Made by a program: the position numbers and the translations under genes | From: Gaiellales bacterium | GTDB lineage: Bacteria; Actinomycetota; Thermoleophilia; Gaiellales; JAICJC01 | Assembly (NCBI GenBank): GCA_036403155.1 | Contig: DASWRM010000076.1 | Span: 130,909-194,908 of the forward strand | Length of the DNA: 64,000 nucleotides | Reading direction: 5' to 3' | Shown: in pieces, positions 1-64,000 of the stretch | How positions within the stretch are numbered: the stretch's first letter is position 1 | How the letters are laid out: every line of letters starts with the position of its first letter | Notes under the pieces: generated by a model | Told to the model about the DNA's origin: nothing | Databases searched by the model: none | Seen by the model: the letters and a program-made list of their open reading frames with translations, nothing else

Positions 1-269
1 GCGGCGTTGCCGTCGCGCATGACCAGCTCGTGCCGCAGCTGGGGACGGTCGCGGAGGACGGCGCTCGCCTGATCCTCGGCGATCTTGCGCATCGCCGCCT
101 CGAAGGTGTCGGCGTCGATCGGCGGCATCACCGGGCCCGCGTACACCTGGCCGGGGACATGCCAGGCGCACACGATGCGAAGGTCGCTGTCGCGGCGCGC
201 CGCCTCGTCGGCGGCAAACTCGAGCGCCTTGCGAGCCCCGTCCGAGCCGTCGATTCCGACAACGATCAC
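1..269 (-). CDS. Universal stress protein (UspA family), N-terminal part, runs off the left edge
   Basis: The minus strand opens with GTG at 269 and reads VIVVGIDGSDGARKAL, the first beta strand and acidic loop of the UspA fold, then a helix rich in Ala/Glu and a second strand ending in CAWHVPG. About 89 codons are present; the C-terminal half with the usual G-x2-G-x9-G(S/T) nucleotide-binding motif lies outside the window, so ATP binding cannot be judged. Usp proteins are small cytoplasmic dimers linked to stress survival. A perfect palindrome at 374-389 lies upstream. Family assignment is from the N-terminal pattern only. Confidence 0.75.
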   Translation of the reverse strand, partial: MIVVGIDGSDGARKALEFAADEAARRDSDLRIVCAWHVPGQVYAGPVMPPIDADTFEAAMRKIAEDQASAVLRDRPQLRHELVMRDGNA

Positions 270-373
270 GGACGGATCCTAGTGCGGACGGGAGGGATGC
301 CGCGGTGCAACGGGCGGTTGACGGTCCGACACGTCGCCTCGCGCCGAACGGAGCCGCCATCGGCCGAGGGATC

Positions 374-389
374 GTACGGCTAGCCGTAC
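374..389. promoter_or_regulatory. Perfect 16-bp palindrome, candidate operator
   Basis: GTACGGCTAGCCGTAC reads identically on both strands. It sits in the 159-bp gap between the usp start at 269 (minus) and the small ORF start at 429 (plus), where a regulator of one or both could bind. The rest of the gap shows no gene; a weak CATACT -10-like box lies at 412-417. Function is inferred from symmetry and position only. Confidence 0.35.
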
Positions 390-428
390 CATTGGGCCAC
401 GCCGGGTCTGTCATACTGGCATGCAGCC

Positions 429-593
429 ATGACGCCCGCACCCGGCCTCCCGACGCTCGACGAGCTCCGCCGCAAGGTCATCAGCGAGCTCGTGGACATG
501 GACATCGTCGCGTCCCGCCGTCTCACACGGCGTCAGCGCTTCGTGCGCTCGGTGCGCCGGCGCGGCGCGGTCGTATCGCGCCTGATGCACTAG
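429..593 (+). CDS. Small basic protein, 54 residues, unknown
   Basis: ATG at 429 to TAG at 591-593 gives a short protein with an amphipathic N-terminal half (LDELRRKVISELVDMD) and a strongly Arg-rich C-terminal half. No known domain is recognised. It precedes the PQQ dehydrogenase by 34 bp on the same strand and could be its leader gene. No clear ribosome binding site is visible. It could also be chance coding in GC-rich DNA, although the heptad-like Leu/Ile/Val spacing of the first half argues for a real helix. Confidence 0.35.
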   Translation: MTPAPGLPTLDELRRKVISELVDMDIVASRRLTRRQRFVRSVRRRGAVVSRLMH

Positions 594-627
594 GGACGAG
601 CCTGTTTCCGCCCGCCGGGGTGAGGGC

Positions 628-2835
628 ATGGCCCCCGGCATGGCCGGGAGCCGCGCAACGCAGAACGTCGTCGCCGCAGTCGTCTTCGTGCTGTGCGTGG
701 CCATTCCGACGGGCGTCGCGGTTGCCTTCACCGACGGCGGCAGCTCCTTCGCCGGCGGATCGGGGTCGGCCTCGGGTGACCGGAGCATCACCCTGGCACC
801 GGCGTTCAGCCCGTCGCAGCTGGCCACCGCACCCACGCTCAACTGGATCACCAACGGCGGGAGCACGTCCAACCAGCGCTACAGCCCGCTCGCCCAGATC
901 ACCTCCGCGAACGTCAAGCATCTGAAGGGCGTGTGGATGACGCACCTGGGCGGCTCCGCGACGGCAGCCAAGTACTCCGCCGAATCGCAGCCGATCGTGT
1001 ATCGCGGGGTGATCTACATCGCCACCGGCGCGGACGACGTGTTCGCCGTCGATGCGCACACCGGCAAGATCCTCTGGACATACCACGCGAACCTGAGCCA
1101 GGAGATCAACACCGTCTGCTGCGGCTGGCTGAGCCGTGGGGTGGCGATCGGCGCGGGGCACGTCTACATCGGCCAGCTCGACGGGAAGCTGGTCGCGCTC
1201 GACCAGCAGACGGGCACCGTGGACTGGAGCGTCGCGGTCGGTCACTGGAATCAGGGATACACGATCACGGCGGCTCCGCTCTACTACGACGGCATGGTGA
1301 TCACCGGCGTGTCGGGCGGCGAGTTCTCGATCCGGGGCCGCGTGCAGGCCTACGATGCGAAGACCGGCAAGCTGCGATGGCGGTTCTTCACGATCCCCGG
1401 CCCCGGACAGGCCGGCCACACGAGCTGGCCGGCGGGAGACGCATGGACGCACGGCGGCGCGCCGGTGTGGCAGACCCCGGCGGTCGATCCGAAGCTCGGC
1501 CTGATCTACTTCTCGACCGGCAACGCGTCACCCGACCTCGACGGCAGCGGGCGCGCGGGAGACGACCTGTTCGCCGCGTCGATCGTCGCGCTGCACGTGA
1601 AGACCGGCCGGTATGCATGGCACTTCCAGGAGGTGCACCACGACATCTGGGATTACGACGCGCCGAGCCCGGTCGTGCTGTTCGACGCACGCATCGGCGG
1701 CCGCATCCGCCACGGCATCGCCGAGACCGGCAAGACGGGGTGGACGTACCTCCTCGACCGGGCCACCGGCAAACCGCTGCTGCCGATCCCCGAGCGGCCC
1801 GTGCCGCAGGACCAGGCGCAGCGGACGTCAGCGACGCAGCCGATCCCGAGCTACCCCCCATTCGTCCCCCACCAGGTGTCCACCAAGGGGTACCGCGAGG
1901 TCGTGAAGACCGTGCGCGCGAACGCGAACGGCAAGCCGCCGGGCACGATCATCAGGGCACACGACATCTACACGCCGTTCGACCAGGGTGTGACCGTGAC
2001 GACACCGGGCCCCCAGGGCGGGACGAACTGGCAGCCGATGTCGTACAACCCGAAGACGGGACGGTTCTACATCTGTGCGCAGTCGGGCGTCTCCGGCTAC
2101 ACGCGGTCGGGGAAGCTGCTCCCCGAGGGGAAGCAGGGCAAGCAGGCCGACATCGGCAGCGTGCTGACGCTGACCGGGTTCGGAAACCAGGTCGGCTACT
2201 TCGGGGCCGTGGACGCGGCCACCGGGCGGATCGCCTGGCAGAAGCGCTGGCCGGATTCCTGCTACGCGGGCACGATGACCACGGGCGGCGGGCTCGTGTT
2301 CGTGGGGCGAAGCGGCGGGCAGCTGCAGGCGTACGACGCACGAAGCGGTGACCAGGTCTGGAGCTTCCAGACGGGCGCGGGAGCGAACGACGCCCCCAGC
2401 GCCTTCGCGATGGACGGCAAGGAGTACATCGTGTTCTACGCGGGTGGGAACTCTCTGGCGGCGTCGCCCCACGGCGACAACCTGTGGCTGTTCTCGCTGG
2501 ACGGGACGATGGGGCCGGCGCCCGCTCCCGGGGCCGGGCAGGGCGTCGGGCACGCCGGCGAAGCACCGAGCGAGCCGACGAACCAGACGGGGGACGCCGC
2601 GGCCGGGCAGACGATCTTCCAGGACAACTGCAGCACGTGCCACGGCTCGAACGGCCAGGGCGGAAACGGCGGTCCGAACCTCACGGCGATCCCGAGCGCC
2701 AAGCAGCTGCAGCGCGTGATCGCGCAGGTCACGAACGGCGGTGGCGGGATGCCCGCCTTCAGGGGCACCCTGACCGACCAGCAGATCGCGGACGTTGCGG
2801 CCTACGTCGTGCAGCGGATCACCCACGGTCGCTGA
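628..2835 (+). CDS. PQQ-dependent dehydrogenase with C-terminal cytochrome c domain
   Basis: 735 residues. A hydrophobic segment at about 13-34 serves as signal or anchor, followed by an eight-bladed quinoprotein propeller with repeated AxDAxTGxxxW signatures. The adjacent pair Cys164-Cys165 matches the vicinal disulfide ring of methanol/alcohol quinoproteins, and IWDYDAPSP resembles the segment with the catalytic Asp. The C-terminus carries a CSTCH heme c site (Cys668, Cys671, His672) and a likely axial Met in GGGMPAF near 708. This is the layout of quinohemoprotein alcohol dehydrogenases, which oxidise alcohols or sugars outside the membrane and pass electrons through their own heme. Substrate cannot be told from sequence. 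The family needs PQQ and Ca2+ or a lanthanide; no PQQ synthesis gene is nearby. Confidence 0.9.
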   Translation: MAPGMAGSRATQNVVAAVVFVLCVAIPTGVAVAFTDGGSSFAGGSGSASGDRSITLAPAFSPSQLATAPTLNWITNGGSTSNQRYSPLAQITSANVKHLKGVWMTHLGGSATAAKYSAESQPIVYRGVIYIATGADDVFAVDAHTGKILWTYHANLSQEINTVCCGWLSRGVAIGAGHVYIGQLDGKLVALDQQTGTVDWSVAVGHWNQGYTITAAPLYYDGMVITGVSGGEFSIRGRVQAYDAKTGKLRWRFFTIPGPGQAGHTSWPAGDAWTHGGAPVWQTPAVDPKLGLIYFSTGNASPDLDGSGRAGDDLFAASIVALHVKTGRYAWHFQEVHHDIWDYDAPSPVVLFDARIGGRIRHGIAETGKTGWTYLLDRATGKPLLPIPERPVPQDQAQRTSATQPIPSYPPFVPHQVSTKGYREVVKTVRANANGKPPGTIIRAHDIYTPFDQGVTVTTPGPQGGTNWQPMSYNPKTGRFYICAQSGVSGYTRSGKLLPEGKQGKQADIGSVLTLTGFGNQVGYFGAVDAATGRIAWQKRWPDSCYAGTMTTGGGLVFVGRSGGQLQAYDARSGDQVWSFQTGAGANDAPSAFAMDGKEYIVFYAGGNSLAASPHGDNLWLFSLDGTMGPAPAPGAGQGVGHAGEAPSEPTNQTGDAAAGQTIFQDNCSTCHGSNGQGGNGGPNLTAIPSAKQLQRVIAQVTNGGGGMPAFRGTLTDQQIADVAAYVVQRITHGR

Positions 2836-2861
2836 GGCAGCGGGCGGTGGATGACCGGCGG

Positions 2862-2867
2862 TAGTAT
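2862..2867 (+). promoter_or_regulatory. Candidate -10 box (TAGTAT) for the 52-residue gene
   Basis: TAGTAT lies 35 nt before the ATG at 2903, in the gap after the dehydrogenase stop at 2835. The AAGGAG motif just before that ATG shows that this gene uses an ordinary leader, unlike several neighbours. Confidence 0.35.
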
Positions 2868-2902
2868 CGGCCGTTCGTCAACGAGCGAGAAGGAGCGACC
2901 GC

Positions 2903-3061
2903 ATGGCGAACATCAACGACGTCTGGGCCAGGAGGAACGAGGTGGCGCTGAAGCTCCTCGAACGCATCGACGAGCGCCTGCCCACGACCGACACGGACAG
3001 CGGCGAAGAGGTCAAGGCGCTCGCGCAGGCGTTCGAAGCGCTGATTCCCGATAGTCATTAG
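2903..3061 (+). CDS. Small acidic protein, 52 residues, unknown
   Basis: ATG at 2903 is preceded by a good AAGGAG ribosome binding site at 5-6 nt spacing, and the frame closes at TAG 3059-3061. The product (MANINDVWARRNEVALKLLE then an acidic linker and a second helix ending in FEALIPDSH) is predicted all-helical and soluble. No known domain is recognised. The strong ribosome binding site and own -10 box make a real gene likely even though it is very short. Confidence 0.6.
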   Translation: MANINDVWARRNEVALKLLERIDERLPTTDTDSGEEVKALAQAFEALIPDSH

Positions 3062-3441
<380 letters not shown>

Positions 3442-3547
3442 AGGGGCCTGAGTATACCGGCGGAACCGCCGCGACCTCGCAGCGGTCAGAACCCATGTGA
3501 GCACGACCCTCGTCCTCCCAGCACGCCCCTTCCCCACCACCGGCGCG

Positions 3548-3553
3548 TACGAT
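3548..3553 (+). promoter_or_regulatory. -10 box TACGAT placed for a leaderless transcript
   Basis: TACGAT ends exactly 6 nt before the ATG at 3560, so transcription would begin at or next to the A of the start codon. There is no Shine-Dalgarno motif. The -35 region is poorly conserved. Confidence 0.55.
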
Positions 3554-3559
3554 GGCCGC

Positions 3560-4090
3560 ATGCGGCTGCAGGACGCATCCGACGAGTGGCTCGCCAAGCG
3601 CGCTGCTCACGGCGATGCCGCCGCCTTCGAGCAGCTGGTCGTCCGCTACCAGGACCGCCTCTACACGCTGGCCCTGCGCGTCACCCTGTCTGAGCACGAT
3701 GCGCGCGACTGCGTGCAGGAGGGCCTCATCTCCGCCTGGCGGGCGATCGACCGTTTCCGCGGCGACGCTCGTTTCTCGACCTGGATCTACCGGATCGTCA
3801 TCCGCAAGGCCTACGACGCTCTCGACCGCCGGCGCCGCACCGCCGAGCCGGTCGACGACGTCGACGTCCGCACGACCGACCGGCCGGCCGACGACCGCCT
3901 CGACGTGATCGCTGCACTGGCAACACTCGAGCCGGACTTCCGCGCCGCCGTTGTCGCGTGTGACATCGTCGGCATGTCGATGGACGAGGCGGCCGAAGCC
4001 CTCGGCGTTCCCGCCGGCACTGTGAAATCACGGCTCAGCCGCGCACGTGCGCGCCTCGCCGACCATCTGGAGGCGAACCGAACCGCATGA
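3560..4090 (+). CDS. ECF-type RNA polymerase sigma factor
   Basis: 176 residues from ATG 3560. Region 2 spans about 10-80 (YQDRLYTLALRV, then ISAWRAIDRFRGDARFSTWI, the usual core and -10 binding helices). Region 4 spans about 118-170 and ends in the helix-turn-helix VPAGTVKSRLSRARARL. There is no region 3, as expected for group 4 sigma factors. The frame stays open upstream to 3497, but the ATG at 3560 is preferred because a TACGAT box lies 6 nt before it and the protein then starts at normal family length. It overlaps the next gene by 4 nt (ATGA), the usual sigma/anti-sigma coupling. Confidence 0.93.
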   Translation: MRLQDASDEWLAKRAAHGDAAAFEQLVVRYQDRLYTLALRVTLSEHDARDCVQEGLISAWRAIDRFRGDARFSTWIYRIVIRKAYDALDRRRRTAEPVDDVDVRTTDRPADDRLDVIAALATLEPDFRAAVVACDIVGMSMDEAAEALGVPAGTVKSRLSRARARLADHLEANRTA

Positions 4091-4641
4091 GCGACGACGA
4101 TCGCCGGTACGACGAGCTCCGCCGCCGCCTCGCCGACGAGGGCGGCGCGACCGCCCCACCCGACCTCGCGAGCCAGGTCATGCGCCGCGTGCGCGCGGAG
4201 CCTCGCCGGCGCGATCGGCGATTCCTGCGTCCCGCACTGACGCTCGTCGCAGCCGCGGCGCTGGCCGCCGCCGGGCTCGTCGGCCTGGCGCATATCGACA
4301 CGGGCTCGACCAGCTCCAGCTCGTCCGCGGGCGCCGCGGCGTCCGGGGGCGGCTCCTCGACCGTGGCGGGCACCCCGGAGAAGCAGGGGTTCGGCACGCC
4401 ACGCGACGTCCTCACGGTACGCCATGTCCCCGACGCCGTGTTCGGGCCTCTGTTCGGAGTCCCGGCGCCGGCGTGTCCGGGGGGCAACCGCATCGCCGTG
4501 TCGGTTCCTCCGCAGCGCTATGGCGCCGTCGTACGGGATGTGCGCGGCGCCGCAGCGACCGACGCCACCCAGCACACCTTCGACGTCGAGCTCCACCGGG
4601 CGCCGAAAGGTCAGGCGCGGATCAGGGTCACTTGCCCTTGA
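4087..4641 (+). CDS. Membrane-anchored protein, probable anti-sigma factor partner
   Basis: 184 residues, overlapping the sigma gene by ATGA. An N-terminal cytoplasmic part of about 45 residues (DELRRRLADEG, LASQVMRRVRAEP) resembles the sigma-binding helix of anti-sigma domains. A transmembrane segment follows at about 46-67, then a Ser/Gly linker and an external domain of about 90 residues with two Cys (PACPGG and the terminal VTCP) that could pair. The zinc motif HxxxCxxC of ZAS anti-sigma factors is absent, so the role rests on coupling and topology. Its 3' end overlaps the convergent XRE gene by 14 nt. Confidence 0.6.
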   Translation: MSDDDRRYDELRRRLADEGGATAPPDLASQVMRRVRAEPRRRDRRFLRPALTLVAAAALAAAGLVGLAHIDTGSTSSSSSAGAAASGGGSSTVAGTPEKQGFGTPRDVLTVRHVPDAVFGPLFGVPAPACPGGNRIAVSVPPQRYGAVVRDVRGAAATDATQHTFDVELHRAPKGQARIRVTCP

Positions 4642-4981
4642 CGATGTCGATGTAGACCTTGTCGACCAGCTCGGGCTTCTTCGCCAGCGCCTCGGACACC
4701 TTGCGGATCCGGAACTCCCGGAAGCTGTCGGCCTTGACACCGACCGCCTTCGCGATGCTCTGGATCACCGGATTTGCCGGCACCGGCCGGTTGCCGTGCA
4801 CCAGGTGGTTGAGATAGCCGGCCGACAGGCCGGTCTTCTCCGCCAGCGCCCGGTACGAGATGCCCTTGTCGCGCATGCGCGTCTCCAGCGCGACGCCGAA
4901 CGGCTGGCTGTTGCCGTTGTTCGCCGCGCCCCGCTTGGCCGGCACAGACTTCTTCGATGGTGCTGCGGATTTCCTGGCCAT
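4628..4981 (-). CDS. XRE-family helix-turn-helix DNA-binding protein
   Basis: 117 residues. A Lys/Ala-rich N-terminal tail of about 25 residues precedes a Cro/C1-type helix-turn-helix at about 30-90 (GISYRALAEKTGLSAGYLNHL, with the second helix and turn clearly in register), then a basic helical tail. It starts 3 nt after the end of proS on the same strand and may be cotranscribed with it. The target is unknown. No ligand-binding domain is present. Confidence 0.8.
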   Translation of the reverse strand: MARKSAAPSKKSVPAKRGAANNGNSQPFGVALETRMRDKGISYRALAEKTGLSAGYLNHLVHGNRPVPANPVIQSIAKAVGVKADSFREFRIRKVSEALAKKPELVDKVYIDIVKGK

Positions 4982-4983
4982 CC

Positions 4984-6681
4984 TCAGACTCCTTCCTCCA
5001 GGATGCTGCGCGCCCGCTGTCTCGCATCCTGCACGTCCGTCGAACTCTGCTCGCGCCCCCTGCGAGCCTGAACATCCACCGTTCCCTCCGTCACGGTGCG
5101 CTTGCCAACCGTGATGCGCACCGGCGCGCCGATCAGCTCGGCGTCTGCAAACTTGACACCGGGGCTGGCATCGCGGTCGTCGAAGAGCACCGACACGCCG
5201 TCCTCCGCCAGCTCGTCCTCCAGCCGCCGGGCGATCGCGAACTGCTCGGAGCTCTCGTCCCCGATCACCACCATGTGGGCGTGGTACGGCGCGATCGACG
5301 CGGGCCAGATCATCCCTCGCTCATCGTGCCCCTGCTCGATCGCCGCAGCCATGATCCTCGCCAGTCCGATCCCGTAGCTGCCCATCACGATGGGCCGCTC
5401 TTGTCCCGACTCATCCAGGTATGTCGCGTTCAACGGCACAGAGTACTTGGTGCCGAGCTTGAATATATTCCCAATTTCAATGACGCGCTCGATCCGCAGG
5501 ACGCCGTCGCAGTTCGGGCAACGGTCGCCGGCCTGCACCTCGCGGATGTCGGCGAACTCCGGCCGGTAGTCGCGCCCGGCCTCAACGCCCAGCAGGTGGT
5601 GACCCGTGCGGTTCGCGCCGGCGACGAATTGGCCGTCCCGCAGCGCCTCGTCGGCGATGATGCGCACCGGAGCGCCGACCGCGCCGATCGAGCCCGGCTC
5701 GGCGCCGAAGGTCTCGACGATCTCCTCCCGAGTCGCGGCGCGGTAGTCGCCGCCGAGCGCTTTGGCCATCTTCAGCTCATGCAGGCGGTGGTCGCCGCGG
5801 AGCACGCCGAGCACAACGTCGCCGTCCTTGACAACGACCATCGCCTTTGCCGTCGCAGCCGTATCGATGCTCAGCAGATCGGCGAGCGCTTCGATCGTTG
5901 TCACGCCGGGCGTCGCCACCTCGCGCGGCTCGTCCAGCCGTTCGGGAAACTCCGGCGGCCGCGGACGCGACCGGGCCAGCTCGACGTTGGCGGCATAGTC
6001 GCACGAGGAGCACAGCGCCACGTCGTCCTCCCCCGCGCTGCTCGGCGCCATGAACTCGTGCGCACCGAGGCCGCCCATCATGCCGACGTCGGACTCGACC
6101 ATCCAGTACTCCAGCCCGCAGCGGTCGTAGATCCGCCGGTACACCTCGATGTGCCGGCGGTAGCTCTCGTCCAGGCCCTCCTCGTCGCGGTCGAGGCTGT
6201 AGGAGTCCTTCATGACGAACTCCCGGGTGCGGAGGATGCCGCTCTTGGGCCGCGGCTCATCCCGTTCCTTGGTCTGGATGTGGTACCAGATCTGCGGCAG
6301 CTCCTTGTAGGAGCGGATCTCGTGCGCCGCGTGGAACGTCACGCACTCCTCATGCGTCATCGCCAGCGCGTACGGCCGCCCCGAGGAGTCCTGCAGCTTG
6401 TAGAGCTGCTCGATGTCCCAGCGGCCGGTGCGCTGCCACAGCTCGGCCGGATTCAGCACCGGCATCAGCATCTCCTGGCCGATGGTGTCCATTTCCTCCC
6501 GGATGATGCGGTCGATCTGCCGCATCACACGCCGGCCGAGCGGGAGATACGAGTAGAGGCCGCTTGCGACCTGCCGGACGAAGCCGCCGCGGACGAGCAG
6601 CCGGTGGCTGATCGCCTCGGCGTCGGCCGGGTCGTCCTTGAGCGTCGGGATCAGCAGCCGTGAGGCGCGCGTACCGCTCAC
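4984..6681 (-). CDS. proS: Proline--tRNA ligase, bacterial type
   Basis: 565 residues, standard length for bacterial ProRS. Class II motif 2 with neighbours is visible (MTHEECVTF; SGILRTREFVMKDSYS), then the inserted editing domain at about 220-400 (MAPSSAGEDDVALCSSCDY marks its beginning), motif 3 (GSYGIGLARIMAAAIEQ), and the C-terminal anticodon-binding domain. It charges tRNA-Pro and hydrolyses mischarged Ala-tRNA-Pro. It overlaps the 3' end of lpdA by 4 nt (ATGA). Start ATG 6681. Confidence 0.97.
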   Translation of the reverse strand: MSGTRASRLLIPTLKDDPADAEAISHRLLVRGGFVRQVASGLYSYLPLGRRVMRQIDRIIREEMDTIGQEMLMPVLNPAELWQRTGRWDIEQLYKLQDSSGRPYALAMTHEECVTFHAAHEIRSYKELPQIWYHIQTKERDEPRPKSGILRTREFVMKDSYSLDRDEEGLDESYRRHIEVYRRIYDRCGLEYWMVESDVGMMGGLGAHEFMAPSSAGEDDVALCSSCDYAANVELARSRPRPPEFPERLDEPREVATPGVTTIEALADLLSIDTAATAKAMVVVKDGDVVLGVLRGDHRLHELKMAKALGGDYRAATREEIVETFGAEPGSIGAVGAPVRIIADEALRDGQFVAGANRTGHHLLGVEAGRDYRPEFADIREVQAGDRCPNCDGVLRIERVIEIGNIFKLGTKYSVPLNATYLDESGQERPIVMGSYGIGLARIMAAAIEQGHDERGMIWPASIAPYHAHMVVIGDESSEQFAIARRLEDELAEDGVSVLFDDRDASPGVKFADAELIGAPVRITVGKRTVTEGTVDVQARRGREQSSTDVQDARQRARSILEEGV

Positions 6682-8099
6682 CGGGCGGCGGCTGCCCGGG
6701 CCCGCGGCTTGGCCGGCGGCAGGTGGATCGGGCGGCCGAGCGCGACGAGCGCCGCCTCCTTGACCGCCTCCGCGAGCGTTGGGTGCGCGGCGATCGAGTC
6801 ACCGATGGTCTCGATCGTCGCCTCGGCGGTCAACCCGACCACGCCGGCGTTGACCAGCTCGGTCGCCTGCGGGCCGACGATCACGAGGCCGAGCAGCTCG
6901 CCGTAGTGCGTCTCGTGGATGGTCTTCACCCAGCCGGTCTTCTCGGCGTACATCTGCGCGCGCGCATTCGCCGAGAACGGCATCCGGCCGACCGCGACGT
7001 CGTCGCCGTACCGGTCGCGCGCCTGCGCTTCGGTGAGGCCCACGCCCGCCACCTCGGGATCCGTGTAGATGCAGCGCGGAACGGCCGTGTAGTCGATCTC
7101 GGCGGCGTGGCCGACGGCGTTCTCCGCGGCCACCTCGCCCTCGCGGAACGACGTGTGCGCGAGCTGCCACTTCCCGGCCACGTCGCCGACCGCGAAGATG
7201 TGCGGGACGTTCGTGCGCATCGCCTCGTCGGTCTCGATGCCCTTGCGCGCGTCGAACGTGACGCCGGCCTGCTCGAGCCCGACGTCGGAGGTGTTCGGTC
7301 CGCGGCCGGTGGCGACCAGCACCACGTCGGCCTCCACCTGGCCGGCCGTACCGTCGGCGGACTCGAAGTGGAGCGTCGCGGACGAGCCGTGCTCGATCCG
7401 CGTGGCGCGCGCGCCGAGGTGCATCGTGATCTCCCGCTTCTTGAAGGCACGCTGCAGCTCGCGCGACGCATCGGCGTCCTCGGTCGGGATCAGGCTGTCG
7501 AGCATCTCGACGATGGTCACCTCGCTGCCGAAGTGCGAGAGGATCGAGGCGAACTCGACGCCGATCACGCCACCGCCGAGGATGACCGCGCGCCGCGGCA
7601 CCTCTCCCACCTCGAGCAGCCCCGTCGAGTCGACGCAGAGCGGCCCGTCGATGCCGTCGACCGGAGGGCGCAGCGGATGCGAGCCGGTCGCGATGATCGC
7701 ATGCGTGAAGGCGATGTCCTCGGCACCGTCGACCGCGATCGTGTTCGGGTCGCGGAAGCGGCCGCGGCCGCTGACCACCTCGATGCCGTTGGCCTTGACG
7801 ACGCCGGTGATGCCGTTGACGAGACCGTTGACGATGGTCTCCTTGTTCTTCTGGGTCGTCGCGAAGTCGTGGCTGACACCCTGCACGTTGACGCCGAGCT
7901 GGGCGAACGTGTGATGCGCGTCCTTCAGCGCGTGCGCGGTCTGCACCCACGTCTTGGTGGGGATGCAGCCGACCGTGATGCAGGTGCCGCCGACCCGCGC
8001 CTGTTCCACCATGACGACCTTCGCGCCCAGCTGAGCGGCGCGGATCGCAGCGGGATACCCGCCGGGGCCTCCGCCCAGGACGGCAACGTCACACTCCAT
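6678..8099 (-). CDS. lpdA: Dihydrolipoyl dehydrogenase (E3)
   Basis: 473 residues. FAD motif GGGPGG at 9-14, redox disulfide Cys40/Cys45 in GGTCITVGCIPTK (the usual Leu-Asn of this motif is Ile-Thr here), NAD motif GGGVIGVEFAS, second FAD motif VGDVAG, and the C-terminal catalytic pair in AAHPTLAEA. E3 reoxidises dihydrolipoamide with NAD+. It lies on the strand opposite to E1/E2 but close to them, downstream of the lipoyl-domain protein and hydrolase, so it is probably the E3 of that complex. Confidence 0.96.
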   Translation of the reverse strand: MECDVAVLGGGPGGYPAAIRAAQLGAKVVMVEQARVGGTCITVGCIPTKTWVQTAHALKDAHHTFAQLGVNVQGVSHDFATTQKNKETIVNGLVNGITGVVKANGIEVVSGRGRFRDPNTIAVDGAEDIAFTHAIIATGSHPLRPPVDGIDGPLCVDSTGLLEVGEVPRRAVILGGGVIGVEFASILSHFGSEVTIVEMLDSLIPTEDADASRELQRAFKKREITMHLGARATRIEHGSSATLHFESADGTAGQVEADVVLVATGRGPNTSDVGLEQAGVTFDARKGIETDEAMRTNVPHIFAVGDVAGKWQLAHTSFREGEVAAENAVGHAAEIDYTAVPRCIYTDPEVAGVGLTEAQARDRYGDDVAVGRMPFSANARAQMYAEKTGWVKTIHETHYGELLGLVIVGPQATELVNAGVVGLTAEATIETIGDSIAAHPTLAEAVKEAALVALGRPIHLPPAKPRARAAAAR

Positions 8100-8201
8100 C
8101 AGGGTTCACCTCTCGTCGATCGCTCGCGGTGCGTCCGGATCGTATCTCAGTGCGGGATGCCGGCCTCACTGCCCAACGCGGTGCGGGAGGCGCAGCCGCC
8201 G

Positions 8202-8987
8202 CTATGCCGGCGTGAGACCGAAGAACGGCCGCAGCAGCGCGACCGTGTCCTCGAACGCGTCCCAGTAGACGACGTGCCCGGCGTCGAGCCCGTGCACCGT
8301 CAGCCTCGCGTCCAGATCGTTTCGCAGCCACTCGACCACATGGTCGCCGACCATCCCGTCGTGCAGCGCGGGGGCCAGCAGCAGCTCGCCCTGGAAGCCG
8401 CCCATCGAGACCGGCTCGCGCGCCATCTCACTCCACGCCGCGACGACCGTGGAGCGGCAGTAGCGCAACCGCCAGCGGCCGTCGTCTCCCTGCTCCAGCG
8501 CCTCCTCCAGGTCGGCCTGGACGAACGGCAGCGCCTGCGGCGTCCGGCCCTCGCTCCGCGACCGCAGCGCCTCCTCGCGCGTCGCCCAGCCCTCGTCGCG
8601 CCGGGTCTCCTCGGCCGCCTCGAGCATCTCGTGCCCGTCCTGGGCGATCGCCGGGTCGAGCAGGGCCACCCGGCCCACCCGCGAAGGCGCTGTCGCGGCA
8701 AGGTGGGTGGCCAGCAGCCCGCCGAAGCTGTGGCCGACTACGTCGCAGCGCTCGAGGCCCTCCGCATCCAGCGTCTCGAGCAGGTCGGCGACATGCGTCT
8801 CGGCCGTCCACGGCGCATCCCAGGTCGACCGCCCGTGCCCGCGCAGGTCGACCGCCAGCCAGCGGCGCTCGGGCAGCCCCCGCTCCGCCAGCGCACGCCA
8901 CCTGCCGGCGTACCCCGTGACGCCGTGCAGCGCGAGCAGCGGCGCGCCGTCGTCCGCGCCGAAACGGGTCGCCGCCAGCCTCGCTAT
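8202..8987 (-). CDS. Alpha/beta hydrolase, AcoC-like C-terminal half, no canonical start
   Basis: About 261 codons reading LAATRFGADD, then ALHGVTG (oxyanion region), DLRGHGRS, the nucleophile elbow GHSFGG, and a C-terminal catalytic His in DAGHVVYWD. The frame opens only after TGA at 9006-9008 and has no ATG, GTG or TTG before the conserved core. The only options near its beginning are GTC 8996, ATA 8987 (overlapping the TAG of the preceding gene as ATAG) and CTG 8978. The preceding gene is a lipoyl domain in the adjacent frame. Acetoin dehydrogenase AcoC of Pseudomonas is a lipoyl domain fused to an alpha/beta hydrolase, so this may be the second half of one protein split by a frameshift in a run of five G. 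Confidence 0.75.
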   Translation of the reverse strand: MARLAATRFGADDGAPLLALHGVTGYAGRWRALAERGLPERRWLAVDLRGHGRSTWDAPWTAETHVADLLETLDAEGLERCDVVGHSFGGLLATHLAATAPSRVGRVALLDPAIAQDGHEMLEAAEETRRDEGWATREEALRSRSEGRTPQALPFVQADLEEALEQGDDGRWRLRYCRSTVVAAWSEMAREPVSMGGFQGELLLAPALHDGMVGDHVVEWLRNDLDARLTVHGLDAGHVVYWDAFEDTVALLRPFFGLTPA

Positions 8988-9240
8988 GGCAGCGACTCCC
9001 CCGCTTCACCGATCCAGGCAAGCGTCGCGCCGACGTCGTACTGGGCACCCTCCTCGCCCTCGATCCGGAGCACCACCCCGTCCGCCTCCGCCTCGACCTC
9101 CTGCGTCACCTTGTCGGTGTCGAGCTCGAACAGCGGATCGCCACGGTGCACCTCGCCGCCCTCGGGGACGAGGAACCGGATCAGGATGGCCGAGCGCATG
9201 TCCTCGCCCAGCCGGGGCACTGTGACCGCCACCGCCATGT
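8984..9240 (-). CDS. Lipoyl-domain protein (E2-type biotinyl/lipoyl attachment domain)
   Basis: 85 residues from ATG 9240 (a TTG at 9247 is also in frame). The sequence is a single lipoyl domain: VTVPRLGEDM, then the hairpin ELDTDKVTQEVEAEADG with the modified Lys, then TLAWIGEAGESLP. No catalytic domain follows in frame. It ends at TAG overlapping the open frame of the alpha/beta hydrolase, which together would resemble AcoC. It is divergent from the E1-alpha gene with about 35 bp between the starts, so the two strands probably share a control region. Alone it could serve as a free lipoyl carrier. Confidence 0.85.
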
Positions 9241-9260
9241 GCGCCAAGGACTCTACCCGC

Positions 9261-9266
9261 TAAGGT
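9261..9266 (+). promoter_or_regulatory. Candidate -10 box TAAGGT for the E1-E2 operon
   Basis: TAAGGT ends 9 nt before the ATG at 9276, giving an mRNA with almost no leader. No Shine-Dalgarno motif is present. Confidence 0.35.
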
Positions 9267-9275
9267 TTCGCCGGT

Positions 9276-10352
9276 ATGGCAAAGGCCGCCGAGACCGCCA
9301 CGGACGTCCTCCCAGACGCCGATACCGCGCGCCGTCTGTTCCGCATGATGGCCCTGATCCGGCGCTTCGAGGAGCGTACCGAGGAGCAGTACACCCGCGC
9401 ACGCATCGGCGGCTACTGTCACCTCGCGATCGGCGAGGAGGCGTCGACCGTCGGCGCCATCGATGCGCTCGAGGACGGCGACTGCCTCTACGCCAGCTAC
9501 CGCGACCACGGCACCGCGCTGGCGGCCGGCAGCCCACCCGAGGCGGTGATGGCGGAGCTGTTCGGCAAGGAGACCGGCGTGGCACACGGCCGCGGCGGCT
9601 CGATGCACCTGCTCGATGTCCCGCGGCGCTTCTTCGGCGGCTGGGGCATCGTCGGCGCGCATCTCCCCATCGCCACGGGCACCGCGCTGGCGTTGGTCTA
9701 CCGCGACCAGCCGCACGGTGTGCTCTGCCAGTTCGGGGACGGCGCCGTGGAGACCGGCTCGTTCCACGAGGCGCTGAACCTGGCCGCGATCTGGGACCTG
9801 CCGATCGTCTTTCAGATCATCAACAACCAGTACGGCATGGGCACGTCGGTCGAGCAGTCGTCCGCCGAGCCCGAGCTCTGGCGCCGGGCGGCGGCCTACC
9901 GGATGCACGGCGAGCGGGTCGACGGCAACGACGTGCTGGCCGTCCGCGAGTCCACCGCGCGCCTGCTCGAGCAGGCGCGCGGCGAGCGCCGCCCGGCCCT
10001 GCTCGAGACGGTCACCTACCGCTTCCGCGGCCACAGCGTCGCCGACGCGGGGAAGGTCTACCGAACGCCCGAGGAGATCGAATCGTGGCGGCGCCGCGAC
10101 CCCATCACGCGGTTCGGCCTGCTCTGCACCGAGCGTGGCCTGCTCGACGCCGAGGAGATCGAGCAGGTATGGGCGGACGTCGCCGCCACGGTGAAGGACG
10201 CGATCGACGGCGCGCTGGCGGCGGCGTTTCCCGACCCCGACACCCTGTACGAGCACGTCTACGGCGACCCCGGCTGGCGCGAGCAGTTCGCCCGCATGCG
10301 AGCGGGCGCGCCCTTCGGCGAGCGTGGCGAGGAGCGGTCGTGGGAGACCTGA
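9276..10352 (+). CDS. Thiamine-diphosphate dehydrogenase E1 component, alpha subunit
   Basis: 358 residues, E1-alpha family of pyruvate/acetoin dehydrogenases. The thiamine diphosphate motif is complete (GDGAVETGSFHEALN then QIINNQYGMGT), preceded by HGRGGSMHLLD and GGWGIVGAH, which line the active site and phosphorylation-loop region. The GGSMH/GGWGIVGAH set is typical of acetoin and pyruvate E1-alpha; which substrate is used cannot be decided. The next gene starts inside its last codons (GTG 10340), so the two subunits are translationally coupled. Confidence 0.95.
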   Translation: MAKAAETATDVLPDADTARRLFRMMALIRRFEERTEEQYTRARIGGYCHLAIGEEASTVGAIDALEDGDCLYASYRDHGTALAAGSPPEAVMAELFGKETGVAHGRGGSMHLLDVPRRFFGGWGIVGAHLPIATGTALALVYRDQPHGVLCQFGDGAVETGSFHEALNLAAIWDLPIVFQIINNQYGMGTSVEQSSAEPELWRRAAAYRMHGERVDGNDVLAVRESTARLLEQARGERRPALLETVTYRFRGHSVADAGKVYRTPEEIESWRRRDPITRFGLLCTERGLLDAEEIEQVWADVAATVKDAIDGALAAAFPDPDTLYEHVYGDPGWREQFARMRAGAPFGERGEERSWET

Positions 10353-11335
10353 CCTACCGCGAGGCCCTCCGCCGGGCGCTCGACGATGAGCTCGCCCGCG
10401 ACCCGGACGTCTTCCTGATGGGCGAGGAGATCGGCCGCTTCGAGGGCAGCTACAAGGTGACCGCCGGTCTCTGGCAGAAGTACGGCCCGGCACGCGTCCG
10501 CGAGACACCCATCTCGGAGGAGGGCTTCATCGGCGCCGGGATCGGTGCGGCGATGATGGGCCTGCGCCCCGTCGTCGAGATCATGACGATCAACTTCATC
10601 CTGGTCGCGATGGACCAGGTCATCAACCACGCGGCCAAGATCCGGTACATGTTCGGCGGCACGGTGGGCGTCCCGCTCGTCATCCGCACACCCGCGGGGG
10701 CGGGCGCGCAGCTGACGGCGCAGCACTCCCAGAGCCTGGAGGGCTGGTTCGCCGGCTGTCCGGGGCTGAAGGTCGTGGCACCCGCGTCCCCCGCCGACGC
10801 CTACGGGATGCTGAAGACCGCCATCCGCGACGACGACCCGGTGCTCTTCGTCGAGAACCTCGTCATGTACAACGTCACGGGGCCCATGCCGGAGGACACC
10901 GACTACACGGTTCCGTTCGGCCTGGCCGCCGTTGTCCGCGAGGGCACCGACCTCACGATCGTCGCGCACTCCTATGCCGTGCAGCGAGCCCTGCGCGTCG
11001 CCGACAACCTGTCCCGCGACGGCATCGAGGCGGAGGTGATCGACCTGCGCTCGCTGCGGCCGCTCGACGCCGAGACGGTCGCCGAGTCCGTCCGCAAGAC
11101 GAACCGGGCGCTGATCGCGGAGGAGGGCTGGTCGACGTACGGCGTCGGCGCCGAGCTGGCTGCGCGCATCCACCGCCTCTGCTTCGACGATCTCGACGCT
11201 CCGGTCGAGCGGGTGGGCGGCGCCGAGGTGCCCATGCCGTACTCCAAGCCGCTCGAGCTTGCCGCCCTGCCGCTCGAGGCCAAGATCGAGGCGGCCGCCC
11301 GCGAGCTGCTCGCGGAGAGCGGGATCACGGGGTGA
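10340..11335 (+). CDS. Thiamine-diphosphate dehydrogenase E1 component, beta subunit
   Basis: 331 residues from GTG 10340, preceded by GAGGAG and overlapping the alpha gene by 13 nt. The family pattern is clear: LTYREALRRALDDEL, FLMGEEIGRFEG (Glu contacting thiamine diphosphate), RVRETPISEEGFIGAGIGAA, then TPAGAGAQLTAQHSQSLEGW and the C-terminal transketolase domain with IAEEGWSTYGVGAE. It forms the alpha2beta2 E1 that decarboxylates the 2-oxoacid or acetoin and hands the acyl group to E2. Confidence 0.95.
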   Translation: MGDLTYREALRRALDDELARDPDVFLMGEEIGRFEGSYKVTAGLWQKYGPARVRETPISEEGFIGAGIGAAMMGLRPVVEIMTINFILVAMDQVINHAAKIRYMFGGTVGVPLVIRTPAGAGAQLTAQHSQSLEGWFAGCPGLKVVAPASPADAYGMLKTAIRDDDPVLFVENLVMYNVTGPMPEDTDYTVPFGLAAVVREGTDLTIVAHSYAVQRALRVADNLSRDGIEAEVIDLRSLRPLDAETVAESVRKTNRALIAEEGWSTYGVGAELAARIHRLCFDDLDAPVERVGGAEVPMPYSKPLELAALPLEAKIEAAARELLAESGITG

Positions 11336-11344
11336 GGGGGCACC

Positions 11345-12631
11345 ATGTCTGAGGAGCTGGTGATGCCCCGCCTGTCAGACACGATGGAGCAGGGCACGAT
11401 CGGCCGCTGGCTGGTGAAGGAAGGCGACTCCTACCGCGAGGGGGACGTGCTGGCCGAGATCGAGACCGACAAGGCCACGATGGAGTTCCAGGCCTACGAC
11501 GCCGGCACGGTGCTGCGGATCCTGGTGGCCGACGGCGAGTCGGCCGCGCTCGGCGCGCCGATCGCGGTCGTGGGCGACGCCGGCGAGCAGGCCGATGCGC
11601 CGGCCGAGGCTCCGCCGGACGAGGCGCAGCCGACGGACGACCGCGGCCCCGGCGACGCCGAGCGGCCGTCCCAGGCCCCCGCGCGGACGCGCAAGGCCGC
11701 CAGGCGGCCGGCAGCGGCGGCCGCCAACGGCTCGACAGCCGGCGCCGCGCTCCGCGTGTCGCCCATCGCGCGGCGCATGGCGGACGACGCCGGCATCGAC
11801 CTCTCCGGCCTCGCCGGCCGCGGAAGCGGCCCCGAGGGGCGCATCGTCAAGGCCGACGTCGAGCGGCTGATCGGGGACGGCGGCGGCCGCAGGGCGGCGG
11901 CAGTCGCCCCTGCACCCGCGGCTGCTTCGCCGACCCCGGCGGCAGACGACGAGATCCGCGAGCTGACGCCGATGCTGAAGGCGGTCGCGGCGCGCATGGC
12001 CCACTCCAAGCAGACCGTCCCCCACTTCTACGTGGAGTCCGAGATCGACATGACGCGGGCCATGCAGCTGCGTGCGGAGCTGAACGAGGGGCTCGCGGCG
12101 GCCGGCGAGAAGATCAGCGTCAACGACCTGATCGTGCGGGCGTGCGCGCAGGCGCTGATCGAGCACCCGCAGGCGCACCGGTCATACATCGACGGCCGTC
12201 ACGCCTACCACGCCCATGCGGCCATCGGCATCGCGGTCGCACTCGAGGACGGCCTGATCGTGCCGGTGATCCCCGAGGCCGACACGAAGTCCGTCCGCGA
12301 GATCAGCCGCGAGGCGCGCGACCTCGCCGTGAGGGCACGCGAGGGAAAGCTGAAGCAGCGCGAGATCGAGGGCGGAACCTTCACCGTCAGCAACATGGGG
12401 ATGTTCGACGTCGCGAACTTCCAGGCGATCATCAACCCCCCCGAGTCCGCGATCCTCGCGGTCGGCGCGACGGGACCGCGCCCGGTCGTCACGGACGGCG
12501 AGATCGGGGTTCGCCAGATCATGCGCGTGACGCTCTCCTGCGACCACCGGGCGTGCTCCGGTGCGGACGGCGCAAAGCTCCTGCGGACGGTGAAGCGGCT
12601 TCTGCAGTCCCCGTCGCTTCTGCTCGTGTAG
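11345..12631 (+). CDS. Dihydrolipoamide acyltransferase (E2)
   Basis: 428 residues, 9 nt after E1-beta. Lipoyl domain at 1-80 with Lys in ETDKATMEFQAYD, an Ala/Pro-rich linker, a peripheral subunit-binding domain at about 138-175 (SPIARRMADDAGIDL, GPEGRIVKADVE), a second linker, and the catalytic core from about 205. The active-site segment is SCDHRACSGADGA; most relatives have DHRxxDG, so the Asp after the catalytic His is Ser here. The two flanking Gly and the His are kept. It is probably functional, but the change deserves notice. Confidence 0.93.
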   Translation: MSEELVMPRLSDTMEQGTIGRWLVKEGDSYREGDVLAEIETDKATMEFQAYDAGTVLRILVADGESAALGAPIAVVGDAGEQADAPAEAPPDEAQPTDDRGPGDAERPSQAPARTRKAARRPAAAAANGSTAGAALRVSPIARRMADDAGIDLSGLAGRGSGPEGRIVKADVERLIGDGGGRRAAAVAPAPAAASPTPAADDEIRELTPMLKAVAARMAHSKQTVPHFYVESEIDMTRAMQLRAELNEGLAAAGEKISVNDLIVRACAQALIEHPQAHRSYIDGRHAYHAHAAIGIAVALEDGLIVPVIPEADTKSVREISREARDLAVRAREGKLKQREIEGGTFTVSNMGMFDVANFQAIINPPESAILAVGATGPRPVVTDGEIGVRQIMRVTLSCDHRACSGADGAKLLRTVKRLLQSPSLLLV

Positions 12632-12643
12632 GGGGACGGGTGC

Positions 12644-12671
12644 TTACGGTTTCCCGGGCCGCCGGTACACT
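12644..12671 (+). promoter_or_regulatory. Promoter with TTACGG and TACACT, leaderless geometry
   Basis: TTACGG at 12644-12649 and TACACT at 12666-12671 are 16 nt apart, and TACACT ends 6 nt before the GTG at 12678. Transcription would start at the start codon. This supplies the CBS gene with its own promoter, separate from the dehydrogenase operon. Confidence 0.55.
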
Positions 12672-12677
12672 GGAATC

Positions 12678-13139
12678 GTGCAGCTGACCGACGTCATGAG
12701 CACCGGCCTGGTCACCGTCTCCCCGGAGACGCGGATCGGCGATGCGGCCCGCCGGATGGTCGAGGCGGATGTCGGGGCGGCGATCGTGCTTGCCGGCGCG
12801 GACGAGCTGGTCGGCATGATCACCGAGCGCGACCTGCTGCGGTGCGTCAGCGAGGGCGTCGATCCCGGCGTGCCGGTCTCCGACCGCATGACGCGCCACG
12901 TGCTGACCGGCTCGCCGTCGACGGAGCTCGCCGAGGCGATGGCGCTGATGGTCGACGGCCACTTCCGCCACCTCCCCGTGGTCAACGACGAGGGTCACGT
13001 GATCGGCCTCGCGTCCATGCGCGACCTGATGGCGTACACCTCCCTGCGGCTGCGCAGCGGCGCGTTCGACGCGGACGACGACCTGGATCCGGCCGAGGTG
13101 ATCGCGACGATCCACCGCATGCGCACCGGCGCCGCCTAG
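12678..13139 (+). CDS. CBS-domain pair protein
   Basis: 153 residues made of two CBS motifs, about 1-60 (VMSTGLVTVSPETRIGDAA, IVLAGADELVGMITERDLL) and about 70-130 (RMTRHVLTGSPSTELAEAM, HLPVVNDEGHVIGLASMRDL). There is no attached enzymatic or transporter domain. Stand-alone CBS pairs bind adenine nucleotides and regulate partner proteins. No partner is evident from neighbours. The start is GTG 12678, supported by the promoter directly before it. Confidence 0.92.
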   Translation: MQLTDVMSTGLVTVSPETRIGDAARRMVEADVGAAIVLAGADELVGMITERDLLRCVSEGVDPGVPVSDRMTRHVLTGSPSTELAEAMALMVDGHFRHLPVVNDEGHVIGLASMRDLMAYTSLRLRSGAFDADDDLDPAEVIATIHRMRTGAA

Positions 13140-13157
13140 CAGGAGGGCGCCGGGCGG

Positions 13158-13223
13158 GCGGGCGCTGGGACAGCGCCGCTACAGCTGCCAGCGGGCGCTG
13201 GGACAGCGCCGCTACAGCTGCCA
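13158..13223. repeat. 33-bp tandem duplication carrying a hairpin in each copy
   Basis: Two identical 33-bp copies lie head to tail at 13158-13190 and 13191-13223. Each contains GGCGCTG-GGA-CAGCGCC (13161-13177 and 13194-13210), a 7-bp stem with a 3-nt loop. They sit between the convergent CBS gene and the aminopeptidase; the second copy includes the aminopeptidase stop codon and last residues. A duplicated bidirectional transcription stop is plausible, though no U-run follows. Confidence 0.85.
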
Positions 13224-14423
13224 GCGACCGCCGCGCAGGACGGGCATCCGCTCCCCGCCACTCGTCACGCCGGTGACGTCGACCTCGTTGGAGCCGATCA
13301 TGAAGTCGATGTGGATCTCGCTGCGGTTCACGCGTGCGGCGTCCTCCGCGCTCTCGATGCCGAAGTCGAACCCACCCCCGAGCGCGATATGCGACGCCGC
13401 GTTCTCGTCCAGCAGCGTCTCGTAGAACACCGTGTCGAGCGCGCCGATCCTGCTGTCGCCGTCGACCAGGGCGACCTCGCCGAGCCGCGTGCCCCCGCCG
13501 TCGACGGCCGTGCGGGCGCGCAGCATCGCGGCGCCCTCGTCGGCGTCGATCGCAACCGCCCGGCCGCCCTCGAACCGCACGCGCAGCCCCTTGACGACCG
13601 TGCCGCCGACATCGAGCGGCTTCGTGGACGTGACATGGCCGTCCGCGCGCATCGGGTCCGGAGTCGTGAAGACCTCCTCTGACGGCAGGTTCGGACGATG
13701 TGCCACGCCGAACGCCGTCTCGATCCCGCCCGACACGAACCGCGAGGTCGGCAGCAGGCCCACGGACAGATCCGTGCCGGGGCCCTCGAAGTGCAGCGCG
13801 TCGAACCGTCGCTCTGTCAGGCGCGCGGCGACCTCCTGCAGCAGGCCCATTCGCCGCTCCCAGGACGCGACCGGATCCGCCTCGTCGAGCCGGCAGACGC
13901 GCTCGACCTCCTCCCAGAGCCGCTCGAGCCCGGCGGCCGGGTCCATGTCCGCGTGCGCCACCGCCGCCCACCGTGCCGACGGCGCAGGGCCGATCGTCCA
14001 GTTGATCTCGCGGTCCGCCACCGCCGCGAGCCATTCCTTGCCGAGCGGCGAGCGGTCGCGCCCCAGCCGGTCTTCGTCGAGTCCGGCCAGCACCGACGGG
14101 TCCGTGCCGCCCACGACGCTGATCGTCGCGCACCTCGCCTTGCGAATGCCGCGCACGTGCTCGAACGCCCAGCTCGGCGCGTAGGCGATCGAGTCGTCGC
14201 CGCCGTAGCGGATGCGGCTGCGCTGCAGGTACGGGTCGATGAACTCCACCTCGACGTGCCGGGCACCGGCCCGGTAGCACTCGCCCGCGATCTGGCGGAG
14301 CAGGCCGCGGTCGTCGATGTTGCCGTTGATGACCACGACCTGGCCGCGCTGCACATTCGCGCCGAACCGCACCAGCAGCTCGGCCAGCCGGCCCGGCCGC
14401 ACGTCGCCGTTCAGATCTGCCAC
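13212..14423 (-). CDS. M29-family metallo-aminopeptidase, copy B
   Basis: 403 residues from GTG 14423, preceded by GAGGAG at 6 nt. It resembles thermophilic M29 aminopeptidases: RLAELLVRFGANVQRGQVVV at the N-terminus, LHFEGPGTDLSVGLLP in the middle, NLPSEEVFTTPDPMRADG, TVFYETLLDENAASHIALGGGF, then HIDFMIGSNEVDVTG. The Glu, His and Asp residues of these motifs are the family metal ligands. It releases N-terminal amino acids from peptides in the cytoplasm. It overlaps its upstream paralogue by 13 nt. Confidence 0.93.
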   Translation of the reverse strand: MADLNGDVRPGRLAELLVRFGANVQRGQVVVINGNIDDRGLLRQIAGECYRAGARHVEVEFIDPYLQRSRIRYGGDDSIAYAPSWAFEHVRGIRKARCATISVVGGTDPSVLAGLDEDRLGRDRSPLGKEWLAAVADREINWTIGPAPSARWAAVAHADMDPAAGLERLWEEVERVCRLDEADPVASWERRMGLLQEVAARLTERRFDALHFEGPGTDLSVGLLPTSRFVSGGIETAFGVAHRPNLPSEEVFTTPDPMRADGHVTSTKPLDVGGTVVKGLRVRFEGGRAVAIDADEGAAMLRARTAVDGGGTRLGEVALVDGDSRIGALDTVFYETLLDENAASHIALGGGFDFGIESAEDAARVNRSEIHIDFMIGSNEVDVTGVTSGGERMPVLRGGRWQL

Positions 14424-15607
14424 TGGCCTCTCCTCAGCAGTGGGATGCGGTCGCCGCCGGAGATCCCGTCGACATCCACTTCCGGACTCCCGATCATGAA
14501 GTCGATGTGGATCGAGCTGCGGTTCGCCTGCGAAACGTCCGCCTCGTCGCCGACCGCCTGTGTGAGCGCGTTGCCGAGCGCGATGTGGCTCGCGGCGTTC
14601 TCGTCGATCAGGGTCGAGTAGAACACGCGGTCGAGAACGCCGATGCGGCCCTCGCCGTCCACGAGCGCCAGCTCGCCAAGGCGGGAGGCGCCGTCGTCGC
14701 GGCCGGCCCTGGCGCGCAGCACCTCGCCGTTGCTGTCGGCATCGATCTCGACCGCGCGGCCGTCCTCGAAGCGGACGCGCAGGCCCTCGATGAGCGCACC
14801 CTCGACCAGCAGCGGTTTCGTCGAGCGGACGGTGCCGTCGGCGCGCCGGGGGTCGGGCGTCGTGAAGATCTCCTCGGTCGGCAGGTTCGGCCGGTGCGGT
14901 ATCCCCTCCGCCGTCTCGAAGGCCGCGGCGAGCCAGCGCGACGACGGCAGCAGCCCGACCGTCAGGTCCGTGCCGTCCCCGCTGAAGTGCACGGCCTCGA
15001 GCCGGCGCTCGGTCAGCCGGCCCGCAACCTCCGTCAGACGGTCGAAACGGGTCGACCACGCCGCCACGGGATCCTCCGCATCGAGCCGAAGCATGTGCGC
15101 GAGATCGCCGGTGAGCCGCTCCAGCGCCTCGCCGTCGTCGAGCTCGGGATAGACCTGTTCGGCCCACTCGGGCGTCGGGCATGCGACGATGCACCAGTTG
15201 ATCAGGCGGTCGGCGACCAGCTTGAGGTATTCCTGCCGCACGGGCGACTGGTCGGCGCCCAGCCGGGCAACGTCGAGCCCCTCGGTCGCCGCACGGTCGA
15301 GCGCCGCCTCGAGCGTGATCAGCGCGACGTGCTGGTCGCCCATCTGGCGAAGACGCTCCAGCTGCCAGTCGGGCGCGAACCCGATCGACTCGTCGGAGCC
15401 GTGCTCGATCCGGGCCCGGCGCACGAAGGCGTCGGTGTATGCCACCTCCACGTGCCGGGCGCCCGCGCGGTAGGCCGCGTCGCTGATCGCTCGCGCCACC
15501 CGCTCCCGGCCGACCTCGGCGTTGACGATCAGCGTCTGACCGGGCTGGACGTTCGCGCCGAAGCCGACGGCAAGCTGGGCCAGGCGGTCGCGAAGCACAT
15601 CATCCAC
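14411..15607 (-). CDS. M29-family metallo-aminopeptidase, copy A
   Basis: 398 residues from GTG 15607. The motif set matches copy B: VHFSGDGTDLTVGLLP, NLPTEEIFTTPDPRRADG, RVFYSTLIDENAASHIALGN, HIDFMIGSPEVDVDGISGG. The two proteins align over their full length and are tandem paralogues from a local duplication that has since diverged. They are translationally coupled (the end of A overlaps the beginning of B). Divergent sequence may mean different N-terminal residue preference, or an A/B hetero-oligomer, since M29 enzymes are dimers. Confidence 0.93.
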   Translation of the reverse strand: MDDVLRDRLAQLAVGFGANVQPGQTLIVNAEVGRERVARAISDAAYRAGARHVEVAYTDAFVRRARIEHGSDESIGFAPDWQLERLRQMGDQHVALITLEAALDRAATEGLDVARLGADQSPVRQEYLKLVADRLINWCIVACPTPEWAEQVYPELDDGEALERLTGDLAHMLRLDAEDPVAAWSTRFDRLTEVAGRLTERRLEAVHFSGDGTDLTVGLLPSSRWLAAAFETAEGIPHRPNLPTEEIFTTPDPRRADGTVRSTKPLLVEGALIEGLRVRFEDGRAVEIDADSNGEVLRARAGRDDGASRLGELALVDGEGRIGVLDRVFYSTLIDENAASHIALGNALTQAVGDEADVSQANRSSIHIDFMIGSPEVDVDGISGGDRIPLLRRGQWQI

Positions 15608-15628
15608 GCCGGGCACTCTACTCGCGGG

Positions 15629-15634
15629 TAGGAT
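15629..15634 (+). promoter_or_regulatory. Candidate -10 box TAGGAT
   Basis: TAGGAT ends 9 nt before the ATG at 15644, in the 36-bp divergent gap between the aminopeptidase operon and the 109-residue gene. Confidence 0.35.
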
Positions 15635-15643
15635 CCGTCGTCG

Positions 15644-15973
15644 ATGCAGCCGCTCGCCGAGCAATGGGACGGGATCCTCGGCCGCCAGCCCGAGGACTGG
15701 TCGTCGATGAACCTCGAGCTGGAGGTGCTGGACGCGAACGAGAGCGAGGAGACCGCCCTCGTCCTCTCGCCGCTCAACCCCTGGCACGAGCGCGACTGGC
15801 GAAGCGGCATCTTCCGGTTCCGCGCCGCGCACACCTTCGGCTACGGGGCCGCCGCGGAGCTCTGCCGCAAGCGGCTCGCGACGCTCGACTCGGTCGGCAT
15901 CCGCGGCACCCTGCGCCTGCTCAACCGCTCGGCGGATGTCCGCCCCGTGGCCACCCAGGGCACCCGGGACTGA
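15644..15973 (+). CDS. Uncharacterised 109-residue protein
   Basis: The protein has Trp/Asp/Glu-rich patches (EQWDGILGRQPEDWSSMNLE, LNPWHERDWRSG) and mixed alpha/beta character, no signal peptide and no membrane segment. I recognise no family. It begins 36 bp from the divergent aminopeptidase operon and ends 9 bp before the pheT stop. A -10 box lies 9 nt before its ATG, codon use is like that of its neighbours, and the frame is free of rare residues, so it is very probably expressed. Its length and composition suggest a small cytoplasmic domain, perhaps one that binds a partner. Confidence 0.7.
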   Translation: MQPLAEQWDGILGRQPEDWSSMNLELEVLDANESEETALVLSPLNPWHERDWRSGIFRFRAAHTFGYGAAAELCRKRLATLDSVGIRGTLRLLNRSADVRPVATQGTRD

Positions 15974-15982
15974 CGCGCGGGC

Positions 15983-18340
15983 TCAGCCGCGCAGCTCGGC
16001 GCCCACCCGCTCGCCGAGCGCGTCGACGATCCGCGTCCGCACGGCGTCGGCCTCTGCGTCGGTGAGGGTGCGGTCGGCCGCCTGGAAGTGCAGGTGGACG
16101 GCAACGCTCTGCTTGCCATCGCCGACCTGCGGGCCGCTGTACACGTCGAACACCTCCGCCCCGGTCAGCAGCTCGCCGCCGGCGGCGCGGATCTCCTCGA
16201 GCAGCGCGGATGCGGGCAGCTCGGCGTCGACGACGACCGCGATGTCCTGCCGCACGGCCGGATAGGTGATGACGTCGCGGTACAGCGGCATCAGGTCGCC
16301 GGCGTCGAGCTCGGTCAGGTCGATCTCGAACACGCTTACGGTCGCGTCGATCCCGAACGTCTCGGCCACGAGCGGATGCAGCTCGCCGAGCACCCCGCCC
16401 GAGCCCAGCCGGGCGGCCCGGCCGGGATGGAGGTACGGCTGCCCCGCGGCCGCCACATCGAGCGTCACGTGCAGCGCGCGGCCGAGCGCCTCCACCACGC
16501 CCTTCAGCTCGAAGTAGCCGGCATCGCGACCGGCGACCACGCCGGCGATGCGAACCGGCTGATGGGGAAGATCCTCGCCGGGAGCGGGCAGCACGACCCG
16601 TCCGATCTCGAACAGGGCGACGCGGTCGCGGCCCGCGTCCAGGTTTCGCCGTGCCGACTCGAGCAGCCCCGGGAAGAGCAGGGTGCGCAGCAGCGCCTGC
16701 TCGGCGCCCATGGGGTTGCTGACGCGCACGGCCTGCCGGGTGGGATGCTCGGCCTCGAGGCGCAAGCGGTCCCCGATGCCCTCGTCCGTGAAGGCGATGG
16801 TCACCGCCTCGGACAGCCCGGCGCCGAGCAGCACATCGGTGACGACCCGGCCCAGGTGGACGTCGCGGTCGAGCTTGCCGACCGCATCCGCATGCGGCGG
16901 CATGACGCTCGGCACCTTCCAGATGCCGTCGATCCGCGCCACCTCCTCGATCAGGTCGACCTCGCGCGGCGTGTCTGCAGCGCGCCACGTCGGCACCAGC
17001 CAGCCGCCGTCGCGCCGCTCGTAGCCGAGCCGGGTGAGCGCACGCTCGATGCGCCCGTCGTCGTACTCGATCCCGATCACGTGCTCGAGACGCTCGCGCC
17101 GCAGCGGCACCACCGGCCGGCGCGGCAGCTCCCCGTGCAGGTCGATGGTGCCCGGCACGAGCGTCGCCCCCGCGAGCTCGACCAGGAGCTGCGACGCCAG
17201 CGCGAGCGCGTGGGGAACGAGATGGGGGTCGAGCCCCTTCTCCCACCGGGTGGACCCCTCCGTGCGGAGCCCCAGCCTGGCGGACGCCCGCTGGATGTTC
17301 GGCCCGTCGAAGTTCGCGCACTCGATCAGCACGGTGGTCGTCTCGTCCGACACCTCGCTCCACTCGGATCCCATGAGGCCGCCGATGGCGGACGGCTTCT
17401 CGGCGTCTGCGATCACGACCACCTCGGAGTCGAGCGTCCGCTCCTGGCCGTCCAGGGTGACGACGCGTTCGCCGTCCGCCGCGCGGCGCACGATGATCTC
17501 CCGGCCCGCGACCTTGTCCAGGTCGAAGGCGTGCGTCGGCTCCCCGACGCAGAGCATCACGTAGTTGGTGATGTCGACGACGTTTGAGATCGGTCGCATG
17601 CCGGCTGCGGCGATGCGCGCCTTCAGCCACGGAGGCGACGGCCCCACCCGCACGCCCGTGAACACGCGCCCGGCCCACCGCGGGCACAGGTCCGGTGCAT
17701 CGACGCGGGCGGTCACGTGGTCCTCGACGCTTCCCTCGCCGGCCGGCGCGGGGTCGGCGCCCGGCCACGGCGCGAGGTCCGCGTCGAGCGACGCCGACAC
17801 CTCGCGCGCCACGCCGTAGACCGACAGGCAGTCCGGCCGGTTGGGCGTGATCTCGAACTCCAGCACCGCCTCGTCGATCGGAAGCACGTCGGCGAGCGGT
17901 GTGCCCGGCTCCAGGCCGTCCGGGAGGAGCATCAGGCCGGCATGCTCCTGCGACAGCTCGAGCTCCCGCTCGGAGAGCATCATGCCGTCGGACTCGACGC
18001 CCCGGAGCTTTGCCCTGCGCAGGACGGTGCCGTCGGGCAGCGTCGCGCCCGGGAGCGCCACCGCGACCGTACTTCCCACGCCGAAGTTGGTCGCTCCGCA
18101 GACGATCCGGCGCGGCTCGGCCTCCCCCACGTCGACGGTCGCCAGCGACAGCCGGTCTGCATTCGGATGCTGCTCGCGTGTGAGCACGCGCCCGACCCGG
18201 AACCCCTCGCCGCCCGCCGGCACGCCGGTGTCGTGGATCGCCTCGAGCTTCGTGCCGGTCATGCTCATCAGCTCACCAAGCTCGCGCAGCGGCATGTCGA
18301 AGGTCACGTACTCGCGCAGCCAGGACACGGGCACCCTCAT
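15983..18340 (-). CDS. pheT: Phenylalanine--tRNA ligase beta subunit
   Basis: 785 residues from ATG 18340, which overlaps the pheS stop (ATGA). Order: N-terminal MRVPVSWLREYV, the EMAP/OB tRNA-binding domain at about 40-150, the B3/B4 editing domain (GWVDPFAAG-type region at WEKGLDPHLV), B5 domain (PNRPDCLS is near the beginning of the core), and the C-terminal ferredoxin-fold anticodon domain. It completes the alpha2beta2 synthetase and hydrolyses Tyr-tRNA-Phe. Longer upstream reading is only open frame inside pheS. Confidence 0.96.
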   Translation of the reverse strand: MRVPVSWLREYVTFDMPLRELGELMSMTGTKLEAIHDTGVPAGGEGFRVGRVLTREQHPNADRLSLATVDVGEAEPRRIVCGATNFGVGSTVAVALPGATLPDGTVLRRAKLRGVESDGMMLSERELELSQEHAGLMLLPDGLEPGTPLADVLPIDEAVLEFEITPNRPDCLSVYGVAREVSASLDADLAPWPGADPAPAGEGSVEDHVTARVDAPDLCPRWAGRVFTGVRVGPSPPWLKARIAAAGMRPISNVVDITNYVMLCVGEPTHAFDLDKVAGREIIVRRAADGERVVTLDGQERTLDSEVVVIADAEKPSAIGGLMGSEWSEVSDETTTVLIECANFDGPNIQRASARLGLRTEGSTRWEKGLDPHLVPHALALASQLLVELAGATLVPGTIDLHGELPRRPVVPLRRERLEHVIGIEYDDGRIERALTRLGYERRDGGWLVPTWRAADTPREVDLIEEVARIDGIWKVPSVMPPHADAVGKLDRDVHLGRVVTDVLLGAGLSEAVTIAFTDEGIGDRLRLEAEHPTRQAVRVSNPMGAEQALLRTLLFPGLLESARRNLDAGRDRVALFEIGRVVLPAPGEDLPHQPVRIAGVVAGRDAGYFELKGVVEALGRALHVTLDVAAAGQPYLHPGRAARLGSGGVLGELHPLVAETFGIDATVSVFEIDLTELDAGDLMPLYRDVITYPAVRQDIAVVVDAELPASALLEEIRAAGGELLTGAEVFDVYSGPQVGDGKQSVAVHLHFQAADRTLTDAEADAVRTRIVDALGERVGAELRG

Positions 18341-19362
18341 CCGAACTGCTCCATCAGCCGCAGGTCGTTCTCCCACAGCCAGCGGATGTCCGGGACGGCG
18401 TGGCGCAGGGCGGCGATCCGCTCCACGCCCATCCCCCACGCGTACCCGGTCAGCCGCTCGGCGTCGTACCCGTCGACGTAGGCGTACAGGTTCGGGTCGA
18501 CCATCCCGGCACCGAGGATCTCGACCCAGCCCTCGGCCCGGCACACCCGGCACGGCGAGCCGTCGCGCGCGCAGTTGAAGCACGAGACGTCGACCTCCAC
18601 CGACGGTTCGGTGAACGGGAAGAAGTGCGGGCGCAGCCGCACGTCGCGGTCGGCGCCGAACATCTCGCGCGCGAAGGCCAGCAGCGTGCCCTTCAGGTGC
18701 GCAAGCGACAGGCCCTCGTCCACCGCCAGGCCCTCGATCTGGGTGAACATCGCGGTGTGCGTGCTGTCGGGCGTGTCACGCCGGTAGCACCGGCCCATGG
18801 TGGCCATGTAGACCGGCGGCGGCTGCGCCTCCATGGTGCGGATCTGCATCGGCGAGGTGTGCGTGCGCAGCACGGTGTGGTCGTCGACGTAATACGTGTC
18901 CGACGGCTGGCGGGTCGGGTGCGTCCCGGCGTGGTTGAGGGCATCGAAGTTGCGGTACACCGTCTCGACCTCCGGGCCGTCGGCCACGCGATAGCCGAGC
19001 CCGACGAGCACCGCCAGGATCTCGCGGCCGGTCTGCTCGATCAGGTGGGTATGGCCGCGCTCGACGGGCCGCCCCGGCAGGGTCACGTCCACGCGGTCGC
19101 GTCGCAGGCGCTCCTCGAGCTCAGCCGCCCGCAGCTGCGTCTCGCGCGCGTCCAGGGCCGACTCGAGCGCCCGCCGAACCTCGTTCAGCACCTTCCCGCG
19201 CGGGCCGCGCTGCTCGGCGGGCAGCGTGCCGAGCTCGCGAAGCGCCTGCACGAGCGGCGCGCGGCGGCCGAGCAGCGAGATGCGCACCTGCTCGAGCGAG
19301 TCGGAGTCGGTCGCGCGCTCGACGGCGGCGAGCCCCTCCCGCTGGACGGTCTCGGGATTCAT
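18337..19362 (-). CDS. pheS: Phenylalanine--tRNA ligase alpha subunit
   Basis: 341 residues. The N-terminal coiled coil spans about 1-85 (LRELGTLPAEQRGPRGKVLN), followed by class II motif 1, motif 2 (HTSPMQIRTM, RCYRRDTPDSTHTAMFTQIE) and motif 3 (GYAWGMGVERIAAL). A TACACT -10 box lies 9 nt before its ATG, so pheST has its own promoter instead of depending on the infC operon upstream. No T-box leader is present. Confidence 0.97.
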   Translation of the reverse strand: MNPETVQREGLAAVERATDSDSLEQVRISLLGRRAPLVQALRELGTLPAEQRGPRGKVLNEVRRALESALDARETQLRAAELEERLRRDRVDVTLPGRPVERGHTHLIEQTGREILAVLVGLGYRVADGPEVETVYRNFDALNHAGTHPTRQPSDTYYVDDHTVLRTHTSPMQIRTMEAQPPPVYMATMGRCYRRDTPDSTHTAMFTQIEGLAVDEGLSLAHLKGTLLAFAREMFGADRDVRLRPHFFPFTEPSVEVDVSCFNCARDGSPCRVCRAEGWVEILGAGMVDPNLYAYVDGYDAERLTGYAWGMGVERIAALRHAVPDIRWLWENDLRLMEQFG

Positions 19363-19371
19363 GAGCGCACA

Positions 19372-19377
19372 AGTGTA
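19372..19377 (-). promoter_or_regulatory. Candidate -10 box TACACT for pheST
   Basis: TACACT on the minus strand ends 9 nt before the pheS ATG at 19362. The 54-bp gap between pheS and the divergent methyltransferase leaves no room for a T-box leader. Confidence 0.45.
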
Positions 19378-19404
19378 CCGAGCGGCCGGTCACGGCCCTG
19401 CTTG

Positions 19405-19410
19405 TACGCT
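19405..19410 (+). promoter_or_regulatory. -10 box TACGCT placed for a leaderless transcript
   Basis: TACGCT ends 6 nt before the ATG at 19417, the same hexamer and spacing as seen before the genes at 21484 and 44497. Confidence 0.55.
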
Positions 19411-19416
19411 TGCGGC

Positions 19417-20151
19417 ATGACGGGCACCACCAGCGCCGATCCGTACGGGGCTCTCGGCACCGCGTACGACGCCTGGTGCCGTTCGGTCACGGAGGACATC
19501 GGGTTCTACGTCGACCTCGCGCTGGCGACGGGCGGTCCCGTGCTCGAGGTCGGTGTCGGCAGCGGCCGGGTCGCGGTGCCGACGGCGCTCGCCGGGGTCG
19601 AGGTTGTCGGGGTCGATGTCAGCGAGGACATGCTCGACCTGGCATGGGCGAAGGCGCTGCCGCACCGTGTGCCGCTTCGGCTGGTGCGCGCCGACATGCG
19701 CGACCTGCCCGATCTGGGCACCTTCCGGCTGGTGACGGTTCCGTTCCGCGCGCTGCTGCATCTCCACGACGACGCCGAGCGGCTGGCGGTGCTGCGCTTG
19801 CTCCATGCGCGCCTCCGCCCAGGGGGCCGGCTGGCGTTCGACGTGTTCCATCCCGACCGGATCGACATCGAGGAGACGCACGGCCGCTGGCTCGAGCGCG
19901 AGCCGGGCATCCACGAGCGCGCCGACTGGCGGCCGCACGAGCGGACGCTGACGCTGGCGGTGCGCACCCGCGGGCGCGCGACGACGATGGAGCTCAGCTG
20001 GGCCGAGCCTCGCACCTGGGCGGGCCTGCTGGCCCAGGCTGGGTTCGACGACGTGCGGCGCTACGGCGGGTTCCACGGCGAGCCGCTGAGGATCGACAGC
20101 CCGGATTCGGTATGGGTGGCAACAGCATCGGAGGCCGCGGCGGCCGGCTGA
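19417..20151 (+). CDS. Class I SAM-dependent methyltransferase
   Basis: 244 residues. Motif I is LEVGVGSGRVAVP (about 44-56), followed by the acidic end of strand 2 in GVDVSEDML, motif post-I RADMRDLPD, and LRPGGRLAFDVFHP for motif III. The C-terminal half has WLEREPGIHERADW and WTLE-like strands typical of small-molecule methyltransferases. The substrate is unknown. It is inserted between rplT-SpoU and pheS against the direction of both, and its last 158 nt overlap the 3' end of the convergent phosphoesterase gene. Confidence 0.88.
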   Translation: MTGTTSADPYGALGTAYDAWCRSVTEDIGFYVDLALATGGPVLEVGVGSGRVAVPTALAGVEVVGVDVSEDMLDLAWAKALPHRVPLRLVRADMRDLPDLGTFRLVTVPFRALLHLHDDAERLAVLRLLHARLRPGGRLAFDVFHPDRIDIEETHGRWLEREPGIHERADWRPHERTLTLAVRTRGRATTMELSWAEPRTWAGLLAQAGFDDVRRYGGFHGEPLRIDSPDSVWVATASEAAAAG

Positions 20152-21484
20152 AGTCGAACTCCGTCGCGAGGCTTCCCAGCTGCGCCGCGTTCTCGCGGAC
20201 GCTCGGCCGCGAGTCGGGCCGCCCATCGGTCTGCGGGTCGATCCGGCCGCCGCCCAGGAAGTCGTCCTCGATGAACTTCAGGTAGGCGTCGAAGCTGAGC
20301 GTCTGATGGTCGACGTACCCGCTGCGCGCATACGGGCTGATCATCAGACCCGGTACACGCATCCCGTAGCCCAGCGAGTCGACGTATGGCGGCTTCACGT
20401 GGTCGAAGAAGCCGCCCCAGTCGTCCCACGCGACGAAGATCGCGCTCGACCGCCAGTCAGGCGAGCGCATGACCGCGTTCACGATTCGCGTCACCCAGGC
20501 CTGACCGCGCCAGATCGGTGAGGGCGGGTGCTCGCTGTCCTGGATGCTCGGGACGACCCAGGACACGCTCGGCAGGCGTCCCTCGCGAGCGTCGGTGAAG
20601 AAGTCGTCGGAAGGCTGGACGTTCACGACCTGGTGGTCCTGGTGGACGTCCATGAAGTGCGGGAGCGGGTTCCAGATACTGGGCGTATGCGAGCTCTGGA
20701 CGTGTGTCGGGCACCGCATGTCTCCATCCGCGCAGTCGGGTTGCAGGCCGGGCTCGACGAAGTAGCGCCAGGTGACGTCATGCTGGGCGAGCAGATACGT
20801 GAGATCCGTCCAGGGGAAGCGGACACCCGGACCGACCGGCGGGCGCTTCCACCCGATGAACGGCCGGCAGCTGAGCGGGTCGGTGCGCGAGGTGCAGGTC
20901 GCCGACCACCCGGACACCAGCGCTAGGTGCGAGGGCAGGCTCCAGCCCAGGTTCGACGCGAACATGTGATCCTGAAGCACGAACCGGTGCGCATAGCGCC
21001 AGTAGTTCGGGATCTCGGCCGCCGTGTGGTAGCCCATCACGTCAGGCCGCTGCGTATCCACAACGCAGTCCGGCGTGGTCGGATTCGTGCGGCATAGACC
21101 CCTCATGGCGCCGCGGAGGCGCCGGACGAACCCGTCCATCCTCCCGCCGTCGATGTCTGCCAGCGCGTCGGCAACGGTGTGCGGCCCGCCGGTATCCACC
21201 TGGCGTGTGTCGTGATACGGGAGCAGGCACCCGCCCATCCCCGGATCGACGTTGCAGTCGGCCCGCCCGTCGAGCACGCGGCGCGGAATCCCGTCGGCTC
21301 CCGGAAAGGTGCCGAAATAGTTGTCGAACGAGCGGTTCTCCTGCATCACCACGATCACATGGCGTATCCGGTGGATTCCGGGCGGGATCGACGGGGCGCC
21401 GGCGGGAGCGCCGCCGCAGCCGGACGCTGCCGCCGTGGCGAGGACCGCCAGGGACGTCGCAGCGACGCGGATCGCCGTTCCCAT
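19994..21484 (-). CDS. Secreted lipoprotein phosphoesterase (phospholipase C / acid phosphatase AcpA family)
   Basis: 496 residues with a lipobox ending at Cys23 (AAASGC). The family signature QENRSFDNYFGTFPGADG is at about 49-66; the metal-binding GYHTAAEIPNYWRYAHRF, PSHLALVSGW, ILVWDDWGGFFDHVKPP-type segment (here FVAWDDWGGFFDHVKPPYVD) and GMRVPGLMISPYAR follow. These extracellular enzymes cleave phosphate esters or phospholipids, often under phosphate limitation. Homologues end soon after FDFSRPPRPPMLLPP, about position 457; the remaining ~39 residues are Arg/Pro/Ser-rich and read antisense through the methyltransferase, which suggests a lost stop codon. A TACGCT box 6 nt before ATG indicates a leaderless mRNA. 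Confidence 0.88.
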   Translation of the reverse strand: MGTAIRVAATSLAVLATAAASGCGGAPAGAPSIPPGIHRIRHVIVVMQENRSFDNYFGTFPGADGIPRRVLDGRADCNVDPGMGGCLLPYHDTRQVDTGGPHTVADALADIDGGRMDGFVRRLRGAMRGLCRTNPTTPDCVVDTQRPDVMGYHTAAEIPNYWRYAHRFVLQDHMFASNLGWSLPSHLALVSGWSATCTSRTDPLSCRPFIGWKRPPVGPGVRFPWTDLTYLLAQHDVTWRYFVEPGLQPDCADGDMRCPTHVQSSHTPSIWNPLPHFMDVHQDHQVVNVQPSDDFFTDAREGRLPSVSWVVPSIQDSEHPPSPIWRGQAWVTRIVNAVMRSPDWRSSAIFVAWDDWGGFFDHVKPPYVDSLGYGMRVPGLMISPYARSGYVDHQTLSFDAYLKFIEDDFLGGGRIDPQTDGRPDSRPSVRENAAQLGSLATEFDFSRPPRPPMLLPPIPNPGCRSSAARRGTRRSAARRRTQPGPAGPPRCEARPS

Positions 21485-21490
21485 CCCGCC

Positions 21491-21496
21491 AGCGTA
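21491..21496 (-). promoter_or_regulatory. -10 box TACGCT placed for a leaderless transcript
   Basis: On the minus strand TACGCT ends 6 nt before the ATG at 21484. It gives the phosphoesterase its own promoter in the 43-bp gap after the SpoU gene. Confidence 0.55.
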
Positions 21497-21527
21497 GGCG
21501 CCAACGGTTGGAGCGGTTCAATCCCGG

Positions 21528-22301
21528 TCAGGACGCTGCTGAGCGGACCGCCGCACGCTGGCGGACGGCCTCGTAGAGGGCGACGGTGGCCGCCGCGGCC
21601 GCGTTCAGCGACTCCGCGCCCGGCGCCTGTGGGATGCGCGCGGTGACCTCCGCCGCCTCCACCAGCTCGGCCGGCAGCCCCAGCCGCTCGGCGCCCACGA
21701 GCAGCACGATCGGGCCGGTCAGGTCGACCTCCCACAGCTCGCTTCCGGCGTCGGGGACGAGCGCGACCCGCGTCGCGCCTGAAGGGGGCTCGGCCGCCTG
21801 TTCGATCGGCACGCGGAACACCGCGCCCATCGACGCGCGCACGCCCTTGCCCGAGAGCGGGTCCGAGCACCCCGGCGAGAGGGTCAGGTAGGCCGGGCCC
21901 AGTGCCCCCGCCGTGCGGACGACCGTGCCGACGTTGCCGGGATCGATGACGCGATGCAGGTGGACACCCAGATCCGCATCCGGCGCGCGTTGCGGAAGAT
22001 CTCCGCGGCGAAACGTGCAGATCACCCGTGCCGGGTGGCCGAGCGATCCCAGGTCCGCGAGCAGCGCGTCCGCGACGGCGTGCACCGGCCCGCCGCGGGC
22101 CAGGCGCGCAACGAGCCCGTCCGGCGGCGGGCGGTCTGCGGCGACGAAGGTCTCGGCGGGCAGCACACCGGCCGCGAGCGCCTCCTCGACGATGTCCTCG
22201 CCCTCGGCGAGGAACAGGCCGGCGGCGGACCGGTGCCGCTTGGCCTGCAGCTTGCGGGCGGCCTTCAGCCGCGCGTTCGCAGGCGAGGTGATCGGCTCCA
22301 T
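21528..22301 (-). CDS. TrmH/SpoU-family RNA 2'-O-methyltransferase
   Basis: 257 residues. The N-terminal substrate-binding domain spans about 1-95 (ITSPANARLKAARKLQAKRH is the common opening of this family), followed by the SPOUT knot with motif 1 (LHRVIDPGNVGTVVRTAGAL), motif 2 (IVLLVGAERLGLPAEL) and motif 3 (IPQAPGAESLNAAAAATVAL). It methylates ribose in rRNA or tRNA using SAM; the specific site is not predictable. It follows rplT by 21 nt, a common arrangement in which it is cotranscribed with infC-rpmI-rplT. Confidence 0.92.
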   Translation of the reverse strand: MEPITSPANARLKAARKLQAKRHRSAAGLFLAEGEDIVEEALAAGVLPAETFVAADRPPPDGLVARLARGGPVHAVADALLADLGSLGHPARVICTFRRGDLPQRAPDADLGVHLHRVIDPGNVGTVVRTAGALGPAYLTLSPGCSDPLSGKGVRASMGAVFRVPIEQAAEPPSGATRVALVPDAGSELWEVDLTGPIVLLVGAERLGLPAELVEAAEVTARIPQAPGAESLNAAAAATVALYEAVRQRAAVRSAAS

Positions 22302-22322
22302 GGCGGGCGGTAGCCCGATGGC

Positions 22323-22685
22323 TCAGGCCTCGGCCAGCGCGGCCTTGGCGGCGTCGGCGATCACGGTGAACGCCTGGGGATCGGCGACCGCGATGTCGGC
22401 GAGCACCTTGCGGTCGAGCTCGATCTCGGCCAGCTTCAGCCCGTGCATGAACTGGTTGTAGGAGAGGCCGTTTTGCCGGGCGCCCGCGTTGATGCGGATG
22501 ATCCAGAGCCGGCGGAAGTCCCGCTTGCGAGCCCTGCGGTCGCGGTAGGAGTAGGCGAGCGACCGCATCACCTGCTCCTTGGCGTGCTTGTAGGTGTTGC
22601 TCTTCAGGCCGCGGTAGCCCTTGGCCTGCTCGAGCACCTCCCGGCGCTTCTTCTTGGCGTGAACGCTGCGCTTGACGCGTGCCAT
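22323..22685 (-). CDS. rplT: Ribosomal protein bL20
   Basis: 120 residues with the invariant [20 protein letters not shown] opening, the long basic helix ([20 protein letters not shown]) and the C-terminal globular part with [19 protein letters not shown]. It binds 23S rRNA early in 50S assembly. It follows rpmI by 9 nt. In other bacteria L20 also represses its own operon through the infC leader; whether that holds here is not shown by sequence. Confidence 0.98.
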
Positions 22686-22694
22686 CGCTGACTC

Positions 22695-22892
22695 CTATCG
22701 CTTGCCGAGGAGGCGCAGCGCCTCACGGGTGTCCATGGGCGCGAGCCCGGTGTCCTTGCGCTTCGCGCGCCGGCGTTTCGCTGACTTGTGCTCGAGCAGG
22801 TGGCTCTTGAACGCGCGGCGGCGCATGACCTTTCCGCCGGCAGAGAGCCGGAGCCGCTTGCCTGCGGCTGACGACGTCTTCATCTTTGGCAT
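22695..22892 (-). CDS. rpmI: Ribosomal protein bL35
   Basis: 65 residues: [20 protein letters not shown], the K/R-rich middle with [15 protein letters not shown], and the C-terminal helix [10 protein letters not shown]. This is normal length and pattern for bL35. It lies 9 nt after infC and 9 nt before rplT in the conserved infC-rpmI-rplT operon. Confidence 0.97.
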
Positions 22893-22901
22893 TGCTGTCT
22901 C

Positions 22902-23600
22902 CTACGTGTTCTTCGCGGCGGTGGCCGTGCCGGCCGCGGTGTCGCTGGGGGCCTCGGCCTCGGCGGGAACCTCATCGACCTGGGCGGAAACCTCATCGAC
23001 CTGGGCGGGAACCTCATCGACCTCGGCGGGCGCGTCGGCCGCGTGAGGTGCCGGCGCATTCTTGTGGGGCGCCAGCATCATCACCATGTTGCGACCGTCC
23101 TGGAGCGGAGCCGACTCCACCACGCCGAGCTCCTGCACCTCGTCGGCGAGCTTCAGCAGCAGCACCTTCCCGCGCTCGGGGTGCGCCTGCTCCCGCCCGC
23201 GGAACATGATCGTCACCTTGACCTTGTCCCGGTTCTTGAGGAAGCGGACGACGTGCCCCTTCTTGGTCGCGTAGTCGTGCGGGTCGATCTTTGGTCGCAG
23301 CTTGATCTCCTTGATGGTGATGGTCGACTGGTGCTTGCGTGCGAGCTTGGCCTTCTGCTCCTGCTCGTACTTGTACTTCGAGTAGTCCATCACCCGGCAC
23401 ACGGGCGGCTTCGCGTCGGGAGCGACCTCGACCAGGTCGAGGTTCTTGTCCCACGCGTACTTGAGCGCCTCGTCGGTGCTCTTGATGCCGATCTGCTCCC
23501 CGTCTGCGCCGATCAGGCGCACCTGGGGAACGCGGATCGCATCGTTGATCCGGGTGGTCGGCTCCTGGGGCCGCTGGTCGAATCGTCGCCGCGGTCTCAA
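22902..23600 (-). CDS. infC: Translation initiation factor IF-3, start uncertain
   Basis: The IF-3 core is complete: [20 protein letters not shown], the linker helix ([17 protein letters not shown]), and the C-terminal domain ([39 protein letters not shown]). A C-terminal tail of about 50 residues has tandem acidic repeats (VDEVPAQ units) absent in typical IF-3. The frame is open to GTG 23678, but that codon lies in a terminator-like hairpin (23661-23682), so it is not a credible start. TTG 23600 gives 232 residues and is the nearest usual start codon before the core; infC often uses rare starts, so another codon is possible. Confidence 0.93.
22962..23024 (-). repeat. Three tandem 21-bp repeats inside infC
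   Basis: Three near-identical 21-bp units at 22962-22982, 22983-23003 and 23004-23024 encode the seven-residue unit [14 protein letters not shown] in the IF-3 tail. They differ at only two or three bases, so the expansion is recent or is being homogenised. Length in phase with codons keeps the reading frame. Confidence 0.85.
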
Positions 23601-23655
23601 GAGGTGGGCCCAGTCACGATCAGGGTCAAGCTCGAAGTCTCCCTTCGTCGACAAC

Positions 23656-23682
23656 GCAAAACGGGCGCCGCAAGGCACCCGT
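23656..23682 (-). terminator. Terminator-like hairpin in the infC leader (attenuator candidate)
   Basis: On the minus strand ACGGGTGCC-TTGC-GGCGCCCGT forms a 9-bp stem with a 4-nt loop (one G-T pair), followed at once by TTTT. It lies about 60-80 nt before the likely infC start and after the promoter side of the leader. Many infC-rpmI-rplT operons are controlled by a leader attenuator or L20 feedback; this hairpin fits that role. Confidence 0.65.
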
Positions 23683-23906
23683 CCTCATACTTCCCACCGG
23701 GGAAGCGACCGTCATACTGCTCGGTTGAACCCGCCAGACGCGTGGAGCGCGGCGGGTGAGAAGCGGGATGCCTCTGCTTTGCCAGGGCTGGAGTATAGCC
23801 GACGCCCGGCGACCGGCTCCCGCCGGTGTGACGTTCTGGTTACAGACGCGACAAACCTTGGGCGCGAGCCCTTGACCTGCGCCGCGGTGTTCGTAATGAT
23901 CGCCGC
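23683..23906. other. 224-bp divergent control region between infC and the phosphoribosyltransferase
   Basis: No gene. It should hold the infC operon promoter (minus strand) and the promoter for the gene at 23907: AATGAT ends 6 nt before GTG 23907, again leaderless spacing. No confident -35 was seen for infC. Confidence 0.4.
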
Positions 23907-24551
23907 GTGTTCAAGGACAGGACACAGGCGGGCGCGGGCCTCGCCGCCGCGCTCCCCGACCTTCGGCTAAAGAGCAACGTGACCGTGGTCGGGCTGGCGC
24001 GCGGCGGTGTCGAGGTCGCGGCCGAGGCGGCACACCTGCTGCAGCTCCCGCTCGACGTGCTCTGCATCCGCAAGGTGGGCATGCCGGGGTATCCGGAGCT
24101 TGCGATGGGCGCCGTGGCCCCGCAGGGCGAGCGGTTCACGAACCGCCGGATCGCGTCGCTGCTGACGACGCGGCAGATCGAGGAGGCCTACGAGGGGGCG
24201 ATGGCCGAGGCGCGGGCGATGGACGAGCGGCTGCGCTCGGGGCTGCCGATGACGCTCGTCGGCAGGGTCGCGGTGATCATCGACGACGGCGCGGCGACGG
24301 GCGCCTCGGTGCGCGCGGCGATCGCAGCGGTGCGCAATGCGGGCGCGCGGCAGATGATCGTGGCGCTGCCCGTGCTGCCGCGGCCGGCGGCGGAGCGGCT
24401 CGCGCGCGAGTGCGACCGGCTCGTGACGCTGCGCGCGCCGCAGCGGTTCCAGTCGGTCGGCCAGTTCTACGAGGACTTCCACCCCGTGTCCGAGGAGCGC
24501 GTGCGTGACCTGCTCGCGGCGGCGGAGCCTGCCGTCGAGCAGCCCGCCTAG
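23907..24551 (+). CDS. Phosphoribosyltransferase-domain protein
   Basis: 214 residues from GTG 23907. The type I phosphoribosyltransferase fold is visible: TVVGLARGGVEVAAEAAHLL for the first strand-helix, RKVGMPGYPELAMGAV (the flexible loop), and the PRPP-binding motif VAVIIDDGAATGASVRAAI at about 120-138. The C-terminus has YEDFHPVSEERVRDLL, shared with the free-standing PRTase family often found next to stress genes. The natural substrate is not known for this family. Its stop codon shares the palindrome CTAG with the stop of the convergent kce gene. Confidence 0.88.
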   Translation: MFKDRTQAGAGLAAALPDLRLKSNVTVVGLARGGVEVAAEAAHLLQLPLDVLCIRKVGMPGYPELAMGAVAPQGERFTNRRIASLLTTRQIEEAYEGAMAEARAMDERLRSGLPMTLVGRVAVIIDDGAATGASVRAAIAAVRNAGARQMIVALPVLPRPAAERLARECDRLVTLRAPQRFQSVGQFYEDFHPVSEERVRDLLAAAEPAVEQPA

Positions 24552-25375
24552 CCGGCGGGAAGGCGCAGCAGCCGGCGTGCGCGGGCCGGGGACGCCGGCT
24601 CCCGGCCGAGCAGACGGGCGATCGCGACGACGCGCTCGACCAGCTCGGCGTTCGAGGTGGCGAGCCGACCGGCATCGGCCTCGATCTGGTCCTCGAAGCC
24701 GCAGCGGACATGGCCGCCGGCCGCGAGGGCGGTGGTGATGACGGGCAGGAACGAGCCGCCGATGCCGGTGGCGCTCCACGTGCTTCCGTCCTGGGGCAGG
24801 CGGTCCGCGAAGGCGACCACGTTGCGCGGAGTGCCGGCCGCGCCGCCGGGCACGCCCAGGACGAGGTCGTAGTGCTGCGGCCCGTCGAGCGGCACCTTGC
24901 CGATCAGCCAGCGGGCGTTGTCGAGGTGTCCGAGGTCGAAGATTTCGAGCTCCGGCCGCACCCGGGCGGCCAGCTGCGCACGCGCGAACTCGAGCATCAG
25001 CGGCGCCGGGTTCTCGAAGACGCCGCGCCCGAAGTTGACGGTGCCGCAGGTGAGCGAGGCCATGTCCGGCTGCGACTCCAGCGAGCCGAGACGCTCCGCC
25101 GGCGTCATGCCGACGGCTCCGCCGGTTGAGACCTGCACGATCATCTCGGGCGCGGCCTCGCGGATCGCGCCGACGGTCTCGCGGTACCGGCCGGCGTCCT
25201 GGGTCGGCGTGCCGTCATCCAGGCGGGCGTGGACGTGCACCATGCGGGCACCCGCGTCGAACGCACGGCGCGCCTCGGCGGCGATCTCGTCCGGCGTATA
25301 CGGCACCGCCGGGTTGTGCGAGCGCATGGTCTCGGCGCCGCATGGCGCAACCGTGATGATCAGCTCGTCGCTCAC
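24548..25375 (-). CDS. kce: 3-keto-5-aminohexanoate cleavage enzyme (BKACE family)
   Basis: 275 residues from GTG 25375, coupled to the preceding gene by a 4-nt overlap. BKACE features: ITVAPCGAETMRSHNP at the N-terminus, zinc ligands His47 and His49 in MVHVHAR, SLTCGTVNFGRGVFEN, and Glu in GFEDQIEADAGR at about 230. Kce condenses 5-amino-3-oxohexanoate with acetyl-CoA to give 3-aminobutyryl-CoA and acetoacetate. The BKACE family covers several substrates, but adjacency to kal and to kamDE/kdd makes the lysine pathway assignment firm by context. Confidence 0.88.
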   Translation of the reverse strand: MSDELIITVAPCGAETMRSHNPAVPYTPDEIAAEARRAFDAGARMVHVHARLDDGTPTQDAGRYRETVGAIREAAPEMIVQVSTGGAVGMTPAERLGSLESQPDMASLTCGTVNFGRGVFENPAPLMLEFARAQLAARVRPELEIFDLGHLDNARWLIGKVPLDGPQHYDLVLGVPGGAAGTPRNVVAFADRLPQDGSTWSATGIGGSFLPVITTALAAGGHVRCGFEDQIEADAGRLATSNAELVERVVAIARLLGREPASPARARRLLRLPAG

Positions 25376-25788
25376 CCGCGGGCGGCGGCGCGCCCCTGCG
25401 GGCCGCGCGAGTGCTCCTTCTTGACGACGTACGTGCCGCGCGCCCGGGTGACCAGCACGGCCTCGTCGAGGTAGTCCGCGGCGGAGTCGCTGATGTCGGC
25501 GCGAGCGGCGATCTCCTTCCAGAGCTCGAGATCGACGGTGCGGCTGGTCGTGCCCATGCGGGCGATGGTGCCTCTGGCGCGTACGAAGTCGCCCGCGTGG
25601 AGCGGCGCGAGGAACTCGACGGACTCGTAGCCGGCGAACAGGCCCTCGTCGCCGTCGGTGTGGATCGCGAGCTCGGTCACGATGTCGCCGAAGATCTCGA
25701 GGCCATGCGCGCCGTCGACCAGGTTTCCTCCGTAATGCGCGTCGGCGGCCGACAGCCGCATGCGCAGCTCGACGCTCAGTCCTTCCAT
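25372..25788 (-). CDS. kal: 3-aminobutyryl-CoA ammonia-lyase
   Basis: 138 residues from ATG 25788, chosen because GGAGGG lies 4 nt before it; an in-frame ATG at 25800 is the alternative. Hotdog fold with RLSAADAHYGGNLVDGAHGL, the segment holding the catalytic Asp/His region, and GDEGLFAGYESVEFLAPLHA. It eliminates ammonia from 3-aminobutyryl-CoA to give crotonyl-CoA. It is coupled to kce (GTGA overlap) and is separated from kamE by a 250-bp gap with its own likely promoter, so kal-kce forms a second transcription unit of the pathway. Confidence 0.85.
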   Translation of the reverse strand: MEGLSVELRMRLSAADAHYGGNLVDGAHGLEIFGDIVTELAIHTDGDEGLFAGYESVEFLAPLHAGDFVRARGTIARMGTTSRTVDLELWKEIAARADISDSAADYLDEAVLVTRARGTYVVKKEHSRGPQGRAAARG

Positions 25789-25822
25789 CGTGCCCTCCAT
25801 GCTCGCTCGCGGTGGACGACCG

Positions 25823-25828
25823 ATGATA
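25823..25828 (-). promoter_or_regulatory. Candidate -10 box TATCAT for kal-kce
   Basis: TATCAT on the minus strand lies 34 nt before the kal ATG at 25788. A perfect TTGACA is present at 25865-25870, but 36 nt upstream is too far to pair with this box. The true -35 is not identified. Confidence 0.3.
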
Positions 25829-25886
25829 CGGGGTCGGACGACGCGCGTCCGCTGAACCGCCCGGTGTCAATACCGCAAAGCGGCGA

Positions 25887-25900
25887 CCCAATTATTGGAG
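25887..25900. promoter_or_regulatory. Operator-like repeat, copy 1 (CCCAATTATTGGAG)
   Basis: The core CCAAT-T-ATTGG is an inverted repeat with a one-base centre, A/T-rich inside a GC-rich genome. The same 14 bp recurs at 25984-25997, 97 bp away. Both are upstream of kal. Symmetry, repetition and position suggest binding sites of a regulator for kal-kce. Confidence 0.5.
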
Positions 25901-25983
25901 CCCGACTCCCGCTGTGTCGCCGGGGCGTTTCGGCACACATTCGCGACGCTTCGGCCGCCTGGCTGAGCGGAGGCCGCAGGCAC

Positions 25984-25997
25984 CCCAATTATTGGAG
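25984..25997. promoter_or_regulatory. Operator-like repeat, copy 2 (CCCAATTATTGGAG)
   Basis: Identical to copy 1 over 14 bp, in the same orientation. It lies 53 bp after the kamE stop on the minus strand. The 97-bp spacing is about nine helical turns, which would allow looping between sites. No third copy was noticed in the window. Confidence 0.5.
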
Positions 25998-26050
25998 ACC
26001 AACCCCTTCCCCGGGGGGCGCGGGGATCGTTGCGGCGCGGTAAGCGAATG

Positions 26051-26803
26051 TCACTGGTCTGTGACGTTGTCGGAGCCGCGCCGGGCCACCAGCTCCCGTG
26101 CGATCCAGGCGGCCACGTGCGACGGCCGCGCGCCGGCGCCGAACCCCGCGTCGTAGCCGAGCTCCTTCGCAAACGTGTTCGACAGCCGCGGGCCGCCGCA
26201 CACCAGCACGTAGCGGTCGCGCAGCCGTTCGGCCTCGAGCAGGTCGACCAGCTTCGTCAGCTGCCGCGCGTGCACCTGCTTCTGCGTGACCACCTGCGAC
26301 ACGAGGATGGCGTCCGCAGAGCGCTCCTGCGCCTCGCGCACGAGCCGCTCGCACGGCACCTGCGCTCCCAGGTTCACCGCCTCGATCCACGGGTAGCGTT
26401 CGAGCCCGTAGTCGCCGGCAAAGCCCTTCATGTTCATGATCGCGTCGATGCCGACCGTGTGCGCGTCGGATTCGATCGCAGCGCCGATCACGACCATGCG
26501 CCTGCCCAGCTGCTGCTCGATCAGCGCATTGATCTCCGCGAAGCCGAGCTCCGACGCCTCCACCTCGCTGGTCGTGATCTCGGCCGGGTCGACGCCGCAC
26601 GGCGCCTTGGCGTAGGCGACATAGAACGTCATGTCGCGGTCGGCCGCCGTGACGTGGACGATCTGCGGCTCCCGGAAGCCGGTGTTTCGCAGGAACTGCA
26701 GCCCCAGCTCGCGCGCCTGCGCGTCGGCCGGCGCGGGCAGCGTGAAGCTCAGCTGCACCATGCCGTCGCCCATCGTGTCGCCGTACGGGACGATCTCAGG
26801 CAC
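26051..26803 (-). CDS. kamE: Lysine 5,6-aminomutase, beta (B12-binding) subunit
   Basis: 250 residues from GTG 26803, overlapping kamD by 8 nt. The base-off/His-on cobalamin motif DxHxxG is present as DAHTVG at 113-118 (His115), and Lys126 in MNMKGFAGD is in the position of the PLP-binding lysine of this family. The B12 Rossmann domain continues to VCGGPRLSNTFAKELGYDAG. With KamD it moves the terminal amino group of L-beta-lysine (or D-lysine) to carbon 5, using adenosylcobalamin and PLP. Subunit naming differs between papers; here kamE is the smaller, B12-binding chain. Confidence 0.93.
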   Translation of the reverse strand: MPEIVPYGDTMGDGMVQLSFTLPAPADAQARELGLQFLRNTGFREPQIVHVTAADRDMTFYVAYAKAPCGVDPAEITTSEVEASELGFAEINALIEQQLGRRMVVIGAAIESDAHTVGIDAIMNMKGFAGDYGLERYPWIEAVNLGAQVPCERLVREAQERSADAILVSQVVTQKQVHARQLTKLVDLLEAERLRDRYVLVCGGPRLSNTFAKELGYDAGFGAGARPSHVAAWIARELVARRGSDNVTDQ

Positions 26804-28349
26804 GCGCCGCCTGCTCCAGCGTCGGCTCCCACAGGTCGAGGAACGGGTTGACGTACCGCTCCGAGCGCTCGGCGACGCCCTCGAGCCCGCGGCCCCCGTC
26901 GCGCCGGCGCGGGGTGTCGGCGAACCACCCGCGCTCGATCGCCTCGAACATGCCCGCGTCGGCCACCATCTGCAGCAGCTCCACCGCCTGCCGGAGCACC
27001 AGCTGCGCCCGCTGCTCGAGCGGACCGCCCGGCACCGCCTGCAGTGACTCGCGAAGCGGACGCGCCGCCTCGAACACGCGCCTCGCGTCCTGGATGGCCA
27101 GCATCCGGTCGGCAAGAAACGGCGTATGCACCGCCTCCGTCAGGATCGACAGCAGCTGGATGTGCTGACCCGTCGCCACGCCCACCAGGTTGAACAGCGT
27201 CCCCAGCGACTGCGTGCGGAAGATGTCGCCGGTGACGTGCTTGGTCGGCGGCATGTACTTCAGCGGGCACCGGGGGAACAGCTCGCGGATCAGCAGTGCG
27301 ATCGCCCATTCCTCCATCAGCTGGCCGGGCCGGTCGGGATCGATCTCGAACGCATGCCCGAGGCCGATCTGCCGCTCGGGGATGCCGGCGGCCAGCGCCA
27401 GCGCCCGGTTGATGAAGTTCGACGCGACGACGGTGTGGCCGGCCTCGTGGCCGGGTGCCGTCGTCAGGTAGTTGTCCTCACCGGTGTTGATGACGATGCC
27501 GGCGCGGCCGTTGACCATCCTGCTGACGTACTGGTCGCAGAACGTCCGCTGCGGGTTGATGTCACGGAACAGGATCCCGTACATCGAGTCGTTCAGCATC
27601 ATGTCGAGCCGCTCCAGCGCACCGCAGGCCGCGATCTCGGGCATGCAGAGGCCCGACGCGTAGTTCGTCAGCCGCAGATACCGGCCGGCCTCGGGCATCA
27701 CCTCGTCGAGCGCCGACCGCACCAGCCGGAAGTTCGCCTGGGTCGCATATGTGCCGCCGAACCCCTCCGTCGTCTCGCCGTAGGGCACGTAGTCGATCAG
27801 GCTCTGCGCGGTCGACCGGATCACCGCGATCACGTCGGCGCCGGCTCGCGCGGCCGCCTGCGCCTGGCGCGCATCCTCGTGGATGTTGCCGGTCGCGACG
27901 ATCACGTACAGCCATGGGGTCTGCGGGTCGCCGTACCGCTCCACCAGCCGCTCGCGCTCCTCCCTGCGGTCACGGATCGCGGCGTCCGCGTCGGCCGCCA
28001 GCCGCGCGGCCAGCGCCCGGGCGTCCGACAGCTGCTCCTCCGCGGGGTCCGGGAGCGCCGCCCCGGCCGCCACCGCCTGCGCCACCTGCTGCGGAGTCCG
28101 CCCGTCCGCGCATGCCGCCGCCAGCGGGAGCGCGAGGCCCTGCCCCAGACGCGGCCCCAGCGCGTCCACGAGCACGTTGGGCAGGGGCACGCCGAGCTCA
28201 TCCACGCCGTCCACGCCGAACAGGCGCGCGACCGTGCGCTCGATTGCGACGGTCGTGTGGCCTCGCGCAAACTCGAGCACCGGCGCCGCAACCTCGTCCG
28301 CGAGCGCGTGGGCCTCGGCCACCAGGCCGGGATCGAGCTCCAGCTTCAT
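26796..28349 (-). CDS. kamD: Lysine 5,6-aminomutase, alpha (PLP/barrel) subunit
   Basis: 517 residues from ATG 28349 (ATGA overlap with the preceding gene; ATG 28355 also in frame). TIM-barrel subunit: TVAIERTVARLFGVDGVDEL near the N-terminus, YVIVATGNIHEDARQAQAAA, YVPYGETTEGFGGTYATQAN, MVNGRAGIVINTGEDNYLTT and KYMPPTKHVTGDIFRTQSLG. Length matches characterised KamD. It catalyses the 1,2-amino shift of beta-lysine to 3,5-diaminohexanoate together with KamE. It lies in one operon with KamB-like protein and KamE. Confidence 0.94.
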   Translation of the reverse strand: MKLELDPGLVAEAHALADEVAAPVLEFARGHTTVAIERTVARLFGVDGVDELGVPLPNVLVDALGPRLGQGLALPLAAACADGRTPQQVAQAVAAGAALPDPAEEQLSDARALAARLAADADAAIRDRREERERLVERYGDPQTPWLYVIVATGNIHEDARQAQAAARAGADVIAVIRSTAQSLIDYVPYGETTEGFGGTYATQANFRLVRSALDEVMPEAGRYLRLTNYASGLCMPEIAACGALERLDMMLNDSMYGILFRDINPQRTFCDQYVSRMVNGRAGIVINTGEDNYLTTAPGHEAGHTVVASNFINRALALAAGIPERQIGLGHAFEIDPDRPGQLMEEWAIALLIRELFPRCPLKYMPPTKHVTGDIFRTQSLGTLFNLVGVATGQHIQLLSILTEAVHTPFLADRMLAIQDARRVFEAARPLRESLQAVPGGPLEQRAQLVLRQAVELLQMVADAGMFEAIERGWFADTPRRRDGGRGLEGVAERSERYVNPFLDLWEPTLEQAARA

Positions 28350-29290
28350 GGGCATAGCATGCCGGAAACCACGTCGTGCACCGGCCAACGTCCCGCCGCC
28401 GCCTCGCGCGCCATGGCGAACGCCTCACCGGCCGTGAACGGGGCATCCGGGTGGAAGGGACTGGCCGTCACCGCCCGGATCGCCAGCGGTCGCCGCACCG
28501 CCACCTCGACGCCCGCCCTCCGGGCGCGCGCCAGCTGCTGCGGCCGGGCGAGCACGTGCGTGGCGTCGGGTGCGATCAGCAGCGCACGCACACCCTCGCG
28601 CATCAGCCGCTCGAGCAGCGGCCCGGTCAGCGCGCCGTCCACCTCCGCGCTGCCCGATCTCGCGACCTCGCCGGCCGTCTCGGCCTCGTAGCCTGCCGCA
28701 TGCCGCACCGACGTCGCGGCCGCGGCGTCGGTGACCGGGAGCGCCAGCGCGTCCAGCGCAAGCCGCAGGCGCAGCGGCGCGTCGTCCCGGCCGTTCGCAA
28801 GCGACACGCCCGCAGCGACGACCACCGCCTCGGCGCGGCCGGGGGCCGCGGGGCCCAGCCGCCCCAGCGCCCCCTCGAGCACAACTCGCTCGGCGCCTGC
28901 GCGAAACAGCGCCTCCACCGTGCGGTCGAGCTCGTCCAGCCGGGCCGGGCCCGACACCACCACCGGCTCGCCGGGCGGCGGCTCCGTCACGACCACCTCG
29001 CCCACCGCCGTCCGGAACCCGAGCCGCTCGCGCACCGTCGCCTCGTCGGCCAGCCCGGCCGCGCTTGCGACGAGCGTTCCGAGCCGCGGGCGCACACGTG
29101 GTTTCGGCAGGCCGGTGAGCTGGTCGCGCGCCTCGCCGTCGAGCCCCAGCGACACCAGCCCCACGCGGCCCTCCGTCCGCTCGAGCAGGTGGTTGATCAC
29201 CGTCGTCTTGCCCGCGTTCTTCGCAAGCCCCACCACGGCGATCGTGCGATGGGCCGCGAGCAGCTCCTCGAGCGGCGGCTGACCGCTCAC
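28346..29290 (-). CDS. kamB: P-loop protein, probable lysine 5,6-aminomutase reactivase subunit
   Basis: 314 residues from GTG 29290 (GTGA overlap with the upstream peptidase gene). Walker A at 21-29 (GLAKNAGKT) follows the strand IAVVGLAK. The rest has SLGLDGEARDQLTG, an Ala-rich middle, and a C-terminal part with LLIAPDATHVLARPQQLARA. Genes of this type accompany kamDE in lysine-fermenting bacteria and are named KamB, part of a reactivation system that removes damaged cobalamin. The partner ATPase KamC is not found in this window. Assignment rests on the P-loop and on direct coupling to kamD. Confidence 0.7.
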   Translation of the reverse strand: MSGQPPLEELLAAHRTIAVVGLAKNAGKTTVINHLLERTEGRVGLVSLGLDGEARDQLTGLPKPRVRPRLGTLVASAAGLADEATVRERLGFRTAVGEVVVTEPPPGEPVVVSGPARLDELDRTVEALFRAGAERVVLEGALGRLGPAAPGRAEAVVVAAGVSLANGRDDAPLRLRLALDALALPVTDAAAATSVRHAAGYEAETAGEVARSGSAEVDGALTGPLLERLMREGVRALLIAPDATHVLARPQQLARARRAGVEVAVRRPLAIRAVTASPFHPDAPFTAGEAFAMAREAAAGRWPVHDVVSGMLCP

Positions 29291-30225
29291 CGCGTGCGCA
29301 GGAGATGCACCGGGAACACCGGGTGCTCCCGGCCGTCGCGCTTGCGCATCGGCGGGCGCGGCGCGACCAGGCTGTTGTAGACGGCCTCCTCGGCCGCCTC
29401 GTAGGCCGCCGCGAAGTACGGGTTCAGGTCGTCGTTGTCGAGCGTCTGGTCGCCGTTGGTCGTGAACGCAACCGCGATCTCGCCCGACCCGTTGTGTGCG
29501 TACGACCCCGCCCGCGCCAGCCCGAGCAGCGGGCGCAGCGCCAGCCGCCGCAGCTGCTGCGCCGACATGGGAGCGTCGCACGCGCAGACGGCGATGCACG
29601 AGCCTTCGGGCGGCGCCGGCCCGTCCGCCGGCTCGAACCGCAGGCCCCCGGCGGTCAGCCGCTCGCGCTCGCCGAAGTTGCACATCAGCAGGACGCCGAG
29701 CGTATGGTCGCCGATTCGCCGGGAAGCGGTGCCGATCCCTCCCGCGAAGTCGAAGCACGTCATTCCCGTGCCGCCGCCGACCGATCCCTCGGCCACCTCC
29801 TCACCCATCGCATCCCGCGCCCGTCGCACGTCGTCGACCGTGACCGTCCGCGAGTCTCCCAGGTCGGAGTCGTCGCACTCGCCGACGACCGGGATGAGGG
29901 TGTTGGTCTGGTCGCCGCCCTCCGCGAGGACGGCCGCGTGGTAGACCATCCCCAGTGCGTGCGTCCCGCACAGGTAGATCGCGGTCTGCACCACCCCCCA
30001 CTCGTCGATCTCGAGCTTCTTCGTCAGCTCGCCGACGCCGTTGGTGGTCGCCACTCCGGCACGAACCGGCAGCGCGGGAGGCTCGACGACGGTCACGCCG
30101 GTCAGCTCGCCGCTTTCCGCCTGCGCGTGACCGACCCGGACGCCGGGAACGTCGGTGATCGCGTTTCGCGGCCCCGTGGGCAGGAGGCCCACCGGGCCGG
30201 CCAGGTCTCTCCATCGCTCCGTCAT
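29287..30225 (-). CDS. P1-family peptidase (DmpA / beta-peptidyl aminopeptidase type)
   Basis: 312 residues from ATG 30225. Ornithine-acetyltransferase-like Ntn fold: NAITDVPGVRVGHAQ at the N-terminus, GVATTNGVGELTK, then EGSVGGGTGMTCFDFAGGIG and TASR, the region where DmpA-family precursors cut themselves into alpha and beta chains. DmpA is an L-aminopeptidase/D-esterase, and its relatives BapA cleave N-terminal beta-amino acids, an activity few peptidases have. In this cluster, directly before kamB-kamD, release of beta-lysine from peptides would feed the pathway. Substrate is inference. Confidence 0.87.
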   Translation of the reverse strand: MTERWRDLAGPVGLLPTGPRNAITDVPGVRVGHAQAESGELTGVTVVEPPALPVRAGVATTNGVGELTKKLEIDEWGVVQTAIYLCGTHALGMVYHAAVLAEGGDQTNTLIPVVGECDDSDLGDSRTVTVDDVRRARDAMGEEVAEGSVGGGTGMTCFDFAGGIGTASRRIGDHTLGVLLMCNFGERERLTAGGLRFEPADGPAPPEGSCIAVCACDAPMSAQQLRRLALRPLLGLARAGSYAHNGSGEIAVAFTTNGDQTLDNDDLNPYFAAAYEAAEEAVYNSLVAPRPPMRKRDGREHPVFPVHLLRTR

Positions 30226-30239
30226 GGTGGCGCGTTGTA

Positions 30240-31565
30240 TCAGACCGGGAACGGCCACGGGTGCGCAGCCTCGAACGCGGCCGCCGCGCGCAGCACCAGC
30301 GGATCGTCGCCACGGCGGCCGACGATCTGAAGGCCGACCGGCAGGCCGTCCACCGTCCCGCACGGCACGGTCGCCGCGGGCTGGCCGGAGACGTTGAACG
30401 GATAGGTCAGGGCCGTCCATGAGAGGTATTCCGTCCGCCGCCCCGCAACCGATCCCGGCTGGTCGAGCCCGGCCGCGAACGCCGTCAGCGGGAGCGTGGG
30501 AGTCAGCACCAGATCCCAATCACGCATGAACGCCTCCCATGCCGCCGCGTAGACCGCCTTCGCGGCCTGCGCGTCGACCAGCTCGCTCGCCGTCATCTCG
30601 AGGCCCCGCTCGATCACGGGGATGCGCCCCTGGTCGAGCCTGTCGCGCACCTCGTCGAGCCGCCCGCCGGCGAACCGGGCGGCCTGGTTCGCGCACCAGA
30701 TCGCGTCGACGACGGGCCACGGGTCCGCGAGTGCGGGGTGCGCCTCGTCGACGGACGCACCGAGGGCGGCGAACGACGACGCGGCCGCCTCGCACACCGC
30801 CGCCACCTCGGGCTCCACGGCGGCGAAGCCCAGGTCGCGGCTCCACGCGACGCGGAGGCCGCCGACGCCCGCGTCGATGTGCTGAAGAGCGGCCGTGCCG
30901 GCGACGACGTCGAGCACGAGCGCCGCATCGCGCGCCGACCGCGCGATCGGCCCCTGCACGGAGAGACCGGAGTTGACCGGATCGGTGGGGACGAGGCCCC
31001 ACGTCGGCTTGAGCCCGAACACGCCGCACATCGACGAGGGGATCCGGATCGAGCCGGCACCATCACCGCCGTGGTGCAGGGCATCGGGCAGCATCGCGGC
31101 GGCGACCGCGGCCCCGCCGCTGGACCCGCCCGCGGTGGCGCCGGCCCGCCACGGATTCTCGGTCGAGCCGTGCACGCGGCTGGTCGTCTCGCCCTTCCAC
31201 CCCATCTCCGGCGTCGCGGTCTTGCCCACGATCACGGCGCCGGCAGCGCGCACCGCGGCGACGAACGGCGAGTCCGCGCGCGCCGGGCCGGGGTCGTGCA
31301 GCAGCGACCCCAGGCGGGTCGGCACGCCGGCGACGTCCAGCAGATCCTTGATCGTGATCGGCACGCCCGCGAGCGGCCCGGCCGTTCCGCCCGCATAGGC
31401 CCGCTCCGCGTGAGCCGCCTGGCTGCGCGCGAGGTCGGCCGTGACCGTGACGAAGGCGCGCAGCCGCTCGGGAAGCGCCTCGACGCGCGCGAGCGTCTCC
31501 TCGGCCACATCCACCGGCGACCGCTCGCGTCGCCGGTAGGCATCGAGCAGGCCGGCGACGCTCAC
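30240..31565 (-). CDS. Amidase signature family hydrolase
   Basis: 441 residues from GTG 31565 (GTGA overlap with the dipeptidase). The Ser-cisSer-Lys triad is in place: Lys in PITIKDLLDVAG, cis-Ser in TAGGSSGGAAVAA and nucleophile Ser in DGAGSIRIPSS. The C-terminal segment FNVSGQPAATVPCG is characteristic. It hydrolyses a carboxamide or N-acyl bond; the substrate range of this family is wide. Its neighbours suggest cleavage of an amide-linked lysine derivative. The start is supported by the coupled overlap. Confidence 0.9.
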   Translation of the reverse strand: MSVAGLLDAYRRRERSPVDVAEETLARVEALPERLRAFVTVTADLARSQAAHAERAYAGGTAGPLAGVPITIKDLLDVAGVPTRLGSLLHDPGPARADSPFVAAVRAAGAVIVGKTATPEMGWKGETTSRVHGSTENPWRAGATAGGSSGGAAVAAAMLPDALHHGGDGAGSIRIPSSMCGVFGLKPTWGLVPTDPVNSGLSVQGPIARSARDAALVLDVVAGTAALQHIDAGVGGLRVAWSRDLGFAAVEPEVAAVCEAAASSFAALGASVDEAHPALADPWPVVDAIWCANQAARFAGGRLDEVRDRLDQGRIPVIERGLEMTASELVDAQAAKAVYAAAWEAFMRDWDLVLTPTLPLTAFAAGLDQPGSVAGRRTEYLSWTALTYPFNVSGQPAATVPCGTVDGLPVGLQIVGRRGDDPLVLRAAAAFEAAHPWPFPV

Positions 31566-32536
31566 GCCAGCACCCGGTCGAGCACGCGGAGCGCGTTGCC
31601 GGCCGCGAGCGGGCCGCCGTCGGGCTCCCCCGCCGCCGACAGCACCTCCGCATAGAACGTCGCGCGCTCGGGCTCCGGTTGCCGGGCCAGCGCGAGGTCG
31701 GCCTCGCCGGGCGGATCCGGGAGCAGCGGTGCCTCCAGCGACGGCCCGAAGAAGTCGCAGAAGTCGGCGCCGAACGCGACCGCCTCCACGCCCGCGACCG
31801 CGCAGATGTGCGCGTGGTGGCGCGCGAGCATCTCGGCGAACGGGCCGGTGCCGGTGAACGCGGGCGTCGCGCACAGGCCGACCACGCCGCCGCGCCGGCC
31901 GATGGCGGCGAGCACGTCGTCGTCGAGGTTGCGGGGGCTTGCATGCACCGCGGCGGCGTTCGCATGCGACGCGAGCACCGTGCCGCCGAACGCATCCAGC
32001 GCGCGCTCGCAGCCCCGCCGGCTGAGGTGCGAGATGTCCAGGCCGATGGCGAGCTCCTCCATCTCCCCGAGCAGCCGTTCACCGAGCGCCGTCAGCCCGG
32101 TGCTCACCTCCACCCCGAGGCCGTCGGCGTAGGCGTTCGCCCGGTTCCACGTCAGGCCCGCCATCCGCACGCCCAGACGGTGCAGCGGTCGCAGCAGCTC
32201 CGGGTCATCGCCGAGCGCCTCCACACCCTCCAGCGCCAGCACCCCCGCGATCGCGCCGCTCTCGAGCGCCTCGCGCAGCTCGGCCCGGTCGCGAACGATC
32301 CGCAGCGCGCCGTCCGGCCGCTCGGCCTCACGATGGGCGACCTCGAGCTGGGCGATGGTCACCCGCAGCGCATCGCCCGGCAGGAACTCGTCCGGGACGA
32401 ACGCGGGCAGCACCTGGATGCGCACGCCGGCTTCGCGCAGCGCAGGCAGGTGCCGCTCTCCGAACGGGTCGGCATCGCCCGCCGCGCGGCGCTCGAACAC
32501 GTCCAGCAGGACGTCGAGATGGAGGTCGGCGATCAG
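31562..32536 (-). CDS. Membrane-dipeptidase family (M19) metallopeptidase
   Basis: About 324 residues. Zinc ligands: HxD in ADLHLDVLL, Glu in LALEGVEAL, then DISHLSRRG and SHANAAAVHASPRNLDD with His ligands, and Asp in AFGADFCDFFGP. M19 enzymes split dipeptides, including ones with D-residues or dehydro residues at the C-terminus. The start is unclear: GTG 32596 is the nearest usual codon but would add an Arg-rich stretch inside dppF. CTG 32536, overlapping the dppF stop as CTGA, matches the overlap style of the cluster and is used here. No signal peptide is visible. Confidence 0.85.
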   Translation of the reverse strand: MIADLHLDVLLDVFERRAAGDADPFGERHLPALREAGVRIQVLPAFVPDEFLPGDALRVTIAQLEVAHREAERPDGALRIVRDRAELREALESGAIAGVLALEGVEALGDDPELLRPLHRLGVRMAGLTWNRANAYADGLGVEVSTGLTALGERLLGEMEELAIGLDISHLSRRGCERALDAFGGTVLASHANAAAVHASPRNLDDDVLAAIGRRGGVVGLCATPAFTGTGPFAEMLARHHAHICAVAGVEAVAFGADFCDFFGPSLEAPLLPDPPGEADLALARQPEPERATFYAEVLSAAGEPDGGPLAAGNALRVLDRVLA

Positions 32537-33588
32537 CCGGCGGACCCGCCCGCGCCGACCTCGTCGGCGGACGGGCCGGGCGCCGTGACGATGCACGCGG
32601 CCCGGTGCTCGGGCGCCGTCGCATCGACCGGCCGCTGCAGGCTGGGGTCGATCGTCGAGCACTGCGGTTGCGCGATCGGGCAGCGCGGGTGGAACCGGCA
32701 CCCGGACGGAACGTGCACCGGGTTCGGCGTCTCGCCCGAGAGGATCTGCGGCGTGGTCTGCTCGCGCGGGTCGCGCTTGGGGACGACCGAGATCAGCGCG
32801 CGGGTGTACGGATGCTGCGGATTGCGGACGACCTCGTGCGCCGGCCCCTCCTCGACGATGCGGCCGAGGTACATGACGGCGATGCGGTCGGCGAAGTGCG
32901 CAGCCGTCGAGAGGTCATGGGTGATCATGAGGATGCCCATCCCATCCTTGCGCAGCTCGTCGAGCAGGGACAGGATGCCGGCCCGCACCGACACGTCCAG
33001 CATCGAGACCGGCTCGTCGGCGACCAGCAGCTTCGGGTCCAGCGCCAGGCTGGCCGCGATTGCGACGCGCTGGCGCTGGCCGCCCGACAGCTCATGCGGG
33101 AAACGGTCGATGTAGAGGTCGGGGGGCGTCAGCCCCGCGCGGGCGAGTGCCTCCCGCACCTTCGCCTCGCGATCCCGCTTGGGGCCGGCGAGGCCGTGCA
33201 CGATCAGCGGCTCCTCCACGGTGTCGCGGACGGTGAAGCGGGGGTCCAGCGACTCGTAGGGGTCCTGGTAGATCATCTGGATCTCTCGACGCAGCGGCCG
33301 CAGCGCCCGCTGCCGCAGGTTGGCGATCTCACGGCCGCGGAAGCGGATCGACCCGGCCCGGTTGTCGACCATGCGGATCACCGTCTGGGCGGTGGACGTC
33401 TTCCCGCACCCCGACTCGCCGACCAGGGCCACCATCTCGCCGGCGCGCACGGTGAACGAGACGTCCTCGACCGCGTGCACCTCGAGCTTCGGCCTCCGCG
33501 CGATCGCCCCGGCGATGCCGCGCGGGACCGGGTAGCGGGTGACCAGTCCGTCGACCTCGAGCAGCGGCGCGTCCACAGCGGCGCTCAC
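32533..33588 (-). CDS. dppF: Oligo/dipeptide ABC importer ATPase, DppF type
   Basis: 351 residues from GTG 33588 (GTGA overlap with dppD). Walker A GESGCGKTST, Q-loop YQDPYESLDPRFTV, signature LSGGQRQRVAIA, Walker B LLVADEP, H-loop ITHDLS, and the oligopeptide C-terminal extension with the Cys set GCRFHPRCPIAQPQC, which in this subfamily holds an iron-sulfur cluster or zinc. It is the second nucleotide-binding subunit of the peptide importer. Confidence 0.93.
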   Translation of the reverse strand: MSAAVDAPLLEVDGLVTRYPVPRGIAGAIARRPKLEVHAVEDVSFTVRAGEMVALVGESGCGKTSTAQTVIRMVDNRAGSIRFRGREIANLRQRALRPLRREIQMIYQDPYESLDPRFTVRDTVEEPLIVHGLAGPKRDREAKVREALARAGLTPPDLYIDRFPHELSGGQRQRVAIAASLALDPKLLVADEPVSMLDVSVRAGILSLLDELRKDGMGILMITHDLSTAAHFADRIAVMYLGRIVEEGPAHEVVRNPQHPYTRALISVVPKRDPREQTTPQILSGETPNPVHVPSGCRFHPRCPIAQPQCSTIDPSLQRPVDATAPEHRAACIVTAPGPSADEVGAGGSAG

Positions 33589-34565
33589 GCCGGCTCCTCG
33601 ACGACGACGCGGTCGTTCAGGTGGCAGATCGCCTCGTGAGCGGGCCCGACCTCGAGACGGCGCGGGTGTGTGGTCGGGCACGGCGCGAACGTGGAGTCGC
33701 ACCGCGGCGCGAACGGGCAGCCGACGATCTCGCGGTCGAGACGAGGCGGCGCACCGGGGATCGACAGCACCTCGTCGTCGCCGAGCAGGTCGGGCGTGGC
33801 CGCGAACAGCATCCGCGTATAGGGGTGGCGCGGCTCGTGGTAGATGGTCGACATGTCCCCCATCTCCGCGATCTCGCCGGCGTACATCACGGCCGCCCGG
33901 TCGCACACCTGCGCGACGACGGGCAGGTCGTGCGTCACCAGCACCATCGACAGGCCGAGGTCGCGCGTGAGCCGCACCAGCAGCTCGAGGATCTGCGCCT
34001 GCACCATCACGTCCAGCGCGGTGGTCGGCTCGTCGGCCAGCAGCACCTTCGGCTCGCAGGCGAGGGCCAGCGCGATCGCCGCCCGCTGGCGCATCCCGCC
34101 CGAGAACTCGTGCGGATAGCGGTCGGCCCGCTCCCCGGAGATGCCCACCAGCTCGAGCAGCTCGCGCACCTGCGTGCGGGCGGCCCTGCCGCTGGCCGTG
34201 CCGTGCAGCTCCATCGGCTCGGCGATCTGGCTGCCGACCGTCTTCACGGGGTTGAACGCGTTCATCGCGCCCTGGAAGATCATGGAAATGTCCCGCCAAC
34301 GGTGCGGGCTGACAGTCTCCTCGCCCTTCGCCAGGATGTTCTCGCCGTCGAGCAGCACCCGGCCGGCCACGCTCGCGCTCGCCGGCAGCAGCCCCATCAG
34401 CGCCAGGATGGTCGTGGTCTTGCCGCAGCCGGACTCCCCGACCAGGCCCATCCGCTCGCCGGGGCGCAGCTCGAAGCTGACCCCCTGCACGGCGTGCAGC
34501 TCGCGTCCGCGCGGGAGGTCGAACCAGACGTGCAGGTCTTCGACCTTGAGGACCGGCAGGCTCAC
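33585..34565 (-). CDS. dppD: Oligo/dipeptide ABC importer ATPase, DppD type
   Basis: 326 residues from GTG 34565 (GTGA overlap with dppC). Walker A GESGCGKTTT, Q-loop FQGAMNAFNPVKTV (a Met-Asn variation normal for DppD), signature FSGGMRQRAAIALAL, Walker B VLLADEPTTALD, H-loop VTHDLP. The C-terminal Cys segment GCPFAPRCDSTFAPC matches the family. It pairs with DppF under the DppB/DppC membrane subunits. Confidence 0.93.
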   Translation of the reverse strand: MSLPVLKVEDLHVWFDLPRGRELHAVQGVSFELRPGERMGLVGESGCGKTTTILALMGLLPASASVAGRVLLDGENILAKGEETVSPHRWRDISMIFQGAMNAFNPVKTVGSQIAEPMELHGTASGRAARTQVRELLELVGISGERADRYPHEFSGGMRQRAAIALALACEPKVLLADEPTTALDVMVQAQILELLVRLTRDLGLSMVLVTHDLPVVAQVCDRAAVMYAGEIAEMGDMSTIYHEPRHPYTRMLFAATPDLLGDDEVLSIPGAPPRLDREIVGCPFAPRCDSTFAPCPTTHPRRLEVGPAHEAICHLNDRVVVEEPA

Positions 34566-35533
34566 TCGCCGTCGAGCCTTCCGTGCAGGGGCCGAAGGCG
34601 GAAGCGGCGGACGGCGAGGTGGCCGACCTTGAGCCGCGGGTTGAGGGCGTCCTCCATCGACTGCCCGACCATGGTGCAGGCGAGGATGACGACGGTCACG
34701 GCCAGCCCGGGCGGCACGACGGCCCACCATGCGTTGTTGAGCACGGCGTTCCCGAGGAAGCTGTTCTCGATCAGCTTGCCCCACGAGATGGTGCTCGGGT
34801 CGCCCAGCCCGAGGAAGGAGATGTAGGTCTCGAGGAACACGGCCAGTGCGATCATCAGCACCGTGTTGGCGATCAGGAGCGGCGCCACCTGCGGCAGCAC
34901 GTGCTTGGACACCAGCCGCGTGTTCGGCGCACCGATCGAGCGCGCGCGCTTCACGTACACCCGCTCGCGGACGCTCTTCACCTGCGCACGGATCAGGCGG
35001 GCGGTGCTCGTCCAGTAGATGATGCCGATGATGAGGATGATGTTCAGCAGGTGCCGGCCGAAGATGGCGGCCGTGACGATGATCAGCGGCAGGTCGGGGA
35101 TGACGAGGAAGATGTCGGTGATGCGCATCAGCAGCACGTCCACCCACCCGCCGAAGAAGCCCGCGATCACGCCGACGGCGCCGCCGATCAGCATGGCCAC
35201 CAGGGCGGCGGCGAAGCCGACCTCGAGCGACACGCGGCTGCCGTAGACCATCAGCGAGAACATGTCGACACCGCCGTCGTCGGTGCCCAGCCAGTGGCTG
35301 CTGCTCGGGGCCTGGTAGATCGGCCCCGTCTTCGCGTGGACGCTGTGCGTGGCGACCAGCGGCGCGAAGACGGCGATGAGGACGAACAGCAGCACCACCG
35401 CCAGGCCGATGATCGCCTGCGGCTGGCCGGCCAGCGTCGTGCGGAGGAAGCCGCGCCGGCTCGGCGTCAGCTCGATGCCTGCCTCGGCCGCGTTGTCGTC
35501 GCGCGCGAGCTCGGGAGTCGTGACATGGCTCAT
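34562..35533 (-). CDS. dppC: Oligo/dipeptide ABC importer permease, DppC type
   Basis: 323 residues, ATG 35533 overlapping the dppB stop. The N-terminal cytoplasmic stretch (TPSRRGFLRTTLAGQP) is followed by a first membrane span at about 40-60, then five more in the core with the coupling-helix motif EXYVKRARSIGAPNTRLVSK-like (here VYVKRARSIGAPNT). HWLGTDDGGVDMFSLMVYGS is the typical DppC periplasmic signature. It forms the heterodimeric channel with DppB. Confidence 0.93.
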   Translation of the reverse strand: MSHVTTPELARDDNAAEAGIELTPSRRGFLRTTLAGQPQAIIGLAVVLLFVLIAVFAPLVATHSVHAKTGPIYQAPSSSHWLGTDDGGVDMFSLMVYGSRVSLEVGFAAALVAMLIGGAVGVIAGFFGGWVDVLLMRITDIFLVIPDLPLIIVTAAIFGRHLLNIILIIGIIYWTSTARLIRAQVKSVRERVYVKRARSIGAPNTRLVSKHVLPQVAPLLIANTVLMIALAVFLETYISFLGLGDPSTISWGKLIENSFLGNAVLNNAWWAVVPPGLAVTVVILACTMVGQSMEDALNPRLKVGHLAVRRFRLRPLHGRLDGE

Positions 35534-36504
35534 GTGGTCACCCGCGGGTCGAGCTTGAAGTAGAGCAGGTCGGCGACGAAGTTGAAGAAGATCACCGACA
35601 GCGTGAGCACCAGGAATGCACCCTGCAGGAAGGCGTAGTCGCGCTTGTCGATGGCATCCACGATGGCAAGGCCGATCCCCGGGTAGTCGAACACGTACTC
35701 GATCGTGATCGCTCCTCCGATGATGAAGCCGAGCGAGAGCGCGACCAGCGTGACGACCGGGAGCATGGCGTTGCGGAAACCGTGCTTCCAGACGATCGCC
35801 CAGTTGCTCATGCCCTTCGCGCGCGCCGTCAGGACGTAGTCCTCACCGAGCGTCTCGAGCATCGCCGACCGGACGATCAGCGTGTAGTCCCCGTACAGCA
35901 CGAGCCCGAGGGTGAGGGCCGGCAGGATCAGGTGCTCGGCGCGGTCCTTGAGGAAGTCGAGGGTGCCGGGGTTGCCGAGGATGCCGTAGTCCGGGCTCTG
36001 GATGCCGCCATGCGGCAGCCCCACGCGGTCCGCGACGAAGTAGACGATCATGAGACCCAGCCACTGGGTCGGCACCGAGTAGAACGCGAGCGAGCTCCAC
36101 ACCGACACCTTGTCGAGCAGTGTGCCCCGCCGCCAGGCGGAGATCACCCCCGTGAAGACGCCGAACAGGATCGAGAACACGGTTCCCAGGGTGATCATGG
36201 CCAGCGTCTTCTTGATCGGGTCCCAGAGCTCGCCGCGCACGGGCTTGTGCGTGATCGCCGTGAAACCGAGGTCCCCATGGCCGAGGTTCTTCAGATAGAT
36301 GACGTACTGCTGCCACTTCGACTTGTCGAGCCCGAGGTCGTGGGCCACCGCTTTCTTGAACTGGATCGTGCATGCCCGGCACTTGAGGCCCGACACGGCG
36401 TCGCCCGGCAGGGCGCGGAAGAGCACGAAGTTCAGCGTCACGGCGACGAACACCGTCAGCAGCGCGAACAGCGTGCGCTTGATGATGTAGTCGCTTCGTT
36501 GCAT
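35530..36504 (-). CDS. dppB: Oligo/dipeptide ABC importer permease, DppB type
   Basis: 324 residues from ATG 36504, with GGGAGG upstream. Six membrane spans; first span LFALLTVFVAVTLNFVLF at about 10-28; the coupling segment VLTARAKGMSNWAIVWKHGF in the cytoplasmic loop; C-terminal VFDYPGIGLAIVDAI, which is diagnostic of DppB/OppB. The external loop after the first span has CRAC (two Cys), uncommon in the family. It lies 38 bp after dppA. Confidence 0.93.
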   Translation of the reverse strand: MQRSDYIIKRTLFALLTVFVAVTLNFVLFRALPGDAVSGLKCRACTIQFKKAVAHDLGLDKSKWQQYVIYLKNLGHGDLGFTAITHKPVRGELWDPIKKTLAMITLGTVFSILFGVFTGVISAWRRGTLLDKVSVWSSLAFYSVPTQWLGLMIVYFVADRVGLPHGGIQSPDYGILGNPGTLDFLKDRAEHLILPALTLGLVLYGDYTLIVRSAMLETLGEDYVLTARAKGMSNWAIVWKHGFRNAMLPVVTLVALSLGFIIGGAITIEYVFDYPGIGLAIVDAIDKRDYAFLQGAFLVLTLSVIFFNFVADLLYFKLDPRVTT

Positions 36505-36542
36505 CGATTCGTGTCCTCCCTGCCCTGCCGGTCACATCACCG

Positions 36543-38267
36543 TCAGGCCTGGTGAACCTCCGTCCAGAACGAGAGGTTGTAGCCCTGGATCTGGGGGTCA
36601 AAGCCGTCCCACTGATCCGTGTGGGCCGCGATGCCCTGCTCGTTCAGGAGCTGGGTGTACAGCCAGTTGTTGTAGATGATCTCGTCCATCTTGCGGACGA
36701 GCGTCTTTCGCTCAGACTCGTTCACGAGCGTGGCCTGCTGCTTGTACATCTGGTCGTACGCGTCGTTGATCCAGCCGGTGTCGCTCCAGGAGCACCACTG
36801 GCCCTTGGTGACGACCGACAGCTGGAAGTCGGGATCCGGCACCGCCACCCAGTCCCAGAGGGCGATGTCGAACTTCGAGTAGCCCGTCGGCGGGTTCGTG
36901 CTCACGTCGCACTTGTCGTCGGTCTCGATGGCGTACGCCGCCGTGGCGTCACCGCCGCTCTGCTCGGTGACCTGAACGCCGGCGTTCTTGAACCCCTGCT
37001 GGATGATGTCGAACTCGCGGTCGCCGTTGAAGTCCAGGCTGGTCGGCACCATGATCTGGTACGCCATCTTGTGCGCGGGCTCGGCGTACTTGCCGGTCGT
37101 GGCCGGCGCCATCCGGATGCCGTCAGCGCCCTTCGTGTAGCCGAGCGAGTCGAGCTCCTGGTTCGCCGCGTCGCAGTTGAACTCGACGGGCTTCACGTTC
37201 GGGCTGCGCCAGTCGCCCGCGATCGCGCCGAGCAGGCTGCCCTCCGGATCCGCGTACCCGCTGAACACGACCTGCTTGATCTGGTTGACGTCGACGCACA
37301 TGGAGAGCGCCTTCTTCACCTTCGGATCGAGCAGCTCGCGATGCGCGGCCTTGTAGGGATTGGAGTTCCAGGTGATGTTGACGATCTCGCCGCCGGGATA
37401 GGTGTCCACGGAGACGTTCTGCGCCTTCTTCACGGCGTTCACGGCCGTGAACGGCACCTGGTCGACCGCGGAGATCTGACCTGACTGCAGGTCGGCGATC
37501 ATCGAGTCGGCGTTCGTGTAGTAGACGAGCGCGACGGCGTCGACGTGCGGCTTCGGGCCCCAGAAGCCCGGGTTGGGCTTGAAGACCGTGGTGCCCTTCT
37601 TCTCGTACTTGGTCACCTGGAACGGGCCACCGGAGACGACCGGCAGGTGCTGCTCGGGCAGGAACGTCTTCAGGTCCTTGCCGCCGTTCTTGTCGTACTG
37701 CGCCCAGATGTGCTTGGGCAGGATGAAGAGGCCGCTGATCAGCGGCAGCGCGTTGCCGACCGGGGCGTCGTAGTGGAACACCACGGTGTTCGGGTCGGGC
37801 GCCTCGACCTTGGTGACGTGCGCGATCGCCGACGCCAGCACCGCCGTGGCCCCGTCCTGGTACTTGATGATCGTGTTCGCCGTCCAGGCGACATCCTCGG
37901 AGGTCAGCGGCTGCCCGTCCGACCACTTGCCACCTGACTGCAGATGGTATGTCCAGGTCTTGCCGTCGGCCGAGGTCTCCCAGGACTTGGCGTAGCTCGG
38001 GACGATGCTCGACAGACCGGGCCCGTACTGCACCAGCTCGGGATAGATCTCTTCGAAGGCCGTGACGGACTGCGCCTCGATGTAGTTGAACGGGTTGAGG
38101 GTGTCGATGTAGTTGGTTGTCCCCTCCGTGAAGATGCCGCCTTCCTTGACGGCACCGCCGCCACCACCGCCGCTGCCGGTGCCGCCGCTGCCGCTCCCGC
38201 CGCCGCAGCCGGCGGCGACCAGCACCGCCAGCACAATCGCGGCGCCAAGCACGCTGCGTCCGTTCAT
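36543..38267 (-). CDS. dppA: Peptide ABC transporter substrate-binding lipoprotein
   Basis: 574 residues from ATG 38267, with GGGAGG at 6 nt and an ATGA overlap with the gene before. Lipobox at Cys21 (LVAAGC) followed by a Gly/Ser linker, then the class C (SBP_bac_5) fold: DGKTWTYHLQSGGKWSDGQP, YLNW-like strands, KVKKALSMCVDVNQIKQVVF. It captures peptides outside the membrane for DppBCDF. SBP_bac_5 proteins also bind nickel, oligosaccharides or opines, so the ligand is not fixed; the surrounding peptidases argue for short peptides. Confidence 0.92.
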   Translation of the reverse strand: MNGRSVLGAAIVLAVLVAAGCGGGSGSGGTGSGGGGGGAVKEGGIFTEGTTNYIDTLNPFNYIEAQSVTAFEEIYPELVQYGPGLSSIVPSYAKSWETSADGKTWTYHLQSGGKWSDGQPLTSEDVAWTANTIIKYQDGATAVLASAIAHVTKVEAPDPNTVVFHYDAPVGNALPLISGLFILPKHIWAQYDKNGGKDLKTFLPEQHLPVVSGGPFQVTKYEKKGTTVFKPNPGFWGPKPHVDAVALVYYTNADSMIADLQSGQISAVDQVPFTAVNAVKKAQNVSVDTYPGGEIVNITWNSNPYKAAHRELLDPKVKKALSMCVDVNQIKQVVFSGYADPEGSLLGAIAGDWRSPNVKPVEFNCDAANQELDSLGYTKGADGIRMAPATTGKYAEPAHKMAYQIMVPTSLDFNGDREFDIIQQGFKNAGVQVTEQSGGDATAAYAIETDDKCDVSTNPPTGYSKFDIALWDWVAVPDPDFQLSVVTKGQWCSWSDTGWINDAYDQMYKQQATLVNESERKTLVRKMDEIIYNNWLYTQLLNEQGIAAHTDQWDGFDPQIQGYNLSFWTEVHQA

Positions 38268-39127
38268 CTGGTTCCCTCCCTCGTTGGCAGCGCGTCGATC
38301 GCGCCGTCATGATGATCACGACCCGGCCGCGGCGAGCGGCCGGCAAGTTCGTCGATATGTCCCGCGATCTCGCGGACCGCCTGCTCCAGCCAGAGGCGGC
38401 CCTTTTCGGCGGTCGCCACCGTGGCGTCGCCGATCACGCCGGACTCCGTCCACCCGCTCCACTGCCCCTTGATCGAGAGCGGGCCGTCGTTCCAGTCCAT
38501 CCAGACGTTCTCCGACTCCCAGTCGGGGATCTCACGCACGGCCTTGTCCATCTGCACCAGCTCCGGGTGGATCGCCAGGTACAGCGAGGTCTCGAGCTCG
38601 CACGCATGCGCCATGCCACCCGGCTGGTCGGAATCGCGCGTCCGCGCGAGCAGCTCCGCCGATTCCGGCGTCGAGAGGTACCAGAACGTCGCCGCCAGCA
38701 CGTCACGCCGCTCCAGCATCAGCAGGCGGGCGGCCATGTCGACCAGCGGGACGTTCGACCCGTGGCCGTTCACGAACAGGATGCGCCGGAATCCGTGGTG
38801 GATCAGGCTCTTGCCGATGTCCAGCAGGTAGTCGACGAACCGCTTCCAGTCGATCGTCACGGACCCGGGAAAGTCCATGTGGTGGGGCGTGTAGCCGTGC
38901 GTCACCGTCGGCAGCAGCAGCGCGCGGTCGCTGCGGGCGAGCACGGCCCGCTCCGCGAGGGTCTCGGCGATCACCGCGTCCGTGTCGATCGGCAGGTGAT
39001 AGCCGTGGTCCTCCAGCGTCGCCACCGGGATGACGCACACCGGATCCTCCGCGACACGGTCGGCCACCTCCGGCCACGTCAGCTGGGCATAGCGGTGCGC
39101 TCGTGTCGGGGGGTCAGTCGAAGCCAT
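38264..39127 (-). CDS. Creatininase-family amidohydrolase
   Basis: 287 residues. Metal-binding residues of the creatininase fold are seen: IPVATLEDHGYHLPIDTDA (Glu, His, Asp), the FVNGHGSNVPLVDMAARLL helix with NGHG, and HACELETSLYLAIHP (Glu). The family includes creatininase, mycofactocin peptidase MftE and enzymes acting on cyclic or terminal amides. In this cluster it may open a lactam or trim a short peptide. It is coupled to dppA (ATGA) and overlaps the C45 gene by 14 nt. Confidence 0.85.
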   Translation of the reverse strand: MASTDPPTRAHRYAQLTWPEVADRVAEDPVCVIPVATLEDHGYHLPIDTDAVIAETLAERAVLARSDRALLLPTVTHGYTPHHMDFPGSVTIDWKRFVDYLLDIGKSLIHHGFRRILFVNGHGSNVPLVDMAARLLMLERRDVLAATFWYLSTPESAELLARTRDSDQPGGMAHACELETSLYLAIHPELVQMDKAVREIPDWESENVWMDWNDGPLSIKGQWSGWTESGVIGDATVATAEKGRLWLEQAVREIAGHIDELAGRSPRPGRDHHDGAIDALPTREGTR

Positions 39128-40166
39128 AGCGCTGCTCGTCAGAATCGCAGGGGTTGCCGCGGCCGTACGTGATCTCTCCCCTTGTGACGTCCGCGATGCA
39201 CCAAAAGACAGTCTTGGTCTCGGAACCGGGGTGCGGATGCCGGCAGATCGAATCCGGGGCGTCCGTGTGGTCGCTCAGCGCGGCGCGGAGCGTGGACGGC
39301 GTGATGTCTCCTGGTGCCAGCCATGCGAGGGCGCGACGATACCGGACGTCGGAATGCGCTGCATATTCACCGTCTCCCTCGTACCGGCGCATGCGCTCGC
39401 TGACGTAGTGGTTGGTGTGCGCAAGGCGGCCGTCGCGCGGCCGCAGCAGCTCCGCGTCGGTGGCCGAACCCTCGACCGAGACAACTCGCCCGTCCCGGTG
39501 CGCGAGCACGTTGTTGTACGACGACGCACGGGCCGGGTGCAGCGCGGCCGCGACGGCCTCGTCCAGTGTCCGGCGTCGCAGCATGTCGCGCACCTGCATC
39601 AGGCGCGGGATGCCGATCCGGTTGTCGTTGGGCGTGACCTCGTTGCCGGTCAGGCTGAGGCCCGACCCGTTGAACCCGACGCTGATCCACGGACCGATGC
39701 CGACCGTGAAGACCACCGGATCGCCGGGGACGCGCCACTCGATCGCGACCAGCTCGTCCTCGACGGATGCCGAGAGATCGTTCGTGTGGGCCACCCAGAC
39801 GTGGCCGTCGACCGTCGCGGGGCCGCAGGCGACGAGATCCGAGCAGCCGCGGCCCGGCTCCGGTGCGGGCTGCTCGTCCAGCTCCTCGATGCCTGCTGCG
39901 AAGAGCAGCATGGGATCGGCTCCGGCGGCATCGGCGACGGCGTCCAGCTCCTCCACCAGCCACGGCAGCTCACGCTCGGTGACGGCCCGGTAGGGCGCGG
40001 CGGCGTCGGCCGCGCCGGGCGGGAGGGCATCGCAGCGCCGGCGGATGGCATCCGCGCAGTGCGCGCCGATCTGCTCCCCCACCTCCCGATGCGATCCCGC
40101 CACGCGCAGGAGGTCGAGTGGCCGGCGGTCGCTACGGCGCTCCGTAACGCTGCTCGAAAATCTCAC
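39114..40166 (-). CDS. C45-type autoproteolytic acyltransferase/hydrolase
   Basis: 350 residues from GTG 40166; GTG 40103 is an alternative that removes most of the overlap with kdd. The family resembles acyl-CoA:6-aminopenicillanate acyltransferase: VAGSHREVGEQIGAH at the N-terminus, and GCSDLVACG at about 107-115, where Cys would be the N-terminal nucleophile after self-cleavage. VWVAHTNDLSA and VGFNGSGLSLTGNEV follow, matching Ntn hydrolase strands. Such enzymes remove or transfer N-acyl groups. It could deacylate N-acyl-lysine or N-acyl-beta-lysine imported by the transporter. Confidence 0.8.
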   Translation of the reverse strand: MRFSSSVTERRSDRRPLDLLRVAGSHREVGEQIGAHCADAIRRRCDALPPGAADAAAPYRAVTERELPWLVEELDAVADAAGADPMLLFAAGIEELDEQPAPEPGRGCSDLVACGPATVDGHVWVAHTNDLSASVEDELVAIEWRVPGDPVVFTVGIGPWISVGFNGSGLSLTGNEVTPNDNRIGIPRLMQVRDMLRRRTLDEAVAAALHPARASSYNNVLAHRDGRVVSVEGSATDAELLRPRDGRLAHTNHYVSERMRRYEGDGEYAAHSDVRYRRALAWLAPGDITPSTLRAALSDHTDAPDSICRHPHPGSETKTVFWCIADVTRGEITYGRGNPCDSDEQRYGFD

Positions 40167-41193
40167 GGATGCGGCGATTGTCCCGTAGGACGCGCAGCGC
40201 CGTCAACCCCATGTCCGGCATGTGGCCGTTCCCGATCACCATCGTGGTCGCCCGGCCCACCCCCTCCGCGCCCAGCGCCGCGGCAGTGAACGACGTCGCC
40301 ATCGAGAAGAACAGGATGGTGCCGGTCTCCCGCGTGGAGAGGATCGCGGCCAGCTCGGTGCCCGGCACGTTGACCATGTTCACCGTCAGGTCGGCCTCAC
40401 CGCCCGCCGCCGCGATCACCGCCGCGCGGAGCGCCAGCGCGTCGGTCGCATCCACCGCCAGCACGTGGTCGGCGAGCCCCGTCGACCTGACGTCGTCGAG
40501 CGCCGCGCCCTGGAGGTCCGCAACGACCACCGTTCCGGCCGGCCCGGCGCCGCGGCGCGCCTCGTGCAGCGAGAGCAGCCCCGACGTGCCGCCGCCTCCG
40601 ATCAGCAGGACGGTGTCGCCGGGGCGCACCATGGCCGCCGTGCGCGACGGCGCGCCCGCCACGTCGAGCGCCGCGAGCGCGATCCGCTCCGGAATGTCGC
40701 CCGGCAGCTCCGCGAACGGGCTCGACGGAAACAGCACTGCCGTTCCCTCGACCGCCACCTGCCCATGACGCATGTCCACCTCGAGGATCCGGTCGAGCCG
40801 AAGCGGCGTCAGGGTCAGCGAGATCAGGCTCGCGATCCGGCGGCCGGTCTCAACACGCCGCAGCTCGCGGAATGCCGGACCCGCCTCCAGCACCGTGCCG
40901 ACCAGCATGCCGCCCGACCCCGTGACCGGGTTGTGCATCTTGCCGCGCTCCGCGACGATCCGTTCGATCGCGGCCGCCACCGCGCCGGCGTCGCCGCCCG
41001 CCTGGTCCGACAGCTGGCGGAACGAGGCTGAATCGAGGTTCAGCCGCTCGACCGCGACGAGCAGCTCCGCCGGGCCGGCGCGCGCCTCGCTGTCGAGCCG
41101 CTGCGCCGGCTGCGGAAACGCGCCGGGCGGGTCGAGGACGCGATCGAGCCCGAACAGCTGGCCGGCGGTGAGCTGGTCTCCGGGCTGGTCCAT
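40132..41193 (-). CDS. kdd: L-erythro-3,5-diaminohexanoate dehydrogenase
   Basis: 353 residues from ATG 41193, close to the length of characterised Kdd. GKMHNPVTGSGGMLVGTVLE is the N-terminal signature of the family; the Rossmann motif is DTVLLIGGGGTSGLLSLHEA, followed by a second strand VVVADLQG. C-terminal IGNGHMPDMGLTALRVLRDN is also diagnostic. It oxidises 3,5-diaminohexanoate to 5-amino-3-oxohexanoate with NAD+. It is the first pathway gene after the control region shared with the GntR gene and the PASTA protein. Confidence 0.92.
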   Translation of the reverse strand: MDQPGDQLTAGQLFGLDRVLDPPGAFPQPAQRLDSEARAGPAELLVAVERLNLDSASFRQLSDQAGGDAGAVAAAIERIVAERGKMHNPVTGSGGMLVGTVLEAGPAFRELRRVETGRRIASLISLTLTPLRLDRILEVDMRHGQVAVEGTAVLFPSSPFAELPGDIPERIALAALDVAGAPSRTAAMVRPGDTVLLIGGGGTSGLLSLHEARRGAGPAGTVVVADLQGAALDDVRSTGLADHVLAVDATDALALRAAVIAAAGGEADLTVNMVNVPGTELAAILSTRETGTILFFSMATSFTAAALGAEGVGRATTMVIGNGHMPDMGLTALRVLRDNRRIREIFEQRYGAP

Positions 41194-41198
41194 CGCGG

Positions 41199-41708
41199 TC
41201 AGGGCGCGGGCGCCGGCGTCGGAGCGCGGGTGCCGACGACCAGCGTGATCGTCGAGCCGGGCGCGTACGTCCCGTTCGGGGAGTAGCCGGTCGCTCGCAG
41301 GACGGTGCCCCGGGCGCCGTAGGCAACCCGCCGGACGACGAAGCGCACGGGCCCGTGCCGCTGGAACAGCGCTTTCGCCCGCTCGAGGGGGAGACCGACC
41401 ACGAGCGGAAAGGCATGGCCGGCCGAGCTGTCCGTCGACGCGCGCCGGCCGAGCGCGAGACCGGCGATGCCGAGCGCCACGGTGGCCGCGAGTGCGACGG
41501 CGAGCACGACGGCCGTGGCCGACCGCCACCAGATGCCGGCAGCGGCCAGCGCTCCCGCGCATCCCGCGCAGCAGGCGATCAGCGCCGCGCCGCCGGCGCC
41601 GGCAGCTGCCATCGCCACGAGGACGGCCGTCGTTGCGGCGATCGCGACGGGGGCAGGTGGGAGTGACCGCAGGAGCGCCCGCGTTCGCGCCGTGGCCGGT
41701 TCAGACAC
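41199..41708 (-). CDS. Membrane protein with single PASTA-like domain
   Basis: 169 residues. Two or three membrane spans (about 20-42, 44-62, 64-86) and an external C-terminal part of about 75 residues that reads like one PASTA domain (FPLVVGLPLERAKALFQRHG, then a turn and TGYSPNGTYAPGSTITLVVG). PASTA domains bind cell-wall muropeptides or serve as spacers. No kinase or transpeptidase part is present. It is upstream of kdd on the same strand with a 5-nt gap, so it shares a transcript with the lysine genes or supplies their promoter. Confidence 0.7.
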   Translation of the reverse strand: MSEPATARTRALLRSLPPAPVAIAATTAVLVAMAAAGAGGAALIACCAGCAGALAAAGIWWRSATAVVLAVALAATVALGIAGLALGRRASTDSSAGHAFPLVVGLPLERAKALFQRHGPVRFVVRRVAYGARGTVLRATGYSPNGTYAPGSTITLVVGTRAPTPAPAP

Positions 41709-41730
41709 GCCGCCACGATACCGCCCGGGT

Positions 41731-41744
41731 CGGTGTGAGCACCG
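41731..41744. promoter_or_regulatory. Inverted repeat CGGTG-TGAG-CACCG, candidate GntR operator
   Basis: A perfect inverted repeat with 5-bp arms, in the 62-bp divergent gap between the PASTA/kdd operon and the GntR gene. It lies just before the position of the -35 of the GntR gene; TATAGA at 41756-41761 is its likely -10, 9 nt before ATG 41771. Autoregulation is the simplest reading. Confidence 0.4.
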
Positions 41745-41770
41745 AAGCAGCGTGGTATAGATCGGACACC

Positions 41771-42508
41771 ATGGCCTTCAGCGAGACGACGACCGCCCCG
41801 CGCTACCGGCAGGTCGCGGACGTGCTCGCGGCCGAGATCGAGTCGGGCTCGCTCGAGCCGGGCGCGCGGCTCCCATCCGAGCGGACGATCGCGCAGCGCC
41901 ACGGCCTGTCACGCATGACCGCCCGCCAGGCGGTGGAGCTGCTGCTCCGCCGCGGCCTGGTCACGCGCCGCCCCGGGTCGGGCACGTACGTCGCTCCCGG
42001 GCGGGTCGAGCACAGCCTCCAGCGGTTCGCGGGGTTCTCCGAGCAGATGCGGGCGCAGGGCATCGAGCCGGGCGGTCGCGTCCTCACGGTGCGGCTGCTC
42101 CGCGGCGAGGGCTCCGAGGCGGAACGGGCGCTCGAGCTGGTCAACGGGGACGCGTGCTGGATGCTGAAGCGCGTCCGCTTCGGCAACCGCGAGCCGCTGG
42201 TGGTCGAGGAATCCTACGTGCCGGCGAGCGTCTGCCCCGACCTGACACGCCACGACCTCGCGCACAGCTCGCTCTACGAGGTGATGAACCGGGCCTACGG
42301 GGTGGATCCCGTGCGCGCGCACGAGACGATCGAGCCGACCGCGTGCGAGCCGGACGCAGCGAGGCACCTGGGCGCGCGGGCGGGGGCGCCGTGCATCCTC
42401 GTCACGCGCCTCGCGTTCGACGCGGCCGGCCGGCCGGTGGAGTACGCGCGCGACATCTACCGTGGCGACCGCGCGCGATTCGTGGTCGATCTGCAGCGCG
42501 GGTCGTGA
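41771..42508 (+). CDS. GntR-family regulator, HutC/UTRA subfamily
   Basis: 245 residues. Winged helix-turn-helix at about 8-76 (RYRQVADVLAAEIESGSLEP, RLPSERTIAQRHGLSRMTAR, RRPGSGTYV), then a UTRA ligand domain (ACWMLKRVRFGNREPLVVEE, SLYEVMNRAYGVDPVRAHET, GRPVEYARDIYRGDRARFVV). UTRA domains bind small metabolites such as urocanate or sugar phosphates. It is divergent from the lysine cluster and is the obvious candidate repressor; the inducer may be beta-lysine or a pathway intermediate (inference). Confidence 0.92.
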   Translation: MAFSETTTAPRYRQVADVLAAEIESGSLEPGARLPSERTIAQRHGLSRMTARQAVELLLRRGLVTRRPGSGTYVAPGRVEHSLQRFAGFSEQMRAQGIEPGGRVLTVRLLRGEGSEAERALELVNGDACWMLKRVRFGNREPLVVEESYVPASVCPDLTRHDLAHSSLYEVMNRAYGVDPVRAHETIEPTACEPDAARHLGARAGAPCILVTRLAFDAAGRPVEYARDIYRGDRARFVVDLQRGS

Positions 42509-42542
42509 CCGCCGCCGGGCGCCGCCTGGCCCGGGAACGATG

Positions 42543-44456
42543 TCAGGAGCGCTCGCGACGCGGCGGTGCCGACTCAGCGACCAGCTCGTCGCGCAGCTCC
42601 GCGAGCGGGCGTGCACCGGCGTCCCCCTCGCCGCGGACGCGCACGGACACCGTTCCCGAGTCGACCTCCCGGTCTCCGACCACGAGGATGCGCGGGATGC
42701 GCTGGTGCTCGGACTCGGCGATCTTCTTCCCGACCGACTCGCTGCGGACGTCCGCCTCGGCGCGCAGCCCCGCCGCTCGCAGGTCGTCGACGACGCGCTG
42801 CGCGTAGTCGTTGTGGCGGTCGGCAACCGGGACGACCACCGCCTGCACCGGCGCGATCCACACCGGGAAGGCACCGGCGTAGTGCTCGATCAGGATGCCG
42901 ATGAACCGCTCGAACGCCCCGAACAGCGCGCGGTGGATCATGGCGGGCACATGGTCGGCGTTGTCCTCGCCGGTGTAGCCGATCCCGAACCGTGCAGGCA
43001 TCTGGAAGTCCAGCTGGATCGTCCCCATCTGCCACGACCGGCCGATCGCATCCGTCATGTGCAGGTCGATCTTTGGGCCGTAGAACGCGCCGTCGCCCTC
43101 GTTCAGCTCGTATGCCACGCCCGCCCGCTCGAGAGCGCGCTGGAGGGCGCCCTCCGCGGCATCCCACATCGCGTCGCCGCCGATCCGCTTGTCCGGGCGG
43201 GTCGACAGCTCGATGCGCAGGTCGAGGTCGAAGATGTCGTAGATCTCCTGCGCAAGCTCGAGGCAGCCGATCACCTCGTCCTCGATCTGCTCGTCGGTGC
43301 AGAAGATGTGCGCGTCATCCTGCGTGATGTGGCGGACGCGCATCAGCCCGTGCAGCGTGCCGGACGGCTCATGGCGGTGGACGAGGCCCTGCTCGGCGAG
43401 CCGGAGCGGGAGGTCGCGGTAGCTGCGATGGCGGTCGCCGAAGATGTTGACGTGCCCCGGGCAGTTCATCGGCTTGATGCCGAAGTCCCCGGCCTCCACC
43501 TCGGTGAAGTACATGTTCTCGCGGTATGCCTCCCAGTGGCCGGAGACCTTCCACACGTCGACGTTGTAGAGGATCGGCGTGCGCACCTCCTGGTAGCCGC
43601 GCTCGCGGTTCAGCGTCCGCCACAGGTCGGACAGCTCGTTCCATATCACCATCCCGCGGGGGTGCCAGAACGGGGAGCCGGGCGAGACGTCCGAGAAGTG
43701 GAACAGATCCAGCTCGCGGCCCAGCCGGCGGTGGTCGCGCAGGCGCGCCTGCTCCAGCCGCTCCACGTAGGCGTCGAGATCCCTCTGCGAGAAGAACGCG
43801 GTGCCGTAGATGCGGGTCAGCATGGTGTTGTCCGAGTTGCCCCGCCAGTACGCGCCGGCGGTCGAGAGCAGCTTGAACGCCTTGATCGGCCTGGTGCTCT
43901 GAAGGTGCGGCCCCCGGCAGAGGTCCTCGAATCCGTCCTGCGTGTAGAGGCTGATCTCGCCGTCGGGCAGGTCGCCGGCCAGCTCCAGCTTGTACGGCTG
44001 CCCCTCGGCCGCAAAGCGCGAGAGGATCTCGCCCTTGTCGACCCCGTCCGTGCGCACGAAGGGGTGGTCGGCAGCGAGGATCCGGCGCATCTCCTCCTCG
44101 ATCCGGCCGAGGTCGTCGGACGAGATCGGCTGCGGGAACTCGAAGTCGTAGTAGAACCCGTCGGCGATCGCCGGCCCGATGGCGACCTTGGTGCCGGGCC
44201 AGAGGTGCAGCACGGCCTCGGCCATCACGTGCGCGGTGGAGTGGCGGAGCACGGCGAGCGCCTCGGGATCGCGGTCGGTGAGGATGCGAACCTGCTCGCC
44301 GTCGGCCACCGGCAGCCGAACGTCGCGCACCTCGTCTCCCACGCCCACGGCTACCGCGGCCTGGGCCAGCCGGGGGCCGATCGCGGCCGCCGCGTCCAGG
44401 CCGGTCGCGCCGTCCGCCAGCTCGAGTGCGGTTCCGTCCGGCAGGGTGACATGCAT
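42543..44456 (-). CDS. thrS: Threonine--tRNA ligase
   Basis: 637 residues from ATG 44456. TGS domain at 1-60, editing domain N2 with HSTAHVMAEAV, class II motif 1-3 region with zinc ligands (Cys in PMNCPGHVNIFG, two His later), motif 2 SGTLHGLMRVRHITQDDAHIF, and the C-terminal anticodon domain (VVVPVADRHNDYAQRVVDDL). It charges tRNA-Thr and edits Ser-tRNA-Thr. There is no T-box leader: the divergent kinase gene starts 41 bp away. Confidence 0.97.
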   Translation of the reverse strand: MHVTLPDGTALELADGATGLDAAAAIGPRLAQAAVAVGVGDEVRDVRLPVADGEQVRILTDRDPEALAVLRHSTAHVMAEAVLHLWPGTKVAIGPAIADGFYYDFEFPQPISSDDLGRIEEEMRRILAADHPFVRTDGVDKGEILSRFAAEGQPYKLELAGDLPDGEISLYTQDGFEDLCRGPHLQSTRPIKAFKLLSTAGAYWRGNSDNTMLTRIYGTAFFSQRDLDAYVERLEQARLRDHRRLGRELDLFHFSDVSPGSPFWHPRGMVIWNELSDLWRTLNRERGYQEVRTPILYNVDVWKVSGHWEAYRENMYFTEVEAGDFGIKPMNCPGHVNIFGDRHRSYRDLPLRLAEQGLVHRHEPSGTLHGLMRVRHITQDDAHIFCTDEQIEDEVIGCLELAQEIYDIFDLDLRIELSTRPDKRIGGDAMWDAAEGALQRALERAGVAYELNEGDGAFYGPKIDLHMTDAIGRSWQMGTIQLDFQMPARFGIGYTGEDNADHVPAMIHRALFGAFERFIGILIEHYAGAFPVWIAPVQAVVVPVADRHNDYAQRVVDDLRAAGLRAEADVRSESVGKKIAESEHQRIPRILVVGDREVDSGTVSVRVRGEGDAGARPLAELRDELVAESAPPRRERS

Positions 44457-44484
44457 GCGGAGCAGCATATCGACCACCCGTTGG

Positions 44485-44490
44485 TACGCT
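44485..44490 (+). promoter_or_regulatory. -10 box TACGCT placed for a leaderless transcript
   Basis: TACGCT ends 6 nt before the ATG at 44497. TTGGTA-like bases precede it, and no Shine-Dalgarno motif lies between box and ATG. Confidence 0.55.
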
Positions 44491-44496
44491 GACCGC

Positions 44497-45705
44497 ATGG
44501 CGGAGCTCACCGTCCTGCTCGCGCTGGCCCTGGCAGCCGCGCTCGCGGTGCTCGCTGTCCGCGAGCGCGAGCGACGGCGGGCGCTGGCCGCAGTCGGCGC
44601 CGGCGGCGACCTCGACCGAGCGGTTCGGACGCTCCTCGACGACCGCGCCGATCGCGCGTCGCTGGACGCCGCGCTGGCTCTGCGCGACGCGCTGATCGAC
44701 GCGTCGCCGACGCCGGTGATGCTGTTCGATCGGGGCGCGCGGCTGGTGCGCGCCAACGCCGCAGCCCGGGAGGCCATCACCGACCTCGAGGTGGGCGCGA
44801 CGGCGGCGGTGCAGGCGATCGCGACGGCGGTGCACGACGCGCTTGCCGGGCGTCCCCCGCGTCCGTTCGACGTGACCGTCTACGAGCCCGAGCGGCGGCG
44901 CTTCCACGCCCACCTGCGCCCCTACGCCGACCGGGAGGCGCGGTCATGCGTCGTCGTGCTGGCGGACGAGAGCGCCGAGGCCGACTATCGCGATGCGCGA
45001 CGCCTCTTCTCGGCCGGCGTGTCGCACGAGCTGCGCACGCCGCTGGCGCGCATGCTGGCGCTGATCGACACGCTCGCACTGCCGCTCACCGACCCCGAGC
45101 GTGAGGAGACGATGGATCAGATGCGCGACGAGATCGACGCGATGCGCGAGCTGATCGAGGACATGATGCTGCTGGCGCGGCTGGACGCCGAAGGGGTGGC
45201 CGGGGGCGAGCGCTGCGACGTGGAGGAGGCGGTGACGGCCTGCCTGGAGCGCCACCGCGAGGTGGCCGCCGACGCCGGGATGACGCTCGAGGGCCACGCT
45301 CCCGGCGCCCTGGCCGCCGGAGTGCCGCGGCGGCTCGTCGACGTGGTGCTGGACAACCTGGTCGGCAACGCACTCCGCCATGCCGGGGAGGGCGCGTCCG
45401 TGGAGGTGCGGGCCGGCGAGGCGGACGGCGCGGTCGAGCTGGTGGTGGCGGACACGGGCGCCGGCATCCCGGCCGAGCACGTCTCGCGCGTGTTCGAGCG
45501 CTTCCACCGCGTGGAGGGATCACGGACCGGCCCCGGCACCGGCCTCGGGCTCGCGATCGTCAAGCACATCGCCGAGGCGCACGGCGGGCGAGCCCTCATG
45601 GAGAGCGTCGAGGGCGAGGGCACCACCGTCCGCGTGCTGCTGCCCGCGCCCGCGCCGCCGCACCAGCTGCCCGCGACGGGTGCGGGCGGGCTCACGTCGG
45701 TCTAG
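44497..45705 (+). CDS. Sensor histidine kinase
   Basis: 402 residues from ATG 44497. One N-terminal membrane span (about 3-20), a PAS-like domain at about 55-155 (ALIDASPTPVMLFDRGARLV), HisKA with the phospho-acceptor in SHELRTPLARMLALI (about 174), and HATPase with N-box LVGNALRHAGEG, G1 VADTGAGIP, and GTGLGLAIVKHI. The architecture resembles PhoR of the phosphate or cell-envelope type, with the sensor domain in the cytoplasm. The response regulator lies tail to tail on the other strand, with both stop codons in one CTAG. Confidence 0.93.
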   Translation: MAELTVLLALALAAALAVLAVRERERRRALAAVGAGGDLDRAVRTLLDDRADRASLDAALALRDALIDASPTPVMLFDRGARLVRANAAAREAITDLEVGATAAVQAIATAVHDALAGRPPRPFDVTVYEPERRRFHAHLRPYADREARSCVVVLADESAEADYRDARRLFSAGVSHELRTPLARMLALIDTLALPLTDPEREETMDQMRDEIDAMRELIEDMMLLARLDAEGVAGGERCDVEEAVTACLERHREVAADAGMTLEGHAPGALAAGVPRRLVDVVLDNLVGNALRHAGEGASVEVRAGEADGAVELVVADTGAGIPAEHVSRVFERFHRVEGSRTGPGTGLGLAIVKHIAEAHGGRALMESVEGEGTTVRVLLPAPAPPHQLPATGAGGLTSV

Positions 45706-46442
45706 GCGATCGTCTCCATGCCACCGCCCGGCTGCGCTGCCGGCATGCCCTTGGGCACGGCATCGAAGCGGTAGCCGACGCCGTAGTGCGTCTGGATGTA
45801 CGTGTAGGCACCGGCGCGGCGGTCGATCTTGTCCCGGAGCTTGCGCACGCACACGTCGACTGTGCGGTCGCGGTGGCGGTGCGGGATGCCCCACACCCGC
45901 TGCTGGAGCTGGTCGCGCGTGAGGGCCCGGCCGCGCTCGCCCGCGAGGACGTAGAGCAGCCGGAACTCCGTTGGCGTGAGGCCGACGTCCTCATCCTCGA
46001 GCAGCGCGGCATGCAGGTTCGGGTCGATCCGCAGGTCGCCGGCCGCGATCGTCTCGGCGCCGGCCGCCGCGGGGCCCATGCCGGCGCGTCGCAGGACGGC
46101 CTCCACGCGGGCGACCAGCTCCCGCATGCCGAACGGCTTGGCCAGGTAGTCGTCCCCGCCGATCCCGAGCGCATGCACCTTGTCGTGCTCCGACCCGCGC
46201 GCGCTGACGATCACGATCGGCGTCTCGATGCCCTCGGCGCGAAGCGTCTCGGTGATCCGCCAGCCGTCCATGCCGGGCAGCATCAGGTCGAGGACGGCCA
46301 CGTCCGGGCGCTCGAAGCGGAGCTTGGCGATCGCGCGCTCTCCGTCCTCCGCGATCTCGACGTCCATGCCGGCACGTCGGAGGTGCGCCGCCATGGCGTT
46401 GGCGATGACGCGATCGTCCTCCGCGATCAGCACTCGGGGCAT
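45702..46442 (-). CDS. OmpR/PhoB-type response regulator
   Basis: 246 residues from ATG 46442. Receiver domain 1-120 (PRVLIAEDD acidic pair, phospho-Asp in AVLDLMLPGMDGW, Lys in DYLAKPFGMREL), then a winged helix effector (GLTPTEFRLLYVLAGERGRA, VWGIPHRHRDRTVDVCVRKL, THYGVGYRF). A longer frame up to 46577 exists but the TACGAT box 7 nt before this ATG decides the start. It is the probable partner of the adjacent kinase. Confidence 0.94.
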   Translation of the reverse strand: MPRVLIAEDDRVIANAMAAHLRRAGMDVEIAEDGERAIAKLRFERPDVAVLDLMLPGMDGWRITETLRAEGIETPIVIVSARGSEHDKVHALGIGGDDYLAKPFGMRELVARVEAVLRRAGMGPAAAGAETIAAGDLRIDPNLHAALLEDEDVGLTPTEFRLLYVLAGERGRALTRDQLQQRVWGIPHRHRDRTVDVCVRKLRDKIDRRAGAYTYIQTHYGVGYRFDAVPKGMPAAQPGGGMETIA

Positions 46443-46449
46443 CGTGGTG

Positions 46450-46455
46450 ATCGTA
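46450..46455 (-). promoter_or_regulatory. -10 box TACGAT placed for a leaderless transcript
   Basis: On the minus strand TACGAT ends 7 nt before the ATG at 46442. If used, the 102-nt element further upstream (46500-46601) would not be part of this mRNA. Confidence 0.5.
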
Positions 46456-46499
46456 GACCGTGCGGCCGGAGTGGCCGCGCCGCTCCCGGACCAGAGATT

Positions 46500-46601
46500 C
46501 GCCGCTCCGGCGTGCCTTTCGTCCACCAGCCGAACGGACCTTCGAGTCGCCTCTACTGTCCCTCCGTCTGGGTTCAACCTACTCGGCTGCCCTGAGCGGC
46601 G
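46500..46601 (-). ncRNA. Structured element, copy 1 of a 102-nt pair (unknown RNA or regulatory element)
   Basis: Read on the minus strand it begins CGCCGC and ends GCGGCG, which close as a stem. Inside, GGGCAGCCGAGTAGG, CGAAGG, CGTTCGGC and GGACGAAAGG are shared with copy 2, and AGCCGA can pair with TCGGCT. It lies 58 nt upstream of the response regulator start. Differences from copy 2 are not concentrated in third codon positions, which fits an RNA or DNA structure more than a peptide. No known riboswitch consensus was matched. Confidence 0.45.
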
Positions 46602-46680
46602 CAGGGAGGAAGCTAGTGACCCGGGCTTCCGTCTGCAACCGGCATGTTCGCAAATAGCGCGAAAAACGAGGAGGCCGTTG

Positions 46681-47079
46681 TCACGGCCGCCATCGCCCGA
46701 GGACGTCGCGGTCGCGCGCGTAGGTCAGGAGCTCCATCGCCCGGTCGCGCGGCAGCCAGCGCAGCTCGTCGACCTCGTCGCCGGCCTCGAACACCCCCGC
46801 GATCGCGTGCATGACGTAGTAGCGGACGGTCTTCGGCAGCGTGCGCCCCCCGCGCACGACCTCGTACTCGACGGTTCCGAGGTCGCCGGCGATCGCGCCG
46901 CGAAAGCCCGTCTCCTCGAGCACCTCGCGACGGGCCGCATCGGGGTCGGACTCACCCGGCTCATGCTTGCCCTTCGGCAGCGTCCAGTCGTCGTACTTCG
47001 GCCGGTGCACGACGGCGACCAGGCCGTCTCGCACCAGGACTGCGCCGGCGGCGCGGACGATGTCATCGCGGGGCTGCAC
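46681..47079 (-). CDS. NUDIX hydrolase
   Basis: 132 residues from GTG 47079. The Nudix box is GKHEPGESDPDAARREVLEE plus TG, at about 38-60, matching GX5EX7REUXEEXGU. It is preceded by WTLPKGKHE and followed by YYVMHAIAGVFEAGDEVDEL. This length and the DDWTLPKGK pattern fit MutT/Ap4A-type house-cleaning enzymes that hydrolyse nucleoside diphosphate derivatives. No ribosome binding site is seen. The second 102-nt structured element ends 24 nt before the start codon. Confidence 0.93.
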   Translation of the reverse strand: MQPRDDIVRAAGAVLVRDGLVAVVHRPKYDDWTLPKGKHEPGESDPDAARREVLEETGFRGAIAGDLGTVEYEVVRGGRTLPKTVRYYVMHAIAGVFEAGDEVDELRWLPRDRAMELLTYARDRDVLGRWRP

Positions 47080-47103
47080 GATGCACGGGAGAGGAAAAGG
47101 GTT

Positions 47104-47205
47104 CGCCGCCCCGGCTGACCTTTCGTCCCCCGGCCGAACGAACCTTCGGGTCTCCCCTACGACTCGTCCGCCCGGATTCGTCCTACTCGGCTGCCCTCGG
47201 CGGCG
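47104..47205 (-). ncRNA. Structured element, copy 2 of a 102-nt pair (unknown RNA or regulatory element)
   Basis: On the minus strand a 7-bp closing stem CGCCGCC/GGCGGCG brackets the same internal blocks as copy 1 (GGGCAGCCGAGTAGG, CCCGAAGG, CGTTCGGCC, GGACGAAAGG), at exactly the same total length of 102 nt. It sits directly before the NUDIX start codon, where a 5' leader would be. The minus orientation is inferred from both copies lying upstream of minus-strand genes. Confidence 0.45.
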
Positions 47206-47251
47206 CAGACACACACTACGCCCCGGACGGGCGGATTGCAAGGGCGCCGGC

Positions 47252-47698
47252 TCAGCGCTGCCGTCCCCGGCGCAGCCCGAACAGCCAGAACAGCAGACCG
47301 ACCAGACCGACCAGGCCCAGCACCATCCCCGAGAAGGCCCAGAGCAGACCGCGGTCGCCGCGCACGACGGCACCGACGGCGAGCATGGCGATGGCCAGCA
47401 CGCCGAGTGCCTGCGTGACCACGAACGGCCCGGGCAGGCCGGCCGGCGTGATCGCCGGCGGCCGCACGACCCGCGACGGGTCGGCGTCGTCCTTCGCCCG
47501 GCTCCGCCGCGCCAGGACGATCACCCCGCCGAAGACCGCGACGAAGTAGATCACCTGCGACCAGAAGTCGCCGACCCAGTCGACCAGGTAGGTGAAGAGC
47601 ACGATCAGCGCGACGGCCGCGCCGGTGCCCACGACCGCAACCCCGATCGCCGTCTGCCAGTCGTAGACCTCGGGCCTGCGGTCGCGGTCGGTGGTCAT
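47252..47698 (-). CDS. Small multi-pass membrane protein, unknown
   Basis: 148 residues from ATG 47698. Four hydrophobic spans at about 18-40, 45-62, 95-112 and 118-138, with a short charged loop in the middle (ARRSRAKDDADPSRVVRPP) and a basic C-terminus (FGLRRGRQR). No family recognised. TAGGCT ends 7 nt before ATG, giving a leaderless transcript. It ends 47 bp before the second structured element. Confidence 0.75.
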   Translation of the reverse strand: MTTDRDRRPEVYDWQTAIGVAVVGTGAAVALIVLFTYLVDWVGDFWSQVIYFVAVFGGVIVLARRSRAKDDADPSRVVRPPAITPAGLPGPFVVTQALGVLAIAMLAVGAVVRGDRGLLWAFSGMVLGLVGLVGLLFWLFGLRRGRQR

Positions 47699-47705
47699 GC
47701 GGCCA

Positions 47706-47711
47706 AGCCTA
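47706..47711 (-). promoter_or_regulatory. -10 box TAGGCT placed for a leaderless transcript
   Basis: On the minus strand TAGGCT ends 7 nt before the ATG at 47698. Confidence 0.45.
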
Positions 47712-47753
47712 CCGGAGCCGACCGCCGGCCGGCACCGCTCGGCCCCAGAGGCG

Positions 47754-48809
47754 TCAGCGCGTCCAGTCGAGCTCCCTGACGCCGGCCGCTGCAACCAGCC
47801 CGCGCGCGCCGGTGCGCGTGTCCACCACGACGACGTGGCGCCCGAGCGCGGCGGCCGCATACCGGCCGTCCGGGGACCACGCGAAGGCGCGGGCGACTCG
47901 CGGCAGGCCGGGTGCGGGCGGCCGGTGCAGCGGCATCAGCACGACGCCGCCGCGCACGGCGTCGCGATACCAGAAGCTGCTGCCGTCGGGCGCCGCGCCC
48001 AGCTCCGACACGCCGCGCTGCAGCCGGATGATCTCCCGTTGGCCGCGCACGCGGTCGACGATCAGGACGGCCGAGCGGCCGGCCCCCGCCGCCACGGTCG
48101 TGTGGCCGATATGCACGCCCGCGATCAGCCCGCCCGGAATCGCGGTCAGTGCGGTGATCCGGTACCCCCTCGCGGGACTGCCGACCGACCGCGCCAGCGC
48201 TCCCGCCAGGTGCAGGGCGATCCCGTTCTCGAACACCGACGTTCCGTCGCTCGTGAGCAGGGTCGAGGACTCGGTGAACGCGGGGCTGCACCGGTCGGAA
48301 ACGGGAGTCGCCCGGGTCCACGGCGCCGTCAGCACCGCCGTCTCCGGCGTCCTCGGCGTGTGCACGACGCACACCGCGGCGAGCAGCGAGTCCGGCGACC
48401 AGCCGACCGGCCCGATCACGAGGTCTGCCGGGAGCCCGGTCACGGCCGTGGCCCGCAGGGTGTGCCCGTCCACCACCTCGAGCTTCCCCGGCGGTGGCAT
48501 CGTCGGGCCCTCCCCGGGCGCGGCCATCACGCTGCCGCCGTCCGGCGCCGGCCATGCGCGGCAGAAGCGCCCGGCCGCCCGGTCGACCGCCTGTGCCGCC
48601 ATGCGCAGCCGGTACAGCCGGCAATCCCCCGTCACCCACCACAGCACGCCGCCCGCCCGCCGCAGCATGTCGGTGCTCCGCACAGGCGGCGGATGGCGCT
48701 CGGCCACGCGTGGCGCGCCCACCCGACCGGGCGAGGACACCGCGAGCAGCACCGCGAACGCGAGGGCGACGGTCGTCACCGATACCAGGGCCCGTGCCGC
48801 GCCCACCAC
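47754..48809 (-). CDS. Exported beta-propeller-like protein, unknown
   Basis: 351 residues. A hydrophobic N-terminal segment at about 7-27 acts as signal or anchor. The mature part has repeated strands of the TolB/WD type (VIGPVGWSPDSLLAAVCVVH, AFAWSPDGRYAAAALGRHVV), so a propeller is likely. Two Cys near 63 and 83 may pair. It starts one base after livF and could be cotranscribed with the liv operon, but nothing else links them. No enzymatic motif was recognised. Confidence 0.7.
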   Translation of the reverse strand: MVGAARALVSVTTVALAFAVLLAVSSPGRVGAPRVAERHPPPVRSTDMLRRAGGVLWWVTGDCRLYRLRMAAQAVDRAAGRFCRAWPAPDGGSVMAAPGEGPTMPPPGKLEVVDGHTLRATAVTGLPADLVIGPVGWSPDSLLAAVCVVHTPRTPETAVLTAPWTRATPVSDRCSPAFTESSTLLTSDGTSVFENGIALHLAGALARSVGSPARGYRITALTAIPGGLIAGVHIGHTTVAAGAGRSAVLIVDRVRGQREIIRLQRGVSELGAAPDGSSFWYRDAVRGGVVLMPLHRPPAPGLPRVARAFAWSPDGRYAAAALGRHVVVVDTRTGARGLVAAAGVRELDWTR

Positions 48810-49574
48810 TCAGCTCACGCCCAGGTACGCCTTTCGCACCTCGTCGTTGGTCGCCAGCGCCTCGGCGCGGTCGGTGAGCGTCACCAGGCCGGTCTCGAGC
48901 ACGTACCCGCGATGGGCGATCCCCAGCGCGATCAGCGCATTCTGCTCGACCAGGAGGATCGTCGTGCCCTGGCTGTTGATCTCCTGGATGATCTCGAAGA
49001 TCTTGTCGACGAGGATCGGCGCAAGGCCCATCGACGGCTCGTCCAGCAGCAGCAGCCTCGGCCGCGACATCAGCGCGCGGCCGATGGCGCACATCTGCTG
49101 CTCGCCGCCGGACAGCGTCCCGGCCTGCTGGTTTCTCCGCTCGCCCAGCCGCGGGAACAGCGAGTACACGTACTCGACGTCCTTTTCGATCTCCTCCCTG
49201 TCGTCGCGGTTGAACGCGCCCATGTCGAGGTTCTCCCGCACGCTCATCCGCGGGAACAGCCGCCGCCCCTCGGGCGACTGGGCGATCCCCATCTTCACGA
49301 TCTCGTGCGGCCGCTGGGACTGGATCTCCTTGCCGTCGAACCGGATCGTCCCGTACTTCGGCCGCGTGACGCCCTGGATCGACCGCAGCGTCGTCGACTT
49401 GCCCGCACCGTTCGCGCCGATCAGGGTGACGATCTCGCCCTCGTTGACGCTCAGCGAGACGCCCTTCACCGCCTCGATGCGGCCGTAGAACGTCCGGACG
49501 CCGTCCAGCTCGAGCAGCGGCCGCTGCGTGGTCGCGGCGGGATCGGCCGCGGGCGCCGCCGCCGCGTCACTCAC
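48810..49574 (-). CDS. livF: Branched-chain amino acid ABC importer ATPase, LivF
   Basis: 254 residues from GTG 49574 (GTGA overlap with livG). Walker A GANGAGKSTT, signature LSGGEQQMCAIGRALM, Walker B LLLLDEPSMGLAPILVDKIF (the LivF-specific run), and FGRIEAVKGV-like opening YGRIEAVKGVSLSVNEGE. It is about 20 residues longer at the N-terminus (Ala/Pro-rich) than most LivF. Confidence 0.95.
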   Translation of the reverse strand: MSDAAAAPAADPAATTQRPLLELDGVRTFYGRIEAVKGVSLSVNEGEIVTLIGANGAGKSTTLRSIQGVTRPKYGTIRFDGKEIQSQRPHEIVKMGIAQSPEGRRLFPRMSVRENLDMGAFNRDDREEIEKDVEYVYSLFPRLGERRNQQAGTLSGGEQQMCAIGRALMSRPRLLLLDEPSMGLAPILVDKIFEIIQEINSQGTTILLVEQNALIALGIAHRGYVLETGLVTLTDRAEALATNDEVRKAYLGVS

Positions 49575-50386
49575 CGCTGCGCCACCCCGTGACCGGCCGT
49601 GCCGGCCGCTCCGCTGCCCAGGTACGCCTCGATCACCCGGTCGTTGACCTGGATCTCGGCGGGCGACCCCTCGGCGATCTTCTCCCCATGGTCGAGCACC
49701 GTGATGCGTTCCGAGACGCCCATGACCACCTTCATGTCGTGCTCGATCAGGAGGATCGCCAGGCCGCGCTCGTCGCGCAGGCGCGACACGAAGGACGTGA
49801 AGTCGGCGGACTCCTGGGGGTTCATTCCGGCCGTCGGCTCGTCGAGCAGCAGCAGCTTCGGCTCCGTCGCCAGGGCCCGCGCCACCTCCAGCCGCCGCTG
49901 GTCGCCATAGGCGAGGTTCATCGAGTACTCATCGTCCACCCGATCGGACAGCCCGCAGTAGCGGAGCAGCTCCCTCGCCTTCACCAGCGCCTCGCGCTCC
50001 TCGCGCTTCACACCGGGCGTGTGCAGGATGCTGCGGATGATGCCGCCGCGCAGCCGGGAGTGCATGCCGACGAGCACGTTCTCGACCGACGTCATGGTCT
50101 GGAACAGGCGGATGTTCTGGAAGGTGCGGCCCACGCCGAGCTTGGTGATCCTGTGAGGCGGCAGCCCGCCCACCTCGCGGCCGTCGAACAGGATCTCGCC
50201 GGACGTGGGCTTGTACGCGCCGGTCAGCATGTTGAAGAACGTCGTCTTGCCGGCGCCGTTCGGGCCGATCAGGCTGACGATGCCCCGCTCGGGCACCATG
50301 AAGTCGATGTCGCTGCAGGCCACCAGGCCGCCGAACTCCTTGCGCGCGGCGTGCGTCTCGAGCAGCGGCCGGCCGGCCGCGCTCAT
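49571..50386 (-). CDS. livG: Branched-chain amino acid ABC importer ATPase, LivG
   Basis: 271 residues from ATG 50386 (ATGA overlap with livM). Walker A GPNGAGKTTF, the LivG insertion with RTFQNIRLFQTMTSVENVLV, signature LAYGDQRRLEVARALA (typical LivG variant of LSGGQ), Walker B LLLLDEPTAGMNPQE, H-loop IEHDMKVVM. It works with LivF under LivH/LivM. Confidence 0.95.
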   Translation of the reverse strand: MSAAGRPLLETHAARKEFGGLVACSDIDFMVPERGIVSLIGPNGAGKTTFFNMLTGAYKPTSGEILFDGREVGGLPPHRITKLGVGRTFQNIRLFQTMTSVENVLVGMHSRLRGGIIRSILHTPGVKREEREALVKARELLRYCGLSDRVDDEYSMNLAYGDQRRLEVARALATEPKLLLLDEPTAGMNPQESADFTSFVSRLRDERGLAILLIEHDMKVVMGVSERITVLDHGEKIAEGSPAEIQVNDRVIEAYLGSGAAGTAGHGVAQR

Positions 50387-51561
50387 GCCGCCACCCCGGC
50401 CGTCTCGGCCTCCTCGCGCACGACGTCGAACTCCGCTTTGCGCCGCGCGCTCGGGATCAACCCCTGTGGCCGGAACAGCATCATCAGCACGATCAGCAGT
50501 CCGAACAGGCCGGCCTCGTACTTCGTGATCTCGATGTTCGTGCCGAAGTTGACGTTGATCTCGTTGCCGATCGCGCCGAGGCCCTGTTGGTTGAGGTATG
50601 CCAGCACCGCCGCACCCACGCAGACGCCCCAGACGTTGCCCATGCCTCCGAGGATGACCATGGCGAGCACGAGCGTGGAGATGTAGAGCTTGAAGTTGTC
50701 GGGGATGGCACCGCCCTGATACGTGCCGTAGAAGCACCCGGCGGCGCCGCCGAAGAAGGCACCCAGTGCGTACGCCCACGTCTTCACCTGCATCAGCGGC
50801 ACGCCCATGGCCGCCGCGGCGATCTCGTCTTCGCGGATCGCGACCCACGCCCGCCCGAGCCGCGAGTCGCGCAGCCGGATCGAGCAGAACACCGTGATAG
50901 CAACCAGCAGCAGCCCGACCCGGTAGTACCAGACGTCGAGGTTGGGGGTCATCAGAAAGTTGTCCGGCAGGAACGGCAGCACCCCGTGCGCATACTTGAA
51001 GCCCATCGGGTCGATCGGCGTGATCCCCGCGACGCCGTTGGTGAGGTTGAAGTTCGTGCCGAAGATCTGGTCGCCGTTGCGCACGACCTGGGGGATGATC
51101 TCGCCGAAGCCGAGGGTCACCAGCGCGAGGTAGTCGCCGCGCAGGCGCAGGGTCGGCAGCCCGATCATCACGCCGAGTGCCGCCGCGAAGAACGCGGCGG
51201 CGACCAGCAGGATCCAGATCGAGACGTGGATGCCGATCGCGTTGCCCTGCACGCCGACGGCGCCGAACACGATGTTGTGGTTGGCGAACTGGTCGGACGC
51301 GAACCAGCCGGCGACGTAGCTGCCCGCGGCATAGAAGGCCACGTAGCCGAGGTCGAGCAGGCCCGCGTAGCCGACCACCATGTTGAGCCCGACGGCCATG
51401 CAGACGAACACCGTCATCACGACGGCGGTGCTGAGCGTGGGAATCAGCTGGCTGGTGCCGAGGTCGGTGTAGTACTCGGGATAGAGCACCACCAGCGGCA
51501 CGACGATGGCCGGGATGATCCAGCGCCTCAGCCAGGCGGGGAGCGGGAGCCGGTCGATCAT
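50383..51561 (-). CDS. livM: Branched-chain amino acid ABC importer permease, LivM
   Basis: 392 residues from ATG 51561 (overlap with livH stop). Eight to ten spans; VGYAGLLDLGYVAFYAAGSY is the LivM signature, and the coupling region SRLGRAWVAIREDEIAAAAM with GVPLMQVKTWAYALGAFFGG follows. A loop of about 40 residues with FKYAHGVLPFLPDNF between spans is longer than in E. coli LivM. Confidence 0.94.
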   Translation of the reverse strand: MIDRLPLPAWLRRWIIPAIVVPLVVLYPEYYTDLGTSQLIPTLSTAVVMTVFVCMAVGLNMVVGYAGLLDLGYVAFYAAGSYVAGWFASDQFANHNIVFGAVGVQGNAIGIHVSIWILLVAAAFFAAALGVMIGLPTLRLRGDYLALVTLGFGEIIPQVVRNGDQIFGTNFNLTNGVAGITPIDPMGFKYAHGVLPFLPDNFLMTPNLDVWYYRVGLLLVAITVFCSIRLRDSRLGRAWVAIREDEIAAAAMGVPLMQVKTWAYALGAFFGGAAGCFYGTYQGGAIPDNFKLYISTLVLAMVILGGMGNVWGVCVGAAVLAYLNQQGLGAIGNEINVNFGTNIEITKYEAGLFGLLIVLMMLFRPQGLIPSARRKAEFDVVREEAETAGVAA

Positions 51562-52610
51562 GCCCTGTCGGCCTCCGGCTGGCCGAGAATCCCCTGCGGC
51601 CGGAACACGAGGATCAGGATCAGGATCGAGAAGACGATCGACGTCGTCCACTGCGCCCCCGGGGCGTGCCACGAGAGCCCCTCGTTGAACGCCTGGATGA
51701 GGCCGATGATCATGGCGCCGAGCGCCGCACCGGTCAGGTTGCCGATTCCGCCCAGCACCGCGGCCGTGAACGCGAGCAGCCCCAGCTGCCCGAGGTCGAA
51801 CCGCGTCGTGGTGATGTCCAGCACATAGAGGGTGCCGGCCGCACCGGCCAGCGCGCCGGCGACCGCGAAGGTGAAGGAGATCGTTCGGTCGACGTCGACG
51901 CCCATCATGCGGGCGGCGTCCATGTCCTGCGCCACCGCTCGCATCGCCCGGCCCTGCCGGGTGCGCCGGACGACGTAGGTGAGCGCGAGCAGGAGCGGGA
52001 TGGTCGCAAGGATCACGACCAGCGACTTGGCCGGCCAGTTGAGGAACAGGACGTTGGTCGGCAGGATCGTCCCCACGCCGGTGTAGTTGGGCCCGTAGAA
52101 GAACTGCGCCGCGTTGCTGAGCACGTACGACAGGCCGAGCGTCGTGATCAGGGGGGCCAGCCGCGGAGCGTCGCGCAGGCGTCGCAGCGCGACCCGCTCG
52201 ATCGTCGGGTTCAGCACCCCGCAGAAGATCATCGCGCAGGCCATGGCGGCGAGCACGCCGAGGAATGTGACCACCCCCGGCTGGCTGCCGTCGAGGCCCA
52301 TGTGCGTCCCGGCGACGGTGACGGTGATCATCGTGCCCCACATGAACACGTCGCCGTGGGCGAAGTTGATCAGCTCGATGATCCCGTAGACGAGCGTGTA
52401 GCCGAGGGCGATCAGGGCGTACAGCGACCCGTTCGTCATCCCGATCAGTGCGACCGTGCCGAACTGGCCGGGCGCCTTCACGAGGTTGACGGCCAGCCAG
52501 AAGAGCAGCAGCAGGAGCAGCGCCACCGTGAGCACACGGTTGACCGCTCCGGTGACACGGGGGAGCACCGCCAGGACGGGCCGTCGCGCTGCGTGCGTCT
52601 CGGTTGCCAT
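51558..52610 (-). CDS. livH: Branched-chain amino acid ABC importer permease, LivH
   Basis: 350 residues. GMTNGSLYALIALGYTLVYG is the LivH opening, followed by INFAHGDVFMWGTM, the coupling motif RRTRQGRAMRAVAQDMDAAR and MGVDVDRTISFTFAVAGALA. The N-terminus is about 40 residues longer than usual, with a first hydrophobic span of its own (VLTVALLLLLLFWLAVNLV). It lies 22 bp after livK. Confidence 0.94.
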   Translation of the reverse strand: MATETHAARRPVLAVLPRVTGAVNRVLTVALLLLLLFWLAVNLVKAPGQFGTVALIGMTNGSLYALIALGYTLVYGIIELINFAHGDVFMWGTMITVTVAGTHMGLDGSQPGVVTFLGVLAAMACAMIFCGVLNPTIERVALRRLRDAPRLAPLITTLGLSYVLSNAAQFFYGPNYTGVGTILPTNVLFLNWPAKSLVVILATIPLLLALTYVVRRTRQGRAMRAVAQDMDAARMMGVDVDRTISFTFAVAGALAGAAGTLYVLDITTTRFDLGQLGLLAFTAAVLGGIGNLTGAALGAMIIGLIQAFNEGLSWHAPGAQWTTSIVFSILILILVFRPQGILGQPEADRA

Positions 52611-52632
52611 GGCGGCGCTCCCCCGTTGCCGG

Positions 52633-53955
52633 TCAGCCGGTGGTGATCTTCGCGACCAGTGCCGGGTCCGGGTTCACCACGTCGTAGGTGGCGAACTCGC
52701 CGTTCTTCCCGACACCCACGGTGAACTGCTGCTGGCCCACGATGTCGCCCTTCGGGCCGATCGTGAAGTCACCGAGGATGCCGTTCGTGATCTTCATCCC
52801 GAAGACGTTCTTGGCGACCGACGCGCGCGTGCCGTCGGACTCCTCGATCGCCTTCAGCAGCACCTCAGCCGTCTGCGCCGCATACGCCGTGTACGGCTGA
52901 ACCACCGACACGCCGTACTTCTGCTGGAACTTCTCGATGAACGTCTTGCCCGCGCCGGTCAGCTGGTCGGCCGGGACGCCGGCGTTGGTCACGTACATGC
53001 CCTCGCCCGCGGCGCCGGCCGAGCCCTGACCGGTCAGCGTCGAGCTCAGGAAGAACCCGTCCGGGGCGATCAGCTTGACGCCGCTGTTGGGCCCGAGCAC
53101 GGCGACCTTGTCCTTGATCAGCTGGCCGCCGTTCGAGCAGATCAGGCCGCCCAGGAAGATCACGTCCGGGTTCGTGGCCTTGATCTTGGTCATCAGCGCC
53201 TGGTAGTTCGCCTCCTTGGGATCCCACGAGTCGCGGCCGGCCACGGTGATGCCCAGCTGCTTGGCGGCCTTCTCGAAGAAGTCCGCGACGCCGACGCCGT
53301 AGGACTCCTTGTCGTCGAGCACGTACGCGGTCTTTGCACCGAGCTTCTGCGCCAGCACCGCATCCACCGCGCCCTGCGAGTTGTCCACCGCGACTACGCG
53401 CGCGTACGTTCGGGTGCCGGTCGGGTAGTACTTGTCCGGTTCGCCCGGCTCACCGCTCGGCTGCGTGAGGCCGAGGTTCGTGTTCGCGGCGCTGATCTCG
53501 ATCAGGCCGACGCGGTTGAGGATCGGCACCTCGAGCTTCGCGCACGGCGAGTTCAGGGTGCCGAGCACGCCGATCACGCTTGGATCGCGGCTGTAGGCCT
53601 GCGCGTTCGAGCTGCAGGTGGCCGGGTCGTACGCTCCGGCCTGGGCGGTCGAGTCGTCGCAGTCCTGGTACTGCACGGTGTACTTGCCGGCCTTGTAGTT
53701 GTGCTGCTCGAGCACCATGTTGATGGCGTTCGCCATCTGGTCGGTCTGGATCTTGTTGGAGCCCTGCCGCGGCAGGTCGGACACGATCGTGAACTGGCCC
53801 TTGCCCACGGCCGCGTGACAGGTGGAGATGTTGACCGGCTGGCCGGCGTTTCCCCCGCCTCCGCCGGAACTACTGCTCCCGCTGCCGCACCCGGCGGCGA
53901 TTGCAAGAGCGAGGCATGCAACGATCGGTATGGCTCGCATCCCAAGCCTCCCCAT
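52633..53955 (-). CDS. livK: Branched-chain amino acid / leucine-type substrate-binding lipoprotein
   Basis: 440 residues from ATG 53955, with GGAGGG 6 nt upstream; the frame extends to 54039 without support. Lipobox at Cys23 (AIAAGC), Ser/Gly linker, then the type 1 periplasmic binding fold (GVLGTLNSPCAKLEVPILNR, SAANTNLGLTQPSG, GVADFFEKAAKQLG, IFLGGLICSNGGQLIKDK). Several Cys (about 70, 98, 110, 128) likely form disulfides. Ligands of this family include branched amino acids, amides and urea. Confidence 0.93.
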   Translation of the reverse strand: MGRLGMRAIPIVACLALAIAAGCGSGSSSSGGGGGNAGQPVNISTCHAAVGKGQFTIVSDLPRQGSNKIQTDQMANAINMVLEQHNYKAGKYTVQYQDCDDSTAQAGAYDPATCSSNAQAYSRDPSVIGVLGTLNSPCAKLEVPILNRVGLIEISAANTNLGLTQPSGEPGEPDKYYPTGTRTYARVVAVDNSQGAVDAVLAQKLGAKTAYVLDDKESYGVGVADFFEKAAKQLGITVAGRDSWDPKEANYQALMTKIKATNPDVIFLGGLICSNGGQLIKDKVAVLGPNSGVKLIAPDGFFLSSTLTGQGSAGAAGEGMYVTNAGVPADQLTGAGKTFIEKFQQKYGVSVVQPYTAYAAQTAEVLLKAIEESDGTRASVAKNVFGMKITNGILGDFTIGPKGDIVGQQQFTVGVGKNGEFATYDVVNPDPALVAKITTG

Positions 53956-54029
53956 CACACGTCCCTCCAATGTGGTCGTTGGTGATGCGGCGGGGATCTC
54001 CGACTCGCTCGCCGCGTTGGCGACTGTGG

Positions 54030-54058
54030 TATTTACCATCCCCGAAGAGCGAGGGCAA
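54030..54058 (-). promoter_or_regulatory. Candidate promoter of the liv operon (TTGCCC, TAAATA)
   Basis: On the minus strand TTGCCC at 54058-54053 and TAAATA at 54035-54030 are 17 nt apart. The region is AT-richer than its surroundings. It leaves a leader of about 65 nt before livK with a GGAGGG ribosome binding site. Confidence 0.45.
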
Positions 54059-54148
54059 TAGCTTGACGGAAATATCGGACGGCACGTGCCCGGCGCCGTC
54101 CCGGCCCCAGCGGCCCTCCCGCCGCCGCCGGTGGCGGTTTCGGGCGGA

Positions 54149-55555
54149 TCAGAGCAGCTCGGCCAGCGGCAGGGCGCGGCGTGCGCGCGGGGGGACGAGG
54201 AAGCTCTGCCGGTGGGTCGTGGTCAGCACCGAGTTGAACCCCTGGCCGGGATCGCGGGGCGAGAGCGGTGTCCGGGTGCCGTCGGGCAGCACCCCGTCCA
54301 TCGCCAGGCGGTTTCGATGGAAGTCGTCGCTGGTCGGGTTGAACACGACGAAGTGCAGCCCCGCGCGCACGCCCGCCTGCATGCCGTCGCGGCCGGGCTG
54401 GTCGCTCCACGCAAACGGGTTGTCGAGCGTGTTGAAGTCGGCTCGCTGCGGCACCGCCGTCCCCTTGGCGTAGCGCGTGCCGTCCGGCCCAACGGCGTCG
54501 TGCTGGAGGCGGGAGGTCGTCTGGATGGCCGGGCTGTGCCCGATCCGGGCCGTCCGATGAGCGTCGCGCAGGATGCCTGCGACGGTGGCCGCCTCGCGCG
54601 GTCCCTCCGGGACGGTGAGCGTGCCGGCCGGGACCCGGCGCGCTGATCCGAACACCGTCGCGGCGCGCTGCCCGTGGTCAAACGTCAGAAACCAGCTCTC
54701 GAGATCCTCGAAGATGTGGGAGACGTGCATGACCGTCCCCCGACGGAAGTAGCCGCCCGGCCCGCCGTCGGAGTATCCGAGCGTCTCGATGTTGGCAATC
54801 GTCCCCGGCCCCAGCGCCGCGCGCTGGGTCGACGTGAAACCGAGGAAGAGCTCGGCGTGCTCGGGCACCAGCTCTGCACCCGGGACTCCGGCGGCCACGG
54901 CGATCCTGCGCGGCAGCGAGGGCGCACCGTCGAACCCGCCGCCCACGAACCCCCGACGGATGGTGGTCGGCCGCCAGACGTCGAGGTCGTCGACCAGCCG
55001 GCGGTGCGCCGAGCGGATGTGGTCCGGCACGTCGCTGCGCAGGAGCAGCGCGGCGTCGTGCGTTTCGAGGACGACATCCTCGGGGTCGCTGGGAAAGCGA
55101 ATGGCGTCGAGCAGCACGGGCACCGGGTGCCCCGCTGCGGCCGCGGCGCGGCGGTCGAGCGGCATGTGCGTCCTGCTCGGTCCGGGCACGTGCGCCCGGA
55201 AGTACGGCAGGCCCCATCCGACGGTCACGCCCAGCCCGGCCGGCGTCGGCTCGTAGTCCGCCTCCACCGACTGCAGCGCCAGCTCGAGCGCGCGCTGGGC
55301 CTCCCGCATTGCGGCGGCGCCGCTCACCGCCAGCCGCAGGGTGACGACCTCGTGGTGCAGGGGCGGCACGACGACGTCCACCTGGTTGTCGACCACCACG
55401 CGCAGGCCCTGGAGGAGGTGCTGCTCCGGGGCGCGCGGGCCGGCTGCGGGCCGCGCGGGAGCACGGCCGACGCGCTCGGCCAGCTCGTACACGCCGGCGG
55501 CCGCAAGCGTCGTCGCGCCGGCCCCCGCCAGCAGCTGCCTCCGGGTCAGAGCCAT
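54149..55555 (-). CDS. Tat-exported DyP-peroxidase-like protein
   Basis: 468 residues from ATG 55555. Twin-arginine signal at the N-terminus (LTRRQLLAGAGATTLAAAG). The body resembles DyP heme peroxidases: GGFDGAP fits the GxxDG motif at about 205, and the pair in TVMHVSHIFEDLESW near 300 offers a proximal heme His. The C-terminal half (FNTLDNPFAWSDQPGRDGMQ, AGLHFVVFNPTSDDFHRNRL) is well ordered. DyP enzymes oxidise dyes, lignin-like phenolics or heme. Similarity is moderate; it may be a related family without peroxidase activity. Confidence 0.7.
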   Translation of the reverse strand: MALTRRQLLAGAGATTLAAAGVYELAERVGRAPARPAAGPRAPEQHLLQGLRVVVDNQVDVVVPPLHHEVVTLRLAVSGAAAMREAQRALELALQSVEADYEPTPAGLGVTVGWGLPYFRAHVPGPSRTHMPLDRRAAAAAGHPVPVLLDAIRFPSDPEDVVLETHDAALLLRSDVPDHIRSAHRRLVDDLDVWRPTTIRRGFVGGGFDGAPSLPRRIAVAAGVPGAELVPEHAELFLGFTSTQRAALGPGTIANIETLGYSDGGPGGYFRRGTVMHVSHIFEDLESWFLTFDHGQRAATVFGSARRVPAGTLTVPEGPREAATVAGILRDAHRTARIGHSPAIQTTSRLQHDAVGPDGTRYAKGTAVPQRADFNTLDNPFAWSDQPGRDGMQAGVRAGLHFVVFNPTSDDFHRNRLAMDGVLPDGTRTPLSPRDPGQGFNSVLTTTHRQSFLVPPRARRALPLAELL

Positions 55556-55556
55556 G

Positions 55557-56207
55557 TCAGCCCGCCGCGTCGACCAGCGCCAGGTTCTGGAGCATGCGGT
55601 GCAGGTCGCCCTTGACCACCGACACGCCGAGCGGCGCCGCGACGTGCTGGCTGATCGTGTACAGGGTGCCGCCGTGCCGCCAGGCGTAGAGCAGGTGCCA
55701 CTGATCCGCGCCCTGGTTGACGGTGTAGAGCGTCGCGTGGATCGCGCCCACCCGAATCGTCCCATGGGGGTCCGCGAAGCACGGCACGCGGTGCCGCGCC
55801 GAGGCGGACGTTCCCGATCCGCTGATCACGCACGTCGGGATGGTCGTGCGGCCCGGGTACCCCCGCAGGATCACGTGCACCTCGCCCGTCTGCGCCTCCG
55901 CCCAAATCCAGCTGACCAGATAGCTGCCGTCGCGCGAGAACGACACGGTGGCGTTCTCGGCGCCGGGCACCGCGTGGCGGTCGATGCGTGGACGCAGCGG
56001 GCTCGGCAGCCACGCCGGGCAGTACACGGGCACGCCGGCGCGCCGGGACAAGTCGGTCCATCCGGATCGCAGCGCCGCCGGGCAGCTGGTCACCGCCGCG
56101 GCGGCATCGGCCGCGTCGGCACCGCTTCCGCCGCAGCCCGCCGAGCCGATGGCAAGGACGACGGTCAGCAGCCCGGGCACGAGCAGGCTGGTGAGGCGGG
56201 CGCGCAT
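55557..56207 (-). CDS. Lipoprotein of unknown function
   Basis: 216 residues with lipobox at Cys25 (GSAGC), followed by an Ala/Asp linker and a domain of about 170 residues with three further Cys (CPAALRSGW, YCPAWLP, IPTCVISGS, VPCFADP) and Trp-rich strands (YLVSWIWAEAQTGEV). No family recognised. It ends two bases before the DyP-like gene and 37 bp from the ABC ATPase gene, so the three may form one export or envelope operon. Confidence 0.75.
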   Translation of the reverse strand: MRARLTSLLVPGLLTVVLAIGSAGCGGSGADAADAAAAVTSCPAALRSGWTDLSRRAGVPVYCPAWLPSPLRPRIDRHAVPGAENATVSFSRDGSYLVSWIWAEAQTGEVHVILRGYPGRTTIPTCVISGSGTSASARHRVPCFADPHGTIRVGAIHATLYTVNQGADQWHLLYAWRHGGTLYTISQHVAAPLGVSVVKGDLHRMLQNLALVDAAG

Positions 56208-56244
56208 GGTCGGACGAATGCTACCGCTCGAGCTCAGGGCGCAT

Positions 56245-57765
56245 TCACGAGGCGTCGAGCGGCAGGTGCGCCGCGGCGCGGTCGATCAGAAGCGGATCGT
56301 GCGTGGCGCAGACGACCGCCGCCCCGCGGGCAGCGGCCGCGCCCGCCAGAAGGGCCGCGACCGCCTCGGCGTTGGCCTGGTCGAGGCGCGACGTCGGCTC
56401 GTCCACGAGCACCAGGTCGGCGCCGGCGGCCATCGCCCGCGCTATCGCCACCCGTTGCCGCTCGCCCGCCGACAGCCGGGCCGCGCGCTGGTCGAGCCGG
56501 CTCTCGAGCCCGATGTCCCGCAGCGCCGCGCGGGCTCGTTCGCCGGCGGCGTCCCCGCCGACGCCGCGGAGCGTGAGCGTGAACGCGACGTTCTCGGCAG
56601 CGCTCAGGAAGCCGATCAGGCCGGGCTCCTGGCCGACGTACGCGACGGCGGTGCGCCGGAGGCGTGCCAGCCCGGCACGGTCGAGCGTCGAAAGGGCCTG
56701 CTCCATCACGCGCACGTCCCCGCCGTCGGGCCGCTCCAGCCCGGCGAGCATCGCAAGCAGCGTGCTCTTGCCCGAGCCGGACCGGCCCGTCACCGCGGTC
56801 AGCACGCCGCGCCGAAACTCGGCTGCAAACCCGGCAAAGAGCCGCCGGGAGCCGTACGCCTTCGCCAGGTCCTCGACCACCGCCACCGGCTCGCCGGTTC
56901 CTGGGGCCGCCGGCTCGAGGCGCGGGGCGGCCGCGGCGGCCTCGCCCGCCGGCACGAGCAGGATGCCGTCGGGGTGCTCGGCGGCGCGCACGTGCGCCGC
57001 GATGCGGAAACGCTCGCGCAGCTCCTCGGGCAGGTGCACCCAGCCGCCGTGGCCGACGACCAGCGCCGGCGCGTCGCCGCGCCACTCCTCGCTCAGCCTG
57101 CCGTCGCGGATGCGCACCGTGCGGTCGGCGATCGAGGTCGCGCCGTGGTCGTGGCTGACCACCACAGCGGTCGTGCCCTCCGCCACGGCCAGCTCGCGTA
57201 TCAGCCCGTAGACGATGTCGCCGTTCCGGCGGTCGAGCTCGCCCGACGGCTCGTCCGCCAGCAGCACTCGCGGCCGGTGCGCGAGCGCGGCGCAGACCGC
57301 GATCCGCTGCTGCTCCCCGCCCGAGAGCTGCGCCGGCAGCGCGCCGGCGGCGTCCGCCAGCCCGACGGCCTCGAGCAGCTCGTCCGCGCGGCGCCGGCGC
57401 TCGGAGCGGCCGACTCCGCGCAGCGCGAGCTGCTGGCCGATGATGTCGGCACAGCGCATGTCCGGCGGAAGCGCCCGGGAGTAGTGCTGGTCGATCATGC
57501 CGAGCAGCTCGGCGCGATAGTCGGCGGCGGCCCGGCCGCGCAGGGTGCCGAGATCGTGTCCGGCGACGTTCGCAGTCCCGGCCGAGATCGGCTCGAGCGC
57601 AGCCAGGATCCGCAGCAGCGTGCTCTTGCCCGCACCGCTCGGGCCGAGCACCACCACCACCTCGCCGTCGGCGACGCTCAGCGTGAGCCCCTGCAGGGCC
57701 GCCGCGTCGCCCTCGGCCGTGCGGTGGATCCGGAAGACGTCCCGGACGTCGATCGCGGCGGTCAC
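56245..57765 (-). CDS. Fused double ATPase of an ABC exporter (MacB/LolD type)
   Basis: 506 residues with two ATP-binding cassettes. Domain 1: Walker A GPSGAGKST (about 37-45), signature LSGGEQQRIAVCAALA, Walker B VLLADEP. Domain 2, from about 300: Walker A GRSGSGKST, signature LSAGERQRVAIARAMA, Walker B LVLVDEP. Each resembles LolD/MacB ATPases that drive FtsX-type permeases. A fusion of two cassettes for one permease is uncommon in this family. It overlaps the permease stop by 4 nt (ATGA). Confidence 0.92.
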   Translation of the reverse strand: MTAAIDVRDVFRIHRTAEGDAAALQGLTLSVADGEVVVVLGPSGAGKSTLLRILAALEPISAGTANVAGHDLGTLRGRAAADYRAELLGMIDQHYSRALPPDMRCADIIGQQLALRGVGRSERRRRADELLEAVGLADAAGALPAQLSGGEQQRIAVCAALAHRPRVLLADEPSGELDRRNGDIVYGLIRELAVAEGTTAVVVSHDHGATSIADRTVRIRDGRLSEEWRGDAPALVVGHGGWVHLPEELRERFRIAAHVRAAEHPDGILLVPAGEAAAAAPRLEPAAPGTGEPVAVVEDLAKAYGSRRLFAGFAAEFRRGVLTAVTGRSGSGKSTLLAMLAGLERPDGGDVRVMEQALSTLDRAGLARLRRTAVAYVGQEPGLIGFLSAAENVAFTLTLRGVGGDAAGERARAALRDIGLESRLDQRAARLSAGERQRVAIARAMAAGADLVLVDEPTSRLDQANAEAVAALLAGAAAARGAAVVCATHDPLLIDRAAAHLPLDAS

Positions 57766-60700
57766 GGCATGTCACCCCCGGGGCGCGCGGGCAGGGGAGC
57801 CGAGAACGCGGCGTGGGTGGCGAGCGTGACCGAGGCTGCGGCGATCAGGAGGAACGCCGCGAGGCCGCCCGCCACCACCGGCCACGCCATGTGGCGCTGA
57901 AGCGGCGGAACCGGCACTCCAGCGGTGGCGGTGACCTGCACCAGGGCGACCGTCGCGGCGGACAGTGCAAGACCGATCACCAGCGCTGCGGCGAGTCCGA
58001 CTGCGGCGACGATGACCGCACGTATGCGCAGCTGGCGCCGCAGCACCGCGGGCGGCACCCCCTGCGCCTCGAGGTCGAACAGCGCCGTCCGGTCGTCGCG
58101 GACCGCGCTTGCGACGGCCAGCACCAGGCCGCCCACCGAGAGCGCGAGCGCGAGCACCGCGGCGGCCTGCAGCACGAGCCGGATGCCCTTCGAGAGCGGA
58201 TCGGCCTGCAGCGACCGAAGCGTGGCCGCATGCGACGTGCGGGCCAGGCTCGTGAAGGGCGGCTGCGTGACCGCCGCGTCGAGGGCCGGAACGTCCTGCG
58301 CGCGATCCGCCCGCAGCCAGATCTCGTCCGGCATGGCGGAACCGGGATCGTCGGCGTTGACCGCGGTCGCGAGGCGCGACTCCTCCATGACGGCGAACGT
58401 CCCGTCGACGGTCGGAAACCGCGCGCCGACGGCGACGATCTGGGCGGGAACCGTGACCCCCGCGAAGCGCAGCTCGATCAGCCCACCCTGGGCGGCACGC
58501 GCGATGTCCGCGCTGACGGCGACCGGCACAGGCGTCCCGTCCGTCGCCTCGCGCGGCCGGAGCAGGGGCCGTGTTGCGCCGGTGAGTGCCACGCGCACAC
58601 GCACGGCGCCCTGGGACGGTTCCGGCATGAGCCCACCCCGGCCGACCCACCCGCTCCAGTCGGTGACCACGCTGGTCCCAGCCCGAAGGGAGCCGAGTGT
58701 CACGGTGCCCCGCAGGCCCGACGCCGCGCCCCCTTCCCCCTGCTGGTGGATCGCGATCTTCGAGTCCGCCGCGGTGCGGTCGATCTGGACCGCCACCAGC
58801 CTCCCGCCCGCGAGCCGCGGCGGCACGGTCGCGGTCAGCACGCGCCGGCCCGGCGGCGCTGTGCCCAGCCGCACCACGGCGATGTCCCCGCCCGCGGCCT
58901 GCACCACGAGTGCCATCGAGACGTGCGCCCCGTCGACGGTCACCGGCAGCGTCAGCGGCCCGCCCGCAAGCGCAGGTCCGGCGAGCGACGCCCCTCCGCC
59001 GGCTCCCAGCCTCCGCGCGAGCGCCACCGGGTCGGCCGGGAGGCCGTCGCCGCGCCAGCGAAGGCCCGTGATGGCGGACGCCGGCAGTCCCAGCGCCGTC
59101 AGGTCGACGGGATGCGCGCCCGAGGCCGCGGCGGTGGCACTGAGCCGCAGCACCGGCATGGCGGTGGTGCCTCCGGCGAGCGACCGGTAGCGGGCCAGCG
59201 GCGCAGCGTCGAGCGGCCGCACGAGCTGCGCGCCCTCCCGCAGCGTCTCGTCCGCGGGCACCGCGAACGCGGCCTGGTCGGCCTGGCCCGCGGCCAGGGT
59301 CTCGCGGTAGGTCGACGCGAAGAATCCGAGGCCGAGCGCGACCGCCAGGAACGCAGCCGCCACCGCAGCGGGGAGCGGCTCGCGCGCGACCGACACGACG
59401 GCGATCCGCGCCGCCGCCGGAGCCTCGCGGAGGCGGCGCTCGAGCAGGCGCATCAGCGGCGGCAAGAGCCGCGCGACGGCGACGCCGCAGACGACCGCCA
59501 CGAGCAGCGGCAGCAGCGGCAGCAGCGGGTCGGTGCCGTCGCTCCCGGCGTTCGCGGCACCGCGGGCGCCGGCCAGCGCGAGCGCCGCCAGCGAGGCGAC
59601 GGCGGCCACGTCCGCCAGCCGGCCGCCGACCCGCCCGTCGCCGAGCAGCAGCACGCCGACGACCACGGCCGTCGCCACGACAAGCGCGGCGATTCCGAGC
59701 GCGAGCCCGCCCGGCGCGAGCAGCGAGTGCGCGAGCACCGCGCCGGCTGGCAGCCCCGCAGACCGGGCGACCAGGGCGCCTGCGGCCACGGCCGCCGCGG
59801 CGCCCGCCGCGACGCCGAGCAGGGCCATCCACCCACCCTCTGCGAGAGCGAACATCACGATCTGGCGGCGCCGTGCCCCCCGCCGCTCGAGGCGCCGCCG
59901 CTCGGCGAGCGCGTCGGGGCGCAGAGCGTTTGCGGCGAGCACGACGAACGCCAGCAGCAGGGCCGCGATCTCGCCGCCGACGAGCGTCAGCCGTGTCGAT
60001 GCCGTATCGCTGCGGGAGGTCGCGTCCAGCACCGCCTGGTCGGGCGCGGAGATGCTCCAGAGGCTGTCGCCGGGGCCGATCGTCGAAAGCGCGCGGGCCT
60101 CCCGTCCCAGCAGGCCGCCGACGTCCCAGCTGTGCAGCGACCGGGGGTCGATCGGACGCGACCAGGCGTACGTGCGGTAGAGCCCCGCGAGGGCCGGCAT
60201 CTCGGAGACGGCGCGCACGTCGCCCGCGACGAACGTCGCCGGGGGCCGGCGGTGGCCGGCGCTCGCCCCCAGGTCGGTCACCGACCCGAACGGCAGCGCC
60301 GATGCCAGCCGGCCTTCGCCGACGGGCACCAGCCGGGCGCCCCCGGTGCTCGCGACGGGCAGGCGCTCGCCCGCCACCTGCACGACCTCACAGCGCACGG
60401 GCGTGCAGCTCCGTGGCAGCCGGCCGGCGGTCAGGCGCACGTACCGGCCGACGTCGTCGAGCCCAGCGACCAGCGCGATCCGGCCCTCCTCGAACCGGGT
60501 CTCGCGGTAGAGCACCGTCGCGACGGCCGGGCCGCCGGCGAGCGTCGCAAGCGCCCGGCGCGCCGGGCGGTCGATCGCGCGGTAGGGCCGCGACGGCGGG
60601 CCGCTCCATACCACACGAAGCGCGCGCTCGGCGGCCGGGACCCGGGCGAGCGCCCGCTGCACACTCAGCTCGGACGACACCCGCCCTCCCGCATACGTTG

Positions 60701-60824
60701 CGCCCAGCATCGCGGTCGCCGCCGCGATCCCGAGCGCGGCCAGCAGGCCGCGCAACGGCCGCCGCCGGATGCGAGCGATCGCCACCGCAAGCGGCGCGTA
60801 CAGCGCTGTGACTGCGGCGGGCAT
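57762..60824 (-). CDS. Large FtsX-like ABC transporter permease
   Basis: 1020 residues from ATG 60824. The N-terminal span (about 20-40), a long external domain (about 45-265), three spans (about 280-400), a tandem second FtsX module with another external domain of about 250 residues, and three C-terminal spans (VLQAAAVLALALSVGGLVLA, RAVIVAAVGLAAALVIG, WPVVAGGLAAFLLIAAAS). So two FtsX units are fused, matching the double ATPase. This layout transports or extracts substrates across the membrane by mechanotransmission; substrate unknown. Confidence 0.9.
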   Translation of the reverse strand: MPAAVTALYAPLAVAIARIRRRPLRGLLAALGIAAATAMLGATYAGGRVSSELSVQRALARVPAAERALRVVWSGPPSRPYRAIDRPARRALATLAGGPAVATVLYRETRFEEGRIALVAGLDDVGRYVRLTAGRLPRSCTPVRCEVVQVAGERLPVASTGGARLVPVGEGRLASALPFGSVTDLGASAGHRRPPATFVAGDVRAVSEMPALAGLYRTYAWSRPIDPRSLHSWDVGGLLGREARALSTIGPGDSLWSISAPDQAVLDATSRSDTASTRLTLVGGEIAALLLAFVVLAANALRPDALAERRRLERRGARRRQIVMFALAEGGWMALLGVAAGAAAAVAAGALVARSAGLPAGAVLAHSLLAPGGLALGIAALVVATAVVVGVLLLGDGRVGGRLADVAAVASLAALALAGARGAANAGSDGTDPLLPLLPLLVAVVCGVAVARLLPPLMRLLERRLREAPAAARIAVVSVAREPLPAAVAAAFLAVALGLGFFASTYRETLAAGQADQAAFAVPADETLREGAQLVRPLDAAPLARYRSLAGGTTAMPVLRLSATAAASGAHPVDLTALGLPASAITGLRWRGDGLPADPVALARRLGAGGGASLAGPALAGGPLTLPVTVDGAHVSMALVVQAAGGDIAVVRLGTAPPGRRVLTATVPPRLAGGRLVAVQIDRTAADSKIAIHQQGEGGAASGLRGTVTLGSLRAGTSVVTDWSGWVGRGGLMPEPSQGAVRVRVALTGATRPLLRPREATDGTPVPVAVSADIARAAQGGLIELRFAGVTVPAQIVAVGARFPTVDGTFAVMEESRLATAVNADDPGSAMPDEIWLRADRAQDVPALDAAVTQPPFTSLARTSHAATLRSLQADPLSKGIRLVLQAAAVLALALSVGGLVLAVASAVRDDRTALFDLEAQGVPPAVLRRQLRIRAVIVAAVGLAAALVIGLALSAATVALVQVTATAGVPVPPLQRHMAWPVVAGGLAAFLLIAAASVTLATHAAFSAPLPARPGGDMP

Positions 60825-60898
60825 GGCCGGTGATCGTAGACTCCCGGCCGGACCGTCCGCAGCTCGTGACGGATCCCTGCGGTAGTCTCGCGCACCCC

Positions 60899-62008
60899 AT
60901 GGCAGACCACCCGCTGCACGTCTTCTGGCATGACGACGCCCTGCGCCACGACACCGGGTCGGGCGCGTTCGACGGCGTCCCCTCGCCGCTGATCGAGGTG
61001 CCGGAGCTGCATCCCGAGAACGACGTGCGGGTGCGCAACATCCGGTCGATGCTGCGTGACGGCCCGCTGGCGAGGCACGTGCGCTGGCGTGACGGCCGCC
61101 CTGCGGCCGTGGAGGAGCTGCAGGCGCTGCACGACCCAAACTACGTGGAGCAGGTGCGACGCTTCTGCAGCAGCGGCGGCGGCGTGCTGTCGTGGGCGAC
61201 CGTGGTGTCCGAGGGCACCTGGGACGCGGCCCTCGCGTCGGCTGGGACGGCGATCGCCGCGGTGGACGCGGTGCTGGACGGCGAGTGTGCCGCCTCCTAT
61301 GCCCTCGTGCGCCCGCCCGGCCACCACGCGCAGCCGGCCATGACGGACGGCTACTGCCTCTTCTCGAACACCGCGCTCGCCGCCGAGGCGGCCAGGCGCC
61401 GGGGCGTCGAGCGCGTCGCGATCATCGACTGGGACGTGCACCACGGCAACGGCACGCAGGAATGCTTCTACGATCGTCCCGATGTGCTGACGATCTCGCT
61501 GCACATGCCGCACGGCTCGTGGGGTCCCACACATCCGCAGACGGGATCGCCGAGCGAGACGGGCGCGGGGGACGGCGAGGGCTTCAACGTCAACGTCGAG
61601 CTCGGGTGCGGCAGCGGCGATACGGCCTACGAGCGGGCGATGCGCCGGGTCGTGATGCCGGTCGTCGACGAGTACGCGCCCGACCTGATCATCGTCGCCG
61701 CCGGCCAGGACGCCAGCCAGTTCGATCCGAACGGGCGCCAGTGCGTTGGCATGCGCGGCTTCCGGACGCTCGGGGCGCTGGCCGCGGAGCTGGCCGCACG
61801 CCACGGCGGCGGCCGCCTCGCCGTCATCCAGGAGGGCGGCTACGGGCGGACGTATTCCGCCTTCTGCGCGCACGCCACACTGGAGGGCGTGCTGGGCCTC
61901 GACACCCTGCTCGACGACCCGCTCGCCTTCATGCCGGACGAGCACGACCGCGGCGACGCCGGCATCGATGCGGCACTGGACTTGCTGCGCCCGTTCTGGC
62001 GGCTATGA
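60899..62008 (+). CDS. Histone-deacetylase family amidohydrolase (acetylpolyamine amidohydrolase-like)
   Basis: 369 residues from ATG 60899; TAGTCT lies 10 nt before it. Catalytic residues of the family are in place: RPPGHHAQP (two His), DWDVHHGNGTQE (Asp and His zinc ligands), Asp in AGQDASQFDP and the Gly-rich EGGYGR. These zinc enzymes remove acetyl groups from polyamines, acetylated lysine side chains or acetoin-operon proteins (AcuC). Its stop codon overlaps the ATG of a GNAT acetyltransferase, pairing acetylation with deacetylation. Confidence 0.92.
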   Translation: MADHPLHVFWHDDALRHDTGSGAFDGVPSPLIEVPELHPENDVRVRNIRSMLRDGPLARHVRWRDGRPAAVEELQALHDPNYVEQVRRFCSSGGGVLSWATVVSEGTWDAALASAGTAIAAVDAVLDGECAASYALVRPPGHHAQPAMTDGYCLFSNTALAAEAARRRGVERVAIIDWDVHHGNGTQECFYDRPDVLTISLHMPHGSWGPTHPQTGSPSETGAGDGEGFNVNVELGCGSGDTAYERAMRRVVMPVVDEYAPDLIIVAAGQDASQFDPNGRQCVGMRGFRTLGALAAELAARHGGGRLAVIQEGGYGRTYSAFCAHATLEGVLGLDTLLDDPLAFMPDEHDRGDAGIDAALDLLRPFWRL

Positions 62009-62496
62009 GCGGGGCCGTGCGCCTGCGACCCATCCAGGGGAGCGACGCGGCGATGCTGCAGACGTTCTTCACCGAGCGCTGGGGTGGCCCGGTCGCGGCC
62101 GGCGGCGGCCGGCTCCACAGGCTCGACCGCCTTCCGGGCCTGATCGCGGAGGGCCCCGACGGCGCGATTGCCGGCGTCGTCACGTGGCAGATCGACGACC
62201 TCGACTGCGAGGTGGTGAGCATCGATGCCGTCGACGAGGGTCGCGGCACCGGCACCGCGCTGCTCGAGGGCGCGTGTGCCGCGGCGGCGGCAGCGGGCTG
62301 CCGGCGCGTCCACCTGATGACCACCAACGACAACCTGCGCGCGCTGTGGTTCTACCAGCGGCGGGGATTCGTGCTGTGCGAGCTGCGCCCGAACGCCGTC
62401 GCCGGCGCTCGGCTGCTGAAGCCGGGGATCCCGGCGGTCGGCGACCACGGCATCCCGATCCGGGACGAGATCGTCCTGGAACGGCCGCTATCGTGA
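62005..62496 (+). CDS. GNAT-family N-acetyltransferase
   Basis: 163 residues from ATG 62005 (ATGA overlap). The acetyl-CoA motif is VDEGRGTGTALLEGACAAAA at about 76-95, followed by VHLMTTNDNLRALWFYQRRG, the usual GNAT C-terminal strand-helix. Target unknown. Coupling to the deacetylase-like gene suggests that the two act on the same or related molecules. It ends 7 bp before the J-domain gene. Confidence 0.9.
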   Translation: MSGAVRLRPIQGSDAAMLQTFFTERWGGPVAAGGGRLHRLDRLPGLIAEGPDGAIAGVVTWQIDDLDCEVVSIDAVDEGRGTGTALLEGACAAAAAAGCRRVHLMTTNDNLRALWFYQRRGFVLCELRPNAVAGARLLKPGIPAVGDHGIPIRDEIVLERPLS

Positions 62497-62503
62497 GCGG
62501 GAA

Positions 62504-63295
62504 ATGCGCCGTCGAACCCTCCGTGCCAGCCAGTGTGCCCGTGCCCTGTGGCTGCTCGGCCTGCGCCCGCCCGTCGACGAAGACGAGCTCGCGCGCGCGT
62601 GGAAGCAGCGCGTCGCCCGCACCCATCCCGACCTGCACGCTGCGTCCGACCAGCGCAGCGAGGCGGCGACGGTGCTCACCCGTGCGCTGAACGACGCGCG
62701 CGACGTCGTGCAGGCGTGGATCGCGAGCGGCCGCGACTGGCCTGAGCCGTCGATCGGCGGGCGCACGGCCCCGGCCAGGCGCCGCCCGGCGCCGGAGCCG
62801 GCGTCCGCAGCCGTCTGCCGGCGGACCGGGCTTCGCGCCGGCGATCGCGTCCGCGTGTGGCCGTACGACGGCGAACTGGTGGCCGTCCGCGGCACCGAGC
62901 TGGAGGCGGGCGCCGGCGTGATCTGGGTGCTGCTGGCGGACGGCGGCGCGGCGCAAGCCGACCGCGTCCGGCTGGCCGCCTACGGGTGCCCGGTATGCGG
63001 CGCGTGCGACGGGCCGGTCGACGCGAACCTCGTCACCCGCCCGTGCAGCGACTGCCTGCGCGACCTGCGCCTGCTCGAGCAGCGAGCGTCCGAGGCCGCA
63101 CGCATCCGGGCGGCGATCGAGGCACGCTCGGAAGCAGGTCGTGCCATGGCGGGGTCGCTGGACAGCGAATGGCTCTCCCAGCGGGCCGCCGAGCGCGGGC
63201 GCTGGGCACGGCGGCTGAAGACCGCTGGGCCGGACGACCTCCGGGCCGCGCTGCTCGGCGCCTTCACGCGGGCGTTCGAGCGCTGGGCGGCGTGA
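62504..63295 (+). CDS. J-domain-like protein with a four-cysteine zinc finger
   Basis: 263 residues. The N-terminal 70 residues read as a J-domain with the HPD tripeptide in RVARTHPDLHAAS. A proline/alanine linker leads to an SH3-like beta part (RAGDRVRVWPYDGELVAVRG), then CPVCGACDG with CSDCLRDL, four or five Cys able to bind zinc, and a C-terminal helical tail. No DnaJ Gly/Phe region or DnaJ C-terminal domain is present. It is probably a specialised Hsp70 co-chaperone or an unrelated use of the fold; no dnaK is nearby. Confidence 0.65.
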   Translation: MRRRTLRASQCARALWLLGLRPPVDEDELARAWKQRVARTHPDLHAASDQRSEAATVLTRALNDARDVVQAWIASGRDWPEPSIGGRTAPARRRPAPEPASAAVCRRTGLRAGDRVRVWPYDGELVAVRGTELEAGAGVIWVLLADGGAAQADRVRLAAYGCPVCGACDGPVDANLVTRPCSDCLRDLRLLEQRASEAARIRAAIEARSEAGRAMAGSLDSEWLSQRAAERGRWARRLKTAGPDDLRAALLGAFTRAFERWAA

Positions 63296-63764
63296 TCGCG
63301 AACCGGTCTTCGCGCCCGAGCAGCGCCTGGTCGACGGACAGCCGCCGGGCCGGACGCCACGCCAGCAGATAGAACGGGATCCCGAGGGCGAGGTCGCGCA
63401 GGATGGTCGTGGCGCCGACCGTCGTCTGCACGGTCGTCCCGAAGCACCCGCAGTCGATCGCGAGCCCGCGCGCCCACGCCTGCGCCTCGGCGGCGATGAA
63501 GATCGCCATCAACACGCACGAGACGACGGCGACGGGGCGCACCAGTGCGCCCGCCAGGAGGTACAGCCCGAGCACGACCTCGACCAGCGGGAGCGCGTAG
63601 CTGAACGCGCTCTCCAAACCCGAGGGCAGCACCTGGTAGGCGTGCACCTGCAGCTGGAAGCCGTCCAGATCGGTCAGCTTCGTGACGCCCGCGAAGATCC
63701 AGACCGCCGAACCGGCGAGCCGCACCGCCAGTCCGGCCCACGGGAGCAGCCGGCTCCTATCCAC
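63264..63764 (-). CDS. MauE/DoxX-type membrane protein
   Basis: 166 residues from GTG 63764. Four spans with WAGLAVRLAGSAVWIFAGVTK and KLTDLDGFQLQVHAYQVLP near the N-terminus and the DCGCFGTTV motif after the third span, the signature of MauE-like proteins that take part in disulfide or quinone redox chemistry. It overlaps the thioredoxin-like gene by 8 nt, and its 3' end overlaps the J-domain gene by 32 nt. The MauE plus TlpA pair suggests a periplasmic thiol-redox module. Confidence 0.88.
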   Translation of the reverse strand: MDRSRLLPWAGLAVRLAGSAVWIFAGVTKLTDLDGFQLQVHAYQVLPSGLESAFSYALPLVEVVLGLYLLAGALVRPVAVVSCVLMAIFIAAEAQAWARGLAIDCGCFGTTVQTTVGATTILRDLALGIPFYLLAWRPARRLSVDQALLGREDRFAITPPSARTPA

Positions 63765-64000
63765 CGGCCGCCGCCCGCCTCAGCTCCTGCTCGATCGCCG
63801 CGGTGGGCTCCTCGGCGTTCGCCGCCCAGGCCACCCGGCCCGACGGCGAGATCACGTAGAACGTCGGGAAGTTCACGACCTTGTAGGCCGCTGTCACCGG
63901 TCCGGCCGGCCCCGGGGAGTGCCACGACCCCGGCCGGCCGCGTACGTCGATCAGGGCCGGATACGTCAGTCCGAAGTAGCGGTGGAACGCGTAGATGCTC
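63757..64000 (-). CDS. TlpA/redoxin-type thioredoxin-like protein, C-terminal part, runs off the right edge
   Basis: 81 codons are present. The segment AAYKVVNFPTFYVISPSGRV is the cis-Pro strand region of the thioredoxin fold, preceded by YAFHRYFGLTYPALID. The CxxC active site would be upstream, outside the window. It ends in an Ala/Glu-rich helix (AAIEQELRRAAAGG). Coupled to the MauE-type gene, it probably acts outside the membrane in disulfide reduction. Confidence 0.8.
   Translation of the reverse strand, partial: SIYAFHRYFGLTYPALIDVRGRPGSWHSPGPAGPVTAAYKVVNFPTFYVISPSGRVAWAANAEEPTAAIEQELRRAAAGG

Follow-up and report, generated by a model that had tools for sequence, protein, structure and literature searches.

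A conserved lipoyl/alpha-beta-hydrolase overlap with a putative AUA start in a Gaiellales bacterium

Described systems and the gene surroundings

AcoC occurs in Pseudomonas. The AcoC-type acetoin dehydrogenase subunit (NF011457/PRK14875) resembles the locus analysed here in that the same broad families, lipoyl and alpha/beta hydrolase, come together with adjacent E1 and E3 genes. Unlike AcoC, our locus places the two domains in two reading frames with no linker, its E1 genes match models of pyruvate dehydrogenase, E1 alpha only narrowly, and the neighbourhood includes a complete E2.

Two further described systems concern the start of translation. In excerpts from PMC12548453, -4 is the commonest gene overlap, and such overlaps and translational coupling are described there and in excerpts from PMC6728339. 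The lipoyl/hydrolase pair would likewise combine co-directional genes, a four-base overlap and an internal Shine-Dalgarno (SD)-like element; in the coupled pairs of those excerpts, however, NTGA is used with ATG, GTG or TTG, whereas here it would be ATAG with AUA. Native AUA starts appear in excerpts from a study of Staphylococcus aureus (PMC13009471) for infC, ccpN and citZ, with expression relative to AUG of about 10–30% for ccpN (up to 30% in rich medium) and of at least ~10% for citZ; infC, cvfC1 and ccpN are described there as having extended SD motifs. Like these AUA/AUU genes (infC, ccpN, citZ and cvfC1 in the same excerpts), the hydrolase would begin at a weak near-cognate codon preceded by a strong SD-like element; unlike them, it is a metabolic gene that overlaps an upstream stop, its start is putative, and a canonical alternative exists in two related genomes, G001 and G002. 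A rare-start hydrolase is a further case of an already known kind. Our literature searches on the topic, which were not designed to prove absence, did not meet this locus.

The window, the whole 64,000-nucleotide stretch that we analysed, contains a standalone lipoyl-domain gene of 84 amino acids on the minus strand (8984..9238), running from ATG at 9238 to TAG at 8986–8984, with TTG at 9247 as a possible alternative start; a Pfam search matches it to Biotin_lipoyl (PF00364, E 1e-15). Downstream and co-directional lies a dihydrolipoyl dehydrogenase gene (6678..8099, minus strand; TIGR01350, 507.5 bits vs. a cut-off of 408.8). Divergently, on the plus strand at 9276..12631, are E1 alpha, E1 beta and the complete E2 of a pyruvate-dehydrogenase-type complex (TIGR03182, NF006667 and PF00198/PF00364/PF02817), E1 alpha passing the pyruvate dehydrogenase model TIGR03182 narrowly (394.8 vs. 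393.85) with the complete E2 alongside. Between the lipoyl start and the divergent start of E1 alpha lie only 37 bases (window 9239–9275); leaders there must be very short. TAnnnT-like boxes can be seen by eye on both strands of this gap. A search for Rfam families in 6000–13000 found no known RNA element.

The hydrolase frame and its relatives

Behind the lipoyl gene, an alpha/beta-hydrolase gene occupies 8202..8987 of the minus strand, with 261 codons from ATA at 8987 to the stop, and Ser87 of the nucleophile elbow (GHSFG) and His238 are kept. It is a full-length match to Pfam Abhydrolase_1 (PF00561, E 4.4e-19; 69.6 bits vs. a cut-off of 25.8), and the alignment of the nearest PDB sequence, 7al5 (E 2.8e-12), to the hydrolase begins at residue 3. 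Seen from the lipoyl frame, the hydrolase lies in -1. Its frame is limited upstream by TGA at 9008–9006 and is open from 9005 to the stop at 8202, beginning AGC GGG GGA GTC GCT GCC ATA GCG AGG CTG. With ATA 8987 counted as codon 1, the first ATG, GTG or TTG is codon 104 (GTG 8678), far inside the hydrolase domain. The first-pass annotation had described this layout correctly: the lipoyl frame ends at TAG 8984–8986, the frames overlap from 9005, a run of five G lies on the minus strand at 9002–8998, and no ATG, GTG or TTG precedes the conserved start of the hydrolase. Provided that AUA is the start, ATAG (8984..8987, minus strand, -4 spacing) makes a four-base stop/start overlap, in which the proposed AUA (8987–8985) overlaps the lipoyl TAG (8986–8984); a canonical start codon for such a pair is absent from the frame before codon 104.

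We compared five genomes of the family, among them the window genome (G000), G001 from the same genus and G002 from a sister genus. In G001 the lipoyl gene (80% identity) and the hydrolase (74–75%) have the same overlap and the same -1 relative frame. The hydrolase frame there reads TGA GGA GCT TCC ATC GCC CGC CTG AAC GTG CAT, with codon 1 (ATC) 4 nt downstream of the SD-like octamer UGAGGAGC, no ATG, GTG or TTG in codons 1–5, and GTG at codon 6, two bases past the lipoyl stop. The G002 hydrolase (77–78% identity) stands alone, elsewhere, with no lipoyl gene ahead, and its frame reads TAG GGT GCT GCC ATC GTG GTC CTG AAC, GTG being codon 2; lipoyl orthologues in G002–G004 are 67–68% identical. 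The codon aligned to ATA is thus ATC in both G001 and G002, while codon 2 is GCG in the window, GCC in G001 and GTG in G002. The overlapping lipoyl/hydrolase pair is real and conserved. Over codons 1–3, all four nucleotide differences between the window and G001 preserve Ile-Ala-Arg, as do 18 of the 10206 enumerated four-substitution variants if equal rates are assumed. Codon 3 Arg is shared with more distant relatives beginning M-R-L-N-V-H; in most of these distant sequences an ATG or GTG start lies within a few codons of the same place. Window codons 5–7 (AAT) differ from the family N-V-H, which suggests a relaxed N-terminus.

The hydrolase frame is not a product of chance: it has the full-length Abhydrolase_1 match, orthologues at 74–77% and the third-position substitution excess typical of coding sequence. 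Over codons 1–104, in a comparison that takes in two codons upstream of ATA, the window and G001 differ at 17 first, 11 second and 34 third positions. The control set comprised 27 ORF pairs with at least 200 aligned codons each, common to the window and the G001 contig, chosen by a greedy filter through which E1 alpha was lost and a few antisense shadow ORFs were let in. Six of the 27 have more than 10 aligned codons preceding the first canonical start, and only in the hydrolase pair is there a third-position excess in that stretch. Corrected hydrolase dN/dS is 0.36 between the window genome and G001, 0.30 between the window genome and G002, and 0.26 between G001 and G002; for the lipoyl pair it is 0.20. 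Selection has maintained the hydrolase frame (dN/dS about 0.3–0.36). Three-point arithmetic on the pairwise values gives branch dN/dS of ~0.44 for the window genome, ~0.31 for G001 and ~0.21 for G002; the hydrolase of the window lineage is constrained, yet the least of the three.

Within the lipoyl gene, 8 nt upstream of ATA, lies the SD-like element GGGGGAG (8996..9002, minus strand), which holds the five-G run. Its predicted duplex with the canonical anti-SD, a sequence that is not confirmed in the window genome, has an energy of -8.6 kcal/mol, whereas 400 positions drawn at random from the window have their 5th percentile at -8.4; a search of this genome for a 16S anti-SD pattern did not find one. 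An RNA hairpin is predicted at 8955..9012 (minus strand; MFE -32.5, z -3.3, a value reached by 2 of 200 shuffles); its loop holds AUA, and its stem takes in part of the SD-like element. Comparable excess stability was absent from the other four sequences folded, including G001 (z -0.5) and G002 (z -0.9), and a longer 121-nt stretch around the hairpin is unremarkable (z -0.8). We offer as a weak suggestion, concerning one sequence in five tested, that the hairpin could keep the SD-like element hidden until it is opened by a passing ribosome.

Adjacency of lipoyl and hydrolase genes was seen only in the window and G001 loci among 145 loci, whose flanks are often short, and in the best 80 of 104 loci from a contig scan only G001 is close (75%), the next reaching at most 53%. 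The content of the slot behind the lipoyl gene varies: hydrolase, cupin/TPR-like or VOC protein (window 8202–8987; L147, L149, L150). Free-standing lipoyl genes occur also in G002, G003 and G004 with other genes behind them. In G002 and G004 the following gene is cupin-like and overlaps by GTGA, its Pfam cupin scores falling just under the curated cut-off. In G003 it is a VOC/glyoxalase gene (L149:5513–5896) with a CTGA overlap with the lipoyl stop, no ATG, GTG or TTG between the overlap and residue 11, and, 7 nt upstream, an SD-like element (-7.9 kcal/mol).

Two other observations concern starts in related or nearby genes. The distant hydrolase relatives L014, L011 and L016 look leaderless, with a TAnnnT box ~6 bases before ATG. 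A leaderless start for the window hydrolase was considered and rejected: L014 has TAGGGT six bases before its ATG, and the window has no such box at that distance from ATA. infC (window 22902–23684) is apparently TTG-started in four of five family genomes, its frame not having been found by motif in G001; read from TTG in those four, it was discarded as an indication that the family uses AUH starts.

Explanations for the missing start

One option of the first-pass annotation, programmed -1 slippage on the G run that would join the two frames into an AcoC-like lipoyl-hydrolase fusion, seems to us highly improbable. GCG GGG GAG would let GGG re-pair in the -1 frame, the hairpin over the slip site is predicted to be stable (z -3.3), and real lipoyl-hydrolase fusions occur in the order, those of G020 and G031 being 36–38% matches with long linkers. 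However, the site departs from the standard X XXY YYZ heptamer, the hairpin contains it instead of following it and is not seen in G001, and the fusion linker would be ~10 residues, compared with roughly 43 model positions in NF011457. Nor is the G run conserved: G001 has GGGTGAGG (GGGTGA) there, where a -1 slip reads TGA, and in our own reading of its sequence the later codons up to the lipoyl stop offer no good slip. The G002 hydrolase has no preceding lipoyl gene at all. A fused AcoC was also rejected on model scores, the hydrolase reaching 82.4 and the lipoyl piece 70.7 bits in NF011457 against a cut-off of 307. A single polypeptide with both domains was not found in these genomes, the frames being separate in the window genome and G001 and the hydrolase alone in G002. 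The other way to obtain a fused gene, or a normal start, is an assembly or base error that conceals it, and the window species is represented by a single assembly. But in the separate assembly of G001 the two frames stand in the same relation and codons 1–5 likewise lack a canonical start, which makes a one-base error, such as the single G raised at first pass, unlikely; we consider errors of this kind very improbable overall.

The suggestion of a disabled gene is countered only in part. If the hydrolase had recently lost its start in the window lineage and were now little translated, one might expect what is seen at its beginning: the window genome has no canonical start while both G001 and G002 have one nearby, codons 5–7 are off the family consensus, and the branch dN/dS is the highest of the three. 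Against such decay, the 261 codons are intact and still encode the catalytic Ser and His, dN/dS overall is about 0.3–0.36, and a strong SD-like element is retained at the right distance; we think it unlikely. Re-initiation might instead take place at CUG, codon 4 (CTG 8976..8978, minus strand), five bases past the lipoyl stop. All four sequences in the alignment, that of the window among them, have CTG here; CTG is permitted by table 11 and seems to start the neighbouring VOC gene of G003. It lies, however, 17 nt from the SD-like element; excerpts from PMC11497404 put CTG at 0.024% of bacterial starts and at 0.86% of AUG efficiency; codon 3 Arg, upstream of it, looks like coding sequence; and the leucine may be conserved only because the protein needs it. 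CUG is a weaker option than AUA, and we regard it as distinctly unlikely.

A putative AUA start behind the lipoyl gene

On balance, we consider it probable from the sequence comparisons that the hydrolase is a separate protein, coupled to the lipoyl gene through the ATAG overlap and begun at a rare AUA. Two separate proteins would then be made. The lipoyl gene would finish at TAG, GGGGGAG at its end would hold the ribosome, and the ribosome would re-initiate at the overlapping AUA (ATAG, -4 spacing). The product would be an alpha/beta hydrolase of ~261 residues, free-standing and, as the start is weak, made at a low level. We infer that AUA and not CUG is used, that it is read by fMet, and that translation is coupled. 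Excess IF3 inhibits non-canonical starts and SD-less re-initiation in excerpts from PMC2268962, which would fit the strong SD-like element at the hydrolase start.

The rare start (ATA in ATAG) is the best supported of the four options that the first-pass annotation had listed, through the overlap and frame shared with G001, the strong SD-like element at 8 nt and the purifying selection; AUA itself is favoured, not proven. What weighs against it is that GTG lies nearby in G001 and G002 and that window codons 5–7 diverge. The annotation had also suggested comparing the junction in close relatives for separate genes with canonical starts, and these exist in part, with GTG at codon 2 in G002 and at codon 6 in G001. 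Given these two GTG codons, the conserved ATH codon may be an ancestral leader and not a start, and the window genome is the only one of the three wholly without a canonical option. The likely history is that an ancestral hydrolase gene, alone as it still is in G002, was brought in behind the lipoyl gene in the genus of the window genome and G001, and that its own GTG at codon 2 was lost after coupling supplied ribosomes.

A broader proposal, which we hold to be doubtful, is that in this Thermoleophilia family re-initiation behind the lipoyl gene may tolerate non-canonical starts (AUA, AUC, CUG), and that unrelated genes such as those for the hydrolase, the VOC protein and the cupin could be swapped into the slot with no canonical start of their own. 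Gene callers that seek ATG, GTG or TTG would omit the hydrolase gene or shorten it. If coupled genes can do without an ordinary start codon, overlapping genes of a hidden class may have been overlooked.

Follow-up and report, generated by a model that had tools for sequence, protein, structure and literature searches.

A preliminary description of the window analysed here, a 64,000-nt stretch of a Gaiellales genome (contig DASWRM010000076.1, positions 130,909 to 194,908), pointed to a pair of 102-nt elements upstream of a response-regulator gene and a NUDIX gene, and offered three readings of them: a new cis-regulatory RNA class, small RNAs, or an interspersed repeat with RNA-like structure. 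The question that this locus raises is whether the elements are RNAs at all and, if so, whether they control the genes beside them or act as transcripts in their own right. Gaiellales are little studied, and most of their known genomes were assembled from soil and water metagenomes; a literature search found no paper on Gaiellales together with riboswitches.

Two copies of a 108-nt unit on the minus strand

The observation that opened the question was borne out on the minus strand: the two elements are equal in length, have the same closing stem and share the internal blocks named at the outset. Their position had also been given accurately, copy A lying 53 nt ahead of the response-regulator start and copy B 20 nt ahead of the NUDIX start. 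We redrew the unit as 108 nt (Table 1) to take account of the conserved flanking bases and the promoter that go with it. Both members of the described pair are thus real, and what had to be revised was the length and the number, the source genome having five copies in all; the three others are full-length, lie on contigs C70 (two) and C34, and are 86 to 89% identical to copy A. Copies A and B share 79% identity, and the likeness between them breaks off sharply at the element edges. Compared with dinucleotide shuffles, the minus strand folded with z scores of -3.1 (copy A) and -2.6 (copy B), each equalled by 1 of 200 shuffles, and the plus strand (z of -0.7 and +0.3, respectively) folded no better than shuffles. 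Beside copy A, the response-regulator gene on the minus strand and a histidine-kinase gene on the plus strand are convergent, with an overlap of about 4 bases at their stop codons (window positions 45702-45705), an arrangement that is unusual for a cognate pair.

Table 1. Positions of the RNA copies, their predicted control signals and neighbouring genes in the window
Feature	Position	Strand	Basis or remark
RNA copy A	46496..46603	minus	108 nt; R1/R2 covariance model matches 126.7 / 109.5 bits; fold z -3.1
RNA copy B	47100..47207	minus	R1/R2 covariance model matches 112.1 / 96.6 bits
Predicted -35 box of copy A, TTGCAG	46633..46638	minus	Promoter alignment; 17-nt spacer to -10 box
Predicted -10 box of copy A, TAGCTT	46610..46615	minus	Promoter alignment; 6 nt before RNA nt 1
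Predicted -35 box of copy B, TTGCAA	47236..47241	minus	Promoter alignment
Predicted -10 box of copy B, TAGTGT	47213..47218	minus	Promoter alignment
Putative operator of copy A, CGCTATTTGCG	46649..46659	minus	9/10 match to CGCAANTTGCG, centred at -51
Conserved TGGTCC directly 3' of copy A	46488..46493	minus	TGGWCC common 3' of copies
Terminator-like hairpin after NUDIX gene, before copy A promoter	46673..46688	minus	Predicted from sequence; would separate two transcripts
OmpR-type response regulator downstream of copy A (context)	45702..46442	minus	Pfam Response_reg, Trans_reg_C
NUDIX hydrolase gene between copies A and B (context)	46681..47079	minus	Pfam NUDIX

A covarying rod outside the known RNA classes

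Copy A is a sealed rod in which a closing stem, a central AGUA/GAA internal loop, a long helix and a tip AGUA/GAA loop lead up to a GCGA (GNRA) tetraloop. Across the family, the rod starts from a closing stem of the form UGCRCC.../...GGYG and continues with a small asymmetric loop, a CGC/GCG helix and the central loop GAGUAG/GAAAG, beyond which come a helix with a GAAG/GUGG loop, a long variable helix and an (N)GUA/GAA tip loop. The tip is a 3-bp stem capped by a GNRA tetraloop in 82 of 84 copies, and some members have a longer tip hairpin. We take the two (A)GUA/GAA loops to resemble the bulged-G (sarcin-ricin or loop E) module, a likeness that is resemblance only.

This fold is very strongly supported. 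In a model-fitted alignment of 70 matches, double changes were present in 25 of 34 pairs, and the covariation score was 0.467, compared with 0.160 for the shuffled control and 0.085 or less when the pairing was slid by 1 to 3 columns. Since this first alignment had been fitted to the model, covariation was re-tested without it: all 12 of the strongest covarying pairs in an ungapped comparison of 66 distinct 108-nt sequences were pairs of the structure, and when 35 diverse members were aligned with MAFFT, RNAalifold recovered the same rod, 21 of its 29 pairs showing compensatory double changes. Tip-loop positions 48 and 63 covaried in the ungapped comparison without Watson-Crick pairing, as is expected if the tip loop is a non-canonical module.

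A scan of the window with Rfam 15 at the gathering threshold gave no match but a tRNA, and permissive scans yielded no relevant match for the window copies (E up to 5) and nothing relevant for eight relative loci (E up to 0.5). Together with the covariation, these results support the earlier suggestion of a structured RNA class outside the known ones. A covariance search, which the preliminary description had named as a test able to refute that suggestion, returned many loci besides this one, with abundant compensatory changes. The same description had asked whether hits would fall inside proteins in a fixed reading frame; of 81 copies, 80 overlap no called gene of at least 100 aa (a purpose-written script called the genes for the overlap and neighbour counts, with this length limit for overlap), and stop codons and the strand-specific structure also speak against coding.

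Copy number and distribution in Gaiellales

A first covariance model, built from the five copies of the source genome, was positive in 37 of 61 genomes of Gaiellales (E up to 0.01, the E-values of these covariance models being rough by construction). With a refined model, 106 of 399 Thermoleophilia genomes were positive, every one of them in Gaiellales, and a phylum sample of 396 genomes gave positives from Gaiellales only; the genomes sampled are nearly all metagenome-assembled. Carriers have one to about six copies per genome, with four to five in each of three good-quality relatives, and the RNA is present in nearly all genomes examined of Gaiellaceae (family f3). The sister family f2 was negative at the model threshold except for one weak match; three of its genomes (G005, G020 and G040) have divergent members with the same end module, and the same promoter type is visible at the divergent copies of G005. 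Exact-pattern matches in named records came from Thermoleophilia, Gaiellaceae and Gaiella, the others being labelled only Actinomycetota, Actinobacteria or Actinomycetes. Matches to the end-module pattern outside Gaiellales were few, had no internal sequence in common with the RNA family when inspected by eye, and were set aside as chance. The RNA is also present on two JAICUZ01 contigs labelled Burkholderiales (loci L168 and L173), which may reflect a mixed bin or an erroneous bin label.

Members of a second subfamily, about 105 nt long, often lie in tandem arrays. An array has two to three copies, which belong to different subfamilies and are spaced about 240 to 290 nt apart, with larger gaps in some (L079, L080, L084 and L116), and each copy in an array has its own promoter and operator.

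Predicted promoters, a putative operator and 3' ends

Upstream of almost every copy lies a sigma70-type promoter with the consensus CTTGAC(17)TAGATT. The spacer between the -35 and -10 boxes is 17 nt in 54 of 68 copies, the end of the -10 box is 6 nt from RNA position 1 in 55 of 68, and no shuffled flank reached the median promoter score of the real flanks. Because the promoter sits at a fixed distance, the 5' end of the RNA is taken as the predicted start site.

A palindromic putative operator, CGCAAWTTGCG, stands at a fixed position farther upstream in 94 of 105 copies, scored as at least 8 of the 10 specified bases of CGCAANTTGCG, compared with 4.7% of shuffled flanks. In Gaiellaceae it is centred within 2 nt of -62, and in the bacterial family of the window mostly at -53, a shift of about one helical turn; the upstream flank of copy B has no recognisable operator. 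A fixed site upstream of the -35 box at such spacing fits an activator, and one common activator presumably binds it. Coordinate comparison of the 47 exact operator sites in 16 Gaiellaceae genomes placed 28 at known RNA copies; two further sites revealed extra RNA copies, and the remaining 17 are away from the RNA, compared with about 11 expected by chance on a rough estimate. In two genomes (G009 and G006), every exact operator genome-wide is at an RNA promoter. The looser form CGCAAANTGCG is much less specific in the window's bacterial family, and a literature text search for the operator returned unrelated papers only.

Some operator sites have other neighbours. Two CGCAAATTGCG sites, in G037 and G029 (L262:1501-1640 and L265:1501-1640, plus strand), have the same promoter layout before a hairpin of about 30 to 35 nt, e.g., ACTGAACCGGCGGGCCTTCGGGTCAGTCGGTTCAGTACTTTTTT, which is possibly a second, very short co-regulated RNA. 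A gene that encodes a small Cys-rich protein, e.g., ITCDECYFRREGLCALSGNVPCPTFRA, has the same operator upstream (L252, L256 and L264, near position 1501; three genomes, two genera) and is a possible protein member of the operator regulon. Two sites in G037 (L260 and L261, near 1501) adjoin a repeated block, GTGGGTGGTGGGATGGGGTGCCCC, which resembles an MraZ-type TGGG-repeat box.

At the 3' end, a run of four or more T follows within 16 nt in 48 of 108 copies, and 9 of 108 have a separate perfect terminator hairpin. Since U-runs are weak in the window's bacterial family (four or more T in only 3 of 17 copies), termination there is uncertain. Of 70 copies, 42 have a strand-specific TGGWCC motif on their 3' side, compared with 2.3% of shuffled flanks; it sits after the U-run, usually reads TGGTCC and rarely TGGACC, and is replaced by TTTAAC in some copies. 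In the window's bacterial family, TGGTCC is better kept than the U-run. Folding of extended transcripts gave no consistent partner within the RNA for the downstream GGWCC. The promoter, operator and terminator of the RNA copies draw their support from sequence only, and we infer that the copies are transcribed.

Discussion

We consider it likely that the elements are genes of a multi-copy, stand-alone family of structured small RNAs of Gaiellales that are co-regulated and act in trans. The small-RNA reading in the preliminary description gains support from the copies' own promoters, from the 3' U-runs and terminators, and from the many copies without a same-strand gene downstream. As in sibling sRNA regulons, there are several homologous stand-alone RNA genes per genome, each with its own promoter and most with a common putative operator upstream, and some are in tandem. 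In the mechanism that we propose, the sigma70-type promoter would start each short transcript at the first base of the closing stem, and the transcript end would be set by the closing stem and U-run or by a separate hairpin. One activator bound to the operator common to most copies would cause the copies to be made together, and copy number would set the RNA dose.

The RNA would then act in trans, for which we see a high probability, by occupying a protein or ribonucleoprotein rather than by pairing with mRNAs through a seed. Protein binding is suggested by the paired ends, the GNRA tetraloop at the tip and the fact that the only strongly conserved unpaired bases are those of the purine-rich, bulged-G-like internal loops; this is the weakest step of the argument, and we regard it as plausible, if somewhat short of probable.

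Alternatively, the conserved purine-rich internal loops (GAAG, GAAAG and GGAAG) might pair with mRNAs, which would make the family trans-acting antisense siblings. Sibling sRNA regulons include the CiaR-dependent csRNAs, RsmX/Y/Z under GacA and Qrr under LuxO. The multi-copy, co-regulated layout seen here is also that of LhrC1-5 of Listeria, the copies of which are reported to depend on the LisRK two-component system (PMC4132741, PMC5880928). Sibling sRNAs, however, have exposed single-stranded seeds or repeated loop motifs, whereas the Gaiellales RNA has no evident seed and no long single-stranded stretch that could serve as one: both ends are paired, the tip is a GNRA loop, and two of the internal loops are shaped as non-canonical modules, in an RNA confined to one order. 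Because a sealed rod offers no seed, protein binding is more likely than antisense action, which we judge rather unlikely.

A cis leader (riboswitch or attenuator), in which the closing stem would be a terminator controlled by a ligand or protein at the internal loops and would thereby tune the downstream gene, is an improbable general explanation. The RNA does have the compact fold, the conserved internal-loop bases and the closing stem before a U-run that mark riboswitches and other cis-acting RNAs, with a U-run after that stem in about half of the copies. The downstream gene is on the same strand at 54 of 81 copies, at distances of 20 to 62 nt in the window and in relatives L060 and L063, and at one locus in Gaiellaceae a gene for a small membrane protein has been retained on the downstream side. 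At 27 of 81 copies, however, including 3 of the 5 in the source genome, the downstream gene is convergent, which makes a general cis role unlikely and leaves the cis-regulatory class first envisaged unsupported as a general function. The downstream genes are also mutually unrelated and have no common function; the genes neighbouring the copies are NUDIX and response-regulator genes in the window's bacterial family and, in Gaiellaceae, genes for undecaprenyl-diphosphatase-like and small membrane proteins or for MFS transporters (names other than those of NUDIX and two-component genes were assigned by reading the sequences). Promoters at a fixed distance from each copy, tandem arrays in which every one of two to three copies has its own promoter and operator, and the lack of an Rfam riboswitch match further set the family apart from cis-acting leaders. 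Copy B, so close to the NUDIX start, could nonetheless act in cis on its neighbour. At an orthologous Gaiellaceae locus (L074, L083, L085, L092, L096-L098, L102, L104 and L105), the RNA is flanked on one side by an undecaprenyl-diphosphatase-like gene and on the other by one encoding a membrane protein of about 60 to 85 aa (PSID.GV..F.W), possibly a conserved family that is still uncharacterised.

It is very unlikely that the family is a CsrA sponge of the CsrB/RsmY kind. GGA does occur in a conserved loop (GUGGACGAAAG), and like CsrB, RsmY and RsmZ, the RNA has several co-regulated copies and would presumably occupy a protein. Unlike them, it has no repeated GGA hairpins, and a Pfam search largely refuted the idea: of 31 genomes, 7 have CsrA, which the source genome and many RNA-positive ones lack, and RNA-positive G000, G001, G004, G009, G021, G023 and G025 gave no CsrA match where positive controls were detected. 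With 6S RNA (RF00013), the family has in common a stand-alone, rod-like form, paired ends and conserved internal loops, but 6S RNA is about 187 nt long with a large central bubble, whereas the Gaiellales RNA is 108 nt, multi-copy and without such a bubble; Rfam scans gave no RF00013 match for the elements, and separate 6S-like matches lie elsewhere in relatives, in Gaiellaceae genomes that bear this RNA. A Y RNA identity was rejected as well, the TROVE (Ro60) protein being present in 1 of 31 genomes, which is not the source genome, and missing from many that have the RNA.

A DNA repeat, mobile or dispersed, whose likeness to a structured RNA is incidental would account for several copies per genome, some in tandem 240 to 290 nt apart, but is hardly credible given compensatory changes that keep the RNA fold on one strand only, fixed spacing of promoter, operator and RNA, orthologous places conserved within families and no match in viral contigs, phages or plasmids; no insertion hallmarks were noticed at the copies (a non-systematic look as to target-site duplications), and the interspersed repeat of the preliminary description is unsupported as a mobile element.

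In sum, the family of stand-alone sibling RNAs, with its structure, copy number and distribution documented here, is previously uncatalogued and has no Rfam match, and its copies, mostly under the same DNA control site, probably constitute one regulatory circuit. Tentatively, the RNA might titrate a global RNA-binding protein, or the machinery of transcription or translation, or be its allosteric partner; with a largely dedicated activator, it would in that sense be a counterpart of CsrB or 6S RNA with a new architecture. The combination of two bulged-G-like loops with a GNRA cap in a single rod suggests a new mode of RNA-protein recognition. That almost all the Gaiellaceae genomes examined have kept the RNA, with between one and about six co-regulated copies, implies a hitherto undescribed central regulatory circuit. 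The predicted fold, start sites and operator are testable, and identifying the operator-binding and RNA-binding proteins would open the regulation of the whole order to study.
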